Source: Polyangia bacterium
Lineage (GTDB): Bacteria > Myxococcota_A > Polyangia > Polyangiales > Sandaracinaceae
Reading direction: 5' to 3'
NCBI GenBank assembly: GCA_030426845.1
Contig: JAUHXR010000007.1
Location: 1-64,000 of the forward strand
Length of the DNA stretch: 64,000 nucleotides
In this document: positions 1 to 64,000 of the stretch, piece by piece
How the letters are laid out: every line of letters begins with the position of its first letter
Numbering within the stretch: position 1 is the stretch's first letter
Made by a program: the position numbers and the translations under genes
Notes under the pieces: generated by a model
What the model saw: only the letters and a program-made list of their open reading frames with translations
Told to the model about the DNA's origin: nothing
Databases searched by the model: none

Positions 1-306
1 GTGGACCGCGCCACCGACCACCTTGACGGTGCTGATCATGTCGAGCGGCACCGAGGCCGCGTGCTCGCGGTTTCCCACCGAGAGCGCGTCGCGGCGAAGG
101 CGGACGCGGTAGCCGCTGGCCCGCCGTTTCGCGTGCCGCCGGCCGAACGGGATCCGGATCAGGACGAACGGGAGCCAGATGCCGGCGCTGAAGAGCGTGA
201 CGAGGAGGTGGACGGTCATCTCCGCGCGGAACAGGCCCGCCGCGACCTTCGCCTCGTCCACCGCGAGGGGGTCGTCGGGCTCCTCGGCCATGCGGTAGCC
301 GGTCAT
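1..306 (-). CDS. PH-domain membrane protein, 3' part missing (partial)
   Basis: An open frame on the minus strand starts at the ATG whose first base is 306 and runs off the window edge at base 1, so only the first 102 residues are seen. After about 28 soluble residues comes a hydrophobic segment (LLVTLFSAGIWLPFVLIRI, about residues 34-52). It is followed by a basic stretch and then YRVRLRRDALSVGN and VPLDMISTVKV, which resemble the first strands of bacterial PH domains (bPH_2/YdbS type). A second ATG five codons in (291) is an alternative start. The divergent neighbour at 398 encodes a DNA glycosylase. The family call rests on the pattern only and the C-terminus is not visible; membrane location is inferred from the hydrophobic segment. 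Confidence 0.6.
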   Translation of the reverse strand, partial: MTGYRMAEEPDDPLAVDEAKVAAGLFRAEMTVHLLVTLFSAGIWLPFVLIRIPFGRRHAKRRASGYRVRLRRDALSVGNREHAASVPLDMISTVKVVGGAVH

Positions 307-397
307 CGCGTCCAGGATACCGCCTCCCGGATGGCGCCCGGGCGACGCGCGCCGGCCGCGTCACGGGCGAGCGTCGGTTGGCCTGCTATCTCTCGAC

Positions 398-1192
398 GTG
401 CCCGAGGGCGACACGATCCACCGGAGCGCGGCCACGCTGGCTCGCGCGATCGGCGGGGCCGAGGTGACCGGTTGGCGCAGCGACCGGCCGGAGCTCGCCG
501 ACGCGTCGATCGCCGGCGCGACCATCGCGGCGGTGGAGGCGCGCGGCAAGCACCTGCTCGTGCGCTTCGCGGACGGGCGCACGCTCCACACCCACATGCG
601 GATGTCGGGGAGCTGGCACGTCTACCGACCCGGCGAGCGCTGGCGCGGCGGGGGCCGCGTGCAGGCCGTGATCGAGACCGAGGCCTGGGTGGCGGTCTGC
701 TTCAACGCGCCGGTCTGCGAGCTGCTGCCGCCGGGGCGTGAGCCGGCGGCGGTGCGCGCGCTCGGGCCCGATCTGCTGGCCCCACGCCCCGACCTCGACG
801 AGGCGATCCGGCGGCTCCGCGCGGCCGGGGCGCTCCCGCTCGGGGTGGCGGTCATGGACCAGCGCCTCGTCGCGGGGATCGGCAACGTCTACAAGTCGGA
901 GGTCCTCTTCCTCGAGCGCCTCGACCCGTTCGGCCCGGTGGGCGACGTGCCCGAGGAGGCGCTGCGCGCGACGCTCACGCGGGCGCGGGCCCTGATGAAG
1001 CGCAACCTCCGCGGCGGCCGTCGCCAGACGCGGCGCCGGGACGGCGGGCCGACCCTGTGGGTCTACGATCGCGCCGGCGCGCCGTGCCTCGCGTGCGGGG
1101 CCCTCGTCGCGATGCGCCGCCAGGGCGAGCAGGCCCGCTCCACCTACTTCTGCCCCGCGTGTCAGGGCGCGTCGGGCGACCTCGCCATCTGA
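398..1192 (+). CDS. nei: Fpg/Nei-family DNA glycosylase (endonuclease VIII type)
   Basis: 264 residues from a GTG start. The N-terminus MPEGDTIHR is the family signature: after Met removal Pro is the Schiff-base nucleophile and the next Glu is catalytic. MPEGDT is the Nei rather than the MutM (MPELPE) version. The middle holds the helix-two-turn-helix region (MDQRLVAGIGNVYKSEVLF). The C-terminal zinc finger has Cys230, Cys233, Cys252 and Cys255. The family excises oxidised pyrimidines and nicks the abasic site in base-excision repair in the cytoplasm. The length is normal. The stop lies 20 bases before the next gene, so co-transcription with the kinase is possible although the functions differ. 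Confidence 0.9.
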   Translation: MPEGDTIHRSAATLARAIGGAEVTGWRSDRPELADASIAGATIAAVEARGKHLLVRFADGRTLHTHMRMSGSWHVYRPGERWRGGGRVQAVIETEAWVAVCFNAPVCELLPPGREPAAVRALGPDLLAPRPDLDEAIRRLRAAGALPLGVAVMDQRLVAGIGNVYKSEVLFLERLDPFGPVGDVPEEALRATLTRARALMKRNLRGGRRQTRRRDGGPTLWVYDRAGAPCLACGALVAMRRQGEQARSTYFCPACQGASGDLAI

Positions 1193-1212
1193 TAGGATCG
1201 GGCTCAGCACGG

Positions 1213-2517
1213 ATGTCGGACTATCCCGAAGCCGGGACCGCCGGAGCGGATCTCTTCGACGACGAGGCGGACGGCGCCACCGTCGTCGACACGAGCTTCT
1301 GGAACCAGCCCAAGGTCCCCGACTACCCGGCGCTGGCGCACTTCGGGCGCTTCGAGATCCTCGGCCGCATCGCGCGCGGCGGGATGGCCGAGGTCTACCT
1401 CGCGCGCGAGTGGGACGAGCACGGCAAGGCCCGCCACCTGGTGGTGAAGCGCGTCCTCCCGGAGATGCGCAACGACGAGCGGCTCCTGCGGATGTTCCTC
1501 GACGAGGGCAACGTCGCGGTGCGGCTCTATCACCAGAACGTCTGCCACGTGTACGAGTGCGGCGAGATCGACGGCGAGACCTTCATGGCGCTCGAGTGGG
1601 TCTGGGGCGTCTCGCTGCACTCGGTGATCGAGCGCATGGCCGCGCGCGACGCGTGCATCCCGTGGCCGGTCGCGGTCGAGCTCTGCGCGCAGATCGCCTC
1701 GGCGCTCCAGTACGTCCACCACGCCAAGGGCGTCGGCGGCAAGCCGCTCAGCATCGTCCACCGCGACGTGAGCCCCCACAACGTGATGGTGAGCTGGACG
1801 GGGGCGGTGAAGCTCCTCGACTTCGGGATCGCCAAGACCTCGAGCGAGCACACCACCAGCGGGACGGTCGGCAAGTACGGCTACATGTCGCCCGAGCAGG
1901 CGCAGTCGCAGCCGATCGACGCGCGGAGCGATCTGTTCTCCCTCGGGGTGGTCCTCTACGAGGCGCTCACGAGCCGCGCGCTCTACGATCGGCCCACGCT
2001 CCTCGCGACCCTGACCGCGGTGGTGCGTGAGCCGGTCCCGTCGCTCCGCGCCGAGCGGCCCGAGCTCCCCGAGCCGCTCGAGCACATCGTGGGCCGCGCC
2101 CTCGCGAAGGACCCCACCCACCGCTTCCAGAGCGCGGGCGAGATGTCGGCCGCGCTGCGCCAGGTCCTGCGCTCCAACGGCCACCTCGTCTCGCAGCAGC
2201 GCGTCGCGCTCTTCCTCGACGGCCTGTACGACGAGGAGGAGAAGAAGCCGCTCAACACCGGCAGCGCGAAGCTCACCGGCTCGTTCAAGGCGCTCACCGA
2301 CGAGGGCGCGCTGGCCGCGCTCCACGTGAACGAGGAGCTCCACGCGTCGTTCGATCACGCGCTCGAGGATCCGCCAGCGGCGCCGCCGGCCGGTGCGCCC
2401 GGTAGGAGCCGCGCGGGCACGATCGCGCTCTACCTGGCCTTCGTGGTGCTCGCGCTGGTGATGGCCGGGGTGGGGGCCGGGGTCGCGCTGCTCCTGATGC
2501 GCGGCGCGCTGGGTTGA
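1213..2517 (+). CDS. Membrane-anchored eukaryotic-type Ser/Thr protein kinase
   Basis: 434 residues, starting at the ATG of MSDYPEAGTAG; a longer frame from 1057 overlaps the glycosylase and is not needed. The kinase domain covers about residues 45-320: glycine loop GRIARGGMAEVYLA, Lys79 in VVKRVLP, catalytic HRDVSPHN with Asp185, and LDFG with Asp203, so all residues needed for catalysis are present. HRDVSPHN (Val-Ser in place of Leu-Lys) is a common myxobacterial variant. A single transmembrane helix (IALYLAFVVLALVMAGVGAGVALLL) is at the extreme C-terminus with almost nothing after it, so this is a cytoplasmic kinase with a tail anchor and no external sensor. Its substrate cannot be told from the sequence. 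Confidence 0.93.
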   Translation: MSDYPEAGTAGADLFDDEADGATVVDTSFWNQPKVPDYPALAHFGRFEILGRIARGGMAEVYLAREWDEHGKARHLVVKRVLPEMRNDERLLRMFLDEGNVAVRLYHQNVCHVYECGEIDGETFMALEWVWGVSLHSVIERMAARDACIPWPVAVELCAQIASALQYVHHAKGVGGKPLSIVHRDVSPHNVMVSWTGAVKLLDFGIAKTSSEHTTSGTVGKYGYMSPEQAQSQPIDARSDLFSLGVVLYEALTSRALYDRPTLLATLTAVVREPVPSLRAERPELPEPLEHIVGRALAKDPTHRFQSAGEMSAALRQVLRSNGHLVSQQRVALFLDGLYDEEEKKPLNTGSAKLTGSFKALTDEGALAALHVNEELHASFDHALEDPPAAPPAGAPGRSRAGTIALYLAFVVLALVMAGVGAGVALLLMRGALG

Positions 2518-2573
2518 ACGCGCGAAGCGGACCGAGCTCAGCTCACGGTCCGCACGTATCGTTGACGCGCCGC

Positions 2574-3419
2574 TCAGCCGTACGCGCGGCCGCGCTCGAG
2601 CTCCAGCAGGCGCGCGACCCGATCGTGGGTCGGCGGGTGGGTGCGGAGCGCGACCGGGATCTCGGCCGCGAACCAGCGCATCCACCACGGCGCCGCGGCG
2701 CGCTCGATGCGCTCGAGCGCGCTCGCGAGCGCGACAGGATCGCCCGTCAGCTCGGCCGCGGTCGCGTCGGCCGCGAGCTCGCGCGCGCGCGACAGCGCGG
2801 CTACGAGCAGGCGCACCGCCCAGGGCGCGACGAGGAGCAGCGCGAAGACGCTCCACGGCACCGGCGCCCCGGCGAAGAGCAGGAGCGGCACGCCGAAGAC
2901 GAGCGCGTAGAGCGAGAACCGGGCCGCGCTCGCGGTGATCGCCTCGACGGTGCGCGCGAGGCGCAGGATCGCGAGGTCGCCGTTCGTGAGGTGTGCGATC
3001 TCGTGGGCGATCACGGCCAGGGTCTGGCGCGGGCCGAGCGTCCGCAGGAGGGCCGGGGTCACGCCGATCACCGCGCCGTCGTGCCCGTCGGTCGCGAGGG
3101 CCTGCGGCGCGGGGTCCGGGAGAAGGTGCAGCCGCGGCGGCGCGTCGAGGCCGGCGCGATGGGCGAGGGCCTCCACCGCGTCGTGCAGCCCGGGGACCTC
3201 GAGGGGGTGGAGCGGGCGGGCGCCTCGCGCGGCGAGGAGCCGGTGGGCCGACGGCCGCGGCGCGAAGAGCGCGAGGGCGGCCGCGAAGGCGACGGTGAAG
3301 AGGGCCCCGGTCGCGCCGCCGAGGAGCCAGCCGACGCCAGCGAGGAGCGCGGCGAGGGCGAGCCCGAGGAGCGCGGTGAGCAGGGAGCTCTCCAGGCGGT
3401 GGGCGCGGGCGTCGATCAT
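2574..3419 (-). CDS. htpX: M48-family zinc metalloprotease, HtpX-like
   Basis: 281 residues. Two transmembrane helices lie near the N-terminus (about 12-55) and two more in the second half (about 170-210). The zinc site is HEIAH at 139-143 and the third ligand is Glu214 in RELAAD, both diagnostic of M48 peptidases. HtpX-type enzymes cut damaged or misfolded inner-membrane proteins with the active site facing the cytoplasm. The order of helices and the HEIAH and RELAAD motifs fit HtpX rather than a secreted BepA-like protease, and no signal peptide or TPR is present. It converges with the kinase gene, from whose stop it is separated by 56 bases. The gene symbol is by family resemblance. Confidence 0.85.
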   Translation of the reverse strand: MIDARAHRLESSLLTALLGLALAALLAGVGWLLGGATGALFTVAFAAALALFAPRPSAHRLLAARGARPLHPLEVPGLHDAVEALAHRAGLDAPPRLHLLPDPAPQALATDGHDGAVIGVTPALLRTLGPRQTLAVIAHEIAHLTNGDLAILRLARTVEAITASAARFSLYALVFGVPLLLFAGAPVPWSVFALLLVAPWAVRLLVAALSRARELAADATAAELTGDPVALASALERIERAAAPWWMRWFAAEIPVALRTHPPTHDRVARLLELERGRAYG

Positions 3420-3520
3420 GCGATCAACCTAGATCGCGCGATCGGGGAGGGGAGGGGTTGACGCCCCCGCACCGGGCCGGCCTCAAGATTCTTCACAAAC
3501 CGCCGTGGATTCGAGGCGAG

Positions 3521-4135
3521 ATGAAGGGGGAACCGATCTCCATCGAGGACGTGCTGGCGAGCCCGCCGCCGCTGCCTCGCTCCAGCGCGCCGCCGGCGCG
3601 GCGGGCCTCCAGCGCGCCGCCGTCTCGGGCCCTCCCGCCCTTCTCCAGCGCGCCGCCGGGCACGCCGTCCGAGCGCCCGACCGACCCCTACGTCCGCCCG
3701 CGCGCCGCGGGCTCTCCGCCGGCCTCGGGCCGATCGCTGCGCCCCGCGATCGGGGGCGGCTCGGGCGGGCTCCGCTTCGGCGGCGGCGCGTCCCGGACCT
3801 CGGCGCGGCCCAGCCAGCGCGCGCTCCCCACCTACGACATCGGGCGCGGGATCGCGCTCGGGGCCTGGGTCGCGGCGCTGGTCGCGATCGGGTTCTTCGC
3901 GGCCGCCCAGCCGCCCACCCAGCTCGGCTTCTTCAGCACCTTCGGCGGCGCGGTCCGCACGTCGTGGGACACCGGTCACCTCGGCGTGGCCCTCGCGCTC
4001 GGCGGCGTCGGGTGGAGCCTCGCCGCGGCCGCGCTCACGATCGACGCCCTCGGTCGCGGGCGCGTCAACGGGCTGGGCCTCGGCGCGGTCCTCACCGCGA
4101 CCGTGCTCGTCTCGGGCTGCGCCTACCTGCTCTGA
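3521..4135 (+). CDS. Proline-rich membrane protein of unknown function
   Basis: 204 residues from the ATG at 3521, preceded by GAGGCGAG as ribosome binding site; an upstream GTG frame start at 3458 is not preferred. The first 105 residues are low-complexity Pro/Ser/Ala/Arg with repeated SSAPP and RRASSAPPS blocks. The rest has three hydrophobic segments (about 110-130, 148-168 and 180-204) with the last helix ending the protein. No catalytic motif was recognised. The divergent protease gene starts 102 bases away. A disordered cytoplasmic N-terminus with a membrane-anchoring C-terminus is the only structural statement supported. Confidence 0.6.
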   Translation: MKGEPISIEDVLASPPPLPRSSAPPARRASSAPPSRALPPFSSAPPGTPSERPTDPYVRPRAAGSPPASGRSLRPAIGGGSGGLRFGGGASRTSARPSQRALPTYDIGRGIALGAWVAALVAIGFFAAAQPPTQLGFFSTFGGAVRTSWDTGHLGVALALGGVGWSLAAAALTIDALGRGRVNGLGLGAVLTATVLVSGCAYLL

Positions 4136-4156
4136 CGCGCTCCTCCGTGCGCGCGG

Positions 4157-6628
4157 TCAGGGCCCGCAACGGCTCTCGATCCGTTGCTCGTAGTGAGGCA
4201 GCTCGTCGGGCCAGAACTCCCCCTCGAACGGCCACCGCTGGCCGCCCTGGACGGCCACGATCGGGCCGCCCTCCGGCGGACCCATGGGCGGGCCCGGCGG
4301 GCGCCCGAGCGCGCGCCGCGTCGCGGTCGACAGCTCGATCTCCACCGTGTCCATCCGGGAGATCCGCTCGCGCAGATCGTCCACCATCGCTCGGAGCTGC
4401 GCGCGGGTGCGCTCCCCCACGCGATCGATCGCGCCGGCCTCGAGCGTCCCGAGCCGGCCGTCGAGCCGCGCCGCGATCCCCGCCTCGAGCGGCGCCTCGA
4501 GCGACAGCCCGGCGAGGCGCCGCCGCTCCTCCGCGATCGCGCGCGCGCCCTCGAGCCGGCGGGTGAGCTCGCGATCGCCGAGCGCGTCGCGGAGCCTCGG
4601 CCGGACGGCGCGCGGCGCGCGGCTCCTCCCGGCGCGCACCGCCGCGAGCAGCCGGAACGCGTCCTCGTTCGTGCGCGCGTGCCGGAGCGCCACCTCGCCG
4701 CCCTCGAGCACCGGCCCGTAGCGGGCGTGGAGCTCGATGACCGCGCGCTCGGCCGCGGCCCACTGGCAGTGCTCGAGCTGGATGATCGCGCGGAGCACCA
4801 GCGCCTCCGGGTCGGCGCGGGCGCGCAGGCGAGGGGCCTCGAGGGCGTGCAGGTGACCGAGCGCGCGCGCCGGCTGGCCCGCGACGTAGAGCGCCCAGCT
4901 CTCCTCGAGGAACGCCTCGGCGAAGCGGGGCGACGCGACCGGGACGTGGCCCCAGGCGTCCATCGCCTCGCGCAGGCGCGCCGCGCTCCGGGGCGAGACG
5001 GGGTCGCGCATCGCGCGCGTGTAGGCGAGCCGGGCGAGGCTCAACCACGCGAGGGTGCGCAGGCGCGCGGCCTCCGGGCTCGGGTGGGGGCCCTCGGTGG
5101 CCGCGAGCGCGCGCCGGAACGCCCGCTCGGCCGGCTCGGCTCGACGCAGACGGACGTAGGCCGCGCCCTCGAGGAGGCGCGCCTCGAGCCCCGAGGCGGC
5201 GCGGTCGGGCACGCCGGCCAGCGCTCCGATCGCCGCCTCGAGCGCGCCCGCCTGGTAGCGATGGCGCCCGAGCTGGAGGCGCAGGGCGGGGAGATCCACG
5301 CGATCGCCCTCGCCTGCGAGCCGGGCCCGCTGCGCGTCGTCGTACCGCTCGATCCCCTCGAGCGCGATCCACGGGTCGGGGAGGCGCGCGGCGAGCATCG
5401 CGAGCCAGGTCAGGGACGGCTCGAAGTAGGGGTGGGTCGGCCGCTCCGCGATGCGGGCGAAGGCGTCCCCGGACGCGTGGTAGAGCCCGAGCCCGTAGAG
5501 CGCCTTGGCGAGCATGAGCTCCGCCTCCGCGACCGCCGCCGGCGGATCGTCGGTCGCGCCGTCGACCACCGGCTGGAGCGCCGTGACCGCGCGTGCGGGG
5601 TCACGGGCGACGAGCGCAGCCAGGCGCTCGCGGCTCGCTCCGGCGCGCGCAGCGATCGGCCCGGCCGGCGCGATCGCGAGCTCTGCCCGCGGCGGCTCGG
5701 CCGGCCGACGCTCCGCGGCGGGGTCCGACGCGATCGAGACCGACGCGATCGAGGCCGACGCGATCGAGGCCGACGCACTCGAGGCCGGCGCGCTCGAGGC
5801 CGGCGCGCTCGAGGCCGACGGGGTCGGAGGCGGCGCGGGGGTCGACGCGGGGGTCGACGTGGTCGGCCTCGGGCCGCCGCGACGCCCGCCCCCCGCGTCT
5901 CGCGCGCGCCGGGCGACGCGGCTCGGCTCGGCGCCCTCGTCGTGCGCGATCTCGGGGCCGCCCGCGGCGTCGGTGACGGCGCCGCCCGCGCGCGCGCTGC
6001 GGCGGGCGTCCGGGCGGGGGAGCTCCCTGATCGAGGCCTCGCTCGCGTCCGAGCCCTCCTCGGCGGCGCTGCGCGGGACGGCCGGGCGAGCGTCGCCTCG
6101 CTCACCCGGGTCCGGCTCGCCGCCGCGCGCGGGGCGGCCGCCGCGTACGGGGACCTCGCGGCGGTTCGTCTCGGCCGGGGTTCCCACGGCCTCCTGCGAC
6201 CTCGCCACCGTCGAGGGCGCCGTCGAAGGCGCCACCTCGCCGCCGGGGCCCGCGAGCGCGGCGAGGAGCACGAGGCCGGTCACCACGACGGTGGACCAGG
6301 GGAGGCCGGTCGCCGCCGTCGGCGCGGCCGCGGCGCGCGCGAGGGTCGCCTCGCGGGCGACGGCCAGCGTCTCGGCGTCGGGCGTGGCCCCCCGCAGGAG
6401 CGCGACTACTCCGTCGAGGTCGAGGTCGCTGCCGTCGAGGTCGCTGCCGTCGAGGTCGCTGCCGTCGAGGCCGCTGCCGTCGAGGTCGCTGCCGTCGAGG
6501 TCGCTGCCGTCGAGGTCGCTGCCGTCGAGGTCGCTGCCGTCGAGGTCGCTGCCGTCGAGGTCGCTGCCGTCGAGGTCGCCGATCGGCGTCAGACGCTCCC
6601 CGTCGCGCTCGTCGGTCGGTCCGCTCAT
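4157..6628 (-). CDS. Large membrane TPR protein, candidate anti-sigma partner of the ECF factor
   Basis: 823 residues. The ATG at 6628 overlaps the sigma-factor stop (ATGA), so the two are translationally coupled. Residues 18-67 are ten tandem DLDGS pentapeptides (eighth copy GLDGS). A short helical stretch follows, then one transmembrane helix near residues 106-126. Next comes a low-complexity Arg/Pro/Ser region including SASIA pentapeptides, and then a helical TPR-like half (about 340-620). The last part carries charged helices. A cytoplasmic N-terminus, a single helix and a large external part coupled to an ECF sigma gene are the layout of an anti-sigma factor. The usual zinc (HxxxCxxC) anti-sigma motif is not seen, so the role is inferred from context. 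It could instead be a sigma-controlled envelope protein. Confidence 0.7.
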   Translation of the reverse strand: MSGPTDERDGERLTPIGDLDGSDLDGSDLDGSDLDGSDLDGSDLDGSDLDGSGLDGSDLDGSDLDGSDLDLDGVVALLRGATPDAETLAVAREATLARAAAAPTAATGLPWSTVVVTGLVLLAALAGPGGEVAPSTAPSTVARSQEAVGTPAETNRREVPVRGGRPARGGEPDPGERGDARPAVPRSAAEEGSDASEASIRELPRPDARRSARAGGAVTDAAGGPEIAHDEGAEPSRVARRARDAGGGRRGGPRPTTSTPASTPAPPPTPSASSAPASSAPASSASASIASASIASVSIASDPAAERRPAEPPRAELAIAPAGPIAARAGASRERLAALVARDPARAVTALQPVVDGATDDPPAAVAEAELMLAKALYGLGLYHASGDAFARIAERPTHPYFEPSLTWLAMLAARLPDPWIALEGIERYDDAQRARLAGEGDRVDLPALRLQLGRHRYQAGALEAAIGALAGVPDRAASGLEARLLEGAAYVRLRRAEPAERAFRRALAATEGPHPSPEAARLRTLAWLSLARLAYTRAMRDPVSPRSAARLREAMDAWGHVPVASPRFAEAFLEESWALYVAGQPARALGHLHALEAPRLRARADPEALVLRAIIQLEHCQWAAAERAVIELHARYGPVLEGGEVALRHARTNEDAFRLLAAVRAGRSRAPRAVRPRLRDALGDRELTRRLEGARAIAEERRRLAGLSLEAPLEAGIAARLDGRLGTLEAGAIDRVGERTRAQLRAMVDDLRERISRMDTVEIELSTATRRALGRPPGPPMGPPEGGPIVAVQGGQRWPFEGEFWPDELPHYEQRIESRCGP
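5730..5822 (-). repeat. 15-bp tandem repeats encoding SASIA/SAPAS pentapeptides
   Basis: About six imperfect 15-base units (GACGCGATCGAGGCC-like on the plus strand) lie in frame in the same gene, in the disordered region outside the membrane helix. They encode SVSIA, SASIA and SAPAS blocks. This second in-frame 15-bp array in the same gene supports a slippage origin. Confidence 0.8.
6428..6577 (-). repeat. Ten 15-bp tandem repeats encoding DLDGS
   Basis: Ten near-identical 15-base units (GACCTCGACGGCAGC on the coding strand) lie in frame in the coupled TPR gene. The only amino-acid change is one Asp-to-Gly in the eighth unit. The near-perfect DNA identity suggests recent expansion by slippage, and copy number may differ between strains. 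Confidence 0.95.
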
Positions 6629-7197
6629 CGCTCGGTCTCCCCGCGCGCCCTCAGACGCTCGAGCTGGCGCGCGATCGCTCGGCGCGCCGCGTACAGCCGC
6701 GCGTAGGCGGTCTGGAGCGGGACCTCGGCGCGCTCCGCGATCTCGCGCATCGGGAGCTGCTCCACCTCGTAGAGCACGAACACCGCGCGCTTGTCGTCGT
6801 CGAGCGCGTCCAGCAGCCGCAGCGCGGTCGCGAGCGCCCGGCCGCGGGCCAGCTCCTCGTCCGGGCGCGGCAGGGGGCTCTCGCGCTCCGGAGGCTCCGC
6901 CATCGCGGACTCGCGGCGGCGAGCCGCGCGCCGCCGGAGGCTCATCGCCTTGCGGAGGCAGATCGCGTAGATCCAGCCCCGCAGCGCGCGCGGCCGCTCG
7001 AGCTCGGGGAGCCGGCGGTGCACCACGAGGAAGACCTCCTGGATCGCGTCGGGCAGCTCGCGCTCGCGCACCCCGAGGCACCGCAGAGTCCGGCCGACGT
7101 AGGCGGCGTGCGCGTCGAAGACCTCCGCGAGCCCGGGGCGCGCTTCGGCCGACGCCGCCTGCGTCGCCTCGACCCCCTCCGCCTTCGCCCCGCTCAC
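6625..7197 (-). CDS. ECF-type RNA polymerase sigma factor
   Basis: 190 residues from the GTG at 7197. Sigma region 2 is seen in AHAAYVGRTLRCLG, LPDAIQEVFLVVHRRL and RGWIYAICLRKAMSLRRR; region 4 in DDDKRAVFVLYEVEQLP and MREIAERAEVPLQTAY. No region 1 or 3 is present, which is the ECF layout. It directs RNA polymerase to specific promoters, usually under control of a membrane anti-sigma factor; here the next gene overlaps by four bases and is the natural candidate. The start is uncertain: an in-frame GTG at 7269 would add 24 residues, but those codons are the 13-bp tandem repeats and give an atypical Lys-rich stretch, so they look non-coding. Confidence 0.9.
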   Translation of the reverse strand: MSGAKAEGVEATQAASAEARPGLAEVFDAHAAYVGRTLRCLGVRERELPDAIQEVFLVVHRRLPELERPRALRGWIYAICLRKAMSLRRRAARRRESAMAEPPERESPLPRPDEELARGRALATALRLLDALDDDKRAVFVLYEVEQLPMREIAERAEVPLQTAYARLYAARRAIARQLERLRARGETER

Positions 7198-7227
7198 GGG
7201 GCTTAGTTCCCCGAGGCGGACCTTCTT

Positions 7228-7266
7228 TTGATGCGATCTCTTGATGCGATCTTTTGATGCGGTCTT
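7228..7266. promoter_or_regulatory. Three 13-bp direct repeats in the divergent sigma/secreted-protein promoter region
   Basis: Three abutting 13-base units read TTGATGCGATCTC, TTGATGCGATCTT and TTGATGCGGTCTT. They form an AT-richer island between the sigma factor gene (start 7197, minus) and the first secreted-protein gene (start 7321, plus). Abutting units at 13-bp spacing in a divergent intergenic region suggest a binding array for a regulator. No known factor can be named. Confidence 0.6.
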
Positions 7267-7320
7267 CACCGCGGTCCGCGTCCGTCGCGCGGAGGCGCGG
7301 GGGTTGTTACCTTCTCGCCC

Positions 7321-7974
7321 ATGCGACGATGGCGGCGCAGGGCGGCGTGGCTCGGGGGCGCGGTCGCGTTCGTGGGCCTCTGGCTGCTCGCGAGCCCGAG
7401 CAACGCCACGATCGCCGAGCAGCGCGCGCGCCTGCCCCCCGCCGCCGAGTGCGCAGGCGAGAACGTCGCGGGCATCTGGCGCTCGCACCAGTTCGTCCCG
7501 CGGTTCTCGGAGTGGGGCATCTTCACCCTCACGATCCGCCGGGTGGAGGGCAACCCGACCCAGCTCACCGGGCGCATCCTCAGCCGCGGCTGGGACGGCG
7601 GGCCCAACGACGCCGAGCCGCCGCCGTGCTCGCAGCAGCAGGGCTGGGACTGGACGGTCGAGATGGACGGCCGCGGCTCCATCCAGAACGAGACCCACAT
7701 CCGCTTCGGCGGGGTCGGGCAGTGGCGGCTGGTCAACGCGCGCTGCGGCCGCGGGCCCTACGGCTACAACCTCGACCAGTTCGAGGGCGACATCGACCCG
7801 TCGATCCTCGAGTTCCAGTCGGTCAACAACGACGGCGGTCGCTACGTCAACGTGCCCACCGTGTTCCGGCGCATCAGCTGCGCGCCCACCGAGTACGCCG
7901 AGTCGCCGAGCGTCCAGCCGCGCCCGCCCGCGTTCTACCCGGACCTGCCGGGCGGCTGGGGCTGCTCCCGCTGA
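7321..7974 (+). CDS. Secreted protein of unknown function, first of two tandem paralogues
   Basis: 217 residues. The N-terminus has Arg residues followed by a hydrophobic stretch (LGGAVAFVGLWLLASPSNA), a signal peptide likely cut after SNA or a signal anchor. The mature part contains IAEQRARLPPAAEC, then NVAGIWRSHQF, IFTLTIRR, IRFGGVGQWRL, YGYNLDQFEGDID, ILEFQSVNNDGGR and a final Cys. The run of short beta-strand-like blocks (GIW..., FTLTIRR, QLTGRI) suggests a small beta-sandwich with a few conserved Cys. It is about 65% identical by eye to the next gene. It opens a run leading into DUF58, transglutaminase and MoxR genes and diverges from the ECF sigma factor. I do not recognise the family. 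Confidence 0.75.
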   Translation: MRRWRRRAAWLGGAVAFVGLWLLASPSNATIAEQRARLPPAAECAGENVAGIWRSHQFVPRFSEWGIFTLTIRRVEGNPTQLTGRILSRGWDGGPNDAEPPPCSQQQGWDWTVEMDGRGSIQNETHIRFGGVGQWRLVNARCGRGPYGYNLDQFEGDIDPSILEFQSVNNDGGRYVNVPTVFRRISCAPTEYAESPSVQPRPPAFYPDLPGGWGCSR

Positions 7975-8140
7975 GCGACCGCGTGGCGACCCCCGCCGCG
8001 GGAAGACGAGGCCCCCGGCCGGCGTACTCCACCCCGGGCCGCCGCTCTTGCCGACTCCCCCAATACCCGGTCGACGAACGCGCTCCACCCAACGTCGAGC
8101 GCGCGCGTCGAGTCCAGCGCGCGTGGTAGCCTCACCCGCG

Positions 8141-8812
8141 ATGCCGCCGGCGGCGAAAGGTCGGGCCCGGCGCGGGAGGCGCGCGGTGTGGGGGCTCGCC
8201 GGCCTCTGCCTCGTCGGCCTGTGGCTGCTCGCGAGCCCGAGCACCGCGACCATCGCCGAGCAGCGGGCGCGGCTGCCTCCGGCCGCGGAGTGCGACGACG
8301 AGATCGTCGCGGGCATCTGGCGGAGCCACAAGTACAACGCGCGCTTCGGGGACTGGTCGGTCTTCACGCTGACGATCCGCCGCGTCCCCGGGCAGCCGGA
8401 GCAGCTCGTCGGCACGATCAGCAACCGCAACTGGGACGGCACGGCCGACGACGAGCAGCCCCCGCCGTGCGAGCGCCAGATGGGCAACGACTGGACCGTG
8501 TCGATGGACGCGCGCGGGTCGGTCACCGGGGGGACGCGCATCCGCTTCGGTGGCGTCGGGAGCTGGCGCCTCGACCAGGTCCACTGCCGGAGCGGGCCGT
8601 TCGGCTACAACCTCGACAACTTCACCGGCGAGATCGACGCGTCGATCCTCGAGTTCCAGTCGGTCAACAACGACGGAGGCCGGGCGGTCAACGTGCCCAA
8701 CGTCTTCCGCCGCGTCCGCTGCCCGCCGCGCGAGGTCGCCGAGGCGCCGCGCGTGAACCCCGTGCCCCCCGCGTTCTACCCGGACCTCGGGCGGGGAGGG
8801 TGCGGCCGATGA
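8141..8812 (+). CDS. Secreted protein of unknown function, second tandem paralogue
   Basis: 223 residues from the ATG at 8141. A basic N-terminus and hydrophobic stretch (VWGLAGLCLVGLWLLASPSTA) form the export signal. The blocks shared with the preceding gene include ATIAEQRARLPPAAEC, GIWRSHK, FTLTIRRV, TRIRFGGVGSWRL, FGYNLDNF, ILEFQSVNNDGGR and PPAFYPDL. The conserved Cys positions match, which suggests disulfides outside the cytoplasm. The stop overlaps the start of the DUF58 gene (ATGA), tying this protein to the transglutaminase/MoxR operon. The 166 bases between the paralogues hold no gene and may carry an internal promoter. Confidence 0.75.
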   Translation: MPPAAKGRARRGRRAVWGLAGLCLVGLWLLASPSTATIAEQRARLPPAAECDDEIVAGIWRSHKYNARFGDWSVFTLTIRRVPGQPEQLVGTISNRNWDGTADDEQPPPCERQMGNDWTVSMDARGSVTGGTRIRFGGVGSWRLDQVHCRSGPFGYNLDNFTGEIDASILEFQSVNNDGGRAVNVPNVFRRVRCPPREVAEAPRVNPVPPAFYPDLGRGGCGR

Positions 8813-10101
8813 AGGGGTGGCCGATGAAGGGGCGCCTCGGCGAGCGCGTCCGGCGCGCGCGCGAGCTCTTCCCGCTGACCTGGCTCGGGGTGGCCGCGCT
8901 CGCGGGGACCGGGATCGCGCTCTGGGTGGGCTTCCAGGAGGTCGACCTGGTCTTCCTCGGCGCGGGGGTGATCGGCGCGGTCGCGCTCGTCTTCGGGCTG
9001 ATCCTCGTCGGCCTCGGCGCGTGGCGGGTCGTCGCGCGCCTGCGGGCGATGGTCCCCCAGGAGAGCGCGCGGGTGCTCGAGTGCGGCTACCCGGTGCGCA
9101 CCGGGTTCTGGCTGCCGCGCCTCTGGTACCTGCCCGGCCTGCGGCTCGGGTGGCGCTGGGATCCGTCCTCGGCCAAGGTCCGCCTCCTCCGCGACGGCCT
9201 CCGCATCGAGGAAGAGGCGTTGCCCAACGCGCGCGGCTGGCGCGACACCCTCACCCGCAAGATCACGATCGGCGATCCCTTCGGGCTCGCGTCGGTCACC
9301 CTCACCCACACCGAGGCGCGGCCGGTGCGCATGCTCCCGTCGGTCGGCGGGCTCCGCTCGATGCACGTGGTGCGCACGCTCGCGGGCGGCTCCGACCTCG
9401 CCCACCCCGAGGGCACGCCGGAGGGCGACCGCATCGACCTGCGCCACTACACGCCCGGCGACCCGATCCGCTTCGTGCTCTGGCGGGTGTTCGCGCGGAC
9501 CCGCGAGCTCGTGGTGCGTCAGCCCGAGCGCGCGCTCTCGGCCGCTCGCAAGACGATGGCCTACCTCGTCTCGGGCAGCGGCGACGAGCCGGCGGCCGGC
9601 GCGGCGCGGGTCGCGGTAGACGTCGGCGCGCTCGGCGGTGACTGGGCCTTCGGCGCGGACGGCGTGCCCGAGCCGGCCACCACCAAGGACGCGGCGCTCG
9701 AGAGCCTCGCGCGCTCGCGCGGCGTCCCCGACGCGGAGTGCGGGCGGGGCCTGGCCTCGTTCATCGAGCGAGCGAGCCCGGACGGCGGCGGTCGGACGGT
9801 GGTCTTCGTGCCGGGCCGGCCTGGACCGTGGCTCGATGGGCTGCTGGAGTCGGCCCAGAAGCTGCCGCGCGGGATGCACGGGCGCGCGCCCATCGAGTTC
9901 GTGGTCTGCACCGACGGCGTGCATCAGCGGGCGCGCTCGGGGTGGCTCGGCCGCGCCGCGCTCGCGCCGGTCGAGGCGGAGCCCGACGGAGGCGTCGAGG
10001 CGGAGGAGCTGCAGCGCGTGGTCGCGTCGCTCCAGCGGCTCCAAGCGAGCGTGATCGTGGTGGACCGGCGCGACGGGCGCGTTCACATGGCGGGGCGTTG
10101 A
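8809..10101 (+). CDS. DUF58 family membrane protein
   Basis: 430 residues. Two transmembrane helices lie at about residues 25-45 and 50-75. The DUF58 signature follows in the middle: GDRIDLRHYTPGDPIRF then VLWRVFARTRELVVRQPE. DUF58 proteins are almost always encoded next to a MoxR AAA+ ATPase and often a transglutaminase, as here, and are thought to act with them in assembling or maturing envelope complexes; the mechanism is not established. The C-terminal third is a VWA-like alpha/beta region (TVVFVPGRPGPW, EFVVCTDGVH, SVIVVDRRDG) lacking an obvious complete MIDAS. The start is coupled to the previous stop; an in-frame ATG at 8824 is an alternative. The transglutaminase gene follows after 10 bases. 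Confidence 0.88.
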   Translation: MKGWPMKGRLGERVRRARELFPLTWLGVAALAGTGIALWVGFQEVDLVFLGAGVIGAVALVFGLILVGLGAWRVVARLRAMVPQESARVLECGYPVRTGFWLPRLWYLPGLRLGWRWDPSSAKVRLLRDGLRIEEEALPNARGWRDTLTRKITIGDPFGLASVTLTHTEARPVRMLPSVGGLRSMHVVRTLAGGSDLAHPEGTPEGDRIDLRHYTPGDPIRFVLWRVFARTRELVVRQPERALSAARKTMAYLVSGSGDEPAAGAARVAVDVGALGGDWAFGADGVPEPATTKDAALESLARSRGVPDAECGRGLASFIERASPDGGGRTVVFVPGRPGPWLDGLLESAQKLPRGMHGRAPIEFVVCTDGVHQRARSGWLGRAALAPVEAEPDGGVEAEELQRVVASLQRLQASVIVVDRRDGRVHMAGR

Positions 10102-10111
10102 AGGTGCAGCG

Positions 10112-12739
10112 ATGAGCCGGCCGCCCAAGGACGCCGACAAGGACAGCCTCTTCGGGGCGCTGCTGCGCTTCGCGCGCCACCCGCTGCGCATGTTCGCGAT
10201 GGCGGTCGCGATCTACTGCCTCGTCTCCGACATCGCGCTGACCCCGGGCCTCGTCGCGGGGGTGCTCGGGGCGATCGTCGGTGTGCTCGCGGGGGAGCTG
10301 CTCGGCCGCAGCCGCCTCCGGCTCTCGTGGGCGCTCGGCGGGCTGCTCGGCGCCGCGCTCTTCGCCCTGATCGTCGGCGACGCCTTCACCTGGTCGGAGA
10401 CCCTCGTCGAGGCCACCGGGACGGGCGGCGCGCTGCGCATGGTGGGCCTGCTCCACTACGGCGGCGTGGCCTTCGCCGCGGTGGCCGCGATGCGCGCGAC
10501 CGCGGTCCGGCACCCGGCGTGGATGGGGCTCGAGGCGGCGTTCATCGTGGTCTCGGTCGCGGTGCTCCTCGCGTCGCACCGGGGCGGCTTCGTCGCGCGC
10601 CCGCTGTGGCTGAGCGACTTCGCGTGGCGGCGCGGGCTCGACCCGGCCGACATCGTCCTCGGGGTCGGGGTGTCGGCCGCGCTCGTCGCGGTCTCGCTCC
10701 TGATGTTCGAGCGCAAGGGACGCCTCTCGATCGCGGCGCTGCCGCTGATCCCGATCGTCGCGATGCTCGCGGTCTCCTGCTTCCGGGTGAGCGGCGGCGG
10801 GCCGGACGCGCCCGACGGCGCGGCGGGCGAGACCGACGGCGACGGCGAGGATCCGAACGAGACGCCGCCCGACCCGAACCACGACGGTCACGGCGGCGAG
10901 GGCGGCGACGGAGGCCTCCGCGACGGCGGTCAACGCGGGGGCGACGGTGGCGTGCGCGACGGCGGGCGGAGCGACGGCGGCGGCGGCGGCGGCGGCGACG
11001 GCGGGCTCGACGGCGGAGTCGGCGGGCGCGGCGACGGGGGCGAGAGCGGCGGCGGGGGCGACGGCGGTCGGGACGGCGGCGCGGGGGGCGGCGGCGATCG
11101 CGACGGCGGCGGGGGCGGCGGCGGCGGGGGCGACGGCGGCCGGGACGGCGGCGGCGGCGGCGGTCGCGGGGACGGCGGCGACAGCAGCGGCGGCGGCGGC
11201 GCGGACGGGGGCGGAGACGGCGGCTCCGACCCATGGTCGGACTGGGACGCGGGGCTCGACGAGCTCGACGGCCTGCCGCCGCCCGAGAGCAGCGACGGCG
11301 ACGCGCCGAGCACCGGCCCGGCGGACACCCAGGACCTCCTCGATCAGCCGCCGCCCACCGGCGAAGCGTCCGCGCAGCCGGCCGCGGTGGTGATCTTCGA
11401 GCGGGACTACTCGCCGCCGTCGGGCACGTACTACTTTCGCCAGAGCGCGTGGAGCGAGTGGGACGGCCACCGCCTCGTGCCGACCACGGTCGAGGGCGCC
11501 GACCGCGAGCTCGCGTCGCGCTACCCCGCGGGCCGCATCACGGTGCGCGCGCCGCCGCGCTGGGGCCGGGTGCCCGTCGCGGCGACGGTCGCGATGATCT
11601 CCGACGACGCGGCGCCGTTCGGCCTCGAGTCGCCGCTCTGGTTCGCCGACGCGCGCAACCCGAACCCGCAGCGGTTCCGTCGGGCCTACCGCTTCCTGTC
11701 GCTGTCGCAGCGCGCCGAGTACCCGCAGCTCCTCGGCCACGCGGCGGGGGACCCCGACTGGAGCGACGCGCTCCGTGAGCTCTACAGCGAGCGCCACCCC
11801 GACCCGCGCTTCGACGAGCTCGCGACCGAGATCGTCGACTCGATCCAACCCGAGCGGCGCGACGACCCCTTCGCCCGCGCGGTCGCGATCAAGCTCTGGC
11901 TCGACGAGCGGCTCACCTACTCCACGCGCGAGCGTCACGCGGACGCCGAGGACCCGACGGTCGACTTCCTGTTCGGCAACCGCATCGGCTACTGCGTGCA
12001 CTTCGCCCACGCGGCCGTGCTGCTCTACCGCGCGGCCGGCGTGCCCTCGCGGATCGGGGTCGGCTACGCGAGCTCCGAGGCGAACCGGCAGGGCGGCTCG
12101 GCGCTCCTCGTCCGCACGGGCGACGCGCACGCCTGGCCCGAGCTCTACCTCGACGGCGTCGGCTGGGTGGTGCTCGACATCGCGGCTCACGAGAACCTCG
12201 ACCCGCCGAGCCCCGCCCAGGACGAGGACCTGCAGCGCATGCTCGGCGAGATGGCGCGCGAGCAGCCGCCGGACCCGGAGGACGAGGTCCAGGAGGAGGA
12301 GCACGAGGAGGGCCCGGGGGCCGCGTTCTACGGCTACTCCGCGCTCGCGCTCTTCCTGCTCGCGCTCCTCGCGGTGCTCGCGGTCTGCTACGCGATCAAG
12401 CTGTGGCGCCGGGTCGCGCCCGCGATCGCGGGCCACCGCGCCTACGGGCGCGCGAGCTACCGCCTGATGCTCGACCGGCTCGCGGAGGTCGGCCTGAGCC
12501 GCGAGTTCGGCGAGACGCGGGAGCGCTTCGCGGCCCGGGTCGCGAAGCTCAGCCCGGCGTTCTCGCAGGCCACGACCCTGATGCTCGCCGAGAGCTTCGG
12601 GGCCGAGGGAGCGGGGCCGAGCCCGGACGCGTTCAAGGACGCGGGCCGAAGGGTGAAGGAGCAGATCGCGGCGGGGACGCCGCTGTGGCGGCGCCTGCTG
12701 GGGCTTATGCACCCGCTGGCGTTCCTGGACGCCCGCTGA
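10112..12739 (+). CDS. Membrane transglutaminase-like protein with a long Gly/Asp-rich insert
   Basis: 875 residues. The N-terminal ~225 residues hold five or six transmembrane helices, as in DUF3488/TgpA-type proteins. Residues ~226-375 are almost entirely Gly and Asp. The transglutaminase-like core follows, with the triad Cys628 (GYCVHFAHA), His673 (DAHAWPEL) and Asp689 (VVLDIA). Another helix lies near 735-757 and a helical C-terminal tail follows, like the DUF4129 tail of this family. The core should lie outside the membrane. In related proteins it acts as a cysteine protease or acyl transferase, but the substrate here is unknown. The gene sits between DUF58 and MoxR genes, a widespread association. 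The Gly/Asp region is not part of the standard family architecture. Confidence 0.9.
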   Translation: MSRPPKDADKDSLFGALLRFARHPLRMFAMAVAIYCLVSDIALTPGLVAGVLGAIVGVLAGELLGRSRLRLSWALGGLLGAALFALIVGDAFTWSETLVEATGTGGALRMVGLLHYGGVAFAAVAAMRATAVRHPAWMGLEAAFIVVSVAVLLASHRGGFVARPLWLSDFAWRRGLDPADIVLGVGVSAALVAVSLLMFERKGRLSIAALPLIPIVAMLAVSCFRVSGGGPDAPDGAAGETDGDGEDPNETPPDPNHDGHGGEGGDGGLRDGGQRGGDGGVRDGGRSDGGGGGGGDGGLDGGVGGRGDGGESGGGGDGGRDGGAGGGGDRDGGGGGGGGGDGGRDGGGGGGRGDGGDSSGGGGADGGGDGGSDPWSDWDAGLDELDGLPPPESSDGDAPSTGPADTQDLLDQPPPTGEASAQPAAVVIFERDYSPPSGTYYFRQSAWSEWDGHRLVPTTVEGADRELASRYPAGRITVRAPPRWGRVPVAATVAMISDDAAPFGLESPLWFADARNPNPQRFRRAYRFLSLSQRAEYPQLLGHAAGDPDWSDALRELYSERHPDPRFDELATEIVDSIQPERRDDPFARAVAIKLWLDERLTYSTRERHADAEDPTVDFLFGNRIGYCVHFAHAAVLLYRAAGVPSRIGVGYASSEANRQGGSALLVRTGDAHAWPELYLDGVGWVVLDIAAHENLDPPSPAQDEDLQRMLGEMAREQPPDPEDEVQEEEHEEGPGAAFYGYSALALFLLALLAVLAVCYAIKLWRRVAPAIAGHRAYGRASYRLMLDRLAEVGLSREFGETRERFAARVAKLSPAFSQATTLMLAESFGAEGAGPSPDAFKDAGRRVKEQIAAGTPLWRRLLGLMHPLAFLDAR
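10790..11232 (+). repeat. Gly/Asp-rich low-complexity segment inside the transglutaminase gene
   Basis: About 440 bases of GGC/GAC-dominated codons encode GGDGG, GGGGD and DGGRDGG blocks (residues ~226-375). It sits between the membrane helices and the external catalytic core, so it should be an extended acidic linker in the periplasm. There is no strict nonapeptide period, so it is not an RTX array. Confidence 0.9.
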
Positions 12740-12785
12740 TGGACGGGCGGGGCGAGCGCGCGCCACGGAGAGGACGGATGACGCG

Positions 12786-13838
12786 ATGACCGAGATGCAG
12801 AGCGACTTTCAGCAGAGCGAGCACATCACCTACGAGAAGGCGCCGCCGATCACCGACCTCGACGGGGCCTACGGGGTGGTGTCGCGGATCCGCGGCCGGC
12901 TGCGGCGCGCGGTGCGCGGGCGCGACGACGTCATCGAGGCGGTGATCATCGCGATGCTCGGCGACGGCCACATCCTCCTCGAGGACTTCCCCGGCTCGGG
13001 CAAGACGACCCTCGCGAAGGCGCTCGGCGACTGCATCATCGACGACATGCCGCACGACGAGATCGTCGCGATCCGGCGCATCCAGTTCACCCCCGACCTC
13101 CTCCCGGCCGACGTCACCGGGACGACGATCTTCGACCCCAACAGCAACAAGTTCTTCTTCCGGCCCGGCCCCGTCTTCGCGCACGTGGTCCTCGCCGACG
13201 AGATCAACCGCACCTCGCCCAAGGTGCAGTCCGCGCTCCTCGAGGCGATGGGCGAGAAGCAGGTCACGGTCGACAACCGCACGCGGCAGCTCGACCCGCT
13301 CTTCTTCGTCATCGCGACCCAGAACCCGCTCGACTTCAGCGGCACCTTCCCCCTGCCGAGCGCGCAGCTCGATCGCTTCCTCTTCAAGATCCGCATGAAC
13401 CACATCCCGCGCGAGGCGGAGCTCGAGGTGCTCGCGTCGATCCGCACGCGGCGTCAGAAGCCCGCCCCGCAGGAGGACCTGCCGCGGGTCACGCGGACCG
13501 AGATCCTCGACGCGCGCCAGGTGATCGAGGAGCACGTCCACCTCGCGCCGGCGATCCGGGAGACCCTGGTCGACATCGCGGAGGTGACCCGCAACGACCC
13601 GCGCGTCATCCAGGGCCTCTCCACCCGCGCGCTCGTGCTGATGATCCCCGCGCTCCAGGCGCGCGCGCTCACCCAGCACCGCAACTACGTGACCGACGAG
13701 GACGTGCGCGCCCTCGCGCTCCACACCTTCGGGCACCGGCTCGAGCTCGCGCCGGGCGCGGGGGAGGTCGGCGCGCTGATCCAGGAGCTGATGGCGGGGC
13801 CGCTCGAGGCCCTCGCGCGCCGGGGGGCCGCCTCTTGA
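12786..13838 (+). CDS. MoxR-family AAA+ ATPase
   Basis: 350 residues. Walker A is EDFPGSGKTTLAKAL (Lys73) and Walker B is VVLADEINR followed by TSPKVQSALLEAM, the MoxR hallmark. Sensor motifs follow in FFVIATQNPLDFSGTFPLP and AQLDRFLFKI. MoxR ATPases act as chaperones in the cytoplasm, usually together with VWA or DUF58 partners. Here it follows the DUF58 and transglutaminase genes on the same strand. Its last bases overlap the TTG start of the TPR gene. Length and motif order are typical of the family. Confidence 0.95.
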   Translation: MTEMQSDFQQSEHITYEKAPPITDLDGAYGVVSRIRGRLRRAVRGRDDVIEAVIIAMLGDGHILLEDFPGSGKTTLAKALGDCIIDDMPHDEIVAIRRIQFTPDLLPADVTGTTIFDPNSNKFFFRPGPVFAHVVLADEINRTSPKVQSALLEAMGEKQVTVDNRTRQLDPLFFVIATQNPLDFSGTFPLPSAQLDRFLFKIRMNHIPREAELEVLASIRTRRQKPAPQEDLPRVTRTEILDARQVIEEHVHLAPAIRETLVDIAEVTRNDPRVIQGLSTRALVLMIPALQARALTQHRNYVTDEDVRALALHTFGHRLELAPGAGEVGALIQELMAGPLEALARRGAAS

Positions 13839-15835
13839 GGCGACGCGCGCTCACGGTGGCGGTGGCGCTGGTGGCCGTGGTCGCGCTCGGCGACGCGGCC
13901 CCGATCCGCGCGCAGGGCGAGATCGGCGCGCTGGCCCAGACGCCGGTCGAAGCCGAGGCGCTCCAGCTCCTCGGCGATGGCCTCTACGTGAGCGCGCGGA
14001 CCCAGGCGGAGGAGGCGCTCCGCGCCGACCCCGACTCGATCGTCGGCCACTACGTGCTGGGGCGCGCGTTCTTCGACGCCGAGGGCTCGCTCGCCCGCGC
14101 GATGTTCCACCTCGGCCGCGCGCGCGAGCTCTACGAGGGGCGGGCGCTCCCCTACGGCGAGCTGCACCAGGAGCTGCTCTACCAGACCGCGCGCCTCGCG
14201 GGGCAGATGGAGCTCTACGACTACCAGCTCGAGCTGCTCGGCTTCCACGACCACCTCTACGACCCGGACCTGATCGCCGAGCGGTGCTGGCCGCTCATGA
14301 AGCTCGACCGGATGGAGGAGGCGCGCGAGTTCGCCAACGCCGCGGTCGGCTCGCCCGACGCGTGGCAGCGCTCCGCCGGGCTCAACGCGCTCTGCGCGGT
14401 GGAGGGCGAGGCCCGGGCGCGCGGGCCCTACCGCGCGGCCTGCCTCCAGGCGCTCGAGAGCGCGCGCGCGGAGGTCGCGCGGCGCGGCGAGGACGAGGAG
14501 GCGGCGGGCATCGCGGTCGACGCGTACAACGCGGCGCTCGCCTCGGCGGCCGCGCTGCAGATCGACGAGGCGCGCGCGCTCGCGATGGAGGGCGTGCGCC
14601 GCTTCGAGCCGACGGGCGCCAACCCGTGGCAGCTCCTCGTCGAGCTCAACCTCAGCGACGGGCGGATGGACGACGCGCTCAACGCGTTCGCCCAGATGCT
14701 CCACTGGAACGATCGGCAGCCCGCGTCGATGCGCGATCAGGGGCGGGCGGAGCTCGAGGCGACGGTCGCGATGGTGCTGCTCCTCGCGGGCGAGACCGAG
14801 CAGGCGCGGGTGCGCATCGAGCGCGCGCTGGATCGGCCGGACCGGCGCGGCCTCACCACCGACGGCGCCGAGCAGGCGCGCGGGCGGCACGCGCTGCTGC
14901 GGCGGATCATCCGGCGCGTGCAGGCGGAGGAGGCGGCCGAGCAGGCCTCGTGGACGGGGCGCGGCGCGCAGCTCGTCGAGGCGGTGGTGTCGGCGCCCTC
15001 GGATCTGTTCGGGGGCTTCGCGGACGAGGAGCGGGTGGTCGCGGTCCTCACCGACGAGGGTCGACTGCAAGACACCGTGCGGCCGTACATGGCCGGCGGG
15101 GTAGACGGACTGAGCCCGTGGCTCACCCCGGAGCTGGTCGATCTGCTCGGCCCGGCGGTGATGCGGGTCGCGCTGCGCGACGCGCGCGAGCGTGACGCGG
15201 AGGTGCCGGCCGCGGCGCCGTTCTACCTCGGCCTCGAGGCGGAGATCGCGGCGCGGGACGGAGACGCGGACGAGGCGTTGCGCCTCGCGGAGCAGGCGCT
15301 CGAGGCGATGGACGCGCCGGGCTGGGCGCTCGCGCGGGCGCGGGTCGCGGCGGTGGCGGCGGAGGCCGCGCGGGACGACGGCCAGGACACGCGCGCCCAC
15401 GAGCTCTTCCAGATCGCGCTCGACTCGGACCCCGGGGTGCTGCGCCGGCTCGGGCTGGCCCTCCCCGCGTCGTTCACCGCGCAGGGCGACGCCGCGTCCG
15501 AGGCGGCGGACCTGCTCGCGCGCTCCCCTCGCTTCGACGAGGAGCGCGGCGCGTTCGTGGTCGCGGTCGAGCCGGCGCCGAACGGGCTGCGGGCGTGTCT
15601 CCGCAGCCCGTCGGGCAACGAGCTGCGCTGTGTGGTGGCGGAGCGGCCGGGAGAGGACGAGGAGGACCCCCTGCCGCTGCCCCAGCGGCTCGCCTACCAG
15701 GTGCACCACGAGCTGTTCGCCGCGCGCATCGAGCTGAGCACGATCGACCTCGGGTCGCTCGACGGCCACACCAACGGCGGCTCGGCCCTCGCGAACGAGA
15801 GGCTGCGCGATCTGATGGCCGAGCCGGACCGCTGA
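13835..15835 (+). CDS. Secreted TPR protein of the MoxR/transglutaminase operon
   Basis: 666 residues from a TTG start that overlaps the MoxR stop (TTGA). The N-terminus RRRALTVAVALVAVVALGDAAPIRAQ is a signal peptide with likely cleavage after RAQ. The remainder is helical with TPR-like repeats, for example LQLLGDGLYVSARTQAEEAL and HYVLGRAFFDAEGSLARAMF. The C-terminal part contains acidic helices and the segment LRACLRSPSGNELRCVVAE with two Cys. It probably acts in the periplasm as a protein-interaction scaffold, possibly for the transglutaminase partner; that is inferred from position only. The TTG start is chosen because no ATG or GTG precedes the signal sequence in frame. Confidence 0.8.
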   Translation: MRRRALTVAVALVAVVALGDAAPIRAQGEIGALAQTPVEAEALQLLGDGLYVSARTQAEEALRADPDSIVGHYVLGRAFFDAEGSLARAMFHLGRARELYEGRALPYGELHQELLYQTARLAGQMELYDYQLELLGFHDHLYDPDLIAERCWPLMKLDRMEEAREFANAAVGSPDAWQRSAGLNALCAVEGEARARGPYRAACLQALESARAEVARRGEDEEAAGIAVDAYNAALASAAALQIDEARALAMEGVRRFEPTGANPWQLLVELNLSDGRMDDALNAFAQMLHWNDRQPASMRDQGRAELEATVAMVLLLAGETEQARVRIERALDRPDRRGLTTDGAEQARGRHALLRRIIRRVQAEEAAEQASWTGRGAQLVEAVVSAPSDLFGGFADEERVVAVLTDEGRLQDTVRPYMAGGVDGLSPWLTPELVDLLGPAVMRVALRDARERDAEVPAAAPFYLGLEAEIAARDGDADEALRLAEQALEAMDAPGWALARARVAAVAAEAARDDGQDTRAHELFQIALDSDPGVLRRLGLALPASFTAQGDAASEAADLLARSPRFDEERGAFVVAVEPAPNGLRACLRSPSGNELRCVVAERPGEDEEDPLPLPQRLAYQVHHELFAARIELSTIDLGSLDGHTNGGSALANERLRDLMAEPDR

Positions 15836-15891
15836 GGGGATCCAAGCCGCGTCGGGGTTCGCCCGGCCTTACAGGGTGCTAACATTGCCGG

Positions 15892-17544
15892 ATGGCGCGC
15901 GGATGGGTGGTCGGCGCCCTGCTCCTCGGGGGGACGCTCGGGGCGGGGTGCGTGGGGACGGTCGAGGACGGCCAGCCGTGGCGACCGGGCACCGTCGAGG
16001 TGCAGTGCGACGACGTCGGGCGCCGGCCGGGGCGCGCGCCGCTCCGGCGGCTGACCGCGACGGAGTACGACCGCACGGTGCGGGATCTGTTCGGCGTGAC
16101 GAGCGAGCCCGCGCGCCGGCTGATCGACAACGAGCGCGGCGTGGTCAGCGCGGACGCGCGGCGGATGACCCCGCTCCTGGCCGAGCAGTACATGACGGCG
16201 GCGGAGGAGACGTCGGCCGCGCTCACCGCCGACGACGCGGCGCGACGCGCGCTCACCGGCTGCGACACGATCGACGAGGCCTGCGTCCGCGCCTGGCTCG
16301 CGCGCGACCTGCCCCGCGCCTACCGCCGGCCGGTCAGCGAGGCGGAGCTCGATCGGCTCGTCACCCTGTTCGCCGCGGGCCGCGACCTCGACGACGCGAC
16401 CGGCGGCGTCCAGCGCGTGCTCGAGGCGATCCTCCAGTCGCCGAGCTTCCTCTACCGTGTCGAGATCGTCCCCGCCGACGGCGCGCCGGTGGTGCGGCTG
16501 ACCGGGCATCAGCTCGCGACGCGGCTCTCCTACTTCTTCCACGGCACCATGCCCGACGAGGAGCTCTTCGCGGCGGCCGAGTCGGGCGCGCTCGACACCG
16601 ACGAGGGCGTCGAGGCCCAGGCCCGCCGCCTGCTCGCGCTCCCCGAGGCCGAGGAGACGGTGCAGGAGTTCTTCGCGCGCTACCTCGAGCTGGACGAGCT
16701 CGACCACACCACGAAGGACCCCGAGGTCTACCCCGCGTTCGACCCGCAGATCGCGGCGCTCATGCGGCAGGAGACCGAGGCGATGGTGCGCGAGGTCGTC
16801 TTCGAGGGCGACGGGAGCTGGCGCACGCTGATGACCGCGGACTGGTCGATGATGAACCGGCCGCTCGCGGACTACTACGGGGTGAGCGGCCCCAGCGGCG
16901 ACGCCTTCGAGCGCGTCTCCCTCGACGGCGCCTACCACGCCGGGATCCTCACCCACGGCAGCCTCCTCGCGACGCGCGCGCGCGCCTACGAGACCTCGCC
17001 GATCCACCGCGGGATGTTCGTGCGCGGCACGCTCCTCTGCGGCGTCGTGCCGAACGTCCCCGAGGGCCTCGAGGTGACGCCGCCCGACCCCGACCCGACG
17101 CGCACCACCCGCGAGCGCCTCGCGGCCCACCGGGAGGCGCCGGACTGCCGGGCGTGCCACCAGCAGATCGACCCGCTCGGGTTCGCGTTCGAGCACTTCG
17201 ACGGCGCCGGGGTGTTCCGGCCCGAGGAGAACGGCCTCGCGATCGACGCGACGGGCGAGATCGTCGGGACCGACGCGGCGGGCCGGTTCGACGGAGCGCC
17301 CGCGCTGGCCGAGCGCGTGGTCGACAGCGCCGACGCGCGCGCCTGCTTCACCCAGTGGTGGTTCACCTCGGCCTTCGGCCGCGCGGAGGAGCGGGAGGAC
17401 ACCTGCCAGGTGCGCGCGCTCGAGGACCGCTTCGTCGCCTCCGGCCTCGACGTCCGCGAGCTGCTCGTCGGCTTCACCCTCAGCGACACGTTCCTCTACC
17501 GCGTGGCCGACCAGGACGCGCTCACCGAGACGGAGGCCCCGTGA
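15892..17544 (+). CDS. DUF1592/DUF1588 family lipoprotein
   Basis: 550 residues with a lipoprotein signal (LLLGGTLGAGC, Cys21). The Pfam series DUF1587-DUF1595-DUF1592-DUF1588-DUF1585 is recognisable: LTATEYDRTVRDLFG, LARDLPRAYRRPVSEAELDRL, ILQSPSFLYRVE, GILTHGSLLA, RGTLLCG and CRACHQQIDPLGFAFE. CRACH (419-423) is a CxxCH motif, a potential heme c site in DUF1588. Such proteins are abundant in Planctomycetes and Myxococcota and are nearly always paired with a DUF1552 protein, as here (GTGA overlap). A role in extracytoplasmic redox or polymer attack has been suggested but is not proved. Confidence 0.92.
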   Translation: MARGWVVGALLLGGTLGAGCVGTVEDGQPWRPGTVEVQCDDVGRRPGRAPLRRLTATEYDRTVRDLFGVTSEPARRLIDNERGVVSADARRMTPLLAEQYMTAAEETSAALTADDAARRALTGCDTIDEACVRAWLARDLPRAYRRPVSEAELDRLVTLFAAGRDLDDATGGVQRVLEAILQSPSFLYRVEIVPADGAPVVRLTGHQLATRLSYFFHGTMPDEELFAAAESGALDTDEGVEAQARRLLALPEAEETVQEFFARYLELDELDHTTKDPEVYPAFDPQIAALMRQETEAMVREVVFEGDGSWRTLMTADWSMMNRPLADYYGVSGPSGDAFERVSLDGAYHAGILTHGSLLATRARAYETSPIHRGMFVRGTLLCGVVPNVPEGLEVTPPDPDPTRTTRERLAAHREAPDCRACHQQIDPLGFAFEHFDGAGVFRPEENGLAIDATGEIVGTDAAGRFDGAPALAERVVDSADARACFTQWWFTSAFGRAEEREDTCQVRALEDRFVASGLDVRELLVGFTLSDTFLYRVADQDALTETEAP

Positions 17545-18893
17545 AGAAGAAGCTCACCCGGCGCGCGGTGCTCCGCGGCGCGGGCGGCACGGTCCTCGCG
17601 CTGCCCTTCCTCGAGGCGATGCTCGGCTCCGGCCGCACGGTCGCGCAGAGCGCGGAGGTGCCCAAGCGCGTCGTCTTCATGTTCTCGTCGTGCGGCATCT
17701 CGCCGGCGACCTTCTGGCCGACGGGGGGCGAGACCGACTTCGTGCTCGGCCGCTCGCTCGAGCCGCTCGCGGCGATGCGCGACAAGCTGATCGTCCTCGA
17801 CGGCCTCTCCTACGAGACCGCCAAGGCGGACCGCGTGGGCCAGAACGGCCACGACAAGGGCACGGCACATTGCCTCACCGCGACCGCGGTGGTCGAGGGC
17901 CCCGAGGGGGTCGGGCGCTTCGGGCACCTCTGGGACGGCTCGGCCGGCGGCGTCTCGATCGACCAGCACATGGGGAGCTTCTTCGAGGGGGTCACGCCGT
18001 ACCGGTCGCTCGAGTTCGGGGTGAAGGCGGAGGGCATCGGCCAGGCCCTGCCGAGCCGCATCTCCTACCGCGCGCCCTTCGAGCCGGTGATCCCGATGAA
18101 CGACGCGGGGATGGCGTTCGACCGCATCTTCGCCCCGCTCGTCGGCTCCTCCGACGAGGTGCAGCGGCGTCACGCGCGCCGCAGCCTCGTGCTCGACTAC
18201 GTGGACGAGGACCTCGCGCGCCTGCACGGGCAGCTCGGGGCTGCGGACCGGCGGCGGCTCGACGCGCACATCGGCTCGATCGCCGACGTCCGCGATCAGC
18301 TCGCGACCCTCGCCGGATCCGTGTGCGAGGCGCCGGCCCGCGAGACGAGCAACGACTACGAGCCGCTCGGCCGCATCCAGATGGATCTGCTCGTCCAGGC
18401 GCTCAAGTGCGATCTGACGCGGGTCGCGACGGTGCAGTGGTCCAACGGCCAGTCGGGCGTGCGCCTGCCTGGGTTCCAGGACGGTCACCACGCGGTCAGC
18501 CACAAGGGCCCGGACGAGCGCCCCGCGTGGGACACGAGCCGCACCTACGCGGAGCTCGCGATCGAGTACGACCGCTTCTACGCGCGCCAGATGATGTACC
18601 TGCTCGAGGCGCTCGACGCGGTCGACGAGGGCGACGGCCAGACCCTGCTGGATCACACCGCGGTGGTCTGGATCAACGAGCAGCAGCGGGGCATCGGCAA
18701 CAACCACGGCTGGGACCGGATGCCCTTCGTGATCGGCGGCGGCCTCGGCGGGAGCTTCCGCACCGGCCGCTACGTCACGGCGGATGGCGGCCACGCGAAC
18801 CTCTTCGTGAGCCTCATGCAGGGCCTCGGGATGCCGGACACGACCTTCGGCCAGCCGGAGCACTGCACGGGCGAGGTCGCGGGCCTCACCTGA
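17541..18893 (+). CDS. DUF1552 family Tat-exported protein
   Basis: 450 residues from a GTG overlapping the stop of the DUF1592 gene. The N-terminus KKKLTRRAVLRGAGG is a twin-arginine signal, so the protein is exported folded, often with a cofactor. Conserved blocks include RVVFMFSSCGISPATFWP, NGHDKGTAHCLTA and SIDQHMGSFF, and the C-terminal DHTAVVWINE, GWDRMPFVIGG and GGHANLF. The C-terminal half resembles the sulfatase/alkaline phosphatase fold seen in DUF1501-type proteins. With its partner it forms the typical two-gene unit. The activity of neither protein is known. A Tat-exported protein encoded with a CxxCH lipoprotein suggests joint function at the cell surface or in the periplasm. Confidence 0.92.
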   Translation: MKKKLTRRAVLRGAGGTVLALPFLEAMLGSGRTVAQSAEVPKRVVFMFSSCGISPATFWPTGGETDFVLGRSLEPLAAMRDKLIVLDGLSYETAKADRVGQNGHDKGTAHCLTATAVVEGPEGVGRFGHLWDGSAGGVSIDQHMGSFFEGVTPYRSLEFGVKAEGIGQALPSRISYRAPFEPVIPMNDAGMAFDRIFAPLVGSSDEVQRRHARRSLVLDYVDEDLARLHGQLGAADRRRLDAHIGSIADVRDQLATLAGSVCEAPARETSNDYEPLGRIQMDLLVQALKCDLTRVATVQWSNGQSGVRLPGFQDGHHAVSHKGPDERPAWDTSRTYAELAIEYDRFYARQMMYLLEALDAVDEGDGQTLLDHTAVVWINEQQRGIGNNHGWDRMPFVIGGGLGGSFRTGRYVTADGGHANLFVSLMQGLGMPDTTFGQPEHCTGEVAGLT

Positions 18894-19062
18894 TCGGTCC
18901 ACCCGAGCACCCCAGCGGATCGTCTGACCCGCCCAGCCGCCTCGCGCGGGACGTCGCGCCGTGGTTCGCGACGCCGAACGGTGACAAGGTCGTCGCCGAC
19001 GGCTCCCGGATCCGGTCCGCGGCCTTATCTCTCTGCGCCCAATCTCTCAGCGAGAGGTCCCC

Positions 19063-19536
19063 ATGACGAGCAGCCCCGACGACCCCTTCACCTGGACCGA
19101 CGTGATGCGCGTGGCGCGTGGCGGCAACGCCGCGCCGCCGCGCCGGCTGGAGCGCCCCGAGGCCGAGTGGCGCGAGCGGCTGACCCCCGAGCAGTTTCGG
19201 GTCACCCGCCAGCACGGCACCGAGCGGGCGCACAGCAGCGACATGTGCCGTGTGTTCAGCCCCGGCAAGTACCGTTGCATCTGCTGCGACACGCTGCTCT
19301 TCGACGCCGAGACCAAGTTCGACAGCGGCACGGGCTGGCCGAGCTTCACCCAGGCGGCGGCCCCCGACGTGATCGCGTACCACGAGGATCGCTCGTACGG
19401 GATGAGCCGCATCGAGGTGCTCTGCAACGTGTGCGACGCCCACCTCGGCCACGTGTTCCCCGACGGCCCGCCCCCGACGGGGCTGCGCTACTGCATCAAC
19501 GCGGTCTCGCTCCGCAAGGACGGCGAGGCGTCGTGA
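19063..19536 (+). CDS. msrB: Peptide-methionine (R)-S-oxide reductase
   Basis: 157 residues, no signal peptide, so cytoplasmic. Two CxxC pairs bind the structural zinc (CICC and CNVC). GTGWPSFT, HLGHVFPDGP and RYCINAVSL are the MsrB signatures, and Cys144 in RYCIN is the catalytic residue. It reduces the R epimer of methionine sulfoxide in proteins, using thioredoxin. The next gene on the strand, 55 bases on, is selO, and the two probably form an oxidative-stress unit. GAGAGG before the ATG is the ribosome binding site. Confidence 0.96.
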   Translation: MTSSPDDPFTWTDVMRVARGGNAAPPRRLERPEAEWRERLTPEQFRVTRQHGTERAHSSDMCRVFSPGKYRCICCDTLLFDAETKFDSGTGWPSFTQAAAPDVIAYHEDRSYGMSRIEVLCNVCDAHLGHVFPDGPPPTGLRYCINAVSLRKDGEAS

Positions 19537-19591
19537 GCCCTCCGCCGGGTCCGCGTCGCGGGTGTCCGGCGTGGAGCTTCGGGGAGGCACG

Positions 19592-21043
19592 ATGACCGCA
19601 GCGCTCCGATCGTCGCTCCGCTTCGAGAACACCTACGCCGAGCGGCTCGAGGGCGCCTACGCCCCGGTCGCGCTCACGCCCGCCCCGCGGCCGTCGCTCG
19701 TCGCGTTCAACGCGCCGCTCGCGGTCGAGCTCGGCCTCGACCCGGAGGCGGTCCGCGACGAGGTCCTCGGGATCGTGTCCGGCGCGTCGGTCCCCGACTC
19801 GGCGCGCGTCCTCGCGATGGCCTACGCAGGCCATCAGTTCGGTCACCTGTCGCCGCTCCTCGGGGACGGACGCGCGGCGCTGATCGGCGAGCTCATCGAC
19901 GCGCGCGGGCGGCGACGTGACCTCCACCTCAAGGGCTCGGGGCGCACGCCCTTCTCGCGCGGCGGCGACGGGCGAGCCACCCTCGGGCCGGTCCTGCGTG
20001 AGCTCCTCGTCGCGGAGGGGATGCACGGCCTCGGCATCCCCACGAGCCGCGTGCTCGCCGCGGCGACCACCGGTGAGCGGGTGCGCCGCGAGGAGCCGCT
20101 CCCGGGCGCGGTGCTGGCGCGGGTCGCCGCGAGCCACCTCCGGGTCGGGACCTTCGAGCTGTTCGCGGCGCGGCGCGACGGGGCGATGGTGGAGCGGCTG
20201 ATCGACTATGCGCTGGAGCGCCACTTCCCCGAGCGTCGGGGCGCAGAGACGCCGGCGCTCGCGCTGCTCGAGGGCGTGGCCGAGGTCCAGGCGCGGCTCA
20301 TCGCACAGTGGATGGGCGTCGGCTTCGTGCACGGCGTGATGAACACCGACAACTTCACGATCTCCGGAGAGACGATCGACTACGGCCCGTGCGCGTTCCT
20401 CGACGCTTACGATCCCGCGGCGGTCTTCAGCTCGATCGACCGGGGAGGGCGCTACGCCTACGCCAACCAGCCGGCGATCGGCGCCTGGAATCTCGCCCGG
20501 TTCGCCGAGGCGCTGCTCCCCCACATCGACCCCGACCCGGAGGTCGCGGCCTCGCTCGCGATCGCGCGCGTCGAGGCCTACATGGCGGCGGTCGCCGCGC
20601 ACCGGCGCGCCGGCATGAACCGCAAGATCGGCCTCCCCGAGGACGCCGACGAGGAGCTCGTCGCCGGGCTCCTCGCGCGGATGGCCGAGGCGCGGCTCGA
20701 CTACACGAGCACCTTCCGGCAGCTCGCGCGCGGGCTCGTCTCGCCGGACGCGATCCCCGAGGCGCTCGCCGGCTGGGCCGACGGATGGCTCGCGGCGATC
20801 GACGCGGCCGGTGCTCCCCGAGACGAGGTCGCGGCCCGCATGGACGCGGAGAACCCGATCTACATCCCGCGCAACCACAAGGTCGAGGAGGCGCTCGCGG
20901 CCGCGCACGACGGCGACTACGGGCCCTTCGAGGCGATGGTCGAGGTCCTGCGCGACCCGTTCACCGCGCGCGACGTCGACCCGAGCTACGCCGAGCCGGC
21001 GCCCGCGTCGTTCGGGCCGTACACGACGTTCTGCGGCACGTGA
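19592..21043 (+). CDS. selO: Protein adenylyltransferase SelO (YdiU family)
   Basis: 483 residues from the ATG at 19592, preceded by GGGGAGG. This is the SelO pseudokinase fold, which binds ATP upside down and transfers AMP to Ser/Thr/Tyr of target proteins. Expected features are present: AGHQFGHLSPLLGDGRA, Lys114 in HLKGSGRTPFSR, Asp253-Asn254 in NTDNF and Asp263 in IDYGP. These have the same spacing as Asp246/Asn247/Asp256 of the E. coli protein. The C-terminus FCGT keeps a redox Cys (Cys481) where eukaryotic homologues have selenocysteine. In E. coli SelO modifies redox and TCA-cycle proteins under oxidative stress, which fits its place behind msrB. Confidence 0.96.
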   Translation: MTAALRSSLRFENTYAERLEGAYAPVALTPAPRPSLVAFNAPLAVELGLDPEAVRDEVLGIVSGASVPDSARVLAMAYAGHQFGHLSPLLGDGRAALIGELIDARGRRRDLHLKGSGRTPFSRGGDGRATLGPVLRELLVAEGMHGLGIPTSRVLAAATTGERVRREEPLPGAVLARVAASHLRVGTFELFAARRDGAMVERLIDYALERHFPERRGAETPALALLEGVAEVQARLIAQWMGVGFVHGVMNTDNFTISGETIDYGPCAFLDAYDPAAVFSSIDRGGRYAYANQPAIGAWNLARFAEALLPHIDPDPEVAASLAIARVEAYMAAVAAHRRAGMNRKIGLPEDADEELVAGLLARMAEARLDYTSTFRQLARGLVSPDAIPEALAGWADGWLAAIDAAGAPRDEVAARMDAENPIYIPRNHKVEEALAAAHDGDYGPFEAMVEVLRDPFTARDVDPSYAEPAPASFGPYTTFCGT

Positions 21044-21046
21044 GCG

Positions 21047-21391
21047 TCAGGCGCCGCGCGCCTTGATGATCAGGTAGCGCAGCGGGGCGTCCTCGAGGTT
21101 GCGCAGCGCGAGGGTCGAGCCCAGCGGCAGGTGCACCACGTCGCCGGGCCGGAGCGGGTGCCACTCGCCGTTGATCGAGGCCTCCCCGCGGCCCTCCACG
21201 CCGATCACGATCTCGGGGTCGGCCTGCTGGACGTGGGCGCCCACGCTCCCCTTGCCGTCGAGCTCGCAGCTGAGCACCGCGGTGAACGGCGCGGCCCGCT
21301 GGCGCCCGAGGAGGTTCCACACCTTCACCGCGCCCTCGCCGCCGAACAGCGCCTCGCGGACGTCGGCCGGGCCCTTCTCGATGTTCGCCAT
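21047..21391 (-). CDS. Small single-domain cupin protein
   Basis: 114 residues. A cupin beta-barrel is indicated by GSVGAHVQQADPEIVIGVEGRGEASI (motif 1) and GDVVHLPLGSTLALRNL (motif 2). The metal-binding His/Glu set is only partly kept (HVQQ...E and H in VHLPLG), so metal binding is doubtful. Its length is typical of stand-alone cupins. It converges with selO, whose stop is three bases away, and diverges from the FMN reductase gene. The ligand is unknown. Confidence 0.8.
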   Translation of the reverse strand: MANIEKGPADVREALFGGEGAVKVWNLLGRQRAAPFTAVLSCELDGKGSVGAHVQQADPEIVIGVEGRGEASINGEWHPLRPGDVVHLPLGSTLALRNLEDAPLRYLIIKARGA

Positions 21392-21441
21392 GGGGTTCCC
21401 ATAGCGCGCGGCGCGCCGTAGAGAAACGCGTCGGAGGGCGC

Positions 21442-22017
21442 GTGGACGACCGACTCGACATTCTGGGGATCGCGGGGAGCCTGCGCGAGGGCTCGTACAA
21501 CGCCGCGCTGATCACGGCCGCGGCCGAGCTCGCGCCCGCGTCGATGCGCGTCACCGCGCACGCGCTTGACGACGTGCCGATGTTCCGTCCCGAGCTCGAC
21601 GCGGCCCGGCCTGCGCCGGTGGTCGCGCTCCGCGAGGCCATCGCGCAGGCGGACGGCGTGCTGATCGCGACCCCCGAGTACAACTACGGCGTGCCCGGCG
21701 TGCTCAAGAACGCGCTCGACTGGGCCTCACGGCCGGCCTACCGATCGCCGTTCCGCGACAAGCCGGTGGCGATCCTCGGGGCGAGCGGGGGCGCGATCGG
21801 AGCGGCGCGCGGGCAGGCGGCCCTTCGGGTGGTGCTCGCCGGGATGGCGAGCGCGCTGCTGCCGTGGCCGGAGCTCGCGGTCGGGCGCGCGGCCGAGCGG
21901 ATCGTCGACGGTCGCCTGGTGGACGAGGACAGCCGCGCGCGGCTGGCCGACATGCTCGGCGCGTTCGACGCCTGGACTCGCGCGGTCGCCGGCTACCGGG
22001 CCGCGCGCGTGCGCTGA
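21442..22017 (+). CDS. NADPH-dependent FMN reductase family flavoprotein
   Basis: 191 residues from a GTG with CGGAGG before it. The flavodoxin-like FMN site is GIAGSLREGSYNAALI (GSxRxxSxN pattern) and TPEYNYGVPGVLKNALDW is the second signature of the NADPH-dependent FMN reductase/ChrR group. Such enzymes reduce FMN, quinones or chromate. The family cannot be resolved to a specific substrate from sequence alone. It is a lone gene beside the cupin and msrB-selO genes, so a role in redox stress is plausible but inferred. Confidence 0.9.
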   Translation: MDDRLDILGIAGSLREGSYNAALITAAAELAPASMRVTAHALDDVPMFRPELDAARPAPVVALREAIAQADGVLIATPEYNYGVPGVLKNALDWASRPAYRSPFRDKPVAILGASGGAIGAARGQAALRVVLAGMASALLPWPELAVGRAAERIVDGRLVDEDSRARLADMLGAFDAWTRAVAGYRAARVR

Positions 22018-22335
22018 TCCGCTCGCGGGCGGGCCGAGGCGTGCTCCGCTGTTCGCCCGGGTGGGCGGGCGACGTCAGGGGGGCTCCACCGCGAGACGAT
22101 CCCTCCCCGCGACGGAGTCGGGACCGCGGCCTCGGGCGTCTACGACGTGGAGCTCCTCGTCACGCGGTGCGACGGCACCTGCGCGGACATCGACGGGCGC
22201 CGCTCCGAGCTGTGCGCGTTGAGCGGGCCCCCTGGTTCGGCCGCTCGCGGGGCACCGGCCCGCCGACTCCGTCGATCGACCGTCACGTCGAGATGGAGCT
22301 CACGGGCACCCGACAGTGGCGGCCGCGGCGCAGGC
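22018..22335. other. Intergenic region with a possible decayed coding remnant
   Basis: This 318-base stretch lies between the converging FMN reductase and FecR/LysM genes. One plus-strand frame (about 22070-22245) reads protein-like (GVYDVELLVTRCDGTCADID, then GRRSELCAL) but then turns into low-complexity Arg/Pro, and has no convincing start or ribosome binding site. It may be the remnant of a small secreted Cys-containing protein. No RNA gene or terminator was recognised. Confidence 0.4.
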
Positions 22336-24675
22336 TCACTGCGCCCAGAGGCGCAGGGTTAGGGCGAATGACCACTCTCCTTGCGTCACGCGGGCCTCGT
22401 CGGTCAGCGCGGCCCGCGCGCTGAGCGCAGCCTCGAACAGGCCCCAGCGGCCCTCGACGCCGCCGCCCACCGCGAGCGCCGCGCCGTCGCCCTCCGCGAA
22501 GCGGCCGATCGAGCCGTCCAGCTCCGCGCCGATCGCGAGCCACTCGAGCGGCACGAGGTCCACCCCCAGCGCCCACGCCCAGAGCCGCGCGCCGGTGTCG
22601 GTCGCGTCGACGATCGCGCCCTGACGGGTCCGCACCGCGAGCAGCGTGAACGGTCGCCACGACGCGGCGACCGACGGAGTGAGGCGCACCCGTCCCAGGC
22701 TGTCCGGTTCGCCGCGTGTCGGGATCCACGCCCCGAGGTCGACGGCCGCGCCCCACGCGCCCTCGTCGAGGAGCCGTAGGCCGAGCTCCCCGTAGAGGTC
22801 CGCGTCTCCGCGCCGGCCGACCGGCGCGGGCCGCGCGAGCGCGTCGAGCTGACCCGCGAACATCACCCGCAGGGGTACGCCCGGGAGCTGGGCCCGCGCA
22901 GCCACCCCCAGGCGGAGCTGCGGCTCGTCGCCCGGCGCCTCGGCGAGGATCCCGTAGATCCAGGCCCCGAACCCGCCGCGGCGCTCGTCGCGCAGGCCGA
23001 GCGCGCTCGGCCACAGCGCAGCCCCGAGCCCCTCGTGGACCGGCCCCGGCGTGGGCGCGTCGTCGGGCGCGGGCGCGTCGTCCGGCGGATGGCTCCCGTC
23101 GGGATCGCGCACCGGGACGACGAGCGACCCTAGCGGGACCAGCTCGCTCCCGGCGGCCACGCTGACCGTCAGCTCGGCTTGCGGTGGCGCATCCGGGCTC
23201 GCCCAGACGTCGACGACCAGGTCGGGACCGGAGACGCGCGGGCGCTCCACCTGGAAGCCGGCCGGCGCGCTGACGCGGAGCACGCTCGCGGGGGGGACGC
23301 GCGGCGCGGCGAGGTCGATCCGCAGCTCGGTGCGCCGGTCGCGCACGAGCGCCCCGAGGTCGGCCCGCACCGCAACCTCGATCACCTCGACCGGAAGCCG
23401 GGTCTCTGCGCCGCGGCGGTCCTGGCAGCGCACCTCGTGGCGGCCGCGGCCGCGCAAGGTGACGATGCCGCTCATCGGTCCGTCGCCGTCCGCGCAGTCG
23501 AGCCCGCGCGGGGCGACGAGCCAGGTGCCGGGCCACACCCGCGGCGCCACCCCGTCGGGCTCAGCCGCCGCGCCGCCTGGCTCGACGAGGCGCGCGAGGC
23601 GCACGGTGAACGCGCGCCAGGGTGAGCGCCGCCCCTCGAGACCGTGGCGGTCGATCGACGCGATCGAGACGTAGACCGTGCCCTCGGGCAGCCCGCTCGC
23701 CTCGAACGCGCTCGCCCGGCCGCCGAGCTCCAGCGTGGTGAGGAGCTCCGCGCCGTCGGGCTCGCTCGAGACCTCGACGCGGTAGCGGTCCGCGCCGCGC
23801 ACCGCGTCGAAGCCGCCGCGCAGGGTCGCGCCTCGGCCGACGAACCCGATGACCGGCCCGCTCGACTCCGCGCGCCAGCGCGGCGCGGCGAGGAGCCGGC
23901 GCGGCTGCGCGGGCTGCTCGCCGCGGCGGACCACCGTCCCCGTCCCGGCCGGCAGCGTGATCGTGCGTCCGCCCGCCTCGACCGTGGCCGCGCGCCGCCC
24001 GTGGTTCGCGACGCGGCTCGTACCGTCCTCGCCGACGCTCACCACCGCGTCGCCGTCGAGGCTCGCGCGCGAGCTCGGCGTCTCGACCTCGAGGGGGCGG
24101 CGGCCCGCGAGCTCGCCGAGCCGACTCCGCAGCGCGCCGCTCTCCAGCTCGGCCCGGGTGACAGGGCGCGACGCGAGGCGGCGCTGGCCGCCGTAGATGA
24201 TCACCAGCGTCCGCTGGCGAACCTGGACGAGCGACCGGTCCTCGAACGCGATCTCCGCGCTCGCCGCGTCGTGGGTGCGCACCTGCGTGCCGCGCGGGAG
24301 CGCCTGCCCGGCCCGCGCGTCCGCGAAGGTCGCCGCGTCGGGGGTCCTCCGATCCACGCGCCGCTGGACGCTCACGATCCGGGCCGGCGGCGACGGGCGC
24401 GGCAGCCGCAGCACCGTGCCGGGGGCCAGGCGGTGAGGCATGGGCCCGAGCTCGGGGTTGTGCGCGTGGATCTGCGGGTAGGCGTCCGCGTCGCCCAGCA
24501 CGCGGGCCGCGATCGCGCGGCACGAGTCGCCCGGCCGCACGGTGTAGTCGAAGAGCTCCTGGGCCCGGGCCGGGCTGGCGAGCGTGAGGCTGGCGAGCGC
24601 GAGGCTGACGAGCGCCGGGCTGACGAGCGCGAGGTCGGCTCCGAGCCCGCGCCGCCGCGGCCTGGCGCCGATCAT
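22336..24675 (-). CDS. LysM-FecR protein with a putative C-terminal outer-membrane beta-barrel
   Basis: 779 residues; the ATG at 24675 overlaps the kinase stop (ATGA). A signal peptide ends near ASPARAQ (39). LysM is at about 44-93 (YTVRPGDSCRAIAARVLG) and should bind peptidoglycan. A FecR domain follows at about 115-265 (GTQVRTHDAASAEIAFEDRS, RVANHGRRAATVEAGG), then Ig/FnIII-like segments (about 290-540). From about 545 to the end come alternating hydrophobic/polar strands rich in Trp, Leu and Gly (YGELGLRLLDEGAWGAAVDL), ending LRLWAQ, which looks like an outer-membrane barrel. FecR normally belongs to membrane anti-sigma regulators; here it is on the outside with LysM. The barrel call is inferred and needs structure prediction. 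Confidence 0.8.
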   Translation of the reverse strand: MIGARPRRRGLGADLALVSPALVSLALASLTLASPARAQELFDYTVRPGDSCRAIAARVLGDADAYPQIHAHNPELGPMPHRLAPGTVLRLPRPSPPARIVSVQRRVDRRTPDAATFADARAGQALPRGTQVRTHDAASAEIAFEDRSLVQVRQRTLVIIYGGQRRLASRPVTRAELESGALRSRLGELAGRRPLEVETPSSRASLDGDAVVSVGEDGTSRVANHGRRAATVEAGGRTITLPAGTGTVVRRGEQPAQPRRLLAAPRWRAESSGPVIGFVGRGATLRGGFDAVRGADRYRVEVSSEPDGAELLTTLELGGRASAFEASGLPEGTVYVSIASIDRHGLEGRRSPWRAFTVRLARLVEPGGAAAEPDGVAPRVWPGTWLVAPRGLDCADGDGPMSGIVTLRGRGRHEVRCQDRRGAETRLPVEVIEVAVRADLGALVRDRRTELRIDLAAPRVPPASVLRVSAPAGFQVERPRVSGPDLVVDVWASPDAPPQAELTVSVAAGSELVPLGSLVVPVRDPDGSHPPDDAPAPDDAPTPGPVHEGLGAALWPSALGLRDERRGGFGAWIYGILAEAPGDEPQLRLGVAARAQLPGVPLRVMFAGQLDALARPAPVGRRGDADLYGELGLRLLDEGAWGAAVDLGAWIPTRGEPDSLGRVRLTPSVAASWRPFTLLAVRTRQGAIVDATDTGARLWAWALGVDLVPLEWLAIGAELDGSIGRFAEGDGAALAVGGGVEGRWGLFEAALSARAALTDEARVTQGEWSFALTLRLWAQ

Positions 24676-25937
24676 CGCCGGCGCGCCCGCCCCACCCGGC
24701 GGAGCTTGCGCGCGAGGTCGGCCGCGTCGACCGGCCGCAGGACGACGTCGGCCGCCCCGGCGCGGAGCAGAGCGGACAGGGCGGCCACGTCCCCTCGGTC
24801 CGCGGCCGCGACGACCGGGCGCCCCTCGGCCGCGAGCGCGCGCACCGCGTCGGGATCGGCGCCCGGCGCGTAGAGCGCGGCGGTGGCGTCGTCGGCCGGC
24901 TCGTCGTCGCGGACCGCGAAGGCGAGGATGCCGTTCGCGCGCAGCCCGAGGAGGAGCGCGGCGTCCACCGCGCCGACCACGCCGACCTCGAGCTCCTCGG
25001 CCGACGCCGTCGCGCCCGCCGCCGCGTCGACCATCCGGCGCGCGCGGGGCCCGAGGTAGCCGTCGGCCGCGGCGCGGGCCCGGCCGCGGTCCGGGTCCGG
25101 GTCCATCGCCGCGAGGCGGGCCGCGACCTCCTCCATCGTCGGCCGCTCCCCCGCCGCCTTGGCGAGCATCCGGCGGCGCAGCGCGTCGAGCGCGGTCGGG
25201 ACGCTCAGAGGCTCGCCCTCGCGCGCGAGCGGCGGAGGCGGCGCGAACATCTGCTTGGTCAAGACGTCCGCCTCCGGGCCGGAGAAGGGCGCTCGGCCCG
25301 TCAGGAGCTCGTGCAGCATGCACCCGAGCGCGTAGACGTCGGTCGGCGGCCCGACGTCCTGGCCGCGAGCCTGCTCGGGCGAGAGGTACTCGGGCGTCCC
25401 CACGACCACCCCCTCGCGCGTCATCCGGCCGGCCCCCTCGTCGCCCCCCTCGCCCGCGAGGAACGCGAGGCCGAAGTCGAGGACCCGCAGCCGCTCGTCG
25501 ATGGAGAAGAGCACGTTGTCGGGCTTGAGATCGCGATGCGTCAGGCCGCTCGCGTGGGCGGCGGCCACCGCGGCCGCCAGCTCCTGAGTCCAGGCGATCG
25601 CGCGGCCCGCGTCGAGGCCCGTGGGGCGAGCGGCGAGGCGCGCGCGGAGCGTCTCGCCCTCGATCAGCTCCATCACGAGGAACGCCGCGCCCTCGTGCTC
25701 GCCGTAGTCGTGGACCGCGACGGCGGCGGGGTGGCGGAAGCGGCTGGCGACCTTCGCCTCGCGCGCGAAGCGGAGGCGGGCCCGCGGCTCGTCGACCAGC
25801 TCGCGGCGCAGCACCTTCACCGCCACCGGGCGGCCGAGGGGGAGCTGCGAAGCGCGGTAGACGACTCCCATTCCCCCGCGCCCGAGCACCGCCTCGACGC
25901 GGTAGCGGCCTGCGAGCAGGGTGCCCGGCGCGATCAC
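24672..25937 (-). CDS. Ser/Thr protein kinase with a C-terminal receiver-like domain
   Basis: 421 residues from a GTG overlapping the cyclase stop (GTGA). The kinase domain (about 11-270) has GRGGMGVVY, Lys41, HRDLKPDN with Asp136 and LDFG with Asp154, so it should be active. No transmembrane helix is seen. Residues ~310-421 look like the later half of a response-regulator receiver domain: ILAFAVRDDEP, ALYAPGADPDAVRAL, GRPVVAAADRGDVAAL, RAGAADVVLRPVDAADL. The acidic phosphorylation pocket is not evident, so it is probably a pseudo-receiver. Position between a cyclase and a FecR protein makes it the cytoplasmic centre of this operon. Confidence 0.9.
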   Translation of the reverse strand: MIAPGTLLAGRYRVEAVLGRGGMGVVYRASQLPLGRPVAVKVLRRELVDEPRARLRFAREAKVASRFRHPAAVAVHDYGEHEGAAFLVMELIEGETLRARLAARPTGLDAGRAIAWTQELAAAVAAAHASGLTHRDLKPDNVLFSIDERLRVLDFGLAFLAGEGGDEGAGRMTREGVVVGTPEYLSPEQARGQDVGPPTDVYALGCMLHELLTGRAPFSGPEADVLTKQMFAPPPPLAREGEPLSVPTALDALRRRMLAKAAGERPTMEEVAARLAAMDPDPDRGRARAAADGYLGPRARRMVDAAAGATASAEELEVGVVGAVDAALLLGLRANGILAFAVRDDEPADDATAALYAPGADPDAVRALAAEGRPVVAAADRGDVAALSALLRAGAADVVLRPVDAADLARKLRRVGRARRR

Positions 25938-27661
25938 CAGTCGACCTCGTAGAGCGCGACCGGCGCGGCGCGGCCCGGCACCTCGCGCTCGCCGACCGCG
26001 CGCGCGTCGAAGTCCTCCCCCGCCGCCTCCACGGTGGCGTGGCTCACGAGGATCTGCGACGGCCGCGCGATCGTCTCGAGGCGCGCGGCCACGTTCACGA
26101 CGTCGCCGATCGCGGTGTACTCCATGCGCGTCTCGGAGCCGACGTTGCCGACCACCGCCTCGCCGCTGTTGACGCCGATCGCGAGCTGGACCTCGACCCC
26201 GTAGCGGTCGCGCCAGCCCGCGTTGGCGCTCTCGAGGAAGCGGAGCATGTCCTGCGAAGCGTAGAGCGCGCGGGCCGCGTGATCCTCCTGCGCGGCCGGC
26301 GCGCCGAACAGCGCCATCACGCAGTCGCCGAGGAACTTGTCGACCGTGCCGCCGTGCCGGAACACCGCCTCGGTGAGCAGGGTGAACAGCTCGTTGAGGA
26401 TCGCGACGACCTGCTCGGGCGGGAGCCGCTCCGAGAGCGGGGTGAACGCGACGACGTCGGCGAAGAGGACGGTGATCTCGCGGCGCTGCCCGCCGAGCTC
26501 CATGCTCTGCTCGCGGCGGACGATCTTCTCCACCAGCTCGCCCGGGAGGTAGCGGCGCAGGTCGCCGCGGATCGCGGCCTCCTCGACGAGCCGCGCCTCC
26601 GACGCCTCGAGCTGCGCGGCCGCGCCGCTGAGCGCCTCGCCGAGCACCGCCAGCTCGTCGCGCGTCCGGACCTCGACGCGCCGGTCGAACCGCCGCGCGG
26701 CGAGGTCCTCGGTGAACGCGACCAGCTCGCCGATCGGGGCCGCGATCCGTCGCGCGAACACGAAGGCCGCGACGAGCGCGAGCAGGACCGTCAGCGCGAT
26801 CGACGCGATCACGATGCGCTGCATCTGCGCGAGCGACGCGTAGGCGACGTCGGTCGGGATCATCGCGACGACCGCCCACGGCAGCTCCGAGAGCCCGACC
26901 GCGGTGCTCAGCCAGCGTCGCCCCGCCGCGTCCTCTCGCTCCGCGCTCGCGGGGGCCTGGGCGAGCGCCTCGACGTCCGCGTCGGGCGGCATCGCGACCG
27001 GCGCGACCGGAGCGAGCACCGCCGCGGGGTCCGGGTGAACGAGCGCGCGTCGGTCCGCGTCCAGCACGAGGAGCACGCCCTCACGCGAGGCGAGCTGCGC
27101 GCGCGAGAGGCGCTCGAGGCTGCGCTGGGTGTCGGCGAGCGACCAGGGCGACGCCGCGTAGCCGGTCACCCGCCCGCCGGCGCGGACCGGCACGACGAGG
27201 AGCACGCGGGCGGAGTCGCCGTCGCGGGTGATCGGCCCGATCGCGCGCCCGCCGTCCGCGGCGGCGCGGAGCGCGGCGTCGAGCCGGTCGGGCGTCTCGG
27301 GCGCGGCGATCCGCGGGTCGCGCAGCCGATCGATCAGCGCGCCCGACGCGCCGTAGACCGCGACCACGTCGAGGCCTGGCTGCGCGTCGAGGAGGCGCAG
27401 GCTCGTGCCGACCCGCACGTCCTCGGGCGCGCCCTCGTCCGCGAGGGCCTCGGCCACCACCGCGAGCGCGCGTCCGCGCCCCGCGACCTCCTCGTCGAGC
27501 CGCGTCGCGACCTGCTCGACCAGCGCGATCTGGAGCGCCTGGCTCGACGACTCGACCTCGCGCGCGTTGACGTCGATCAGCAGCCAGCCGAGCACCACGA
27601 GCGGTACGGCGGACAGCGTCGCGGTGAGCAGCGCGATCTTGAGCCGGAGCGGGAAGCGCAT
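25934..27661 (-). CDS. Membrane class III adenylyl/guanylyl cyclase with extracellular sensor
   Basis: 575 residues from the ATG at 27661. Transmembrane helices at about 8-29 and 283-306 enclose an external dCache-like sensor domain of about 250 residues. A HAMP linker (ARRIAAPIGELVAFTEDLAA) follows and then the catalytic domain (about 390-575). Metal-binding Asp residues are in VLFADVVAFT and KFLGDCVMALFG. Lys in DKFLGD and Asp in YTAIGDVVNVAARLE fit ATP as substrate, so cAMP is the probable product. The N and R of NVAARLE, needed for catalysis, are present. It would report an outside signal as a second messenger, next to a kinase in the same operon. Confidence 0.92.
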   Translation of the reverse strand: MRFPLRLKIALLTATLSAVPLVVLGWLLIDVNAREVESSSQALQIALVEQVATRLDEEVAGRGRALAVVAEALADEGAPEDVRVGTSLRLLDAQPGLDVVAVYGASGALIDRLRDPRIAAPETPDRLDAALRAAADGGRAIGPITRDGDSARVLLVVPVRAGGRVTGYAASPWSLADTQRSLERLSRAQLASREGVLLVLDADRRALVHPDPAAVLAPVAPVAMPPDADVEALAQAPASAEREDAAGRRWLSTAVGLSELPWAVVAMIPTDVAYASLAQMQRIVIASIALTVLLALVAAFVFARRIAAPIGELVAFTEDLAARRFDRRVEVRTRDELAVLGEALSGAAAQLEASEARLVEEAAIRGDLRRYLPGELVEKIVRREQSMELGGQRREITVLFADVVAFTPLSERLPPEQVVAILNELFTLLTEAVFRHGGTVDKFLGDCVMALFGAPAAQEDHAARALYASQDMLRFLESANAGWRDRYGVEVQLAIGVNSGEAVVGNVGSETRMEYTAIGDVVNVAARLETIARPSQILVSHATVEAAGEDFDARAVGEREVPGRAAPVALYEVDW

Positions 27662-27684
27662 CGGTCCGGTCGGCGCGCTCCGGC

Positions 27685-28101
27685 TCAGACCATGAAGCCC
27701 ATCGCGGCCCAGTCGATCGTCAGGCGCGTCGGGTTCTGGGGGTCGCACTTCACGGGCACGCTCATGCCGGGCCCCACCCGCGACATCGCCATCATCGGCA
27801 CCACGCACTGGTGGTTGGTGCGGAAGGGCGCGAAGGCGGCCTGCCCCGGCAGCGGCTGCACGTCGAGCACGATCGAGAGCTGGGGCTGGTGGTTGATGAG
27901 CACCCCCGTCTGGCCCACCTGCACGATGCTCGCCTGGGCTGCGACCCCGGTCGCCACGAGCTGTTGCCGCTCCTGGTTCTTCTTGAACAGGAAGTAGAAG
28001 ACCGCGCCCACGATGCCGATCGGGACGATCGCGGCCATGCAGCTGATGAGCGTGACGAAGATCGTCACGCCTCCTGCGAAGAGCTCCGGATCACTCTGCA
28101 C
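27685..28101 (-). CDS. Small membrane protein, first gene of the cyclase/kinase/FecR operon
   Basis: 138 residues from a GTG. A hydrophobic N-terminal half (about 10-40: VTIFVTLISCMAAIVPIGIV then GAVFYFLFKKN) forms one long or two short membrane helices. The C-terminal 95 residues are soluble and beta-rich (AAQASIVQVGQTGVLINHQP, LSIVLDVQPLPGQ, VPVKCDPQNPTRLTI), resembling DUF3592-like domains. The next gene starts 24 bases downstream. The start is weakly supported by a G-rich element only. Function unknown. Confidence 0.7.
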   Translation of the reverse strand: MQSDPELFAGGVTIFVTLISCMAAIVPIGIVGAVFYFLFKKNQERQQLVATGVAAQASIVQVGQTGVLINHQPQLSIVLDVQPLPGQAAFAPFRTNHQCVVPMMAMSRVGPGMSVPVKCDPQNPTRLTIDWAAMGFMV

Positions 28102-28138
28102 GCGTTACCCCCCGGGTTCCGAGCCGCCGCGCCGATCC

Positions 28139-28174
28139 TCGCACATCCGGCCGAACCGCGCGCGGGATGTGCGA
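28139..28174. promoter_or_regulatory. Perfect 10-bp inverted repeat in the divergent signalling promoter
   Basis: TCGCACATCC (28139-28148) and GGATGTGCGA (28165-28174) form a perfect dyad with 16 bases between. It lies in the 85-base gap between the cyclase/kinase operon (start 28101, minus) and the FHA-sigma54 activator (start 28187, plus). The placement fits an operator shared by both promoters. It is close to the activator start, so it could also be a leader hairpin. Confidence 0.6.
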
Positions 28175-28186
28175 TGATCGCGACCC

Positions 28187-29488
<1,302 letters not shown>

Positions 29489-29515
29489 GCGCCCCGCCGC
29501 GACGGGGGGCCCGGC

Positions 29516-30019
29516 TCAGGCGCTGCAGTAGAGCGTGACGTCGTGCGAGTGGAGGTCGATCCCCATGTCCTCGGACGACGTGATGACGACCGTCTCGCCG
29601 GCCGCGATGCGCGCGAAGTCCGCCGCGGTCACCACCACGGTGTGCGGGTGCCGCGAGTCGCCGGTGATGTCGTAGGTGACCTCGACGCCGGCCATCACGT
29701 CGGCGATCGGCACGTCGATCGAGTGGCGGAAGCCGGGGGGGTGGCGGTTGCCCATCTCCCAGCCGATCGAGTTGCACTCGAGGGGCCCCGCGTCGGAGCC
29801 GCCGGGTCCCGCGTCACCGCCGCCGCCGGGCCCCGCGTCACCGCCGCCGCCGGGGCCTGCGTCGCCGCCGCCGCCGGGCCCCGCGTCGGAGCCCCCCGGG
29901 CCCGCGTCCTCGGGGGTCTCGTCCTCGAAGCAGCCGCCGAGCAGCGTGGTCGCGCCGAGCGCGAGGGTCCCCGCCATGATCTGGCGACGGGTCGGCTTGA
30001 GATCGTCGGAGTCGCTCAT
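29516..30019 (-). CDS. Tat-signal lipoprotein with DAGP repeats
   Basis: 167 residues from the ATG at 30019. KPTRRQIMAGTLALG is a twin-arginine signal and LLGGC is the lipobox. It is followed by a Gly/Pro/Ala/Asp linker (DAGPGGGG blocks) of about 40 residues and a compact C-terminal domain of about 85 residues. That domain contains NRHPPGFRHSIDVPI, TYDITGDSRHPHTVVVT and DLHSHDVTLYC. The many His and terminal Cys in HTVVVT and SHDVTLYC, together with Tat export, are suggestive of a metal site. Family not recognised. Convergent with the FHA activator gene. Confidence 0.75.
   Translation of the reverse strand: MSDSDDLKPTRRQIMAGTLALGATTLLGGCFEDETPEDAGPGGSDAGPGGGGDAGPGGGGDAGPGGGGDAGPGGSDAGPLECNSIGWEMGNRHPPGFRHSIDVPIADVMAGVEVTYDITGDSRHPHTVVVTAADFARIAAGETVVITSSEDMGIDLHSHDVTLYCSA
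29784..29908 (-). repeat. In-frame repeats encoding DAGP-Gly linker
   Basis: About five imperfect 24-base units (GGCGGCGACGCGGGCCCC-like on the coding strand) encode GGGGDAGP or GGSDAGP. Similar linkers occur in other lipoproteins of this window (33795, 36871), as in related Myxococcota proteins. Confidence 0.85.
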
Positions 30020-30057
30020 CCGCGGCACGGTAGCAGAACCGTGGCCCCGGGATCTCC

Positions 30058-32049
<1,992 letters not shown>

Positions 32050-32126
32050 GCCGAGGCCTCAGCGCAAGCGCCGTACCGGGCCGCCGTCGCGGCGCGCGCC
32101 GAGGCCGCCAGCCCGCGGGCCCGCGG

Positions 32127-32160
32127 TCGGTCGACGACAGGTGTCGTCGGTCGACGACAG
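32127..32160. promoter_or_regulatory. 14-bp direct repeat with 20-bp period upstream of malQ
   Basis: TCGGTCGACGACAG occurs at 32127-32140 and again at 32147-32160, spaced two DNA turns apart. The overlapping CGACGAC-AGGT-GTCGTCG (32132-32149) is a 7-bp dyad. It lies in the 155-base gap between divergent ompA-like and malQ genes, 45 bases before the malQ start. A repressor or activator operator is likely; the factor is unknown. Confidence 0.55.
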
Positions 32161-32204
32161 GCGGGGCCCCGTGTATAGACCGCGCCTCTTCGTCAGGAAC
32201 CACG

Positions 32205-33755
32205 ATGCTCGTCACCCACCGTCGCCTGGCCGGCCTGCTCATCCCGGTGTTCTCCCTCCGCACGGCGCGCGACTGGGGCGTCGGCGAGCTCCCCGACCTC
32301 GCCGCGCTCGGCCCGCTGCTCGAGCGCGCGGGCGCGCGGGTGCTCATGACGCTGCCGCTCCTCGAGCCCTCGCCGGGCCAGGAGAGCCCCTACTCGCCGG
32401 TCAGCGCCTTCGCGATCGACCCGCTCTACGTGTCGCTCGACGCCTGCGTGGACCTGCGCGCGATGGGCGGCCGGGACGCGCTCGACGACGACGACCGCGC
32501 GGCGCTCGCGGAGGCCCGCGCGGCCTCGGGCGTCCGCCACGACCTCGTGCGCCCGCTCAAGCAGCGCTGGCTCGCGCGGTGCGCGGCCCGCTTCGAGGCG
32601 GAGGGCGAGCCCGACCGGCGTGAGGACCTCGCCCGGTTCAAGGACGCCCACGCGGGCTGGCTCCCGGACTACGCGCTCTTCCGCGCCCTCAAGGAGCAGC
32701 GCCCGGCGAGCTGGCGCGCGTGGGACGGGCCGCTCTCGACCCACGAGCCGGCCGCCGTCGACGCGGCCCGGGCCTCGCTGAGCGCGCGGATCGGCGAGCT
32801 CGAGTACGCCCAGTGGATCGCGTTCCGCCAGCTCGAGGCCGCGCGGGCCTCGCTCGCCGCGCGGGGCATCGCGCTCGGCGGCGACGAGCCGTTCCTCACC
32901 GCCGAGGACAGCGCCGACGTGTGGTCGCGTCAAGACCTCTACCGGTTCGACGCGACGGTGGGCGCGCCGCCCGACGCGTTCAGCGCGACGGGCCAGAACT
33001 GGGGCCTGCCGCCCTACCGCTGGGATCGCATCGCGGCCGAGGGCTACGCGCTGTTTCGCGCGCGCGGGCAGCACGCGGCGAGGCTCTTCGACCTGACGCG
33101 GATCGACCACGTGGTCGGCCTCTACCGGACGTTCTGCTGGCCGCTCGACGGCGGCGACGGCACCTTCGTGCCGCCGGACGAGCCGAGCCAGCGCGCGCAG
33201 GGCGAGGCGGTGCTCCGCGCGTTCGGCGAGGGCGGGGCGGCGCTGATCGCCGAGGACCTCGGGGTGATCCCGGACTTCGTGCGGGCGTCCCTCGACGCGC
33301 TGCAGATCCCTGGCTTCCGCGTGCTCCGCTGGGAGGAGCGCGACGGCCGCTACCGCACGCCGCCGGAGTGGCCGGAGGTGTCCGTCGCGACCAACGGCAC
33401 CCACGACACCGAGACGACCGCCGCGTGGTGGGACGGGCTCGCCGAGCACGATCGGCAGAAGCTCCGCGCGATCGCGCCGATCGGCGCCGTCCCCGAGGAC
33501 GTCGCCCGGAGCTACAACCGCCACGTCCACGCGGCGATCCTCGAGGCGCTCCTCGGCGCGCCGAGCCACCTCGCGATCGTGCCCGTCCAGGACGTCTTCG
33601 GGCTGCGCGGCCGCGTCAACGTCCCGAGCACCGTCGGGCCGCACAACTGGTCCTGGCGCCTGCCCTGGTCGCTCGAGTCGATGGAGCGCGAGGACCACGT
33701 GCGCGGCGCGCTCGACGCGTTCGGCGCGCTCGCCCGGCGCACCGGCCGCGCCTGA
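32205..33755 (+). CDS. malQ: 4-alpha-glucanotransferase (GH77 amylomaltase)
   Basis: 516 residues, no signal peptide, cytoplasmic. It transfers alpha-1,4-glucan segments between maltodextrins in glycogen and maltose metabolism. GH77 features are clear: GVGELPDL near the N-terminus, SATGQNWGLPPYRWD, the nucleophile Asp301 in RIDHVVGLYR, the acid/base Glu350 in IAEDLG and Asp401 in NGTHDTET. Length fits the short bacterial MalQ type. It is a single gene with no other glycogen genes nearby. The start has weak upstream purines (AGGAACCACG). Confidence 0.95.
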   Translation: MLVTHRRLAGLLIPVFSLRTARDWGVGELPDLAALGPLLERAGARVLMTLPLLEPSPGQESPYSPVSAFAIDPLYVSLDACVDLRAMGGRDALDDDDRAALAEARAASGVRHDLVRPLKQRWLARCAARFEAEGEPDRREDLARFKDAHAGWLPDYALFRALKEQRPASWRAWDGPLSTHEPAAVDAARASLSARIGELEYAQWIAFRQLEAARASLAARGIALGGDEPFLTAEDSADVWSRQDLYRFDATVGAPPDAFSATGQNWGLPPYRWDRIAAEGYALFRARGQHAARLFDLTRIDHVVGLYRTFCWPLDGGDGTFVPPDEPSQRAQGEAVLRAFGEGGAALIAEDLGVIPDFVRASLDALQIPGFRVLRWEERDGRYRTPPEWPEVSVATNGTHDTETTAAWWDGLAEHDRQKLRAIAPIGAVPEDVARSYNRHVHAAILEALLGAPSHLAIVPVQDVFGLRGRVNVPSTVGPHNWSWRLPWSLESMEREDHVRGALDAFGALARRTGRA

Positions 33756-33794
33756 CGGCTTGCCGAGGGTCGCGGTGCTCATCAGAGTGCCCTC

Positions 33795-35426
33795 ATGCTT
33801 GCCCTGAGGCGCGCCCCGCGCGCGGTCCGGTTCCTCCTCGCGCTCGCGCTGGTCGCGGCCGGCTGCGACGAAGACGGCGGCGGAGCCAGCGACGCCGGGC
33901 CGCCGCTCGCCGACGCCGGGGTGCCGTCCGCGGGCCAGGTGACCCTCGCCTCGCTCTACGATCGCCTCGTCGACCCCGCGCGCCTCGCCGAGATGCCGGC
34001 GCCGTTCCACCACACGCTGCAGTCGTCGAGCTATGATCGGCGCTCGGTCACCCCCGGCAACGACGACTGGTTCGCGAACCGCGACTGGAACGAGTTCGTC
34101 CGCATGGAGGACCGCGACGGCCGCACCGAGATGGTGCTCCTCGACGCGACCGGCCCGGGCGCGATCGTGCGCCTCTGGAGCGCGAGCCCGTCCGGCACGC
34201 TGCGCGTCTACCTCGACGACGCCGAGGAGCCGGCGCTCGAGGAGGACATGGAGGCGCTCATGCGCGGCATGGTCGCGCCCTTCGACGACCCCTTCTCGTA
34301 CACCGCGGCGCGCGGCGCGAACCTCTACATCCCGATCCCCTTCCGCACCCACTGCGTCGTCACCACCGACGCGTTCCCGGGCCCCGAGCTCGGCGGCAAC
34401 CTCTACTATCACGTCAACGCGATTCGCTTTGACGACGGCGTCGACGTCGAGCCCTACACGCCGGCTGCGCTCGCCGCCGCCGGCCCCTCGATCGCGCGTG
34501 CCCGGGCGATCCTCGCCGACCCGTCGGTGCTCGACGACGAGCTCGTCACGCTTACCGAGTCGACCGGGAACCTGACCACGACCGGCGACGCGATCACCCT
34601 CGACGCCGACGCCGGCGGCTCTCAGATCCGGCGGATCGAGCTGCACCCCAACGACCTCTCCGACGCGGCGCTCCGGGCGACCCTCCTCGTGATGGAGTTC
34701 GACGGCCAGGAGACGGTGCGCGTCCCGCTCGGCGACTTCTTCGGCGGCGGACCGGGGATCTCGCAGCACGCCTCGCTCATCACCGAGGCCCACCCGGACG
34801 GCACCTTCATCGCGCGGTGGGCGATGCCCTTCACGACGAGCGCCACGATCGCGGTCGAGGGCGATCGAGACGTCACCGTCCGCGCGCGGGTCCACGTCGA
34901 GCCGCGGCCTGCCGCCGCCGGTGAGCTGCTCTACTTCTACGCCGGATGGCGCCAGAACGACGCGCGCAGCACGCGGCCGAACTACGACTGGACGATCGCC
35001 GACCTCACGGGGCGCGGGCAGTACGTCGGCACGATCCTGAACATCACCAACCCCGACATGATGTGGTGGGGTGAGGGAGACGAGAAGATCTACGTCGACG
35101 GCGAGACCTTCCCCGGCTACTTCGGCACCGGCACCGAGGACTACTTCGGCTACGCGCACACCGACACCGCCTACTTCAGCCGCCCGTTCCACGGCCAGCC
35201 CATCACCCCCGCGGGGCCCGGCAACTACGGCCGCACGTCGAACTTCCGCTGGCACCTCCTCGACCCGATCCCGTTCCGCCAGAGCCTCCGCTTCGACCAG
35301 GAGGTCTGGCACTGGGCGGAGGTCGACATGCCGCTCGACGTGATCTCCATCTGGTACGCGACCGCCGACACCACCCACGACGACGTCCCGCCGACGCCGG
35401 CCGAGCTGGTCATCCCGCCTCTGTGA
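33795..35426 (+). CDS. DUF2961 (GH172-type) lipoprotein
   Basis: 543 residues with lipobox LVAAGC (signal about 1-24) and a short DAGPP-rich linker. The DUF2961 core begins SLYDRLVDPARLAEMP and continues with NRDWNEFVRME, EMVLLDATGPGAIVRLW and IPIPFRTHC. The end has YFGTGTEDYFGYA and GRTSNFRWHLLDPIPF with acidic residues in the catalytic region. Characterised members (GH172) hydrolyse D-fructofuranosyl or D-arabinofuranosyl bonds, so extracellular polysaccharide attack is the likely role; the substrate is not predictable. The GTGA overlap with a sensor kinase gene is unusual for this family. Confidence 0.9.
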   Translation: MLALRRAPRAVRFLLALALVAAGCDEDGGGASDAGPPLADAGVPSAGQVTLASLYDRLVDPARLAEMPAPFHHTLQSSSYDRRSVTPGNDDWFANRDWNEFVRMEDRDGRTEMVLLDATGPGAIVRLWSASPSGTLRVYLDDAEEPALEEDMEALMRGMVAPFDDPFSYTAARGANLYIPIPFRTHCVVTTDAFPGPELGGNLYYHVNAIRFDDGVDVEPYTPAALAAAGPSIARARAILADPSVLDDELVTLTESTGNLTTTGDAITLDADAGGSQIRRIELHPNDLSDAALRATLLVMEFDGQETVRVPLGDFFGGGPGISQHASLITEAHPDGTFIARWAMPFTTSATIAVEGDRDVTVRARVHVEPRPAAAGELLYFYAGWRQNDARSTRPNYDWTIADLTGRGQYVGTILNITNPDMMWWGEGDEKIYVDGETFPGYFGTGTEDYFGYAHTDTAYFSRPFHGQPITPAGPGNYGRTSNFRWHLLDPIPFRQSLRFDQEVWHWAEVDMPLDVISIWYATADTTHDDVPPTPAELVIPPL

Positions 35427-36799
35427 GCCTCCGGCCCGAGACCCCGGTGGGCGGCGGGCTGGGCCTGCGCGGGCAGATCATGGTCGCGCTCGCGGTCGGC
35501 TTCGGCCTCACCGTCCTGCTGCTGGGCCTGACCACCGCGCGGCTCGGCGCGCGCGCGATCGACGCGGACCGCCTCCGGAGCACCCGCGCGACCGCCTTCG
35601 CGATCGCCGAGATCGAGGACCCAGACGCCCAGCACCGCGCGCTCGAGCGGGTCCTCGAGAGCGACACGGTCCGCGGGGCCGAGCTCATCGAGGGTGGCAC
35701 CACGCTCACCTTCGGCGAGCCGAGCGGCGAGCAGGACGTCCAGGTCACGCTCGGGGAGCGAACCGTCCGCGTGTACCTCGTGGGCGCGCAGGCCGACCCG
35801 CAGCGCTCGCTGCCCGGGCTGCTCTTCCTCTACGTCGGGGTCACCGCGGCCGCGCTGCTCCTGGTGGTCTACGTCCTGCTCACGCGCGCGATCGTGCGGC
35901 CGGTCGAGGGGCTCACCCGCGCCGCGCTCAAGGCCGCGGACGGGGCCGGGGTCCGGGTGCCCGTCCAGGGGGCGGCGGAGGTCGCGCAGCTCGCCCGCGC
36001 GTTCAACGACATGCAGACGCAGCTCGACGACGAGCGGGAGGCGCTGCGGCGTCGGCTCGCGGAGCTCGAGCGCACGACGCGCGAGCTCGAGTCGACCCAG
36101 CGCTCGCTGCTGCGCTCCGAGAAGATGGCCTCGGTCGGTCGGCTCGCCGCGGGGATCGCGCACGAGATCGGCAACCCGCTGAGCGCGATCCTCGGCCTCG
36201 TCGAGCTCGTCCAGGAGGGTGACCTCGAGCCGGACGAGCAGCGCGAGTTCCTCGCGCGGGTGCGCAAGGAGACGGAGCGGATCAGCCACATCATCCGGGA
36301 CCTCCTCGACTTCGCGCGGGCCGAGCCGGACGAGGACGCGGCCGGCCGCTCCTGCGACCTGCGCGAGGTGGTGGAGGACGCGGTGCGCCTCGTCGGGCCG
36401 CAGAAGGACCTGCGCCAGGTCACGATCGAGCGCCGCTTCGCGGAGGCCTGCCCGCCGGTGCGGGCGGAGGCGGCGCGGCTCTCCCAGGTGGTGCTCAACC
36501 TCCTGCTGAACGCGGCCGACGCGATCGACGGCGAGGGGACGATCGTGCTCGAGGTGGGGCTGGACGAGGACGCGCCGGGGATGGTCGCGCTCGCGGTGCA
36601 GGACACCGGGCCCGGGATCGACGAGGCAGTGCGCGAGCACCTGTTCGAGCCGTTCGTGACGACCAAGCCGACCGGCCAGGGGACGGGGCTCGGGCTCGCG
36701 GTCTGCCACACCCTGATCGAGCGCTACGGCGGAGAGCTCACCGCGGAGAACGCGCCGGAGGGCGGGGCGCGGATGATCGTGCGGCTTCCAGTGGCGTGA
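35423..36799 (+). CDS. Orphan membrane sensor histidine kinase (NtrB-like)
   Basis: 458 residues from a GTG overlapping the GH172 stop. Transmembrane helices at about 18-38 and 135-160 enclose a ~95-residue external loop. A HAMP domain and a coiled coil follow (DEREALRRRLAELERTTREL). His247 in AAGIAHEIGNPLSAILG is the phosphoacceptor. The ATPase part has NLLLNAADAI, DTGPGIDEA and GTGLGLAV. The arrangement is like NtrB/AtoS kinases that feed sigma54 response regulators. No response regulator is adjacent; the nearest, at 45062, is of NtrC type and could be the partner, but only as inference. Confidence 0.93.
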   Translation: MSLRPETPVGGGLGLRGQIMVALAVGFGLTVLLLGLTTARLGARAIDADRLRSTRATAFAIAEIEDPDAQHRALERVLESDTVRGAELIEGGTTLTFGEPSGEQDVQVTLGERTVRVYLVGAQADPQRSLPGLLFLYVGVTAAALLLVVYVLLTRAIVRPVEGLTRAALKAADGAGVRVPVQGAAEVAQLARAFNDMQTQLDDEREALRRRLAELERTTRELESTQRSLLRSEKMASVGRLAAGIAHEIGNPLSAILGLVELVQEGDLEPDEQREFLARVRKETERISHIIRDLLDFARAEPDEDAAGRSCDLREVVEDAVRLVGPQKDLRQVTIERRFAEACPPVRAEAARLSQVVLNLLLNAADAIDGEGTIVLEVGLDEDAPGMVALAVQDTGPGIDEAVREHLFEPFVTTKPTGQGTGLGLAVCHTLIERYGGELTAENAPEGGARMIVRLPVA

Positions 36800-36870
36800 T
36801 GGATCGCCGGTTGCACACTGAGCCGGCGAGGCCGCGAAGGGCACGGTCTGGCACAAGGACGAGGACACCG

Positions 36871-37527
36871 ATGAGAGTGCGCAGCGCGTGGGTGATCGTG
36901 GCGATGGCGGGGGCGATCGGCTGCCAGAGCCACACCCGATCGGAGGACGCGGGTCCGCCGGGGCTCGTCGACGCGGGTCCGCCGGGGCTCGTCGACGCGG
37001 GTCCGCCGGGGCTCGTCGACGCGGGGCCCTTCTGCGTGCTGCCCGTGCCGGAGCGGCACCGGCCGACGGCCGACGTCTGCGACATGACCCGGCCGCCGGG
37101 CTCGCCGTCGCCGGGGCTCGAGGGCTGCACCTCCGACGCGGAATGCACCGACGGGGCCAACGGCCGTTGCTCCGCGAGCCGATTCGGGAACGAGTGCAGC
37201 TACGACGAGTGCTTCTCCGACGGGGAGTGCGGCGGCGGGCTCTGCCTCTGCCGTGGCGCGCGTGGCGGGGTCGGCTCGTATGGCAACAACCTTTGCGTCG
37301 GCGGGAACTGCCGCGTCGACTCCGACTGCGGCTCGGGTGGGTTCTGCGCGCCGAGCCTCGGCGACTGTGGCGACTACGGCGGGATCGTCGGCTACTACTG
37401 TCGGACGTGCGAGGACGAGTGCCTGAACGACTCCGACTGCGTCGACCCGATGCAGGGCAACGGCTACTGCGCATACAACCCGGTGTCGGCGCGGTGGGCG
37501 TGCTCGTACTCGTTCTGCGCCGGGTGA
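36871..37527 (+). CDS. Cys-rich lipoprotein with DAGPPGLV repeats
   Basis: 218 residues from the ATG at 36871 with AAGGACGAGG upstream. The lipobox is AIGC (Cys18), followed by three DAGPPGLV octapeptides. The rest has about 24 Cys in CTSDAECTDGANGRC, CSYDECFSDGECGGGLCLC and CRVDSDCGSGGFC, the paired-Cys pattern of many surface lipoproteins in Myxococcota. Disulfide-rich and probably exposed on the outer membrane. No enzymatic motif. Its stop overlaps the GTG of the diheme cytochrome gene, so the two are co-translated. Confidence 0.8.
   Translation: MRVRSAWVIVAMAGAIGCQSHTRSEDAGPPGLVDAGPPGLVDAGPPGLVDAGPFCVLPVPERHRPTADVCDMTRPPGSPSPGLEGCTSDAECTDGANGRCSASRFGNECSYDECFSDGECGGGLCLCRGARGGVGSYGNNLCVGGNCRVDSDCGSGGFCAPSLGDCGDYGGIVGYYCRTCEDECLNDSDCVDPMQGNGYCAYNPVSARWACSYSFCAG
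36946..37017 (+). repeat. Three perfect 24-bp tandem repeats (DAGPPGLV)
   Basis: GACGCGGGTCCGCCGG followed by GGCTCGTC occurs three times head to tail with no base change, in frame in the Cys-rich lipoprotein just after the lipidated Cys. A fourth partial copy follows. Length variation among strains is likely. Confidence 0.95.
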
Positions 37528-38801
37528 GCGCGCGGCTCGCGGGCCTCGCGCTGGTCGCGCTGGTCGCGGCAGGCTGCGCGACTGACGACGGCGCGCTGGC
37601 GGAGGGCGCGCGCTACGTGAGCGACGCCGACTTCCGCGAGGCGAGGCTCGCGGCCAGCTTCGTCGCGCCGGAGAACGGCTACTCCGGCCTCCGCATCGAG
37701 CGCTACGGGGAGCAGTGGAGCGCGCTCGAGCCCTGGAACCCGCCGGTGCGCGCGGTGACCGAGGCCGACGTAGGCGCGTTCGTCGACGACCCGTGGCGCC
37801 CGTCGACCGCGGAGGGGGGCGCGCTGCGGCCGGTGCTCGGCGAGCTCGAGTGGACGGAGGAGGCGCTCCTCGCGCTCGGGGAGCAGGCGTTCGAGCGCTA
37901 CCCGGTGCAGCTCGCCGACACGATCGGTGAGGCGACCGCGAGCCGCGAGGCGCTCGACCGCGGCGGCCTCTGGGTGGACGACCGCGCGCGGGTTGGCGGC
38001 CTCGTCCGCGTGCGGGTGGCCGATGGCTCGGAGCACTTCGCGGTGACCTGCGCCACGTGCCACGCGCGCACCGACGATCGCGGCCGGCTCGTCCACGGCG
38101 CCACCAACCCGCGCTTCGATTGGGGCGCGATCGCCTACGACCGGGCGCTCGCCCGCGGCGGCGACCCGGACGCACTCGCGTACCTCCTCACGTGGGGTCC
38201 GGGTCAGGTCGACGTGACGCCGGACGACGCGGATAACGCGGCCGCGATCACCGACCTGCGCGGCGTCTCGCGTCACCGCTACCTGCACTGGGCCGGCACG
38301 ATCGAGAACGACCTGGTCGCGCTCGCGCTGCGGCTCGAGACGCTGCTCATCACGTCGGTCCAGCAGGCCCGACGGCCGCCGCGGGAGGTCGCCTTCGCGC
38401 TCGCGCTCTACGTCTGGCGCATGGGGGAGGGCGGCGCGCCCGGCGACGCGGCGTCCGAGCCCGAGGGCGCGCGGCAGTTCGAGCGCCACTGCGCGAGCTG
38501 CCACGGCGCCGACGGCGAGGTGCCGACCCCGCGCGTCCGGATCGCCGACGTGGGGACGGACCCCGCGGTCGGCGAGTCACGCACGCGGGGCACCGGCTTC
38601 TACCGCACGCCCAGCCTCTGGCGCGTGGTCGAGCGCCGGCAGCTCCTCCACGACGGCTCGATCGAGAGCCTCGAGGCGCTGCTCGACCCGGCGCGCCTCG
38701 GGGACGCGCCGGGCCACGACTGGGGCACGCAGCTCGACCCGGCGGAGCGGGCCGCGCTGATCCGCTTCACCCGCACGATCGGCGCCGCGCGCGGCGAGTG
38801 A
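37524..38801 (+). CDS. Diheme cytochrome c lipoprotein
   Basis: 425 residues from a GTG overlapping the previous stop. The lipobox is LVAAGC. There are two heme c sites, CATCH at 176-180 and CASCH at 323-327. The second lies in a classical cytochrome c domain with distal RTPSLWRVVERRQLLHDGS. The first is in an N-terminal domain rich in Trp/Arg. The layout resembles diheme peroxidase (MauG/CcpA-like) proteins, but the family is uncertain because the peroxidase signature was not identified. It is lipid-anchored and faces outward from the cytoplasm. The coupled Cys-rich lipoprotein is its likely partner. Confidence 0.85.
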   Translation: MSARLAGLALVALVAAGCATDDGALAEGARYVSDADFREARLAASFVAPENGYSGLRIERYGEQWSALEPWNPPVRAVTEADVGAFVDDPWRPSTAEGGALRPVLGELEWTEEALLALGEQAFERYPVQLADTIGEATASREALDRGGLWVDDRARVGGLVRVRVADGSEHFAVTCATCHARTDDRGRLVHGATNPRFDWGAIAYDRALARGGDPDALAYLLTWGPGQVDVTPDDADNAAAITDLRGVSRHRYLHWAGTIENDLVALALRLETLLITSVQQARRPPREVAFALALYVWRMGEGGAPGDAASEPEGARQFERHCASCHGADGEVPTPRVRIADVGTDPAVGESRTRGTGFYRTPSLWRVVERRQLLHDGSIESLEALLDPARLGDAPGHDWGTQLDPAERAALIRFTRTIGAARGE

Positions 38802-38810
38802 CCGCGCCGC

Positions 38811-39572
38811 TCAGCGGACCACGCGCGCGAAGTCGAACGAGCTCACGACGCCGACCATGCGGTCCTCGTCCATCAGGACGAACCGGCGCACGCCCATCGC
38901 GAGGGCCTGGCGCGCCGCGCGGTGCAGGGGGATGTCGTGCGGGAGCACGAGCAGCTGGAGGTTCATCACCTCGTCGACCGGGGTCCGGGGGTCGTGGGCG
39001 CGCGCGTCGAGCGCGTCGAGCTGGGAGAAGGTGCCCACGGGGAAGCCTTCGTCCTCCACCACGAGGCCGTGGCGGTGGCTCACGTCGAGCCGGTCGACCG
39101 CGAGCGCGATCGGGTCGCTCGCCTTCACGCGGAAGACCTTCTTGGTCGCGATCTCGTTCGCGGGGGTGCGGACCTTCTTGTCGTGGACCGCGCGCATCAG
39201 ATCGCGGGTGCTCACCACGCCGACCACCCCGTCGGGGCCGTCGAGGAAGACACGGTGGATGCGGTTCTTCAGCATCGCCGCCGCGACCTCGTCGAGGGGG
39301 GTGCTCGCCTCGAACCGCTCCGGGTCGGCGGTCATCAGCTCGGACACCGGTACGTCCGGCACCGCGAAGGTCTCTCCCACCTCACCCGAGGCGGCGTTGA
39401 GGAGGTCGGTGCGCGAGAGGACGCCGGCGAGCCCGGCCTCGTCCATCACGCCGACCGCGGTGATGCCGTGCTTGTCGAGCAGCGCCTCGGCCGCGGCGGC
39501 CGAGGTGTCGGTCGTGACGGTCACGACGGGGGAGGACATGTAGGTGGACGCAGGGACCTTGAAGTGAGACAT
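38811..39572 (-). CDS. Four-CBS-domain protein
   Basis: 253 residues. Two Bateman modules are recognised: VPASTYMSSPVVTV, ITAVGVMDEAGLAGVLSRTD, SELMTADPERFEASTPLDE, HRVFLDGPDGVVGVVSTRDL for the first, and KVFRVKASDPIALAV, HGLVVEDEGFPVGTFSQLD, VDEVMNLQLLVLPHDIPL, RRFVLMDEDRMVGVVSSFDF for the second. CBS pairs bind adenine nucleotides and act as energy sensors in partner proteins. This one has no other domain, so it must act on a separate partner. It is convergent with the cytochrome gene and divergent from the Sel1 gene. No partner is evident. Confidence 0.92.
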   Translation of the reverse strand: MSHFKVPASTYMSSPVVTVTTDTSAAAAEALLDKHGITAVGVMDEAGLAGVLSRTDLLNAASGEVGETFAVPDVPVSELMTADPERFEASTPLDEVAAAMLKNRIHRVFLDGPDGVVGVVSTRDLMRAVHDKKVRTPANEIATKKVFRVKASDPIALAVDRLDVSHRHGLVVEDEGFPVGTFSQLDALDARAHDPRTPVDEVMNLQLLVLPHDIPLHRAARQALAMGVRRFVLMDEDRMVGVVSSFDFARVVR

Positions 39573-39737
39573 GCCCGCGTCCCAAGCATGGTGCGTACCT
39601 CCGTCGGTCCCCTCGGGTCTCGGCCCTCGCCCTCGCAACGGTTGCGCGCCCCGCCCCGAGGACGCACCCCCTGCGCCTCGCGGCGCCCCGACCCACGTTG
39701 CGCGGCCGGGCCAACTCCCGCAGCCTTCGGGCGTCCC

Positions 39738-41804
39738 GTGCGAACCTCCGCCGCACCCCGCCTCGGGCTCGCGCTCGTGCTCTGCTCGGCCGCGCTCCCC
39801 GCGCTGTCGATCGGCGGCGTGGCCCGCGCGCAGGAGGAGTGCCCGGGCGACGCAGAGCTCTGCGTCGGCCGCGCCAACACCCTCGTCTCCGAGGACCGCG
39901 ACCTCGAGCGCGCGGTCGCCCTCTACCGCGAGGCCTGCAACCGGGGCGCCTCCGAGGGCTGCCGGCGCCTCGGGGCCCTCTACGCCCTCGGCCGCGGCGT
40001 GGAGCGCGAGCTGCCGCGCGCGGCCACCCTGTTCGAGGTGGCGTGCGACCAGGGGAACCTCGCCGGCTGCATGAACTACGGGATGATGCTGCTGCACGGC
40101 CACGGGACGCGGGCCGAGCCGCGGCGGGCCACCCAGCTCCTCGGTCGCGCCTGCCGGGGGCAGGTGCGCGGGGCCTGCGGGCAGCTCGCGACCTGCTACC
40201 GCGAGGGGATCGGCGTGCCGGTCGACCCGACCCGCGCCGCGCGGCTGACCGAGTGGGAGTGCGCCAACGGGACCCGCGCCGCCTGCCCGGCCGACGCGCG
40301 CGAGGAGGCGGTGGCCGAGGCGCCCCCGCCGCCCGCGGGCGAGGATGCGCTGCCCCCGCCGGGCTCCGACGAGGCGGTCCCCGACCCGCCGTTCGAGCCG
40401 CCGGGCCTCGAGGACACCGGGCCCTCACCCGAGGAGCTGGCGGAGGCCTACCGCCACGAGCGGCGGCAGTGCGAGCGCCGGCGCGACGCGAGCGCGTGCT
40501 TCCGGCTCGCCCAGCTCGAGCTCGACGGGACGGGCGTGGAGGAGGACGCGGAGGCGGCCGCCGATCACCTCGGCCGGGCCTGCCCTTCGGTCGCCGCGGC
40601 GTGCAACCAGCTCGGGCTCCTGCACGAGGACGGCCGCGGGGTGAGCCTGGACGAGACCCGGGCGGCGGGGCTCTTCCAGCAGGCGTGCGAGGGTGGCTTC
40701 CCGCTCGGCTGCAGCAACCTCGGGCGCCTCGTGGAGGTCGGCCGCGGGGTCGCGCGCGACCTCGGGCAGGCGCACCAGCTCTACGAGCAGGCGTGCGCCT
40801 CGGGGGCGCTCCTCGGGTGCAACAACCTGGGCCTGCTCTACGAGGAGGGCGTCGGGGTCGAGGCGAACCCGTCCCGCGCGGCCGCGCTCTACACCCAGGC
40901 CTGCGAGGGCGGGGCCGCGCTCGGCTGCTACCACCTCGCGCTCCTCGCCGAGGAGGGTCGGGGGACGCCGCGCGACCTGTCGCGCGCGGTGGAGCTGCAC
41001 GAGCGCGCGTGCGAGCGGCGGATCTCCCTCGCCTGCGTCGCGCTCGGGGATCTCCGCGAGGCGGGCCACGGGCTCGCGCGGGATCTGGACGCGGCAGCCC
41101 GCATGTACGCCCGCGCCTGCGACCTCGGCGACGGCCTCGGGTGCACGCGGCTCGGCGTCCTCGTCGAGGAGGGCGCGCGGGGCGACGCCGACCCGCAGGC
41201 GGCCGCGCGGCTCTACCGCTACGGCTGCGACCACGGCGAGGCCCACGGCTGCACGCGCCTCGGGCTGCTCATGCTCTCCGGCCAGGGGGTCGCCCGCGAC
41301 GACGAGCGAGCGGCCGAGATCTTCCGGGCGTCGTGCGCCAACGGTGACCTGCGCGGCTGCACCAGCCTCGGCTACGTCTTCGAGCGCGGCCGCGGTGTGC
41401 CCCAGGACTTCACGATCGCGCGCCAGCAGTACACCGCGGCGTGCGACGGCGGACTCCTGCGGGGGTGCAACAACCTTGGCTTTCTCTATCTGCGTGGCTC
41501 GGGCGTCCCCGCCGACCCGGGGCGCGCGGCCGAGCTCTTCGAGCGGGCGTGCCGCGGGGGGAACGCCCTCGGCTGCTCCAACCTCGGCACCCTCCACCTC
41601 GACGGATCGGGAACCCCGGCGGACCCGGCCCGCGCGGCCGAGCTGTTCCGCCGCGCGTGCACCCTCGGCGCCCCGCGGGGCTGCTTCAACCTCGGCCTCC
41701 TCCACGAGGCGGGCAACGGCGTGGGCCAGAGCGAGAGCCGGGCCCGCGAGCTGTTCACCCGCGCGTGCCAGGCGGGCTACCGCGCGGCCTGCGACCGACG
41801 CTGA
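39738..41804 (+). CDS. Secreted Cys-rich Sel1-repeat protein
   Basis: 688 residues from the GTG at 39738; an upstream extension is Arg/Pro-rich and would bury the signal peptide (RLGLALVLCSAALPALSIGG, cleavage near ARAQ). About sixteen Sel1-like repeats of ~33-36 residues follow, in two blocks split by a Pro/Glu-rich linker (residues ~195-235). Nearly every repeat has the pair AC...GC (for example EQACASGALLGCNNLGLL), as in the disulfide-linked Hcp proteins of Helicobacter. Export and Cys pairs fit a disulfide-stabilised solenoid outside the cytoplasm. The function is a protein-binding scaffold by family; no ligand is known. A small lipoprotein gene follows 18 bases on. Confidence 0.92.
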   Translation: MRTSAAPRLGLALVLCSAALPALSIGGVARAQEECPGDAELCVGRANTLVSEDRDLERAVALYREACNRGASEGCRRLGALYALGRGVERELPRAATLFEVACDQGNLAGCMNYGMMLLHGHGTRAEPRRATQLLGRACRGQVRGACGQLATCYREGIGVPVDPTRAARLTEWECANGTRAACPADAREEAVAEAPPPPAGEDALPPPGSDEAVPDPPFEPPGLEDTGPSPEELAEAYRHERRQCERRRDASACFRLAQLELDGTGVEEDAEAAADHLGRACPSVAAACNQLGLLHEDGRGVSLDETRAAGLFQQACEGGFPLGCSNLGRLVEVGRGVARDLGQAHQLYEQACASGALLGCNNLGLLYEEGVGVEANPSRAAALYTQACEGGAALGCYHLALLAEEGRGTPRDLSRAVELHERACERRISLACVALGDLREAGHGLARDLDAAARMYARACDLGDGLGCTRLGVLVEEGARGDADPQAAARLYRYGCDHGEAHGCTRLGLLMLSGQGVARDDERAAEIFRASCANGDLRGCTSLGYVFERGRGVPQDFTIARQQYTAACDGGLLRGCNNLGFLYLRGSGVPADPGRAAELFERACRGGNALGCSNLGTLHLDGSGTPADPARAAELFRRACTLGAPRGCFNLGLLHEAGNGVGQSESRARELFTRACQAGYRAACDRR

Positions 41805-41822
41805 CCTCACCCGGGACAGACC

Positions 41823-42140
41823 ATGACACCTCGACCGCTCTCGCTCGTACTCCTCCTGTGGACCGCGCTCGTCGCCGCGTGTGGCTCCTCGACCGCCCCC
41901 GAACCTCCCGAGGGTGAGGTCGGCGGCACCTGCGCGAGCTACGGCACCGAGTGCGCCTGTCCGGACGGGACCGTTGGCTGCGCCCCTCACTCGGGCGGAG
42001 GCTGCGACTGCGGAGGGACCGAAGCGCCCGCCGGGGCCGAGCCAGCGCGGGAGGATCCGTGGGCCGGCGAGGTCGGGGGAGACTGCGAGTCGGTTGGGAA
42101 CTGCGACGAAGAGATCGCGCCGCCAGCCGAGCAGCCCTGA
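41823..42140 (+). CDS. Small Cys-rich lipoprotein
   Basis: 105 residues. The signal LSLVLLLWTALVAAC ends in a lipobox Cys20. The mature part contains GGTCASYGTECACPDGTVGC, GGGCDCGG and GGDCESVGNCDEE, a duplicated Gly-Gly-x-Cys pattern (EVGGTC and EVGGDC). It follows the Sel1 gene closely on the same strand. Its function is unknown; the duplicated Cys motif suggests two small disulfide-linked units. Confidence 0.75.
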   Translation: MTPRPLSLVLLLWTALVAACGSSTAPEPPEGEVGGTCASYGTECACPDGTVGCAPHSGGGCDCGGTEAPAGAEPAREDPWAGEVGGDCESVGNCDEEIAPPAEQP

Positions 42141-42146
42141 GCGAGC

Positions 42147-44039
42147 TCAGTCCTCGAACGCGTTCTCGAGGGCGGCGCGCTCGGCGTCGGCCGCCTCGTC
42201 GCCGCTCGCTCCGTGGAAGCGGCGGAACAGCGCCTCGGCCTGGCGCTGGTTCGCGCCGGCCGCGCGCAGCGCCTCGACGCTCGCCGCGCGCATCGCCTTG
42301 AGCGAGCCGAAGTGCGTCAGGAGCGCTTTCTTCGTCTTGGGGCCGACGCCCGGCACGTCGTCGAGCCCGCTCTTCATCCGGCGGCGCTTGCCGACCTTCA
42401 CCCGCAGCCGGTTGCTCGCGCGGTGTGCCTCGTCGCGCACCCGGGTGAGGAAGTAGCGGCTCGCGCTCCGCGGCGGCAGCGTGATCGCGTTCTTCTGGCC
42501 CGGCAGGAACACCCGCTCGACCGCCGTCGTCTCGCCGCCCTCGCTCCGCTCCTTGGCCAGGCCGGCGAGCGGCAGGCCCTCGACGCCGAGCTCGCGCGCG
42601 ACCTGGATCGCGACGTTGAGCTGCCCCTTGCCGCCGTCGACTACGAAGAGGTCCGGCAGCTCCCAGCCCGCCTCGCCGTCGCGCCCGCGGCGGAAGCGCC
42701 GGCTCATCACCTCGTGCATCGCGCCGTAGTCGTCGCCGCCGCGCGCGCGCTTGAGCTTGAAGCTCCGGTAACGCGCCTTGTCCGGCTCGCCGTCGTGGAG
42801 CGCCGTGACCGCCGCGACCGTGTCCTCGCCCCCGAGGTGCGAGATGTCGACGCACTCGATCCGCCGCGGCAGCGCGGGGAGCCGCAAGCGCTGCATCAGC
42901 TCCCCGAGCCGCTCCTCGAGGTCCTCCTCCTGGCGCGCCTTCTCGCGGTAGGCGTGGGCCGCGTTCTCGGCCGCCATCTCGAGGAGCCTCACCCGCGCCC
43001 CGCGCCGCGGGAACACCAGCTTCACCCGCTTGCCGCGCTCGTCGCTCAGCCACGCCTCGATCCCCTCGGCCGCCTCCACGCGCGTCGGGAGCAAGACCTC
43101 GTCGGGGAGCTGTCCGGCGACCCGGTAGTACTCGCCGAGAAAGCTCGAGAGCAGCTCGTCGTCCGGCAAGGTCATCTGCTTGAGCGCGAAGGTCCGCACG
43201 TGGTTGAGGTGGCCGCCGCGCACCCGCAGCACCGCGACCTCCGCCTGCTCGCCCGCGCGGTGCAGGCCGAAGACGTCCTGGTCGGTGCGCGTCACCGTCG
43301 CGATGCGCTGGCTCGTCCGCGCGCGCTCCACCGACCGGAGCTGGTCGCGGTAGACCGCCGCCTCCTCGAAGCGCAGGCCCTCGGCGGCGGCGCGCATCCG
43401 CGCCTCCAGGTCCTCCGACAGCTCGTCGTGGCGTCCGTCGAGGAAGAGCCCCACCAGGTCGACCTGCGCCAGGTACTCGTCGCGCGCGACGTCCATCACG
43501 CAGGGCGCGGGGCAGCGCTTGATCTGGTACTGGAGGCAGGGCCGCGTGCGGCCCCGGAACTCGCCCTCCTTGCACGTGCGCAGCCGGAAGTAGCGGTTGA
43601 TCTGCCGCAGCGTCTGCCGCGCGCTCGTCGCCGAGTCGTAGGGGCCAAAGTAGCGCGCGCCGTCGGGCTTGGGGCGGCGCACGACGCGGAGCCTCGGCCA
43701 GCGCTCCTCCGGGTCGATACGGATGGAGAGAAAGTCCTTGTCGTCGCGGAGCTTGACGTTGTAGCGGGGCTGGTGCTGCTTGATGAGCTCGTTCTCGAGC
43801 AGCGCGGCCTCCTTCTCGTTGCCGACGACCACCGTGGTGAGGTCGCCGAGCTCGCGCCCGAGGCGCGCGATGAAGAAGCGGTCGTCGCCCTGGCTCGCGC
43901 TGAAGTAGCTCCGCACCCGGCTGCGCAGGCTGCGCGCCTTCCCCACATACAGCACCGCCCCCGCGTGATCCTCGAAGAGGTACACACCGGGGGCGGTCGG
44001 CAGGTTGTCGAGCTTGCGCTGAACGTGGTCGGGGAGCAC
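42147..44039 (-). CDS. uvrC: UvrABC system protein C
   Basis: 630 residues from a GTG, normal UvrC length. The GIY-YIG nuclease domain is N-terminal (APGVYLFEDHAGAVLYVGKA with R at SLRSRV). The Cys-rich CLQYQIKRCPAPCV site follows, then the UVR motif (about 205-240) and the RNase H-like endonuclease (IECVDISHLGG, LPDLFVVDGGKGQL). The C-terminus has tandem helix-hairpin-helix (LDDVPGVGPKTKKALLTHFG). It cuts damaged DNA on both sides of a lesion with UvrB in nucleotide excision repair. It is convergent with the small lipoprotein gene and 50 bases from the sigma factor gene on the same strand. Confidence 0.98.
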   Translation of the reverse strand: MLPDHVQRKLDNLPTAPGVYLFEDHAGAVLYVGKARSLRSRVRSYFSASQGDDRFFIARLGRELGDLTTVVVGNEKEAALLENELIKQHQPRYNVKLRDDKDFLSIRIDPEERWPRLRVVRRPKPDGARYFGPYDSATSARQTLRQINRYFRLRTCKEGEFRGRTRPCLQYQIKRCPAPCVMDVARDEYLAQVDLVGLFLDGRHDELSEDLEARMRAAAEGLRFEEAAVYRDQLRSVERARTSQRIATVTRTDQDVFGLHRAGEQAEVAVLRVRGGHLNHVRTFALKQMTLPDDELLSSFLGEYYRVAGQLPDEVLLPTRVEAAEGIEAWLSDERGKRVKLVFPRRGARVRLLEMAAENAAHAYREKARQEEDLEERLGELMQRLRLPALPRRIECVDISHLGGEDTVAAVTALHDGEPDKARYRSFKLKRARGGDDYGAMHEVMSRRFRRGRDGEAGWELPDLFVVDGGKGQLNVAIQVARELGVEGLPLAGLAKERSEGGETTAVERVFLPGQKNAITLPPRSASRYFLTRVRDEAHRASNRLRVKVGKRRRMKSGLDDVPGVGPKTKKALLTHFGSLKAMRAASVEALRAAGANQRQAEALFRRFHGASGDEAADAERAALENAFED

Positions 44040-44089
44040 CCGCGGGTTCTAGCGTCGTGGCCCTCGAAGGGCGAGGCCAGGGGTCGGGA

Positions 44090-44758
44090 TCAGGCGGCGT
44101 CGGCGAGGCGCACGTTGAGGTGCTGCACCGCGCGCTTCTGGAGCTGGCAGACGCGGGACTCGCTGATCCCCATGCGCTTGCCGATCTCCTTGAGCGGGAG
44201 GCCCTCGAAGAGGCCGAGCTCGAGGGCCATGCGCTGACGCCGCGGGAGCACGGTGAGCGCGCTGAGCAGCTGCTTGCGCTGATGGTTCTGGTGCGCCGCG
44301 TCGTCCGCGCGGGGCGTGGTGTCGTCGACCAGGCGCGCGGTGAGGGGCTCCTCGTAGGGCGCGCAGGCGTCGATGGACACGAGCCGGCGGGCGCTGACCA
44401 CGCGGCCGCGGCGCTCCTCGTCCCCGCTCGTCTTGCCCGCCGCGTGCTTGACCACGAGGCGCATCTCGTCGCGGCTGCGCGGGTCGAGGCGACGGATCGC
44501 GTCGATCATCCGCTGGCGGATCCGGGTGCGGACCCACGTCTGCTCCTGGATGCCGTAGCCCTGGTAGCTCCGCAGCGCCTCGAGGACCGCGACGCGGCCT
44601 TCGCAGTGCAGGTCCTCTTCGTCCAGCGCGCGGCCGGCCGTGGCCAGCGGGCGCAGCCGCCGGGCCATCGCCCGCACAAGACCCTCGTAGCGGGCCAGCG
44701 CCTCACGCGCCTCAACCTCGCTCCACTCAACCCTCGATGCCGTGCTCTTCTTGCTCAT
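44090..44758 (-). CDS. FliA-like sigma factor of the sigma28 group
   Basis: 222 residues. Regions 2, 3 and 4 are present without region 1: LVRAMARRL, LDEEDLHCEGRVAVLEALRS, TWVRTRIRQRMIDAIRRLD for region 2, and LPRRQRMALELGLFEGLPLK then EIGKRMGISESRVCQLQKRA for region 4, which matches the FliA/WhiG/SigF type. The family directs transcription of flagellar or developmental genes. No flagellar gene is in the window, so a developmental or stress role is possible. The preceding response regulator gene is on the same strand but 303 bases away, so this gene probably has its own promoter. Divergent and convergent neighbours give no further clue. Confidence 0.88.
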   Translation of the reverse strand: MSKKSTASRVEWSEVEAREALARYEGLVRAMARRLRPLATAGRALDEEDLHCEGRVAVLEALRSYQGYGIQEQTWVRTRIRQRMIDAIRRLDPRSRDEMRLVVKHAAGKTSGDEERRGRVVSARRLVSIDACAPYEEPLTARLVDDTTPRADDAAHQNHQRKQLLSALTVLPRRQRMALELGLFEGLPLKEIGKRMGISESRVCQLQKRAVQHLNVRLADAA

Positions 44759-45061
44759 GACTCGTCCTCCGCGTCCTGCCGTGCACCTCCCTACTTCAAC
44801 CCTCGTGCCAGTCGCCGTAGCCCGAGCCCGATCTCATCTATCTGCTTGAAGATATTCGGAAAAACCCAAAGTGTCTCAGAACGGGGCGATCGGGCAACTT
44901 GTGCGGAAGCGTGCGGTCAAGTGCGGGATCGGGCGCGGGTACGCCCTTCAAACCCGCACTTGTCCGCACACTATCGAACGATCGGCGTCTCGCCGGGACA
45001 CACCCGGAGCGTCGCCCTCGTCTCGAGGCGAGAAGGTGCGTGGGCCGGGGTTCAGGGGGCC
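44759..45061. other. 303-base upstream region of the FliA-like gene with an AT-rich patch and GTGCGG repeats
   Basis: No gene was found. Bases ~44835-44885 are AT-rich for this genome and are the likely promoter position for the sigma gene on the minus strand, but no convincing consensus could be fixed. Bases 44900-44969 hold five GTGCGG/CCGCAC elements, described separately. The response-regulator stop is at 45062. Confidence 0.6.
44900..44969. promoter_or_regulatory. Nested inverted repeats of GTGCGG elements
   Basis: TGTGCGGA (44900-44907) pairs with TCCGCACA (44962-44969), and AAGTGCGGG (44919-44927) pairs with CCCGCACTT (44953-44961). A further GTGCGG lies at 44911-44916. Together this makes five copies of one hexamer in 70 bases, upstream of the FliA-like sigma gene. 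It may be a multi-site operator or a stem-loop. Confidence 0.55.
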
Positions 45062-46504
45062 TCAGCGCAGGCCGTACTTGGCCAGCCGCCGCAGGAGCTG
45101 GTAGCGCGAGAGCCCGAGGCTCCGCGCCGCGGCCGCGACGTTGCCGCCCGAGGACTCGAGCGCGTCGACGATCTCCTGCCGCTCCTTGTCCGCGTGGGCC
45201 TCGCGGATGCTCTGGAGGTCGCGCGGCGGCGCCGGGCGGAAGTCCTCGTTGCGCGGCTCCTCCCGCGGCGCCGCCTCGAGGGGCGCGTCGAGCAGCCGCA
45301 GGGGCCGGCTGATCGTGCGCGGGGGCTGCCAGCCGGAGGCGTGCTTGGAGAGGACCGGGAACGTGTCGAGGCTCAGCGCCCCGCCGCCGCTGAGCAGCAC
45401 CGCCTGCTCGACCATGTTCTTCAGCTCGCGCACGTTCCCGGGGAAGGGGTAGGCGCGCAGCGCGTCGAGGACCTCGGGCTCGAGCACCGGCTCGTCGCGG
45501 CCGAGGGCGCGGGCGCGCTCGCGCGCGTAGTGTCCCGCGAGGAGGTGGACGTCGTCGCCGCGCTCGCGCAGCGGCGGGACCTCGAGCACGAACACCTCGA
45601 GCCGGAAGCGCAGGTCCGCGCGGAACGTGCCGGCCGCGACCGCGCGCTCGAGGTCACGGTTGGTCGCGGTGATCACGCGCGCCTGCAGGCGGCGGCTCTT
45701 GGTGGCGCCGACCCGGGTGAACTCCCGCTCCTCGAGGAGCCGCAGGAGCTTGGCCTGCATGGGCAGCTCGAGCTCGCCGATCTCGTCGAGGAACAGCGTC
45801 CCGCCCGCCGCCGCCTCGACCCGCCCGAGCTTCGAGTGCGTCGCGCCGCTGAACGCGCCCTTCTCGTGACCGAACAGCTCGCTCTCCACGAGGGTCGCGG
45901 GGATCGTCGTGCAGTCGACGGCCACGAAGGGCTCGTAGGCGCGGCCGCTCCGCGCGTGGATGCGCCGCGCGAGGACCCCCTTGCCGGTCCCGGTCTCGCC
46001 CTTGATGAACGCGGTCGTGTCGTCGGACGCGGCGAGCGCCTCGACCCGGCGCAGGAGCGAGCGCATCGGCGGGCTCTCGCCGAGCAGGACCGTCCCGCCG
46101 TCGACCGCGGAGCCCGCCTCCACGACCCGGGTGCGCAGCCGGGCGACCTCCACCGCGCGCTCCACCCGGATGACGCACTCGCGCATCTCGGCGTCCTTGG
46201 CGACGTAGTCGAACGCCCCGCGCCGCATCGCCTGCACGGCGATGTCGAGGTCGGGGTAGGCGGTGTTCAGGAGGAACACCGAGCCGCTCTGGTGGACCTT
46301 GAGCTGATCGAGGAGCGCGAGCCCGTCGATGTCGGGGAGCTGGTAGTCGAGGATCACGACCTCGGGCTCGAGCGACTCGTAGCGCTCGGACGCCTCTGCC
46401 CCGGTCCCCGCCGTTACGACCTCGTGACCGGCCCGCGAGAGGATCCGCTCGAGCGCGCGGGCGTACCCCGCGTCGTCGTCGACGATCAGAATCCGGGCGG
46501 ACAC
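45062..46504 (-). CDS. NtrC-family sigma54 response regulator
   Basis: 480 residues from a GTG. The receiver domain (1-120) has VDDD, phosphoacceptor Asp53 in VVILDYQLPD and Lys in VAKD. The AAA+ domain has GETGTGKG (Walker A), GGTLFLDEIGEL (Walker B), and FPGNVRELKN. The sigma54-contacting loop reads GAFSGA at 216-221, with Ser219 in place of the usual Thr. The Fis-type HTH ends the protein (NVAAAARSLGLSRYQLLRRL). It should activate sigma54 promoters once phosphorylated. No histidine kinase is adjacent; the orphan kinase at 35423 is a possible partner. Confidence 0.94.
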   Translation of the reverse strand: MSARILIVDDDAGYARALERILSRAGHEVVTAGTGAEASERYESLEPEVVILDYQLPDIDGLALLDQLKVHQSGSVFLLNTAYPDLDIAVQAMRRGAFDYVAKDAEMRECVIRVERAVEVARLRTRVVEAGSAVDGGTVLLGESPPMRSLLRRVEALAASDDTTAFIKGETGTGKGVLARRIHARSGRAYEPFVAVDCTTIPATLVESELFGHEKGAFSGATHSKLGRVEAAAGGTLFLDEIGELELPMQAKLLRLLEEREFTRVGATKSRRLQARVITATNRDLERAVAAGTFRADLRFRLEVFVLEVPPLRERGDDVHLLAGHYARERARALGRDEPVLEPEVLDALRAYPFPGNVRELKNMVEQAVLLSGGGALSLDTFPVLSKHASGWQPPRTISRPLRLLDAPLEAAPREEPRNEDFRPAPPRDLQSIREAHADKERQEIVDALESSGGNVAAAARSLGLSRYQLLRRLAKYGLR

Positions 46505-46516
46505 CGCCCCAACGTA

Positions 46517-47119
46517 CTACGGCTCGGCGACGTGCATCGTGTCCTCGTCGGTCACGACGACGTGCACCGGTACGTCCCCCGCGCGCACCGGCACCTCTGC
46601 GATGCGCTCGAAGTCGAAGACGACCCCGACCCGGAGCGCGCGCGTGAGCCGCGGCAGGAGCCGATCGTAGAAGCCCTTGCCGTAGCCCACGCGGTGGCCG
46701 CGCGGGTCGATCGCGAGGGCGGGCACGATCGCCAGGTCGACCTCCGACTCCGGCACCGAGGGTGCGCCGGCGGGCGGCTCGAGGAACATCATCCCGCTCT
46801 CCTCGAGCGCCGTGTCCGGCGTCCACTCGCGCAGCACCAGGTCGGTCCGGTCCTCGTTCATCGCCGGCGCGGCGACCCGCTTGCCCGCACGCCACGCCGC
46901 CTCGACGAGCGCGCCCGTCTGCACCTCGGTGCGCATCGACACGAACGCGAGGACCGTGCGCGCGCTCCCCCACGCCTCGAGCGCCTGTACGCGTCGGGCG
47001 ATCGCCTCCGAGCGCGCGGCTCGCGCCTCGGCGGGGAACGCGCGGCGCAGCGAGCGTCGCCGCCGCCGGATCTCCTGCTTCACCTGCGCGCGGAGCGCCT
47101 CTTCGAGCTCGGGGTCCAC
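46517..47119 (-). CDS. 5-formyltetrahydrofolate cyclo-ligase
   Basis: 200 residues from a GTG with GGAGG eight bases before it. The family signature is near the end: VPALAIDPRGHRVGYGKGFYDRLL, the substrate and ATP-binding GYGKGFYD motif. The N-terminal helix has KQEIRRRRRSL. It converts 5-formyl-THF to 5,10-methenyl-THF with ATP. It lies 13 bases downstream of zapA, the usual zapA-ygfA neighbourhood, and is followed by the response regulator gene after 12 bases, so the three may be co-transcribed. Confidence 0.93.
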   Translation of the reverse strand: MDPELEEALRAQVKQEIRRRRRSLRRAFPAEARAARSEAIARRVQALEAWGSARTVLAFVSMRTEVQTGALVEAAWRAGKRVAAPAMNEDRTDLVLREWTPDTALEESGMMFLEPPAGAPSVPESEVDLAIVPALAIDPRGHRVGYGKGFYDRLLPRLTRALRVGVVFDFERIAEVPVRAGDVPVHVVVTDEDTMHVAEP

Positions 47120-47132
47120 GGCGACCTCCGCG

Positions 47133-47429
47133 CTACTGCGACGTCTGGAGCCGCTCGTCGATGCGCGCGATGGCCTTGGTCACCGCCTCGCGCGTGACCT
47201 CTTCGACCTCCTCGCGGCGGCGCTCCGCCGTGAGCAGATCGTCGGCGAGGCCGAGCGCGACCACCGCGAGGAGCTGGGCCGGCGTCGCGGTGCGCTGCGC
47301 CTTGGGGCCGAGATCGTCGATGCGGTCGTTGATGATGCGCGCCAGCTCGAGGAGGTGCTCCTCGTCGGCGTCCGACGTCATCCGGTACTTCGCGCCGGCG
47401 ATCTCGAGAGTGACTGTGCGCTTGTCCAC
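47133..47429 (-). CDS. zapA: Cell division protein ZapA
   Basis: 98 residues from the GTG at 47429: the family begins with a short basic strand (VDKRTVTLEIAGAKYRM), matching ZapA. The N-terminal domain is followed by a coiled coil (RREEVEEVTREAVTKAIARI) that forms the ZapA tetramer which bundles FtsZ filaments. The upstream GTG at 47489 would add 20 residues but would start before a recognisable promoter (47451-47480), so it is unlikely. It leads an apparent operon with the folate cyclo-ligase gene. Confidence 0.9.
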   Translation of the reverse strand: MDKRTVTLEIAGAKYRMTSDADEEHLLELARIINDRIDDLGPKAQRTATPAQLLAVVALGLADDLLTAERRREEVEEVTREAVTKAIARIDERLQTSQ

Positions 47430-47450
47430 CAAGAACCTGAATCCGCCGCG

Positions 47451-47480
47451 ACTGTAAGTGCCGCGATCGATCTTCGTCAA
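47451..47480 (-). promoter_or_regulatory. Sigma70-type promoter of zapA
   Basis: On the minus strand a -35 TTGACG (47475-47480) and a -10 TACAGT (47451-47456) are separated by 18 bases. The predicted transcript start is about 15 bases before the GTG at 47429, so it supports that short start and not the GTG at 47489. Confidence 0.5.
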
Positions 47481-47551
47481 GCGCGACACCGTGGTACTGT
47501 TCGACCTCCTCGCGAGGGCTCCGTCGGGTGCCGACCACGACGGCTGAAGTC

Positions 47552-50500
47552 ATGCAAGTCGCCTGTCCTTCCTGCGCCGCAGAGTACCCGGTCGATGAGC
47601 GTCGCCTGCCTGCCAGCGGGCTCAAGATGCGCTGCCCCAAGTGCGGCGCGCGCTTCCACGTCCACCCGGACGGCCGCGTCGCCTCGGCCGACGGGTCGGC
47701 GACCAAGCCGGCGGCGCCGAGCCCGCCCGACGCCGATCTGCCGGCGCCGCGCCGCGCGGTCCCCAAGCCCCCGGCCGGCGCGTTCCCGAAGCCGGGGGGG
47801 GCGGCGTTCCCGAAGCCGGCCGCGGGCGCCTTCCCCAACCCCGGCCCGCGCGCCGGCGCGTTCCCGAAGCCGGGCGAGGCGGATCTCCCCGCGCCGCGCG
47901 GGCGAGCCGCGCCGCCGATCGGGGGCGCCGACCTCCCCGCGCCGAAGCGCCCCGGAGCGCCGGCCCGGCGTAAGATCGCGCCGCCGGTGCCGCCGTCGGG
48001 CGACCTCGATCTCGACCTTCCCGCCCCGCGGGGCGCCAAGCCGGCCCCGCCATCGGGCGACCTCGACCTCGACCTGCCCGCGCCCGCGGCAAAGAAGCGC
48101 CCCCTCGCGCCGCCGATCCCGGGCGCGGCCAAGCCGCGCGAGCCCCTCGGCGACCTCGATCTCGATCTGCCCGCGCCCCGCGGCGCCCAGCCGCCGGCCC
48201 CGCCCGCGCCCCGCGGTGCCAAGCCGACCGCGCCCGACCTGGACCTGGACCTGCCCGCGCCCCGCGGCGCGGCGGCCGCGAGCAAGCGGACCGGGGATCT
48301 CGGCCTGGACCTGCCCGCGCCTCGTGCAGGGACCGCCCCCGCGAGCGCCGACCCGCTCGCGGATCTCGACCTGGATCTGCCCGCGCCCCGCGGCGGCGCC
48401 CCCGCGAGCGCCGACCCGCTCGGGGATCTCGACCTGGACCTGCCGGCGCCTCGCGGCGCGGCCGCCCCCGACCCGCTCGGGGATCTCGACCTGGACCTGC
48501 CTGCGCCCCGCGGCGGCGCCTCCGCCGATCCGCTCGGCGACCTCGGCCTCGATCTACCCGCGCGCCGGCGCGACGGGCTGCCCCCCACCGCGCTCGAGAT
48601 GCCCGCCGCTCCGCGCTCCGCGCTCGAGGACGAGGGCACGCCCTTCGACGACCTCGACCTGCCCGCGCCGGTGGGCGCGTCGAGGCCGGGACCGAGCGCC
48701 GACCTGCCCGCGCCCAAGGCGGCCGACCTGCCGGCGCTCCGCTCGGACTTCGGCGCGGATCTCCCGGCCGCCAAGTCCAAGCGCCGGTCGGTCGTCGACG
48801 AGGCCGATGAGGTGTTCGGCGATCTGGACCTCCCGATGCCGAAGCCGGCCGCGAGCGCGGGCTTCGGCGATCTCGATCTGCCGGTCCCCAAGGAGGTCTC
48901 CGATCTCCCGACCCCGCGAGACGATGCGTTCGGGGACCTGGAGCTGCCCACCCCGCGCTCCGACCCGGGCAACCTCGCGTTCGACGACCTGAACCTCCCG
49001 ACCCCGCGCGACGTCACCGACCTCCCGCAGGTCCACGACGGCGTCGACCTCCCCCAGGCCGCCGATCGCACCGATCTGCCGGTCGTGGCCGATCGTGCCG
49101 ACCTCCCCGTCGCGCGCGACGGCGGCGGCGACTTCGACGATCTCGCGCTCCCGGAGGCGTCTGGCCCGCTCGGCTCCGACTTCGCCGACGCGTCGTTCGG
49201 CGAGCCGAGCCCGCCGACCCCCGAGCCGCTCCGCGACGCCGCCGGGCGCGCCGGCGTCGGCGGGGTCGCGTTCGGGGAGCTCGACCTCGGCGACGGCGGT
49301 GGCGGCGACGACATGGAGTTCGCCGACATCCCCGAGGAGGGGGAGGCCGCTGCCGCGGCCGGCGTCGACTCGCTGCCGCCTCCGCGCGTGGTGGCCCAGA
49401 AGGGTCAGCCCAAGGCGAAGGCCGCCGCCGGCAAGAAGAAGTCCCGCGCCATCGTGTGGGTGGCGGCGCTCCTCACTCTGCTGCTCGCGGCCGGCGGCGC
49501 CCTCGGGTTCACGCCGTACGGCGTCTTCGGGATCAACCTCATCGACCAGCTCCTGCCCGGCGCGGGGGACCCGGTGCAGGTGCGCGCCGCGATCACCACC
49601 GCAGAGGAGCAGGCCGCGAGCGACGCGTGGCTGGACGTCCGCGAGTCGCTCGTCACCCTCGGTCGCGCGCGCCGCGGCATGGGCCTCAACGCGGAGCTGC
49701 TCAGCCGCAGCCTCGTCCACGAGAACCTCTACCGCGTGCGCTTCGGCGACGACTTCGGCGCCACCGAGCGCGCGGCCCGGATCGCCGCGCGGGTGAACGA
49801 GCGCGGCATGGAGGGCCCCGAGATCGCGCTCGGGCTCGCGGCGAGCAACCTCGCGGGCGGCAACGCCGCCGGGGCCCGTCCTCTCATCGCCCGCGCGCGC
49901 ACGGTGGCCGCGGCCGACGACCCCTACCCGGACCTCGTCCTCGGCGAGGTCGAGCTGGCCGAGGGCAACCTCGAGGAGGCCGCCCAGGCGTTCTTGGCCG
50001 CGCACGAGAAGGGCGGAGGGGCTCGGGCGCTCTGGGGCGTCGCGCGGGCGCGGCTGCGCGCTCCGATCACGGACGAGACGCGCGAGGCGGTCCTGGAGGC
50101 CCGGCGCGCCGCGGTCGACGCCGTCCTCGACGCGAGCCCGCGCCACGGCGACGCGCTGGCCGCGAGGGCCGCGCTGCACGCCGAGATGGGCGAGGCGGAG
50201 CCGGCGCTCGCGATGGCGCGCCAGGCGGCGGGCCTCGAGCCCCTCGGCGACGCGCCGCTGCGGGCCGCGCCGAGCGCGCGGGCGAGCGCGCAGACGACGA
50301 TCGGTCGGATCGAGGAGTCCCGCGGCCGGGTCACCGCCGCGCTCCAGGCCTACGAGGCCGCGCTGGCGGCCGAAGACTCGCACGTGCCGGCGCTCCTCGG
50401 AGCGGGGCGGGTCCTCCTCGCGGACCGGCCGGCCGACGCCCTCGCGCGCTTCGACTCGGTCCTCCAGACGGAGGGCCCCGAGCGCTTGATCGTCGAGCAG

Positions 50501-51925
50501 GGCCGCACCGCGCAGCAGGAGGCCCGGCTCGGGATCGGCCGCGCGCAGCTCGCCCTCGAGCGGATCTCGGACGCGAGCCAGACCCTCGAGGGGCTGTTCG
50601 CGGAGCGGCCCGAGGACGCGGAGGTGGTGCTCTGGCTCGGCAAGGCGAGCGAGGCCCAGGACCCGCCGAACCACGAGGCGGCGGAGGGTCACTTCCGCGA
50701 GGCGATCCGCCTGTCGCCGACCACGTTCCAGGCCTACCTCGCGCTCGCCGAGCTGTTCCTCGCGACCGACCGCGGCGACGACGCGGGCGCGTTCCTCGAG
50801 CGCGCGGAGGCCGAGGTGCCCGAGACGGCGGAGATGCGCTACCAGCTCGGCGCCTTCGAGGTCCGGCGCAACAACAACGAGGCGGCCATCCGCGAGCTCA
50901 CGCGCGCCCTCGCGCTCGAGCCCGACATGCCCCCCGCCCTCTTCTCGCTCGGGGTCGCGTACCGGCGCTCGGGCCGGCTCGACGACGCGGCGCGCACCTT
51001 CGAGCGTCTCGGCGCGGTGGACGGCGGCCACCCCGGGCTCTCGCTCGAGCGCGGCCTCCTCTTCGAGGCGCGGGGCGAGGCGGAGCGCGCGGCCGACGCC
51101 TACCAGTCCGCGCTCGAGAGCAACCCCGACGACGTCGATCTCCTCCTGCGCCTCGGCGCGGCCCAGGTCGCCGCGCGACGGATCGACGAGGCCGACGCGA
51201 CCCTGGACCGCGTGCGCAACGAGCGCCCGAACTCGTCCGAGGCGAACCACTTCGTCGGCCGGGTGGCCTTCGCGCGCGGCAACTACGCCGAGGCGCTGAC
51301 CTTCTTCCGGCGCGCGGTGCAGCTCGACCCGTCGCGCGGCGAGTTCCACCTGTTCGTCGGCCGGGCCGCGCTCGAGATCGGGCAGCTCGGCGAGGCGCTC
51401 CGGAGCGCCGACGCGGCGATCGAGCGCGACCCGAGCCTCGGCGACGCCTACTGGGTGCGCGGGGTGGTGCGGCTCCGCTCGGGACACCCGTCCGCCGCGC
51501 TCGAGGATCTCCAGCGCGCGCTCGTGCTCAAGCCGAGCCGCTACGAGGCCCTCGCCGCGCGCGGCGACGCCTACGATCAGCTCAGCCAGCTCGACAACGC
51601 GATCGCGAGCTACGAGGAGGCGGTCGAGCACGTCGACGACGACGGCCAGTACTGGTACCGACTGGGTCGCCTCCGCCTCGACCGCGGTCGCGACGAGGCG
51701 GCGGGCCAGGCGCTGCAGCGCGCCACCCTCATCGGCGACGCGACCTCCCCGCTGCCCGGCTGGCTCGCCGACGCCCACCGCCTGCGTGGCGACGTCCTCC
51801 GCCGCGGCAGCCAGCGCGCGCAGTCGATCCCGCACTACCGACGCTACCTCGAGCTCGCCCCCGCCTCCGCCATCGATCGCCGCGCCGTGCGCGAGCTGCT
51901 GATGGACATGGGCGAGGTCCCCTGA
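47552..51925 (+). CDS. MJ0042 zinc-ribbon/TPR membrane protein, 1457 residues
   Basis: Start at the ATG of MQVACPSCAAEYPVDE; the zinc ribbon uses Cys5, Cys8, Cys28 and Cys31. Residues ~45-600 are low complexity, dominated by DLDLDLPAPRG blocks and later DLPxP/DLPxA variants. One transmembrane helix lies at about 633-653 (IVWVAALLTLLLAAGGALGF). The remaining 800 residues are TPR repeats, probably outside the membrane (for example ALFSLGVAYRRSGRLDDAAR). The N-terminal zinc ribbon with long acidic linker before a helix and external TPRs is a frequent Myxococcota design, in motility and envelope proteins, but the exact role is unknown. The gene diverges from zapA. Confidence 0.88.
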   Translation: MQVACPSCAAEYPVDERRLPASGLKMRCPKCGARFHVHPDGRVASADGSATKPAAPSPPDADLPAPRRAVPKPPAGAFPKPGGAAFPKPAAGAFPNPGPRAGAFPKPGEADLPAPRGRAAPPIGGADLPAPKRPGAPARRKIAPPVPPSGDLDLDLPAPRGAKPAPPSGDLDLDLPAPAAKKRPLAPPIPGAAKPREPLGDLDLDLPAPRGAQPPAPPAPRGAKPTAPDLDLDLPAPRGAAAASKRTGDLGLDLPAPRAGTAPASADPLADLDLDLPAPRGGAPASADPLGDLDLDLPAPRGAAAPDPLGDLDLDLPAPRGGASADPLGDLGLDLPARRRDGLPPTALEMPAAPRSALEDEGTPFDDLDLPAPVGASRPGPSADLPAPKAADLPALRSDFGADLPAAKSKRRSVVDEADEVFGDLDLPMPKPAASAGFGDLDLPVPKEVSDLPTPRDDAFGDLELPTPRSDPGNLAFDDLNLPTPRDVTDLPQVHDGVDLPQAADRTDLPVVADRADLPVARDGGGDFDDLALPEASGPLGSDFADASFGEPSPPTPEPLRDAAGRAGVGGVAFGELDLGDGGGGDDMEFADIPEEGEAAAAAGVDSLPPPRVVAQKGQPKAKAAAGKKKSRAIVWVAALLTLLLAAGGALGFTPYGVFGINLIDQLLPGAGDPVQVRAAITTAEEQAASDAWLDVRESLVTLGRARRGMGLNAELLSRSLVHENLYRVRFGDDFGATERAARIAARVNERGMEGPEIALGLAASNLAGGNAAGARPLIARARTVAAADDPYPDLVLGEVELAEGNLEEAAQAFLAAHEKGGGARALWGVARARLRAPITDETREAVLEARRAAVDAVLDASPRHGDALAARAALHAEMGEAEPALAMARQAAGLEPLGDAPLRAAPSARASAQTTIGRIEESRGRVTAALQAYEAALAAEDSHVPALLGAGRVLLADRPADALARFDSVLQTEGPERLIVEQGRTAQQEARLGIGRAQLALERISDASQTLEGLFAERPEDAEVVLWLGKASEAQDPPNHEAAEGHFREAIRLSPTTFQAYLALAELFLATDRGDDAGAFLERAEAEVPETAEMRYQLGAFEVRRNNNEAAIRELTRALALEPDMPPALFSLGVAYRRSGRLDDAARTFERLGAVDGGHPGLSLERGLLFEARGEAERAADAYQSALESNPDDVDLLLRLGAAQVAARRIDEADATLDRVRNERPNSSEANHFVGRVAFARGNYAEALTFFRRAVQLDPSRGEFHLFVGRAALEIGQLGEALRSADAAIERDPSLGDAYWVRGVVRLRSGHPSAALEDLQRALVLKPSRYEALAARGDAYDQLSQLDNAIASYEEAVEHVDDDGQYWYRLGRLRLDRGRDEAAGQALQRATLIGDATSPLPGWLADAHRLRGDVLRRGSQRAQSIPHYRRYLELAPASAIDRRAVRELLMDMGEVP
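48000..48560 (+). repeat. Imperfect DLDLDLPAPRG repeat array
   Basis: About nine units of roughly 14-25 codons, each ending in DLDLDLPAPRG or DLGLDLPAPR, are separated by short Ala/Pro spacers. The repeat is in the zinc-ribbon/TPR gene before the membrane helix, that is, in the cytoplasmic linker. Spacing varies from unit to unit. Confidence 0.85.
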
Positions 51926-52047
51926 CGGCTCCGGCCGACTGAGACGACGAGCGCCGTTCGTGCTCGTGCGCGTCGGGAAAGGGACCCGCGGCCGGACGCC
52001 TCGGCAACTCGGCTTGCCTTCGAGCGGGGCCCGCTCCGCTCGCCGAG

Positions 52048-53382
52048 CTACAGGCCGGCGCGGGCGCGGACGCGGCGGGCCTCTCGCTTCGCGCGGGTCT
52101 TCACCTTCGCGAGATCGAGCGTCGTCAGCTCACGGTCCTTCACGACCCAGCGGCCGTCGACGAACACGTGGCGGACGTCGGCCGCGGTCGCCGAGTAGAC
52201 CAGGCGCGCCACCGGGTCCACGTCGGGCAGCGCGTGGACGCCGTCGAGGTCGACCACGATCACGTCGGCCGCCTTGCCGACCTCGAGCGAGCCCACCCGC
52301 GCGTCCCAGCCGAGCACGCGCGCGCCGTCGATCGTGATCATCGCGAGCGCCTCCATCGCCGGGAGCGCCGTGGCATCGAGCCGCTTGCCCTTGGCGAGGA
52401 GCGACGCCTGGCGCAGCTCCGTCCACGGGTCCATCCGGTTGTTGCACGGCGCGCCGTCCGCGCCGACCCCCACGACGATGCCCGCCTCGCGCATCGCGAC
52501 CACGTCCGCGATCCCGCTCGCGAGCTTCAGGTTCGCGCTCGGGCAGTGGACGATCCGCGTCTCCGCCTTGCCCACCCGGCGCATCTGGGCGCGGGTGAGC
52601 TGGACTCCGTGGGCGAGCGCGACGTGCGGCCCCTCGATCCCCCAGTCGGCGAGCGCGTCGATGTCGTCGCGGCCGAGCTGAGCCCGCACCTCCGCGCGCT
52701 CGCCCGCGTGCTCGGCCACGTGGCTGTGGATCATCAGCCCGTGCTCGCGCGCGAGGTTGGCCACCTCGCGGAGCAGCTGCTCGCTGCACGACAGGATGAA
52801 CCGCGGGCCGAACGCGTAGCCGAGACGCCCGCCGGCCGCGCCGTCCCACCGCTCGGCCAGGCGCATGCTCTCGCGCAGGCTCGCGGCGCGGCTCTCGCGC
52901 ATCGACCGTGGCACGCCGACGCCCGCGTCCATCATCGACTTGCCGGAGCGCCCGCGCACGCCGCTCGCGCGCATCGCGCGGAACACCGCGTCCTGGTGGT
53001 GCACGCTCCCGAGATCGAGGATCGAGGTGGTCCCGCTCAGGAGCATCTCCGCGAGCCCGAGCTCCGCGCTCGCTCGCATCGACGCCGCGTCGTGCGCGCC
53101 CTCGAGCGGCCAGATCCGCTCGCGGAGCCAGCGCATCAGCGGCAGGTCGTCCGCCATCCCGCGGAAGAGCGCCTGACACAGGTGGACGTGGGTCTGCACC
53201 AGCCCCGGCAGGACCGCGGCGTCGCGCGCGTCCACCACCCGCGTCATCGCGTGGGGCCGCAGCCGGGGCCCGATCTCGCGAATCTGGCCACCCTCGATCA
53301 GCACGTCCGCCCGCGGGTGGACCGTCCGCGCGGCGTCCATCGTCACCACCGCGCCGCCGCGCAGGAGCACCGCGTCAGTCAT
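52048..53382 (-). CDS. Amidohydrolase, TRZ/ATZ-type nucleobase/nucleoside deaminase
   Basis: 444 residues from the ATG at 53382, overlapping the cytidine deaminase stop. Metal ligands: HVHL near residue 70, HSHVAEH (about 220), and GADGAPCNN with the catalytic Asp. ALFRGMADDLPLMRWLRERI and WPLE are typical of the TRZ/ATZ subgroup. Members deaminate adenosine derivatives, guanine, cytosine or triazines. Co-occurrence with PNP and cytidine deaminase fits nucleoside or base salvage, with the exact substrate open. An in-frame GTG at 53394 is the only alternative start. Confidence 0.9.
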   Translation of the reverse strand: MTDAVLLRGGAVVTMDAARTVHPRADVLIEGGQIREIGPRLRPHAMTRVVDARDAAVLPGLVQTHVHLCQALFRGMADDLPLMRWLRERIWPLEGAHDAASMRASAELGLAEMLLSGTTSILDLGSVHHQDAVFRAMRASGVRGRSGKSMMDAGVGVPRSMRESRAASLRESMRLAERWDGAAGGRLGYAFGPRFILSCSEQLLREVANLAREHGLMIHSHVAEHAGERAEVRAQLGRDDIDALADWGIEGPHVALAHGVQLTRAQMRRVGKAETRIVHCPSANLKLASGIADVVAMREAGIVVGVGADGAPCNNRMDPWTELRQASLLAKGKRLDATALPAMEALAMITIDGARVLGWDARVGSLEVGKAADVIVVDLDGVHALPDVDPVARLVYSATAADVRHVFVDGRWVVKDRELTTLDLAKVKTRAKREARRVRARAGL

Positions 53383-53791
53383 CGAGGTAGGCACCCGAGA
53401 AGGCGTGGGGCAGCAGCTCGCGCACGCTCGTGTCGAGCCGCCCGCCGTCGACCGACACGCAGCGCACGTCGAACGGGGGCGCGAACTCGGCGAGCACCTG
53501 GCGACACATCCCGCAGGGCGCGGCCGGCCGCGCGCCCTGGGTCGTCACCACCAGCGCCAGGAAGCGCCGCACGCCCGCGCCGATCGCGGTCGCCACCGCG
53601 GCCCGCTCGGCGCAGAGGCTCAGCCCGTAGGACGCGTTCTCGACGTTCTGCCCGACGTAGATCGCGCCGTCCTCGCCGAGCAGCGCCGCGCCCACCCGAT
53701 AGCCGGAGTAGGGCGCGTAGGCCCGCTCGCGCGCCGCGGCCGCCGCCGCCTCCAGCGCGTCCCAGTCCACCTCGACGTCCGCGCCGCTCAA
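53375..53791 (-). CDS. cdd: Cytidine deaminase
   Basis: 138 residues from a TTG that overlaps the PNP stop (TTGA), so the start is fixed by coupling; a GTG eight codons later (VDWDALE) is the alternative. Zinc and catalytic motifs are CAERAA (Glu is the proton shuttle) and PCGMCRQV. YSGYRVGAALLGEDG and NVENASYGLS line the substrate site. It is the small homotetrameric type, about the length of the Bacillus Cdd. It converts cytidine and deoxycytidine to uridine forms. Coupled between PNP and the amidohydrolase. Confidence 0.96.
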   Translation of the reverse strand: MSGADVEVDWDALEAAAAAARERAYAPYSGYRVGAALLGEDGAIYVGQNVENASYGLSLCAERAAVATAIGAGVRRFLALVVTTQGARPAAPCGMCRQVLAEFAPPFDVRCVSVDGGRLDTSVRELLPHAFSGAYLDD

Positions 53792-54627
53792 GCGGGCTCC
53801 ATCCGCTCGAGGACCGAGCGCAGCAGACCCTCGAACTGCGACCGCACCCGCGTCGCCGTCTCCGTGACCTCGTCGTGGCTGAGCGGCTGCGCGCTGATCC
53901 CCGCCGCGAGGTTGGTGATGCACGAGATGCCGAGGACCCGCATGCCGAGGTGCCGCGCCGCGATCACCTCGAGCACCGTGCTCATCCCGACCGCGTCGGC
54001 CCCGACCGTCTTCATCATGCGGACTTCGGCCGGCGTCTCGTAGGTCGGCCCGAGCAGCCCCGCGTAGACCCCGCGCTTGAGCTCGAAGCCGAGGCCCTCC
54101 GCCGCCTCGCCCGCGAGCGCGCCGAGCGCCGGATCGTAGGCCGCGGTCATGTCGGGGAAGCGCGGCCCGAGCGCGTCCTCGTTGGGCCCGACGAGGCAGT
54201 TGGTGCCCGTGAGGTTGAGGTGGTCGGTGATGCACATCAGGTCGCCCGCCGCGAGCCCGTCGCCACAGCCGCCGGCCGCGTTCGTGATCAGCAACGTCCG
54301 CGCCCCGAGCGCATGCATCAGCCGCACCCCGAAGACGATGTCGCTCGCCGGGTGGCCCTCGTAGAGGTGCACGCGGCCCTGCATCGCGACGGCGGAGCGA
54401 CCGGCGACGTCTCCGAGCACGAGGTTGCCGGCGTGGCCGACGACCTTGGACATCGGCATCGTGCGGATGTCGGAGTACGGGACGACGACCTTGTCCTCGA
54501 GGGTGTCTGCGAAGGCGCCGAGACCCGAGCCGAGGACGAGGGCGACCTCCGGCTTGCGGTCGGTGTGCCGTCGCACGTCGTCGGCCGCGGCCGACATCCG
54601 GGGAGCCTGCGGGGGGTGCTCGCTCAT
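53788..54627 (-). CDS. punA: Purine nucleoside phosphorylase (trimeric type)
   Basis: 279 residues from the ATG at 54627; an upstream frame continues through the 12-bp repeats and would add a meaningless LWTD array, so it is not used. Signatures: VALVLGSGLGAFAD (phosphate loop), GRVHLYEGH, LLITNAAGGCGDGLAAGD, and LGISCITNLAAGIS. It splits purine nucleosides to base and ribose-1-phosphate in salvage. It heads a three-gene operon with cytidine deaminase and the amidohydrolase, linked by stop-start overlaps. Confidence 0.96.
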   Translation of the reverse strand: MSEHPPQAPRMSAAADDVRRHTDRKPEVALVLGSGLGAFADTLEDKVVVPYSDIRTMPMSKVVGHAGNLVLGDVAGRSAVAMQGRVHLYEGHPASDIVFGVRLMHALGARTLLITNAAGGCGDGLAAGDLMCITDHLNLTGTNCLVGPNEDALGPRFPDMTAAYDPALGALAGEAAEGLGFELKRGVYAGLLGPTYETPAEVRMMKTVGADAVGMSTVLEVIAARHLGMRVLGISCITNLAAGISAQPLSHDEVTETATRVRSQFEGLLRSVLERMEPA

Positions 54628-54657
54628 GGGCGCGATGATCGCGGGGCCGGGGCCGTG

Positions 54658-54717
54658 CGTCCAGAGATCCGTCCAGAGATCCGTCCAGAGATCGGTCCAG
54701 AGATCCGTCCAGAGGGC
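54658..54717. repeat. Five 12-bp tandem repeats in the divergent PNP promoter region
   Basis: CGTCCAGAGATC occurs three times without change, then once as GGTCCAGAGATC and once as CGTCCAGAGGGC. The array lies 30 bases before the PNP start and about 110 bases before the divergent PH-protein gene. The abutting, near-perfect units in a non-coding gap resemble regulator iterons. Its effect is unknown. Confidence 0.8.
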
Positions 54718-54824
54718 GGGGAACACCGGGCGCGCGATGGGGTCGAAACGGTGCGTGCCCCCTGCGCGCGAGCGCGAGCGACGTGGAGCAGAGAGTGACC
54801 CGAGGTGCTATTCTGGTGGGCGAG

Positions 54825-55973
54825 ATGGAGCCGGTCGAGATGGAGCCGGTCGAGGCGGCGTTCCGGCTGCTGCCCTCGGAGCGTGTGCTCTGGGAGGGCG
54901 GGCCCCGCCGCGGTGCCCCCCGCGCCCAGGGCTGGCGCCTCGTCCCCGCGATCCTCGTCACGCTCTCGGCGATCGTCGGCCTCTTCGCCGGCCTCCTCCA
55001 CCTCGTGGAGCTTCCGGGCAGCTCGCAGGTCGCGCTGATCGGCGTCTACCTGCTGGCCTTCGCGATCGCCATCTGGGTCGCTCCGTCGCTGCTCTTCGAT
55101 CCCTGCCGCTACGTCGTGACCGACCGCCGCGTGCTCTGGAAGCGCGGCAAGATCCGTCGCTCGATCGATCGCCACGCGCTGACCTACGCGCGCATCAAGT
55201 GGTCGGCCGCGCCCAACCTGGGCGACCTCGAGCTGGTGCGCGCGGTCCCGTTCGGGCCGCTCGCGCGCAAGCAGCGCCTCGTGCTCCACGCGGTGGAGGC
55301 GCCGGACCGGGTCCTCGCGCTGATCCGTGACGCCGCGCCGAGCGAGCACGCGGGCGACCGCCTCACCCCGCTGATCGACCGGCTCGACCCGGACGAGGTC
55401 GTCCTCTGGGGCGGCGCGCCCGAGGGCACGGGCATCGACTGGCGCCACGTCCTGACGACCCTCCTCGGCGTTGGTGTGCTCCTGGTGGGCCTCCCGAGCG
55501 GCGTCCGGCCCGCGGTGCTCCTCGCCCACCTCGAGGAGCTCGGCCTGCCGATGACGTCGGGCACCTGGCTGATGCTGTTCACGGCGATGGCCCTCACCGC
55601 CACCCTGATCCTGGCCGTCGGCGTCTGGCTGGCGTGGCACGGCATCGTGCGCGCCCGCGGCCTCGGCCAGGACACCGAGTACCTGCTCACCGATCGCCGG
55701 CTCCTCATCCGTCGCGGGCTCACCGAGCTGTCGCTCGATCGGGGGCGCATCGTCGACGTGGCCGAGACGCGCGGCTGGTGGGGCCTGACCCACATGTACC
55801 TCGTGCTCGACGGCCCCGACGCCCGCGCCCTCGCGGACAGCGGCGCCCTGGGCGTGATCACCCCGTCGCGCGACTCGGTCCCCCCGATCCTCTACGAGCT
55901 GCGTGACCCGGCCGCGTTCAAGAGCCTCCTGCTCGGGCGCCCCTCGCGGCCCAGCGTCCCCCACGCGGCCTGA
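54825..55973 (+). CDS. Membrane protein with two PH domains
   Basis: 382 residues from the ATG at 54825; a second ATG at 54840 and a GTG at 54783 are alternatives. Two similar halves are present. Each has a pair of transmembrane helices (about 40-65 and 70-95; 210-230 and 245-275), followed by a PH-like signature: YVVTDRRVLWKRGKIRRSID and YLLTDRRLLIRRGLTELSLD. This duplicated bPH layout is found in YdbS/YdbT-type proteins of unknown function. A partial PH protein also lies at the start of the window (1-306). No partner gene is evident. Confidence 0.85.
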   Translation: MEPVEMEPVEAAFRLLPSERVLWEGGPRRGAPRAQGWRLVPAILVTLSAIVGLFAGLLHLVELPGSSQVALIGVYLLAFAIAIWVAPSLLFDPCRYVVTDRRVLWKRGKIRRSIDRHALTYARIKWSAAPNLGDLELVRAVPFGPLARKQRLVLHAVEAPDRVLALIRDAAPSEHAGDRLTPLIDRLDPDEVVLWGGAPEGTGIDWRHVLTTLLGVGVLLVGLPSGVRPAVLLAHLEELGLPMTSGTWLMLFTAMALTATLILAVGVWLAWHGIVRARGLGQDTEYLLTDRRLLIRRGLTELSLDRGRIVDVAETRGWWGLTHMYLVLDGPDARALADSGALGVITPSRDSVPPILYELRDPAAFKSLLLGRPSRPSVPHAA

Positions 55974-56035
55974 GCGCGATCCGCGGGGCCGGTGAATCCA
56001 GGGGGGTCCCGTGTCGTCGTTTCGCCGCGCGGGTG

Positions 56036-56041
56036 TATATT
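56036..56041 (+). promoter_or_regulatory. -10 element TATATT upstream of the MopE/DUF2135 lipoprotein
   Basis: TATATT stands out in very GC-rich sequence, 43 bases before the ATG at 56084. The -35 position holds only GTCGTC-like bases. The likely transcript start is near 56048. Confidence 0.35.
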
Positions 56042-56083
56042 CGGCGCGCTCGTCCGCCCCACGTGGACGTAGGGAGAGATGGA

Positions 56084-56728
56084 ATGAAGCGGATCGTCTT
56101 CACTTTGCTGGCCGCGAGCCTTCTGGTCCTTGTTGGTGGATGTCGCGCGCGGGTCCGGGTCCGCGCTCCGCGGCCGAGCGTGACCGTTCAGGCGCGCGCG
56201 CCGCAGCCGCCGCCGCCGGGGGCGACCGTGTCCGTGACCACCGGCGGCGCCGGCGTCACCGTGGTCGACAACTACTGCAACGCGGGTCAGCCCGAGGTGT
56301 GCAACGGCCTCGACGACAACTGCAACGGCGTCATCGACGAGGGCTGCGGCTTCAGCAGCGGCAACATCCAGATCACGCTCGCCTGGGCCACCGGCGCGGA
56401 CCTCGACCTCTACGTGATCGACCCCTCCGGGTTCGAGATCAGCTACCAGAACCGCCAGTCGCCGACCGGCGGCCACCTCGATCACGACGCCCGCGGCGCG
56501 TGCAACCGCCGCCAGGAGGGCAACACGATCGAGAACGTCTACTGGGACGCGCAGAACCCGCCCGGCGGCCAGTACCGGGTCGAGGTCCACTACTGGGGCG
56601 AGTGCGGCGTCGCGGGGACCACCCAGGCGACCCTCAGCATCGCGGTCGGCGGGCAGATCATCGGCGCCTACAACGTCGTGCTCAACCCGCGCGACCGTCA
56701 GGCCGTCGCGATCTTCAACATGCCCTGA
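56084..56728 (+). CDS. Lipoprotein with MopE metal motif and DUF2135-like domain
   Basis: 214 residues with AGGGAGA before the ATG. The signal ends in lipobox LVGGC (Cys20). An Arg/Pro-rich linker is followed by CNAGQPEVCNGLDDNCNG then VIDEGC, the MopE-type metal-binding motif, found in copper-related surface proteins. The C-terminal domain (about 95-214) reads IQITLAWATGADLDLYVIDP and YWDAQNPPGGQYRVEVHYWG, matching DUF2135-like beta-sandwich proteins. Together it is a surface lipoprotein with a metal site next to a beta-sandwich. It follows the PH protein gene but probably has its own promoter. Confidence 0.85.
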   Translation: MKRIVFTLLAASLLVLVGGCRARVRVRAPRPSVTVQARAPQPPPPGATVSVTTGGAGVTVVDNYCNAGQPEVCNGLDDNCNGVIDEGCGFSSGNIQITLAWATGADLDLYVIDPSGFEISYQNRQSPTGGHLDHDARGACNRRQEGNTIENVYWDAQNPPGGQYRVEVHYWGECGVAGTTQATLSIAVGGQIIGAYNVVLNPRDRQAVAIFNMP

Positions 56729-56864
56729 GCCGGTCGGGGCGTCGCGATCGTGGAGATCTCGGCGCCCCGTCGGGTAGGCTAGGGACGCGCCGCGCGTAGA
56801 ACCGCGCGCCACCGCTGGCGCCGTCGCGCCGGCTCGACCCCGCCCCCTTTCGCTACACTCGGTC

Positions 56865-59800
56865 ATGCTCGTTTGCCCCCTCTGTCGGCTCTGCCTCGCC
56901 GACGACGAAACCACCTGCCCCCGCGACGGCCAGGCCGGCGTCGAGGGCGGGGGGGCGAGCATCCCGGCCGAGCTCGCCGATCGCTTCCATCTCGTGCAGC
57001 CCTACGCCGAGGGGCCCAACGGCGAGCTGTACCTGGTCGATGACCAGCAGACGGGGCGGCGCGGCCTCCTGAAGGTGCTGCGGCTTCCGTCCGGCGCGAC
57101 GCCGGCCGAGCGCTCGCGGCTCAAGCGCGAGATCCTCAAGCAGGCCTCGATCACCCACGACGTCCTCGCCGTCCCCCTCGCGACGGGAGACGCGGGCGAG
57201 CGGCCCTGGGTGTTCCGGGAGCTCCGCGAGGGCGTGTCGCTCCGGGTGCGGCTCACCCGCGGGGGCGCGCTGCCGGTGCCCGAGGCGATCGCGATCACCG
57301 AGCAGATCGCCTCTGCGCTCGACGCGCTCCACCGGAGCGGCCTGCTGCACCGCGACCTCAAGCCGGGTCACGTGATCCTCGAGCCGCGTCCGTCCGGCGT
57401 GCCGCGGGTCGGCGTGATCGACGCGGGGGTCGCCGCCAAGCTCGACACCGAGACGAGCTTCGACGTGGTGGGCACGGCCGCCTACGTCGCGCCGGAGCAG
57501 GCTCAGGGCAAGCTCGTCAGCTTCCGCAGCGACCTCTACGCGCTCGGCTGCGTGCTCTACGAGATGCTCACCGGCGGGCCGCCGTTCGAGGGCACCGTCG
57601 CGGAGCTGCTGGAGGCCCACGCCAGCGCGAGCCCCCCGACCCCCGGGGTGGAGCTACCGGCCGGGGTCGCCAAGCTGCTCGGCCAGCTCCTGGCCAAGGC
57701 CCCGCGGGAGCGGCCCTTCTCGGCCCAGCAGGTGCGCCGCGCGCTCAAGCCGTTCCTCCCCGAGGACGCGAGCAGCAAGCGCGAGTCGACCCAGACCTTC
57801 GACAAGATGAACGAGCGGCGGCGCGCCCCGCTGCCGGGGATCGGCACGCTCCGGCCCGCGCCGAGCGCGCCGTCGTCGCGCAGCGTCCCGCCGCCGCCGC
57901 CGCCCGGCGCCCGCAAGAAGCCGAGCCTCCCGCCTCCTCCGCCGCCGGGCCGTGCTCCGGCCGCCGCCGACGACGAGCCGGAGGACATGACCCAGGAGCT
58001 CACGCCCCTCGACCTGACGCAGGCCGAGGAGCTGCTCGCGGCCTCTCGCAAGCCGCGGGTCGCCAAGACGATGCTGGGGATGCCGGCCGCCGCGCCCCCG
58101 GGCGCCGGCGGGGACGAGTCCGCCAGCAAGGCCTCCGCCGAGGCCCCGGACGACGCCTCGCCCGAGGGCACCCAGGAGCTCACCCCGATGGACCTCGCCC
58201 AGGCCGAGGAGGTCCTCCAGCGGCAGCGCGCGGCCGGCCCCTCGTCGCCTCCGCCGCCTCCCGGCTCGGTGCCGCCATCGGCGCCCGTGTCCTCTCCGCC
58301 GCCCGCGTCCTCTCCGCCGCCCGCGTCCTCTCCGCCGCCCGCGTCTTCGCCTCCGGGCGCGTCGCCGAGCGCGGTGGTCATGGCGGCCGCGGGTCCCGTG
58401 TCCACCACCGGCCCGACCCTCGCGCAGCCGCTCACCGCGCCCGTGGGCGCCGCGCCTCTGCCCGGGTTGGGGGCGCCCGCCGGGCCGACCGGCCCGAGCG
58501 CGGTGAGCCCGGCGTCGCCGACGGTCGGGATGCCCCCCGCCGGGCCGACCTCGACCGCGCCGGGCTTCCCGTCCGCGCCGCCGCCGAGCGCGCCTCCGCC
58601 GGGGCCGACGTCGACCGCGCCGGGGTTCGCGTCTGCGCCGTCGGCCCAGACGCCGAGCGCTCCGCCGGGGCCGACGTCGACCGCGCCGGGGTTCGCGTCT
58701 GTGCCCGCGCCGGGGTTCGCGTCTGTGCCCGCGTCGGCCGACGTGTCGCCGGCCGCCTTCGCCCCGACCGCGGCGGGGGTCGATCCGGCGCCCGGGCCGT
58801 CCGCCGTCGCGATGGGCGGGGGCCCGGTCTCGCCGCACAGCCCGTCGACGGCGCGGCCGTTCGATCCACCCGCCACCACGCAGGGCGACGGGACGGCGGG
58901 CGCCCCCGCGTCGGGGACGCCGCCGTTCGAGGTCGCCGACGGGGAGACCGGCACCTTCGACCCGCCGCGCCCCGCCGACTCCGGGATGCTCGAGGCGGCG
59001 GCCCTCGGGACGAACCCCGCGTGGGACGTCGGCGGCCTCGACTACGACGACCTGGCCGAGACCCACGCCTACGACCCCACGGCCCGGGCCGAGGACGCCG
59101 GCCCGACGGACGCGCCGGCCGACGAGGTCGCGAAGGACGCGTTCCCCGCCGCGGGGGCCTCCGTCCCCGCCGCGCCCGTCCCTGCGAAGCCGGCGTCGAG
59201 CGGGCTCCCCGGCGGCAAGCTCCTGCCGATCCTCGCGGCGGCCGGCCTGGTCGGCTTCTGCGGGCTCAGCGCGGTGATCACGGGCGCGGTCTGGCTGTTC
59301 TCGAGCGACGACGACCCCGCGCCGATCGCCCAGGCGCCCGTCGAGCCGACCCAGGTGGCCCCGGCCCCGGTCGTCGCGCCCGCGCCCACCCCCGTGGCCG
59401 CACCCGTCGCTGCGCCTGCGCCCGCGCCTTCCGAGCCCGCTCCGGCCGAGCCCGCGCCGGCTGAGCCCGCGCCGGCCGAGCCCGCGCCGGCCGAGCCCGC
59501 GGCGATCGCGGAAGAGCCGGTCGCGCCCGAGCCGGTCGCGGCGGTCGAGCCGACGCCGAGTGAGCCGCCCGCCGAGCCCGCACGGGCTCGCGCAGAGCCG
59601 CGTCCAGAGCCGCGCTCACGTCGCGGCCGCTCGACGCCGCGCGCGGCCGCCCCGGCCCCCGCCGGGCCCAACCGCCTCCAGCAGTTCCAGCAGGCGCGCG
59701 AGGAGGCCCTCACCCACTTCCGGGCGCGCCGCTTCGGCCAGGCGGCGGCGGCCTACGAGCGCGCGACCCGGCTCAACCCACGCCACGCCGGGAGCTTCGC

Positions 59801-60020
59801 GGGCCTCGGCGCGAGCCGGCTCGCCGAGGGACGCCCGCGCGAGGCGGTCGCGGCCTACCAGCGCGCGAGCCAGCTCCAGCCCGACCACGCCGGCTTCCAC
59901 GCTGCGCTCGGACGGGCCTACCAGGCGGCGGGAAACGCCCGCGCCGCCCGGCTGGAGTATCAGCGCGCGCTGCAGCTCGACCCGACCAACCGCGCGGCCC
60001 GGCAGGGGCTGGGGCGCTAG
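56865..60020 (+). CDS. Atypical Ser/Thr kinase-TPR membrane protein
   Basis: 1051 residues. A short zinc ribbon (Cys4, Cys7, Cys10, Cys18) precedes a kinase-like domain (about 40-305). It keeps Lys70 (LLKVLRL) and Asp164 of HRDLKP. The metal-binding Asn is replaced by His169 (HRDLKPGH), DFG is DAG (Asp186-Ala-Gly) and the glycine loop is AEGPNGE. Activity is therefore doubtful. A long Pro/Ala linker follows with TQELTPLDLTQAEELL at 376-391 and its near copy from 436, and KTMLG at 401-405. One transmembrane helix lies at about 785-812. Ala/Pro/Glu repeats and TPRs (about 935-1051) are outside. It probably acts as a scaffold or weak kinase. Confidence 0.88.
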   Translation: MLVCPLCRLCLADDETTCPRDGQAGVEGGGASIPAELADRFHLVQPYAEGPNGELYLVDDQQTGRRGLLKVLRLPSGATPAERSRLKREILKQASITHDVLAVPLATGDAGERPWVFRELREGVSLRVRLTRGGALPVPEAIAITEQIASALDALHRSGLLHRDLKPGHVILEPRPSGVPRVGVIDAGVAAKLDTETSFDVVGTAAYVAPEQAQGKLVSFRSDLYALGCVLYEMLTGGPPFEGTVAELLEAHASASPPTPGVELPAGVAKLLGQLLAKAPRERPFSAQQVRRALKPFLPEDASSKRESTQTFDKMNERRRAPLPGIGTLRPAPSAPSSRSVPPPPPPGARKKPSLPPPPPPGRAPAAADDEPEDMTQELTPLDLTQAEELLAASRKPRVAKTMLGMPAAAPPGAGGDESASKASAEAPDDASPEGTQELTPMDLAQAEEVLQRQRAAGPSSPPPPPGSVPPSAPVSSPPPASSPPPASSPPPASSPPGASPSAVVMAAAGPVSTTGPTLAQPLTAPVGAAPLPGLGAPAGPTGPSAVSPASPTVGMPPAGPTSTAPGFPSAPPPSAPPPGPTSTAPGFASAPSAQTPSAPPGPTSTAPGFASVPAPGFASVPASADVSPAAFAPTAAGVDPAPGPSAVAMGGGPVSPHSPSTARPFDPPATTQGDGTAGAPASGTPPFEVADGETGTFDPPRPADSGMLEAAALGTNPAWDVGGLDYDDLAETHAYDPTARAEDAGPTDAPADEVAKDAFPAAGASVPAAPVPAKPASSGLPGGKLLPILAAAGLVGFCGLSAVITGAVWLFSSDDDPAPIAQAPVEPTQVAPAPVVAPAPTPVAAPVAAPAPAPSEPAPAEPAPAEPAPAEPAPAEPAAIAEEPVAPEPVAAVEPTPSEPPAEPARARAEPRPEPRSRRGRSTPRAAAPAPAGPNRLQQFQQAREEALTHFRARRFGQAAAAYERATRLNPRHAGSFAGLGASRLAEGRPREAVAAYQRASQLQPDHAGFHAALGRAYQAAGNARAARLEYQRALQLDPTNRAARQGLGR
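58288..58350 (+). repeat. 18-bp tandem repeats encoding PPPASS
   Basis: TCTCCGCCGCCCGCGTCC occurs three times head to tail with further partial copies, in frame in the proline-rich linker of the atypical kinase. Related runs lie at 58610-58740 (PGFASVPA-type) and 59430-59500 (AEPAP). Confidence 0.9.
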
Positions 60021-60072
60021 CCGGGCTAGCCTACCGTCGGCCGCCGCTCTCGGCCGCCGCTCTCGGCCCCCC

Positions 60073-60732
60073 TCAGTCCTCGCTCGGCGGCTCCATCAGC
60101 TTGCTGAGCCGCCGCACGCCCTTGGGGCGGTCGACCACGCTGTGGGTTGCGCCCGTCTCGTCCTTGGCGAGCGGGGCCGCGCGCCGGCCGATCGACGCGA
60201 GAGCCGTGGGCGCACACTCGAGGGGTACCGCGATCACCAGCCGGCCGTCGACCAGCCGCACCGCGCCGTCGGGATCGCCCTCGAGGAGCCCGGCCTCGGC
60301 CCGCATCCACGCCGCGACCGTCTCGTCGTTCTCCGGCTCGGCGCCGGCCAGCCGCGGCTCGACCTCGCGCGCGTCGAGGCCCAGCACGTTCTCGACGTAG
60401 GCCTCCCAGCTCACCAGGCTCTGCCCGCGCCAGAGGCGCAGCTGCCGCGCCTCGCGCAGCTCGAGCGTGACCGCGTCGTCCTCGCCCGCCTCGATCAGCC
60501 GGCGCGTGCGCGCCTCGCGGGCATGGTAGACCGACCGCGCGTCCCGGTTCGCGACCCCGGGGACCAGCATCACCGACCGCGGATCGTTGAGCCGCTTGCG
60601 CTGCTTACGCCGCCAGATCGCGTCGTCGTCGCCCGACGCGAACGCCTCGAGGTCGCGCGGGACCCCCTTGCGCTCGCTCGCGTCGCGCTTCACTACCCGG
60701 CGATCGTCGCGCCCTTGCTTGGAACGAGCCAT
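60073..60732 (-). CDS. Hypothetical protein
   Basis: 219 residues from the ATG at 60732 ([12 protein letters not shown]); an upstream frame to 60891 overlaps the rplU promoter and is not used. The protein is highly charged with an N-terminal Arg/Lys-rich helix ([18 protein letters not shown]), WRRKQRKRL and helical blocks such as [22 protein letters not shown]-terminal basic tail is [18 protein letters not shown]. No domain is recognised. It converges with the kinase-TPR gene, and its start faces rplU across 170 bases, the two being divergent. Confidence 0.65.
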
Positions 60733-60818
60733 CAGGCGGCTTCTATAGCAGGGCCGGCCGCGTATCAAAGCCCCGCCCGGGCGCCCTCGGGGCCGCGGCG
60801 AGGCCCGCAAAAAAGATC

Positions 60819-60846
60819 TTGCGGCCCCCGGGCGCGAGGGTAAGGT
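60819..60846 (+). promoter_or_regulatory. Probable promoter of rplU-rpmA
   Basis: A -35 TTGCGG (60819-60824) and a -10 TAAGGT (60841-60846) are 16 bases apart, 57 bases before the rplU ATG, behind an A-rich patch (AAAAAAG). The position fits a constitutive ribosomal promoter. Confidence 0.4.
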
Positions 60847-60902
60847 TCCCGCCCCCCACAGCGCCCGGGGCGTCCCGGGGCTGTTCACCAAGAGGGAAGC
60901 AC

Positions 60903-61211
60903 ATGTACGCAGTGATCAAGACCGGCGGCAAGCAGTACCGGGTTACCGAAGGCGACCGCATCCGGGTCGAGAAGCTCGACGGCGACGTCGGCGCGGACGT
61001 CACCTTCGACGAGGTGCTCATGCTCGGCGGCGACAAGGTCGCGGTCGGCACCCCGACGGTGAGCGGCGCTAGCGTCAGCGCGAAGATCGTCGCGCAGGAC
61101 AAGGCCAAGAAGGTCATCGTCTTCAAGTACAAGCGCCGCAAGGGCTACCGCCGCAAGTACGGCCACCGCCAGCCCTTCACCGAGCTCGAGATCACCGGCG
61201 TCAGCGCCTGA
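60903..61211 (+). CDS. rplU: 50S ribosomal protein L21
   Basis: 102 residues from the ATG at 60903 with AGAGGGAAG before it; the frame continues upstream but the start [14 protein letters not shown] is canonical. Conserved end [20 protein letters not shown] binds 23S rRNA. It is followed by rpmA after 15 bases, the normal L21-L27 arrangement. The next gene of the usual obg cluster is not present here. Confidence 0.98.
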
Positions 61212-61226
61212 CGGAGGAGCAACACC

Positions 61227-61517
61227 ATGGCTCACAAAAAGGGACAGGGCTCTTCGCGCAACGGGCGCGACTCCAACCCGCAGTACCGCGGGGTCAAGGT
61301 CTTCGGCGGCCAGAAGGTCACGCCGGGGAGCATCCTCGTCCGGCAGGTCGGCTCGACCTTCCACGCCGGCAACAACGTGAAGACGGGCAAGGACTACACC
61401 CTCTGGGCCCACATCGACGGCGTGGTGAAGTTCGAGCGCCTCGGCCGCGACCGCAAGCGCATCTCGGTCTACCCCGAGGGTGACCCGCGCCTCGGCGCCG
61501 AGGCCGCCAGCGCCTGA
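61227..61517 (+). CDS. rpmA: 50S ribosomal protein L27
   Basis: 96 residues with GGAGGAG before the ATG. The start [20 protein letters not shown] is typical: no N-terminal extension cut by a Prp-type protease is present. [15 protein letters not shown] and [16 protein letters not shown] are conserved. It lies at the peptidyl-transferase centre of the ribosome. It is followed by a strong hairpin terminator. Confidence 0.98.
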
Positions 61518-61541
61518 GCGTCACCGTCCTCCGGACGCACG

Positions 61542-61573
61542 AACGCCCTGGTCCCCGATGGGACCAGGGCGTT
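61542..61573. terminator. Hairpin terminator of rplU-rpmA
   Basis: AACGCCCTGGTCCC (61542-61555) and GGGACCAGGGCGTT (61560-61573) form a perfect 14-bp stem with a CGAT loop. Only a short T run follows on either strand, so it is a strong hairpin shared by the converging GST gene. Confidence 0.85.
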
Positions 61574-61593
61574 TCGCAATTGGACCGCCGAGC

Positions 61594-62226
61594 TCAGCTC
61601 GCGGCCCGGGCCCGCTTGCGCTCGGCGAGGTAGAGCGGCAGCTCCGCCTGGATCGCCGCGGCCACGTGCGGGCGCGCCGCCTCGCGCCGGAGGTACGCCT
61701 CGACGTTCGGGTAGGCCGCCAGGTCGATCGGGGTGGCCTGCGCCCAGTTCAGGACGGTGACGAGGTAGAGGTCGGCGACCGAGCGATCGTCGAGCAGGTG
61801 CGCGCGCCCCTCCAGGTGCCCATCGAGGTAGGCGAGCCGGCTCGCGCTCTTCTGCACCGCGTAGGCCTTGGCCTCGTCCGGCGCGTTCGCGTCGAACAGC
61901 GGGTTGAAGACGCCCTTGTGGAGCTCGGTGCTGATGAAGCCGAGCCAGCGGTAGAGCTCGATCCGCGCCGGCCCGCCCTCGGGCGCCAGCTGGCCGGCGG
62001 TGTCCGCGACATGAAGCAGCACCGCGACGTTCTCCGTCAGCACGCGCCCGTCGTCGGTGCGGAGCGTCGGCACGAGGCCGAGCGGGTTGAGCGCGGTGAG
62101 ATCCTGGCCGTTGGCGGCGCGCTTGGTCCGCCGGTCGACCTCGATCAGCGTGGCCTCGAGCCCCACCTCGGCGAGGGCGATCCGGGTGGCGAGCGAGCAG
62201 GCGAGCGGCGCGTAGTAGAGCTCCAT
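61594..62226 (-). CDS. Glutathione S-transferase
   Basis: 210 residues. The thioredoxin-fold N-terminus MELYYAPLACSLATRIALAE has the beta-class catalytic Cys (YYAPLACS), and NPLGLVPTLRTDDG and LTEN are the glutathione-site blocks. The C-terminal helices follow (HLLDDRSVADLYLVTVL). It conjugates or reduces with glutathione in the cytoplasm. The divergent gene is a LysR regulator, so it is likely regulated by it, with a dyad in the gap. Confidence 0.93.
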   Translation of the reverse strand: MELYYAPLACSLATRIALAEVGLEATLIEVDRRTKRAANGQDLTALNPLGLVPTLRTDDGRVLTENVAVLLHVADTAGQLAPEGGPARIELYRWLGFISTELHKGVFNPLFDANAPDEAKAYAVQKSASRLAYLDGHLEGRAHLLDDRSVADLYLVTVLNWAQATPIDLAAYPNVEAYLRREAARPHVAAAIQAELPLYLAERKRARAAS

Positions 62227-62286
62227 GGGTTCCTCCTGGGTGATGCGTGGAGTCTCCGGTCGGCGGCATGATGCGTCGAACGTATT

Positions 62287-62304
62287 TATCGACTACTCTC
62301 GATA
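62287..62304. promoter_or_regulatory. TATCGA-N6-TCGATA dyad between GST and LysR genes
   Basis: Perfect 6-bp arms with a 6-base spacer lie in the AT-rich 88-base divergent gap, 11 bases before the LysR start. LysR proteins commonly bind such a dyad and repress their own gene while controlling the divergent one. This is a candidate site for the adjacent regulator. Confidence 0.55.
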
Positions 62305-62314
62305 CGAAAGACGT

Positions 62315-63223
62315 ATGAGCTCGCCCCCCGCGCCTACCCTCGACGTCCGCGACCTCCGCCTCGTCCTCGCCCTGATCGACGAGGGCACCACCGCGCGGGC
62401 CGCGCGCGCCCTCCACCTCGCCCAGCCGAGCGTCAGCCGCGCGTTGCTCGCGCTCGAGGCGCGCCTCGAGACGCCGCTCTTCCGCCGCACCCCGCGCGGG
62501 CTCGTGCCCACCCCGGCCGGTGAGCGCCTCGCGGCCGAAGCCCCGGCGGTGCTCGAGGGGCTGATCGCGGTGGAGCGCCGCCTCCGCGAGCCCGCCCCGG
62601 CGCGGCGCCGCGTGCGCGTCGTGTGCGAGTGCTACACCGCCTACCACTGGGTGCCCGGCGCCCTCCGCGCGCTCCGCGAGGAGCTCCCCGAGGCGGACCT
62701 CGCGGTGCGGCTCGAGCACACGCAAGACGCCTGGACGGCGCTGGCCGACGGCGACGTCGACGTCGCGCTCCTCACGGGCGCGCGCGACACCACCGACGAG
62801 GTGATCGTGCGCCCGCTGTTCAAGGACGAGCTCGTGTTCCTGCTCGGCCGCGGCCACGCGCTCGCGCGGGCGCCGCACCTCACGCCGGACGACCTCAAGG
62901 CGAGCCCGCTCTACGCGTCGCGGCCGGCCGAGAACGAGGCGCGCTGGTTCCTTCGCTCGGTGTTCGGCCGCGGCCGCCCGCGCCTCGACGTCACCTACGT
63001 GCCGGTGACCGAGGCGATCGTGGAGCTCGCGCGCGCCGGCCTCGGGATCGGCCTGCTCACCGAGTGGGTGGTCGCGCCGTACCTCGCGCGCCCCGGTCTC
63101 GTCTCGCGCCGCCTCGCCACCGGCCCGCTCGAGCGGCCCTGGTTCCTCGGCTGGCGCGCGGAGCTCGGCGCCCTCGGCCCGCGCCTGCACCGCGCGCTGC
63201 GCTCCCTCGCGCCGACGCCCTGA
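62315..63223 (+). CDS. LysR-family transcriptional regulator
   Basis: 302 residues from the ATG at 62315. The N-terminal HTH is FxxxxxxGTTARAARALHLA then QPSVSRALLALEARLETPLF, with FRRTPRGLVPTPAGE. The C-terminal ligand domain (about 92-295) has VRVVCECYTAYHWVPG and LADGDVDVALLTG. The regulator is next to a divergent GST, the usual arrangement where the LysR protein controls the adjacent gene in response to an electrophile or other small ligand. The ligand is unknown. Confidence 0.95.
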   Translation: MSSPPAPTLDVRDLRLVLALIDEGTTARAARALHLAQPSVSRALLALEARLETPLFRRTPRGLVPTPAGERLAAEAPAVLEGLIAVERRLREPAPARRRVRVVCECYTAYHWVPGALRALREELPEADLAVRLEHTQDAWTALADGDVDVALLTGARDTTDEVIVRPLFKDELVFLLGRGHALARAPHLTPDDLKASPLYASRPAENEARWFLRSVFGRGRPRLDVTYVPVTEAIVELARAGLGIGLLTEWVVAPYLARPGLVSRRLATGPLERPWFLGWRAELGALGPRLHRALRSLAPTP

Positions 63224-63248
63224 GGCGCGGCGCGACCGGTGGAGGCGA

Positions 63249-64000
63249 TCAGAACATCTCGTGCGGCATCCGGTCGCGGGGCGATCGGAAGTAGTGCAGC
63301 GGGCTGTAGTGCATCAGGTTGCTGACCCGGTCCGTGTAGAGGCAGGCGAACTGCTCGACCTGATCGCCGAACAGGCTCACCTCCGGGCCCGCCTTGAAGA
63401 GCGAGCCCCAGAACGGGTGGAACGCGCGATCGATCCGGTGCTCGAGATCCTCGAGCTCGACGTCGAGGTCGCGCAGCCGGCGCTTGAGCCGGTCGACCGC
63501 CTTCTTGTGGCTGACCCGCTGCGCGCCGATCTCGGTGGTCGGCGCCCGCGCCTCTCGCGCCGCCTCGAGCTCGCGCGAGAGCTGCCGTAGCGTCGCCTGC
63601 CGGTAGCGCAGCTCCTCGTGGAGGAGGTCCCGGATCGACTCGAGCTGGTCCATCCGCTCGAAGAACGGGCTGACCTCCTCGTGGACGCGCAGCTCCTGAT
63701 CCATCTCCTGGATGATCATCGCGGTGCGCCACGCGCTGTCCTTCTTGGCGCGGAGGACGTCGCCGTAGATGTGATCGCCCACGTAGAGCACGCGATCGCT
63801 CTCCGAGTCGAAGAGCCGGTGCAGCTCCGCGATGCAGCCGCCCTTGTAGAGGCGCCCGCGCTCGAAGCCCTCGACCGGCGGCCTGAGCCCCTCCTCGGCC
63901 GGCTCGAAGGGCACGTCGTCCGCGGTGAAGAAGCGCGGCTTCTTGGCCGCGGTCACGATCACGTCGAAGTACGCGCGCCACGACGAGTAGCCGTTGAGCT
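63249..64000 (-). CDS. HAD-IG family 5'-nucleotidase (5' end missing, partial)
   Basis: The frame continues beyond base 64000, so the N-terminal part, including the HAD nucleophile, is outside the window. The visible 250 residues begin in NGYSSWRAYFDVIVTAAKKP, the family signature of purine-type HAD-IG nucleotidases, with the third HAD motif VLYVGDHIYGDV where the Asp binds magnesium. A long coiled coil (LRQLSRELEAAREARAPTTE) precedes the conserved C-terminus. Members remove phosphate from IMP/GMP-type nucleotides. Its stop is 26 bases beyond the converging LysR stop. The function in this organism is not known. Confidence 0.88.
   Translation of the reverse strand, partial: LNGYSSWRAYFDVIVTAAKKPRFFTADDVPFEPAEEGLRPPVEGFERGRLYKGGCIAELHRLFDSESDRVLYVGDHIYGDVLRAKKDSAWRTAMIIQEMDQELRVHEEVSPFFERMDQLESIRDLLHEELRYRQATLRQLSRELEAAREARAPTTEIGAQRVSHKKAVDRLKRRLRDLDVELEDLEHRIDRAFHPFWGSLFKAGPEVSLFGDQVEQFACLYTDRVSNLMHYSPLHYFRSPRDRMPHEMF

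Follow-up and report, generated by a model that had tools for sequence, protein, structure and literature searches.

Kinase-like proteins of the bacterial envelope

The kinases of the PknA/PknB type share the kinase fold with the protein described here, which is encoded in a stretch of 64,000 nucleotides from a Polyangia bacterium of the Sandaracinaceae (the window), and they also show the same order of kinase domain, transmembrane helix and extracytoplasmic part. Typically these kinases carry PASTA repeats, whereas the protein of the window has TPR repeats, and in the alignment PknB retains HRDVKPAN and DFG where the protein of the window has HRDLKPGH and DAG. The absence of the catalytic-loop Asn is commonly taken as a sign of a dead kinase. 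Another protein to be compared is the mycobacterial MviN (MurJ), which is not known to possess TPR repeats or a zinc ribbon.

The pseudokinase domain of MviN is phosphorylated and is proposed to be bound by FhaA, so that MviN gives a functional precedent for a membrane protein with a kinase-like domain serving as a proposed phosphorylated platform for FHA proteins (PMC11898655). The likeness is drawn at the level of the kinase fold; MviN is described as a flippase with 15 predicted transmembrane helices, while the protein of the window has one (PMC11898655). Kinase-derived proteins proposed as membrane scaffolds also include the YukC/EssB pseudokinase, where YukC is described as lacking ATP binding (PMC9600267), and EcpK of Myxococcus, which is reported to come from the Walker-motif tyrosine kinases (PMC12004946).

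For the active site the closest comparison is WaaP, the LPS heptose kinase that is essential in P. aeruginosa, where His168 takes the role of PKA Asn171 as a ligand of the second Mg2+, the H168A variant fails to support growth, and the DFG motif is replaced by DLH (PMC6147952). Because this His binds metal and is needed (PMC6147952), a His at the Asn position is no proof of a dead kinase. The E. coli K-12 WaaP sequence similarly reads HRDCYICH and IDLH. The WaaP/Kdo kinases (PF06293) and the protein of the window have in common the His for the catalytic-loop Asn, an atypical DFG and the kept Lys, Glu and Asp (PMC6147952); they differ in that WaaP is a sugar kinase and the protein of the window is not a member of PF06293, scoring 18.5 bits against a cut-off of 21.3. 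In the open-licence literature no publication on the kinase-like family of the window was found, nor anything on a Sandaracinus kinase with FHA or on a His-substituted catalytic loop in pseudokinases, nor an on-point title for a myxobacterial zinc-ribbon kinase with TPR.

Gene and domain layout

The features of the locus are collected in Table 1. The kinase-like domain scored 100.5 bits with PF00069 (curated cut-off 31.7), which places it in the Hanks-type Ser/Thr kinase fold; the AlphaFold2 model of residues 1–317, built on an alignment of 30 sequences, reached a mean pLDDT of 92.7, and its nearest solved fold in Foldseek was PknA (4x3f; E 1.1e-19, 31% identity). The C4/C7/C18/D21 pattern of the N-terminus recurs in close family members, and TPR repeats were present in 9 of 10 relatives scanned, while the frame of one member (L104) stops early and has none. 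Judging by eye from the charges that flank the transmembrane helix, the kinase-like domain is predicted to lie inside and the TPR part outside. The PASTA kinase family NF033483 was rejected as an assignment (167.7 bits against 450, only residues 35–311 being matched), and the Pfam scan of the 1051-residue protein gave no PASTA match.

Table 1. Positions of the gene, its domains and motifs, and its upstream neighbours in the window
Feature	Position	Strand	Remarks
bPH-like protein, second conserved upstream neighbour	54783..55973	+	Pfam match below cut-off
Lipoprotein, conserved neighbour	56084..56728	+	lipobox LVGGC by eye; MopE-type motif; beta-sandwich model
Open reading frame, 1051 aa	56865..60020	+	zinc ribbon / kinase-like / Pro-rich linker with Thr motifs / TM helix / TPR
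N-terminal zinc-ribbon-like C4-x2-C7-x10-C18-x2-D21	56865..56936	+	sequence; putative metal binding
Kinase-like domain, aa 40-297	56982..57755	+	Pfam, AlphaFold2, Foldseek
Lys70, ATP-binding Lys	57072..57074	+	family alignment
Catalytic loop HRDLKPGH, ending in His169 where Asn is expected	57348..57371	+	sequence
DAG (D186-A187-G188) instead of DFG	57420..57428	+	sequence
Motif A, RESTQTF, Thr309	57780..57800	+	sequence; 7 of 33 members
Motif C copy 1, TQELTPLDLTQAEELL, Thr376	57990..58037	+	sequence, pattern counts
Motif D, KTMLGMP, Thr402 (KTMLG, aa 401-405)	58065..58085	+	sequence; type in 20 of 33 members
Motif C copy 2, TQELTPMDLAQAEEVL, Thr436	58170..58217	+	sequence, pattern counts
Motif E, LDYDDLAET, Thr733	59037..59063	+	sequence, pattern counts
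Single transmembrane helix, about aa 786-810	59220..59294	+	hydropathy peak
Three TPR repeats, aa 941-1049, predicted periplasmic	59685..60011	+	Pfam

The explanation preferred here, to which we give about an even chance as a whole, is that the protein is a receptor-like, kinase-derived trans-envelope signalling hub whose constant job in the family is non-catalytic.

Active-site residues and the rarity of the His substitution

The original prediction had described altered catalytic residues, and these were verified: the catalytic-loop Asn and the DFG Phe of a canonical active kinase are replaced (H169; DAG), and in the glycine loop A48-E-G50-P-N-G53 the profile alignment to PknB places an Ala at the first Gly, with the second retained as G50. 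The ATP-binding Lys (K70), the helix-C Glu (E89), the HRD Asp (D164) and the DFG Asp (D186) are present together with Lys166. Since all five residues and His169 are in place, the protein of the window's species probably binds Mg-ATP, with His169 as a metal ligand by analogy with WaaP.

The His substitution is infrequent, as DNA patterns gave 2 HRDxKPxH against 155 HRDxKPxN in the window's own genome, and 77 against 7202 in 96 genomes of the order. The family of the window accounts for 13 of these 77 matches, a count in which His members whose loop differs from HRD-x-KP are missed; the pattern also accepts Ser for Arg, so that at least one locus with HSD (L191) is counted in the 77, and this one was left out of the reading of frames. 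The second case in the window's own genome (L082) belongs to a different kinase, whose glycine loop is complete and which reads DWG. When this locus and 30 others were inspected, a readable frame was found in 30 of the 31 and DFG in 26 of the 30, including three (L195, L196, L203) where it was read by eye as LLDFG, and in the tree 12 of the inspected kinases sit on several branches outside the window's family. Given these frames and this scatter, the change of Asn to His coexists in the order with otherwise ordinary catalytic motifs.

These observations bear on a rival explanation, less probable than the hub but still a serious one, that the protein is an active kinase which employs His169 as the second Mg ligand in the manner of WaaP and phosphorylates its own linker and/or partners, some lineages having died later. 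It is in line with the complete set of residues in the window's protein, with the WaaP precedent and with the HRDxKPxH loops of other kinase groups in the order; it is weakened by the distant relationship to WaaP, a sugar kinase, and by the variation of catalytic positions within the family.

The family and its variation at catalytic positions

Relatives were collected from 38 whole genomes (25 matches at E 1e-40, of which five low-scoring ones, G037:C12, G032:C82, G002:C86, G013:C5 and G016:C279, were unused) and from a scan of genome contigs (32 loci, with six, L109–L114, left out as belonging to other phyla). Removal of duplicates took 13 of 46 loci and left 33 members, on which motifs and neighbours were counted, and in an enlarged set it took 41 of 76 and left 35, so that residue counts refer to the 33 and two members added later. 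Those members that carry a name come from metagenome assemblies of Sandaracinaceae, Myxococcales and other Myxococcota, and the 35 distinct members group apart from 28 other kinases with SH-aLRT 100 by a quick tree method. Among 183 genomes of the order 37 hold a single match that scores 285 bits or more, the next match dropping to 227 bits. A search of the phylum gave matches in 141 of 282 genomes at E 1e-50; it was not used to size the family, because below about 210 bits matches blend with other kinases.

Position 169 is His in 30 of the 35 members, Arg in five and Asn in none, and position 187 is Ala, Thr or Ser and never Phe. Asp164 is found in all 35, Glu89 in 33 of 34 readable members, Lys70 in 29 of 34 readable and Asp186 in 30 of 35. 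Position 166 varies more (Lys in 18, Arg in 11, and Ser, Thr or Gln in 6), and 10 of the 35 have Met, Gln, Phe or Cys instead of the HRD His; even in the window's own family group four members (L035, L036, L042, L043) have neither the loop Lys nor the HRD His. This variation, with the loss of Asp186 in five members, speaks against the rival of an active kinase. Most simply, most family members would nevertheless keep ATP binding, as judged from their residues.

Lys70 is present in all 29 readable members with His169 and in none of the five with Arg169, which have Arg or Val there; three of these five additionally have no Asp186, and two (L103 and L104, with Val70, Arg169 and Glu186) are hardly capable of conventional Mg-ATP binding. 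In a carefully made tree from which these columns were excluded, His169 and Lys70 each change three times and the independent pairs agree in 3 of 3, where a sign test cannot reach significance (p 0.25) as there are three events only. The pairing thus looks like a single functional set. Together with the His of WaaP and the DFG found beside His in most frames read, it does not bear out the original view that His marks a lost metal site. Also, the paired loss provides, within one gene lineage, a natural series that runs from sites which look intact to dead ones, and therefore the question of a protein kinase with His as a metal ligand becomes testable.

According to a further, tentative reading, less likely than not, the Hanks-type kinases of the order swapped the near-universal Mg-binding Asn for His on more than one occasion and gave rise to working "His-loop" kinases, and the window's family would be one of these, having dropped the active site in at least three lineages and kept the hub of Thr motifs and the periplasmic arm.

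Threonine motifs of the linker

Four Thr-centred motifs (A, C, D and E) are conspicuous within the otherwise variable linker. In the window's protein motif C occurs twice, and the original description of TQELTP repeats exactly 60 residues apart holds, with copies beginning at residues 376 and 436 and identical at 13 of 16 positions, while in 2000 shuffles of the 84-residue repeat region the best 16-mer self-match was at most 9. Elsewhere in the family, where two or three copies occur, the spacings are 26, 33, 22 and 29, so that the distance of 60 is peculiar to the window's species and was rejected as a functional ruler. A search of the own genome with motif C matched only the window's gene below E 0.1, and a genome-wide repeat was rejected accordingly.

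Motif A (R-E-x-T-x-x-F) was counted against a mean of 0.04 in shuffled linkers. The loose form of motif C (T-Q/E-x-L-x-x-hydrophobic-D/E) occurs in 18 of the 33 members (shuffled mean 0.09, maximum 1) and is absent in 15, at least one of which (L090) is cut inside the linker; the count for motif D (T-M/L-L-G-M-P) compares with a shuffled mean of 0.15 and a maximum of 3, and motif E occurs in 12 members by a looser pattern and in 11 by a stricter one (shuffled mean 0.01). The patterns were composed after seeing the members, and therefore the shuffles exclude chance composition and do not give a rate of blind discovery. When the Thr position was left open, only Thr was found in motifs A (7 of 7 sites), C (25 of 25) and E (11 of 11), and motif D had Thr at 19 of 20 sites, the one deviating site lying in a hydrophobic segment of L037. 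A separate conserved piece, G-x-LRPP, occurs in 6 of the 33 members, is missing from the window's protein and stays outside the argument.

The window's genome holds 62 FHA matches and at least 151 kinase matches. Besides hydrophobic residues, Asp at pThr+3 also suits FHA domains. In motif C, written as (D/E)xT(Q/E)xL, Asp or Glu stands at −2 in 24 of 26 sites; the +3 residue is Leu in motif C, Phe in motif A and Gly in motif D, these +3 letters being part of the search patterns themselves. All 21 sites of motif D carry Gly at +3, and 12 of them carry Lys at −2; at 7 of the 11 sites of motif E the +3 position is occupied by Arg or Asn.

In M. tuberculosis the PknA-dependent sites are enriched in Leu or Val at +3 and in acidic residues at −1 and −3 to −6, so that motif C is alike in Leu at +3 and has its acidic residue at −2 instead (PMC7164672). 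For the FHA ligands of the DgcB type a crucial hydrophobic contact at +3 and a shared Glu at −2 are described, along with Ser at +1 and hydrophobic character at +2 (PMC6733907); motif C agrees in the acidic −2 and the hydrophobic +3, and has Gln/Glu in place of the Ser and the hydrophobic +2. Thus (D/E)xT(Q/E)xL partly fits and is the best candidate motif for FHA readers, while motifs D and E are, by their letters, poor and atypical FHA ligands.

For KTMLG, proposed originally as a Thr site read by FHA proteins, the place in the linker is correct and the motif is widespread with a nearly constant Thr; its Gly at +3, however, misfits FHA recognition, and motifs C and A fit better. KTMLG was also considered as a proteome-wide tag and rejected, as T-x-x-GMPA has 2 places in the genome and a wider pattern 4 against 2 in the reversed control.

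The partial fit of motif C and the misfit of motifs D and E lend something to an alternative that we regard as improbable, in which the linker motifs would serve simply as docking helices or tethers and not as phosphosites, with the protein acting as a constitutive scaffold across the envelope. The segment that follows the Thr of motif C (LxxLDLxxAExxL), amphipathic by eye and conserved too, agrees with it. The exclusive Thr of motifs A, C and E at the open position argues against it, however, and the Leu at +3 and acidic −2 of motif C recall known FHA ligands.

Neighbouring genes and proposed mechanism

Upstream sequence of 1.5 kb or more was available for 31 members, and of these the lipoprotein gene was found in 15, the bPH-like gene in 13 and either of them in 20; both were missing in 11, three of which have only 1.5–2.6 kb upstream. 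The Arg169 members keep the lipoprotein gene in 4 of 4 cases with enough sequence and at least one linker motif in 5 of 5, and for this reason the shared function of the family is most simply non-catalytic. The original suggestion of a scaffold is thereby upheld in substance, on comparative grounds and not on that of the His. Neutral decay of a redundant kinase copy that sheds its active site and has no special function would agree with catalytic residues that differ among lineages and with the large kinome; it was disfavoured already and is very unlikely, since one high-scoring copy is held by each of the 37 genomes of the order mentioned above, invariant residues are found across 18 aligned members, and motifs and gene order are conserved.

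In the preferred explanation, the trans-envelope hub, the modelled kinase fold and the zinc ribbon would lie in the cytoplasm and be joined by one membrane helix to the periplasmic TPR part, which may contact the lipoprotein encoded just upstream; the lipobox makes this lipoprotein a plausible partner of the TPR repeats. The surface of the kinase fold and the Thr-centred motifs of the linker would be presented without need of catalysis, the Thr residues would receive phosphate in cis or from other members of the large kinome, and/or would act as binding sites for partners, and motif C may be read by FHA proteins. The short Thr motifs offer defined baits in the search for reader proteins in this genome with its 62 FHA matches.

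In the lipoprotein the Cys, Asp and Gly of a CNGLDDNCNG-type motif are conserved; the Pfam match to MopE was barely above cut-off, and those to DUF2135/PPC were below it. Its beta-sandwich model (pLDDT 84.7) found nothing in Foldseek at E 0.001 or better, and VIA-align gave a suggestive likeness to TerD (3ibz; Z 9.9, 121 aligned, 3.7 Å, 14% identity). Downstream of the kinase-like gene rplU is found in 11 of the 33 members.

Signalling repertoire of the genome

The source genome possesses a very large Ser/Thr signalling set: its 9.4 Mb contain 155 HRDxKPxN sites, along with 62 FHA matches at or below E 1e-8. Read by eye, a canonical kinase, a cyclase-type protein and an FHA sigma-54-type activator are grouped in the window at 24672-29488. 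Three TMLG[MQ]P-type motifs, which resemble the Thr402 linker motif (KTMLGMP) of the kinase-like protein, occur in L115, a zinc-ribbon protein with what looks like a single TM helix. A kinase gene on the strand of L115 lies at a distance of about 2 kb.

Another kinase group, distinct from the family of the kinase-like protein, is characterized by the catalytic motifs HRD[IV]KPEH and DFG, and judging by sequence its active site is otherwise ordinary, with Asn changed to His. This group (L082, L187, L193-L198, L201, and L203-L216) is contained in many genomes of Polyangiales. L082 of the source genome has DWG in place of DFG.

Features of the signalling set and of related loci
Feature	Location	Strand	Basis
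Zinc-ribbon protein L115	C276 (source genome), around 15159-15445	-	
Kinase gene near L115	C276:12520-13299	-	
HRD[IV]KPEH-group kinase L082	C472:9001-9024 (source genome)	-	
Canonical kinase, HRDLKPDN and DFG	window, within 24672-29488		by eye
Cyclase-type protein	window, within 24672-29488		by eye
FHA sigma-54-type activator	window, within 24672-29488		by eye
Family member with putative PEGA-like insertion	L034:3066-5585		by eye

Domain variation and the upstream lipoprotein

In one close member of the main family, L034, a putative PEGA-like insertion appears to separate TM from TPR.

The lipoprotein encoded just upstream (56084-56728) and its aligned relatives form a conserved family marked by a CNGLDDNCNGxIDEGCG-type motif; its beta-sandwich model bears a suggestive resemblance to TerD and subtilase C-terminal domains.
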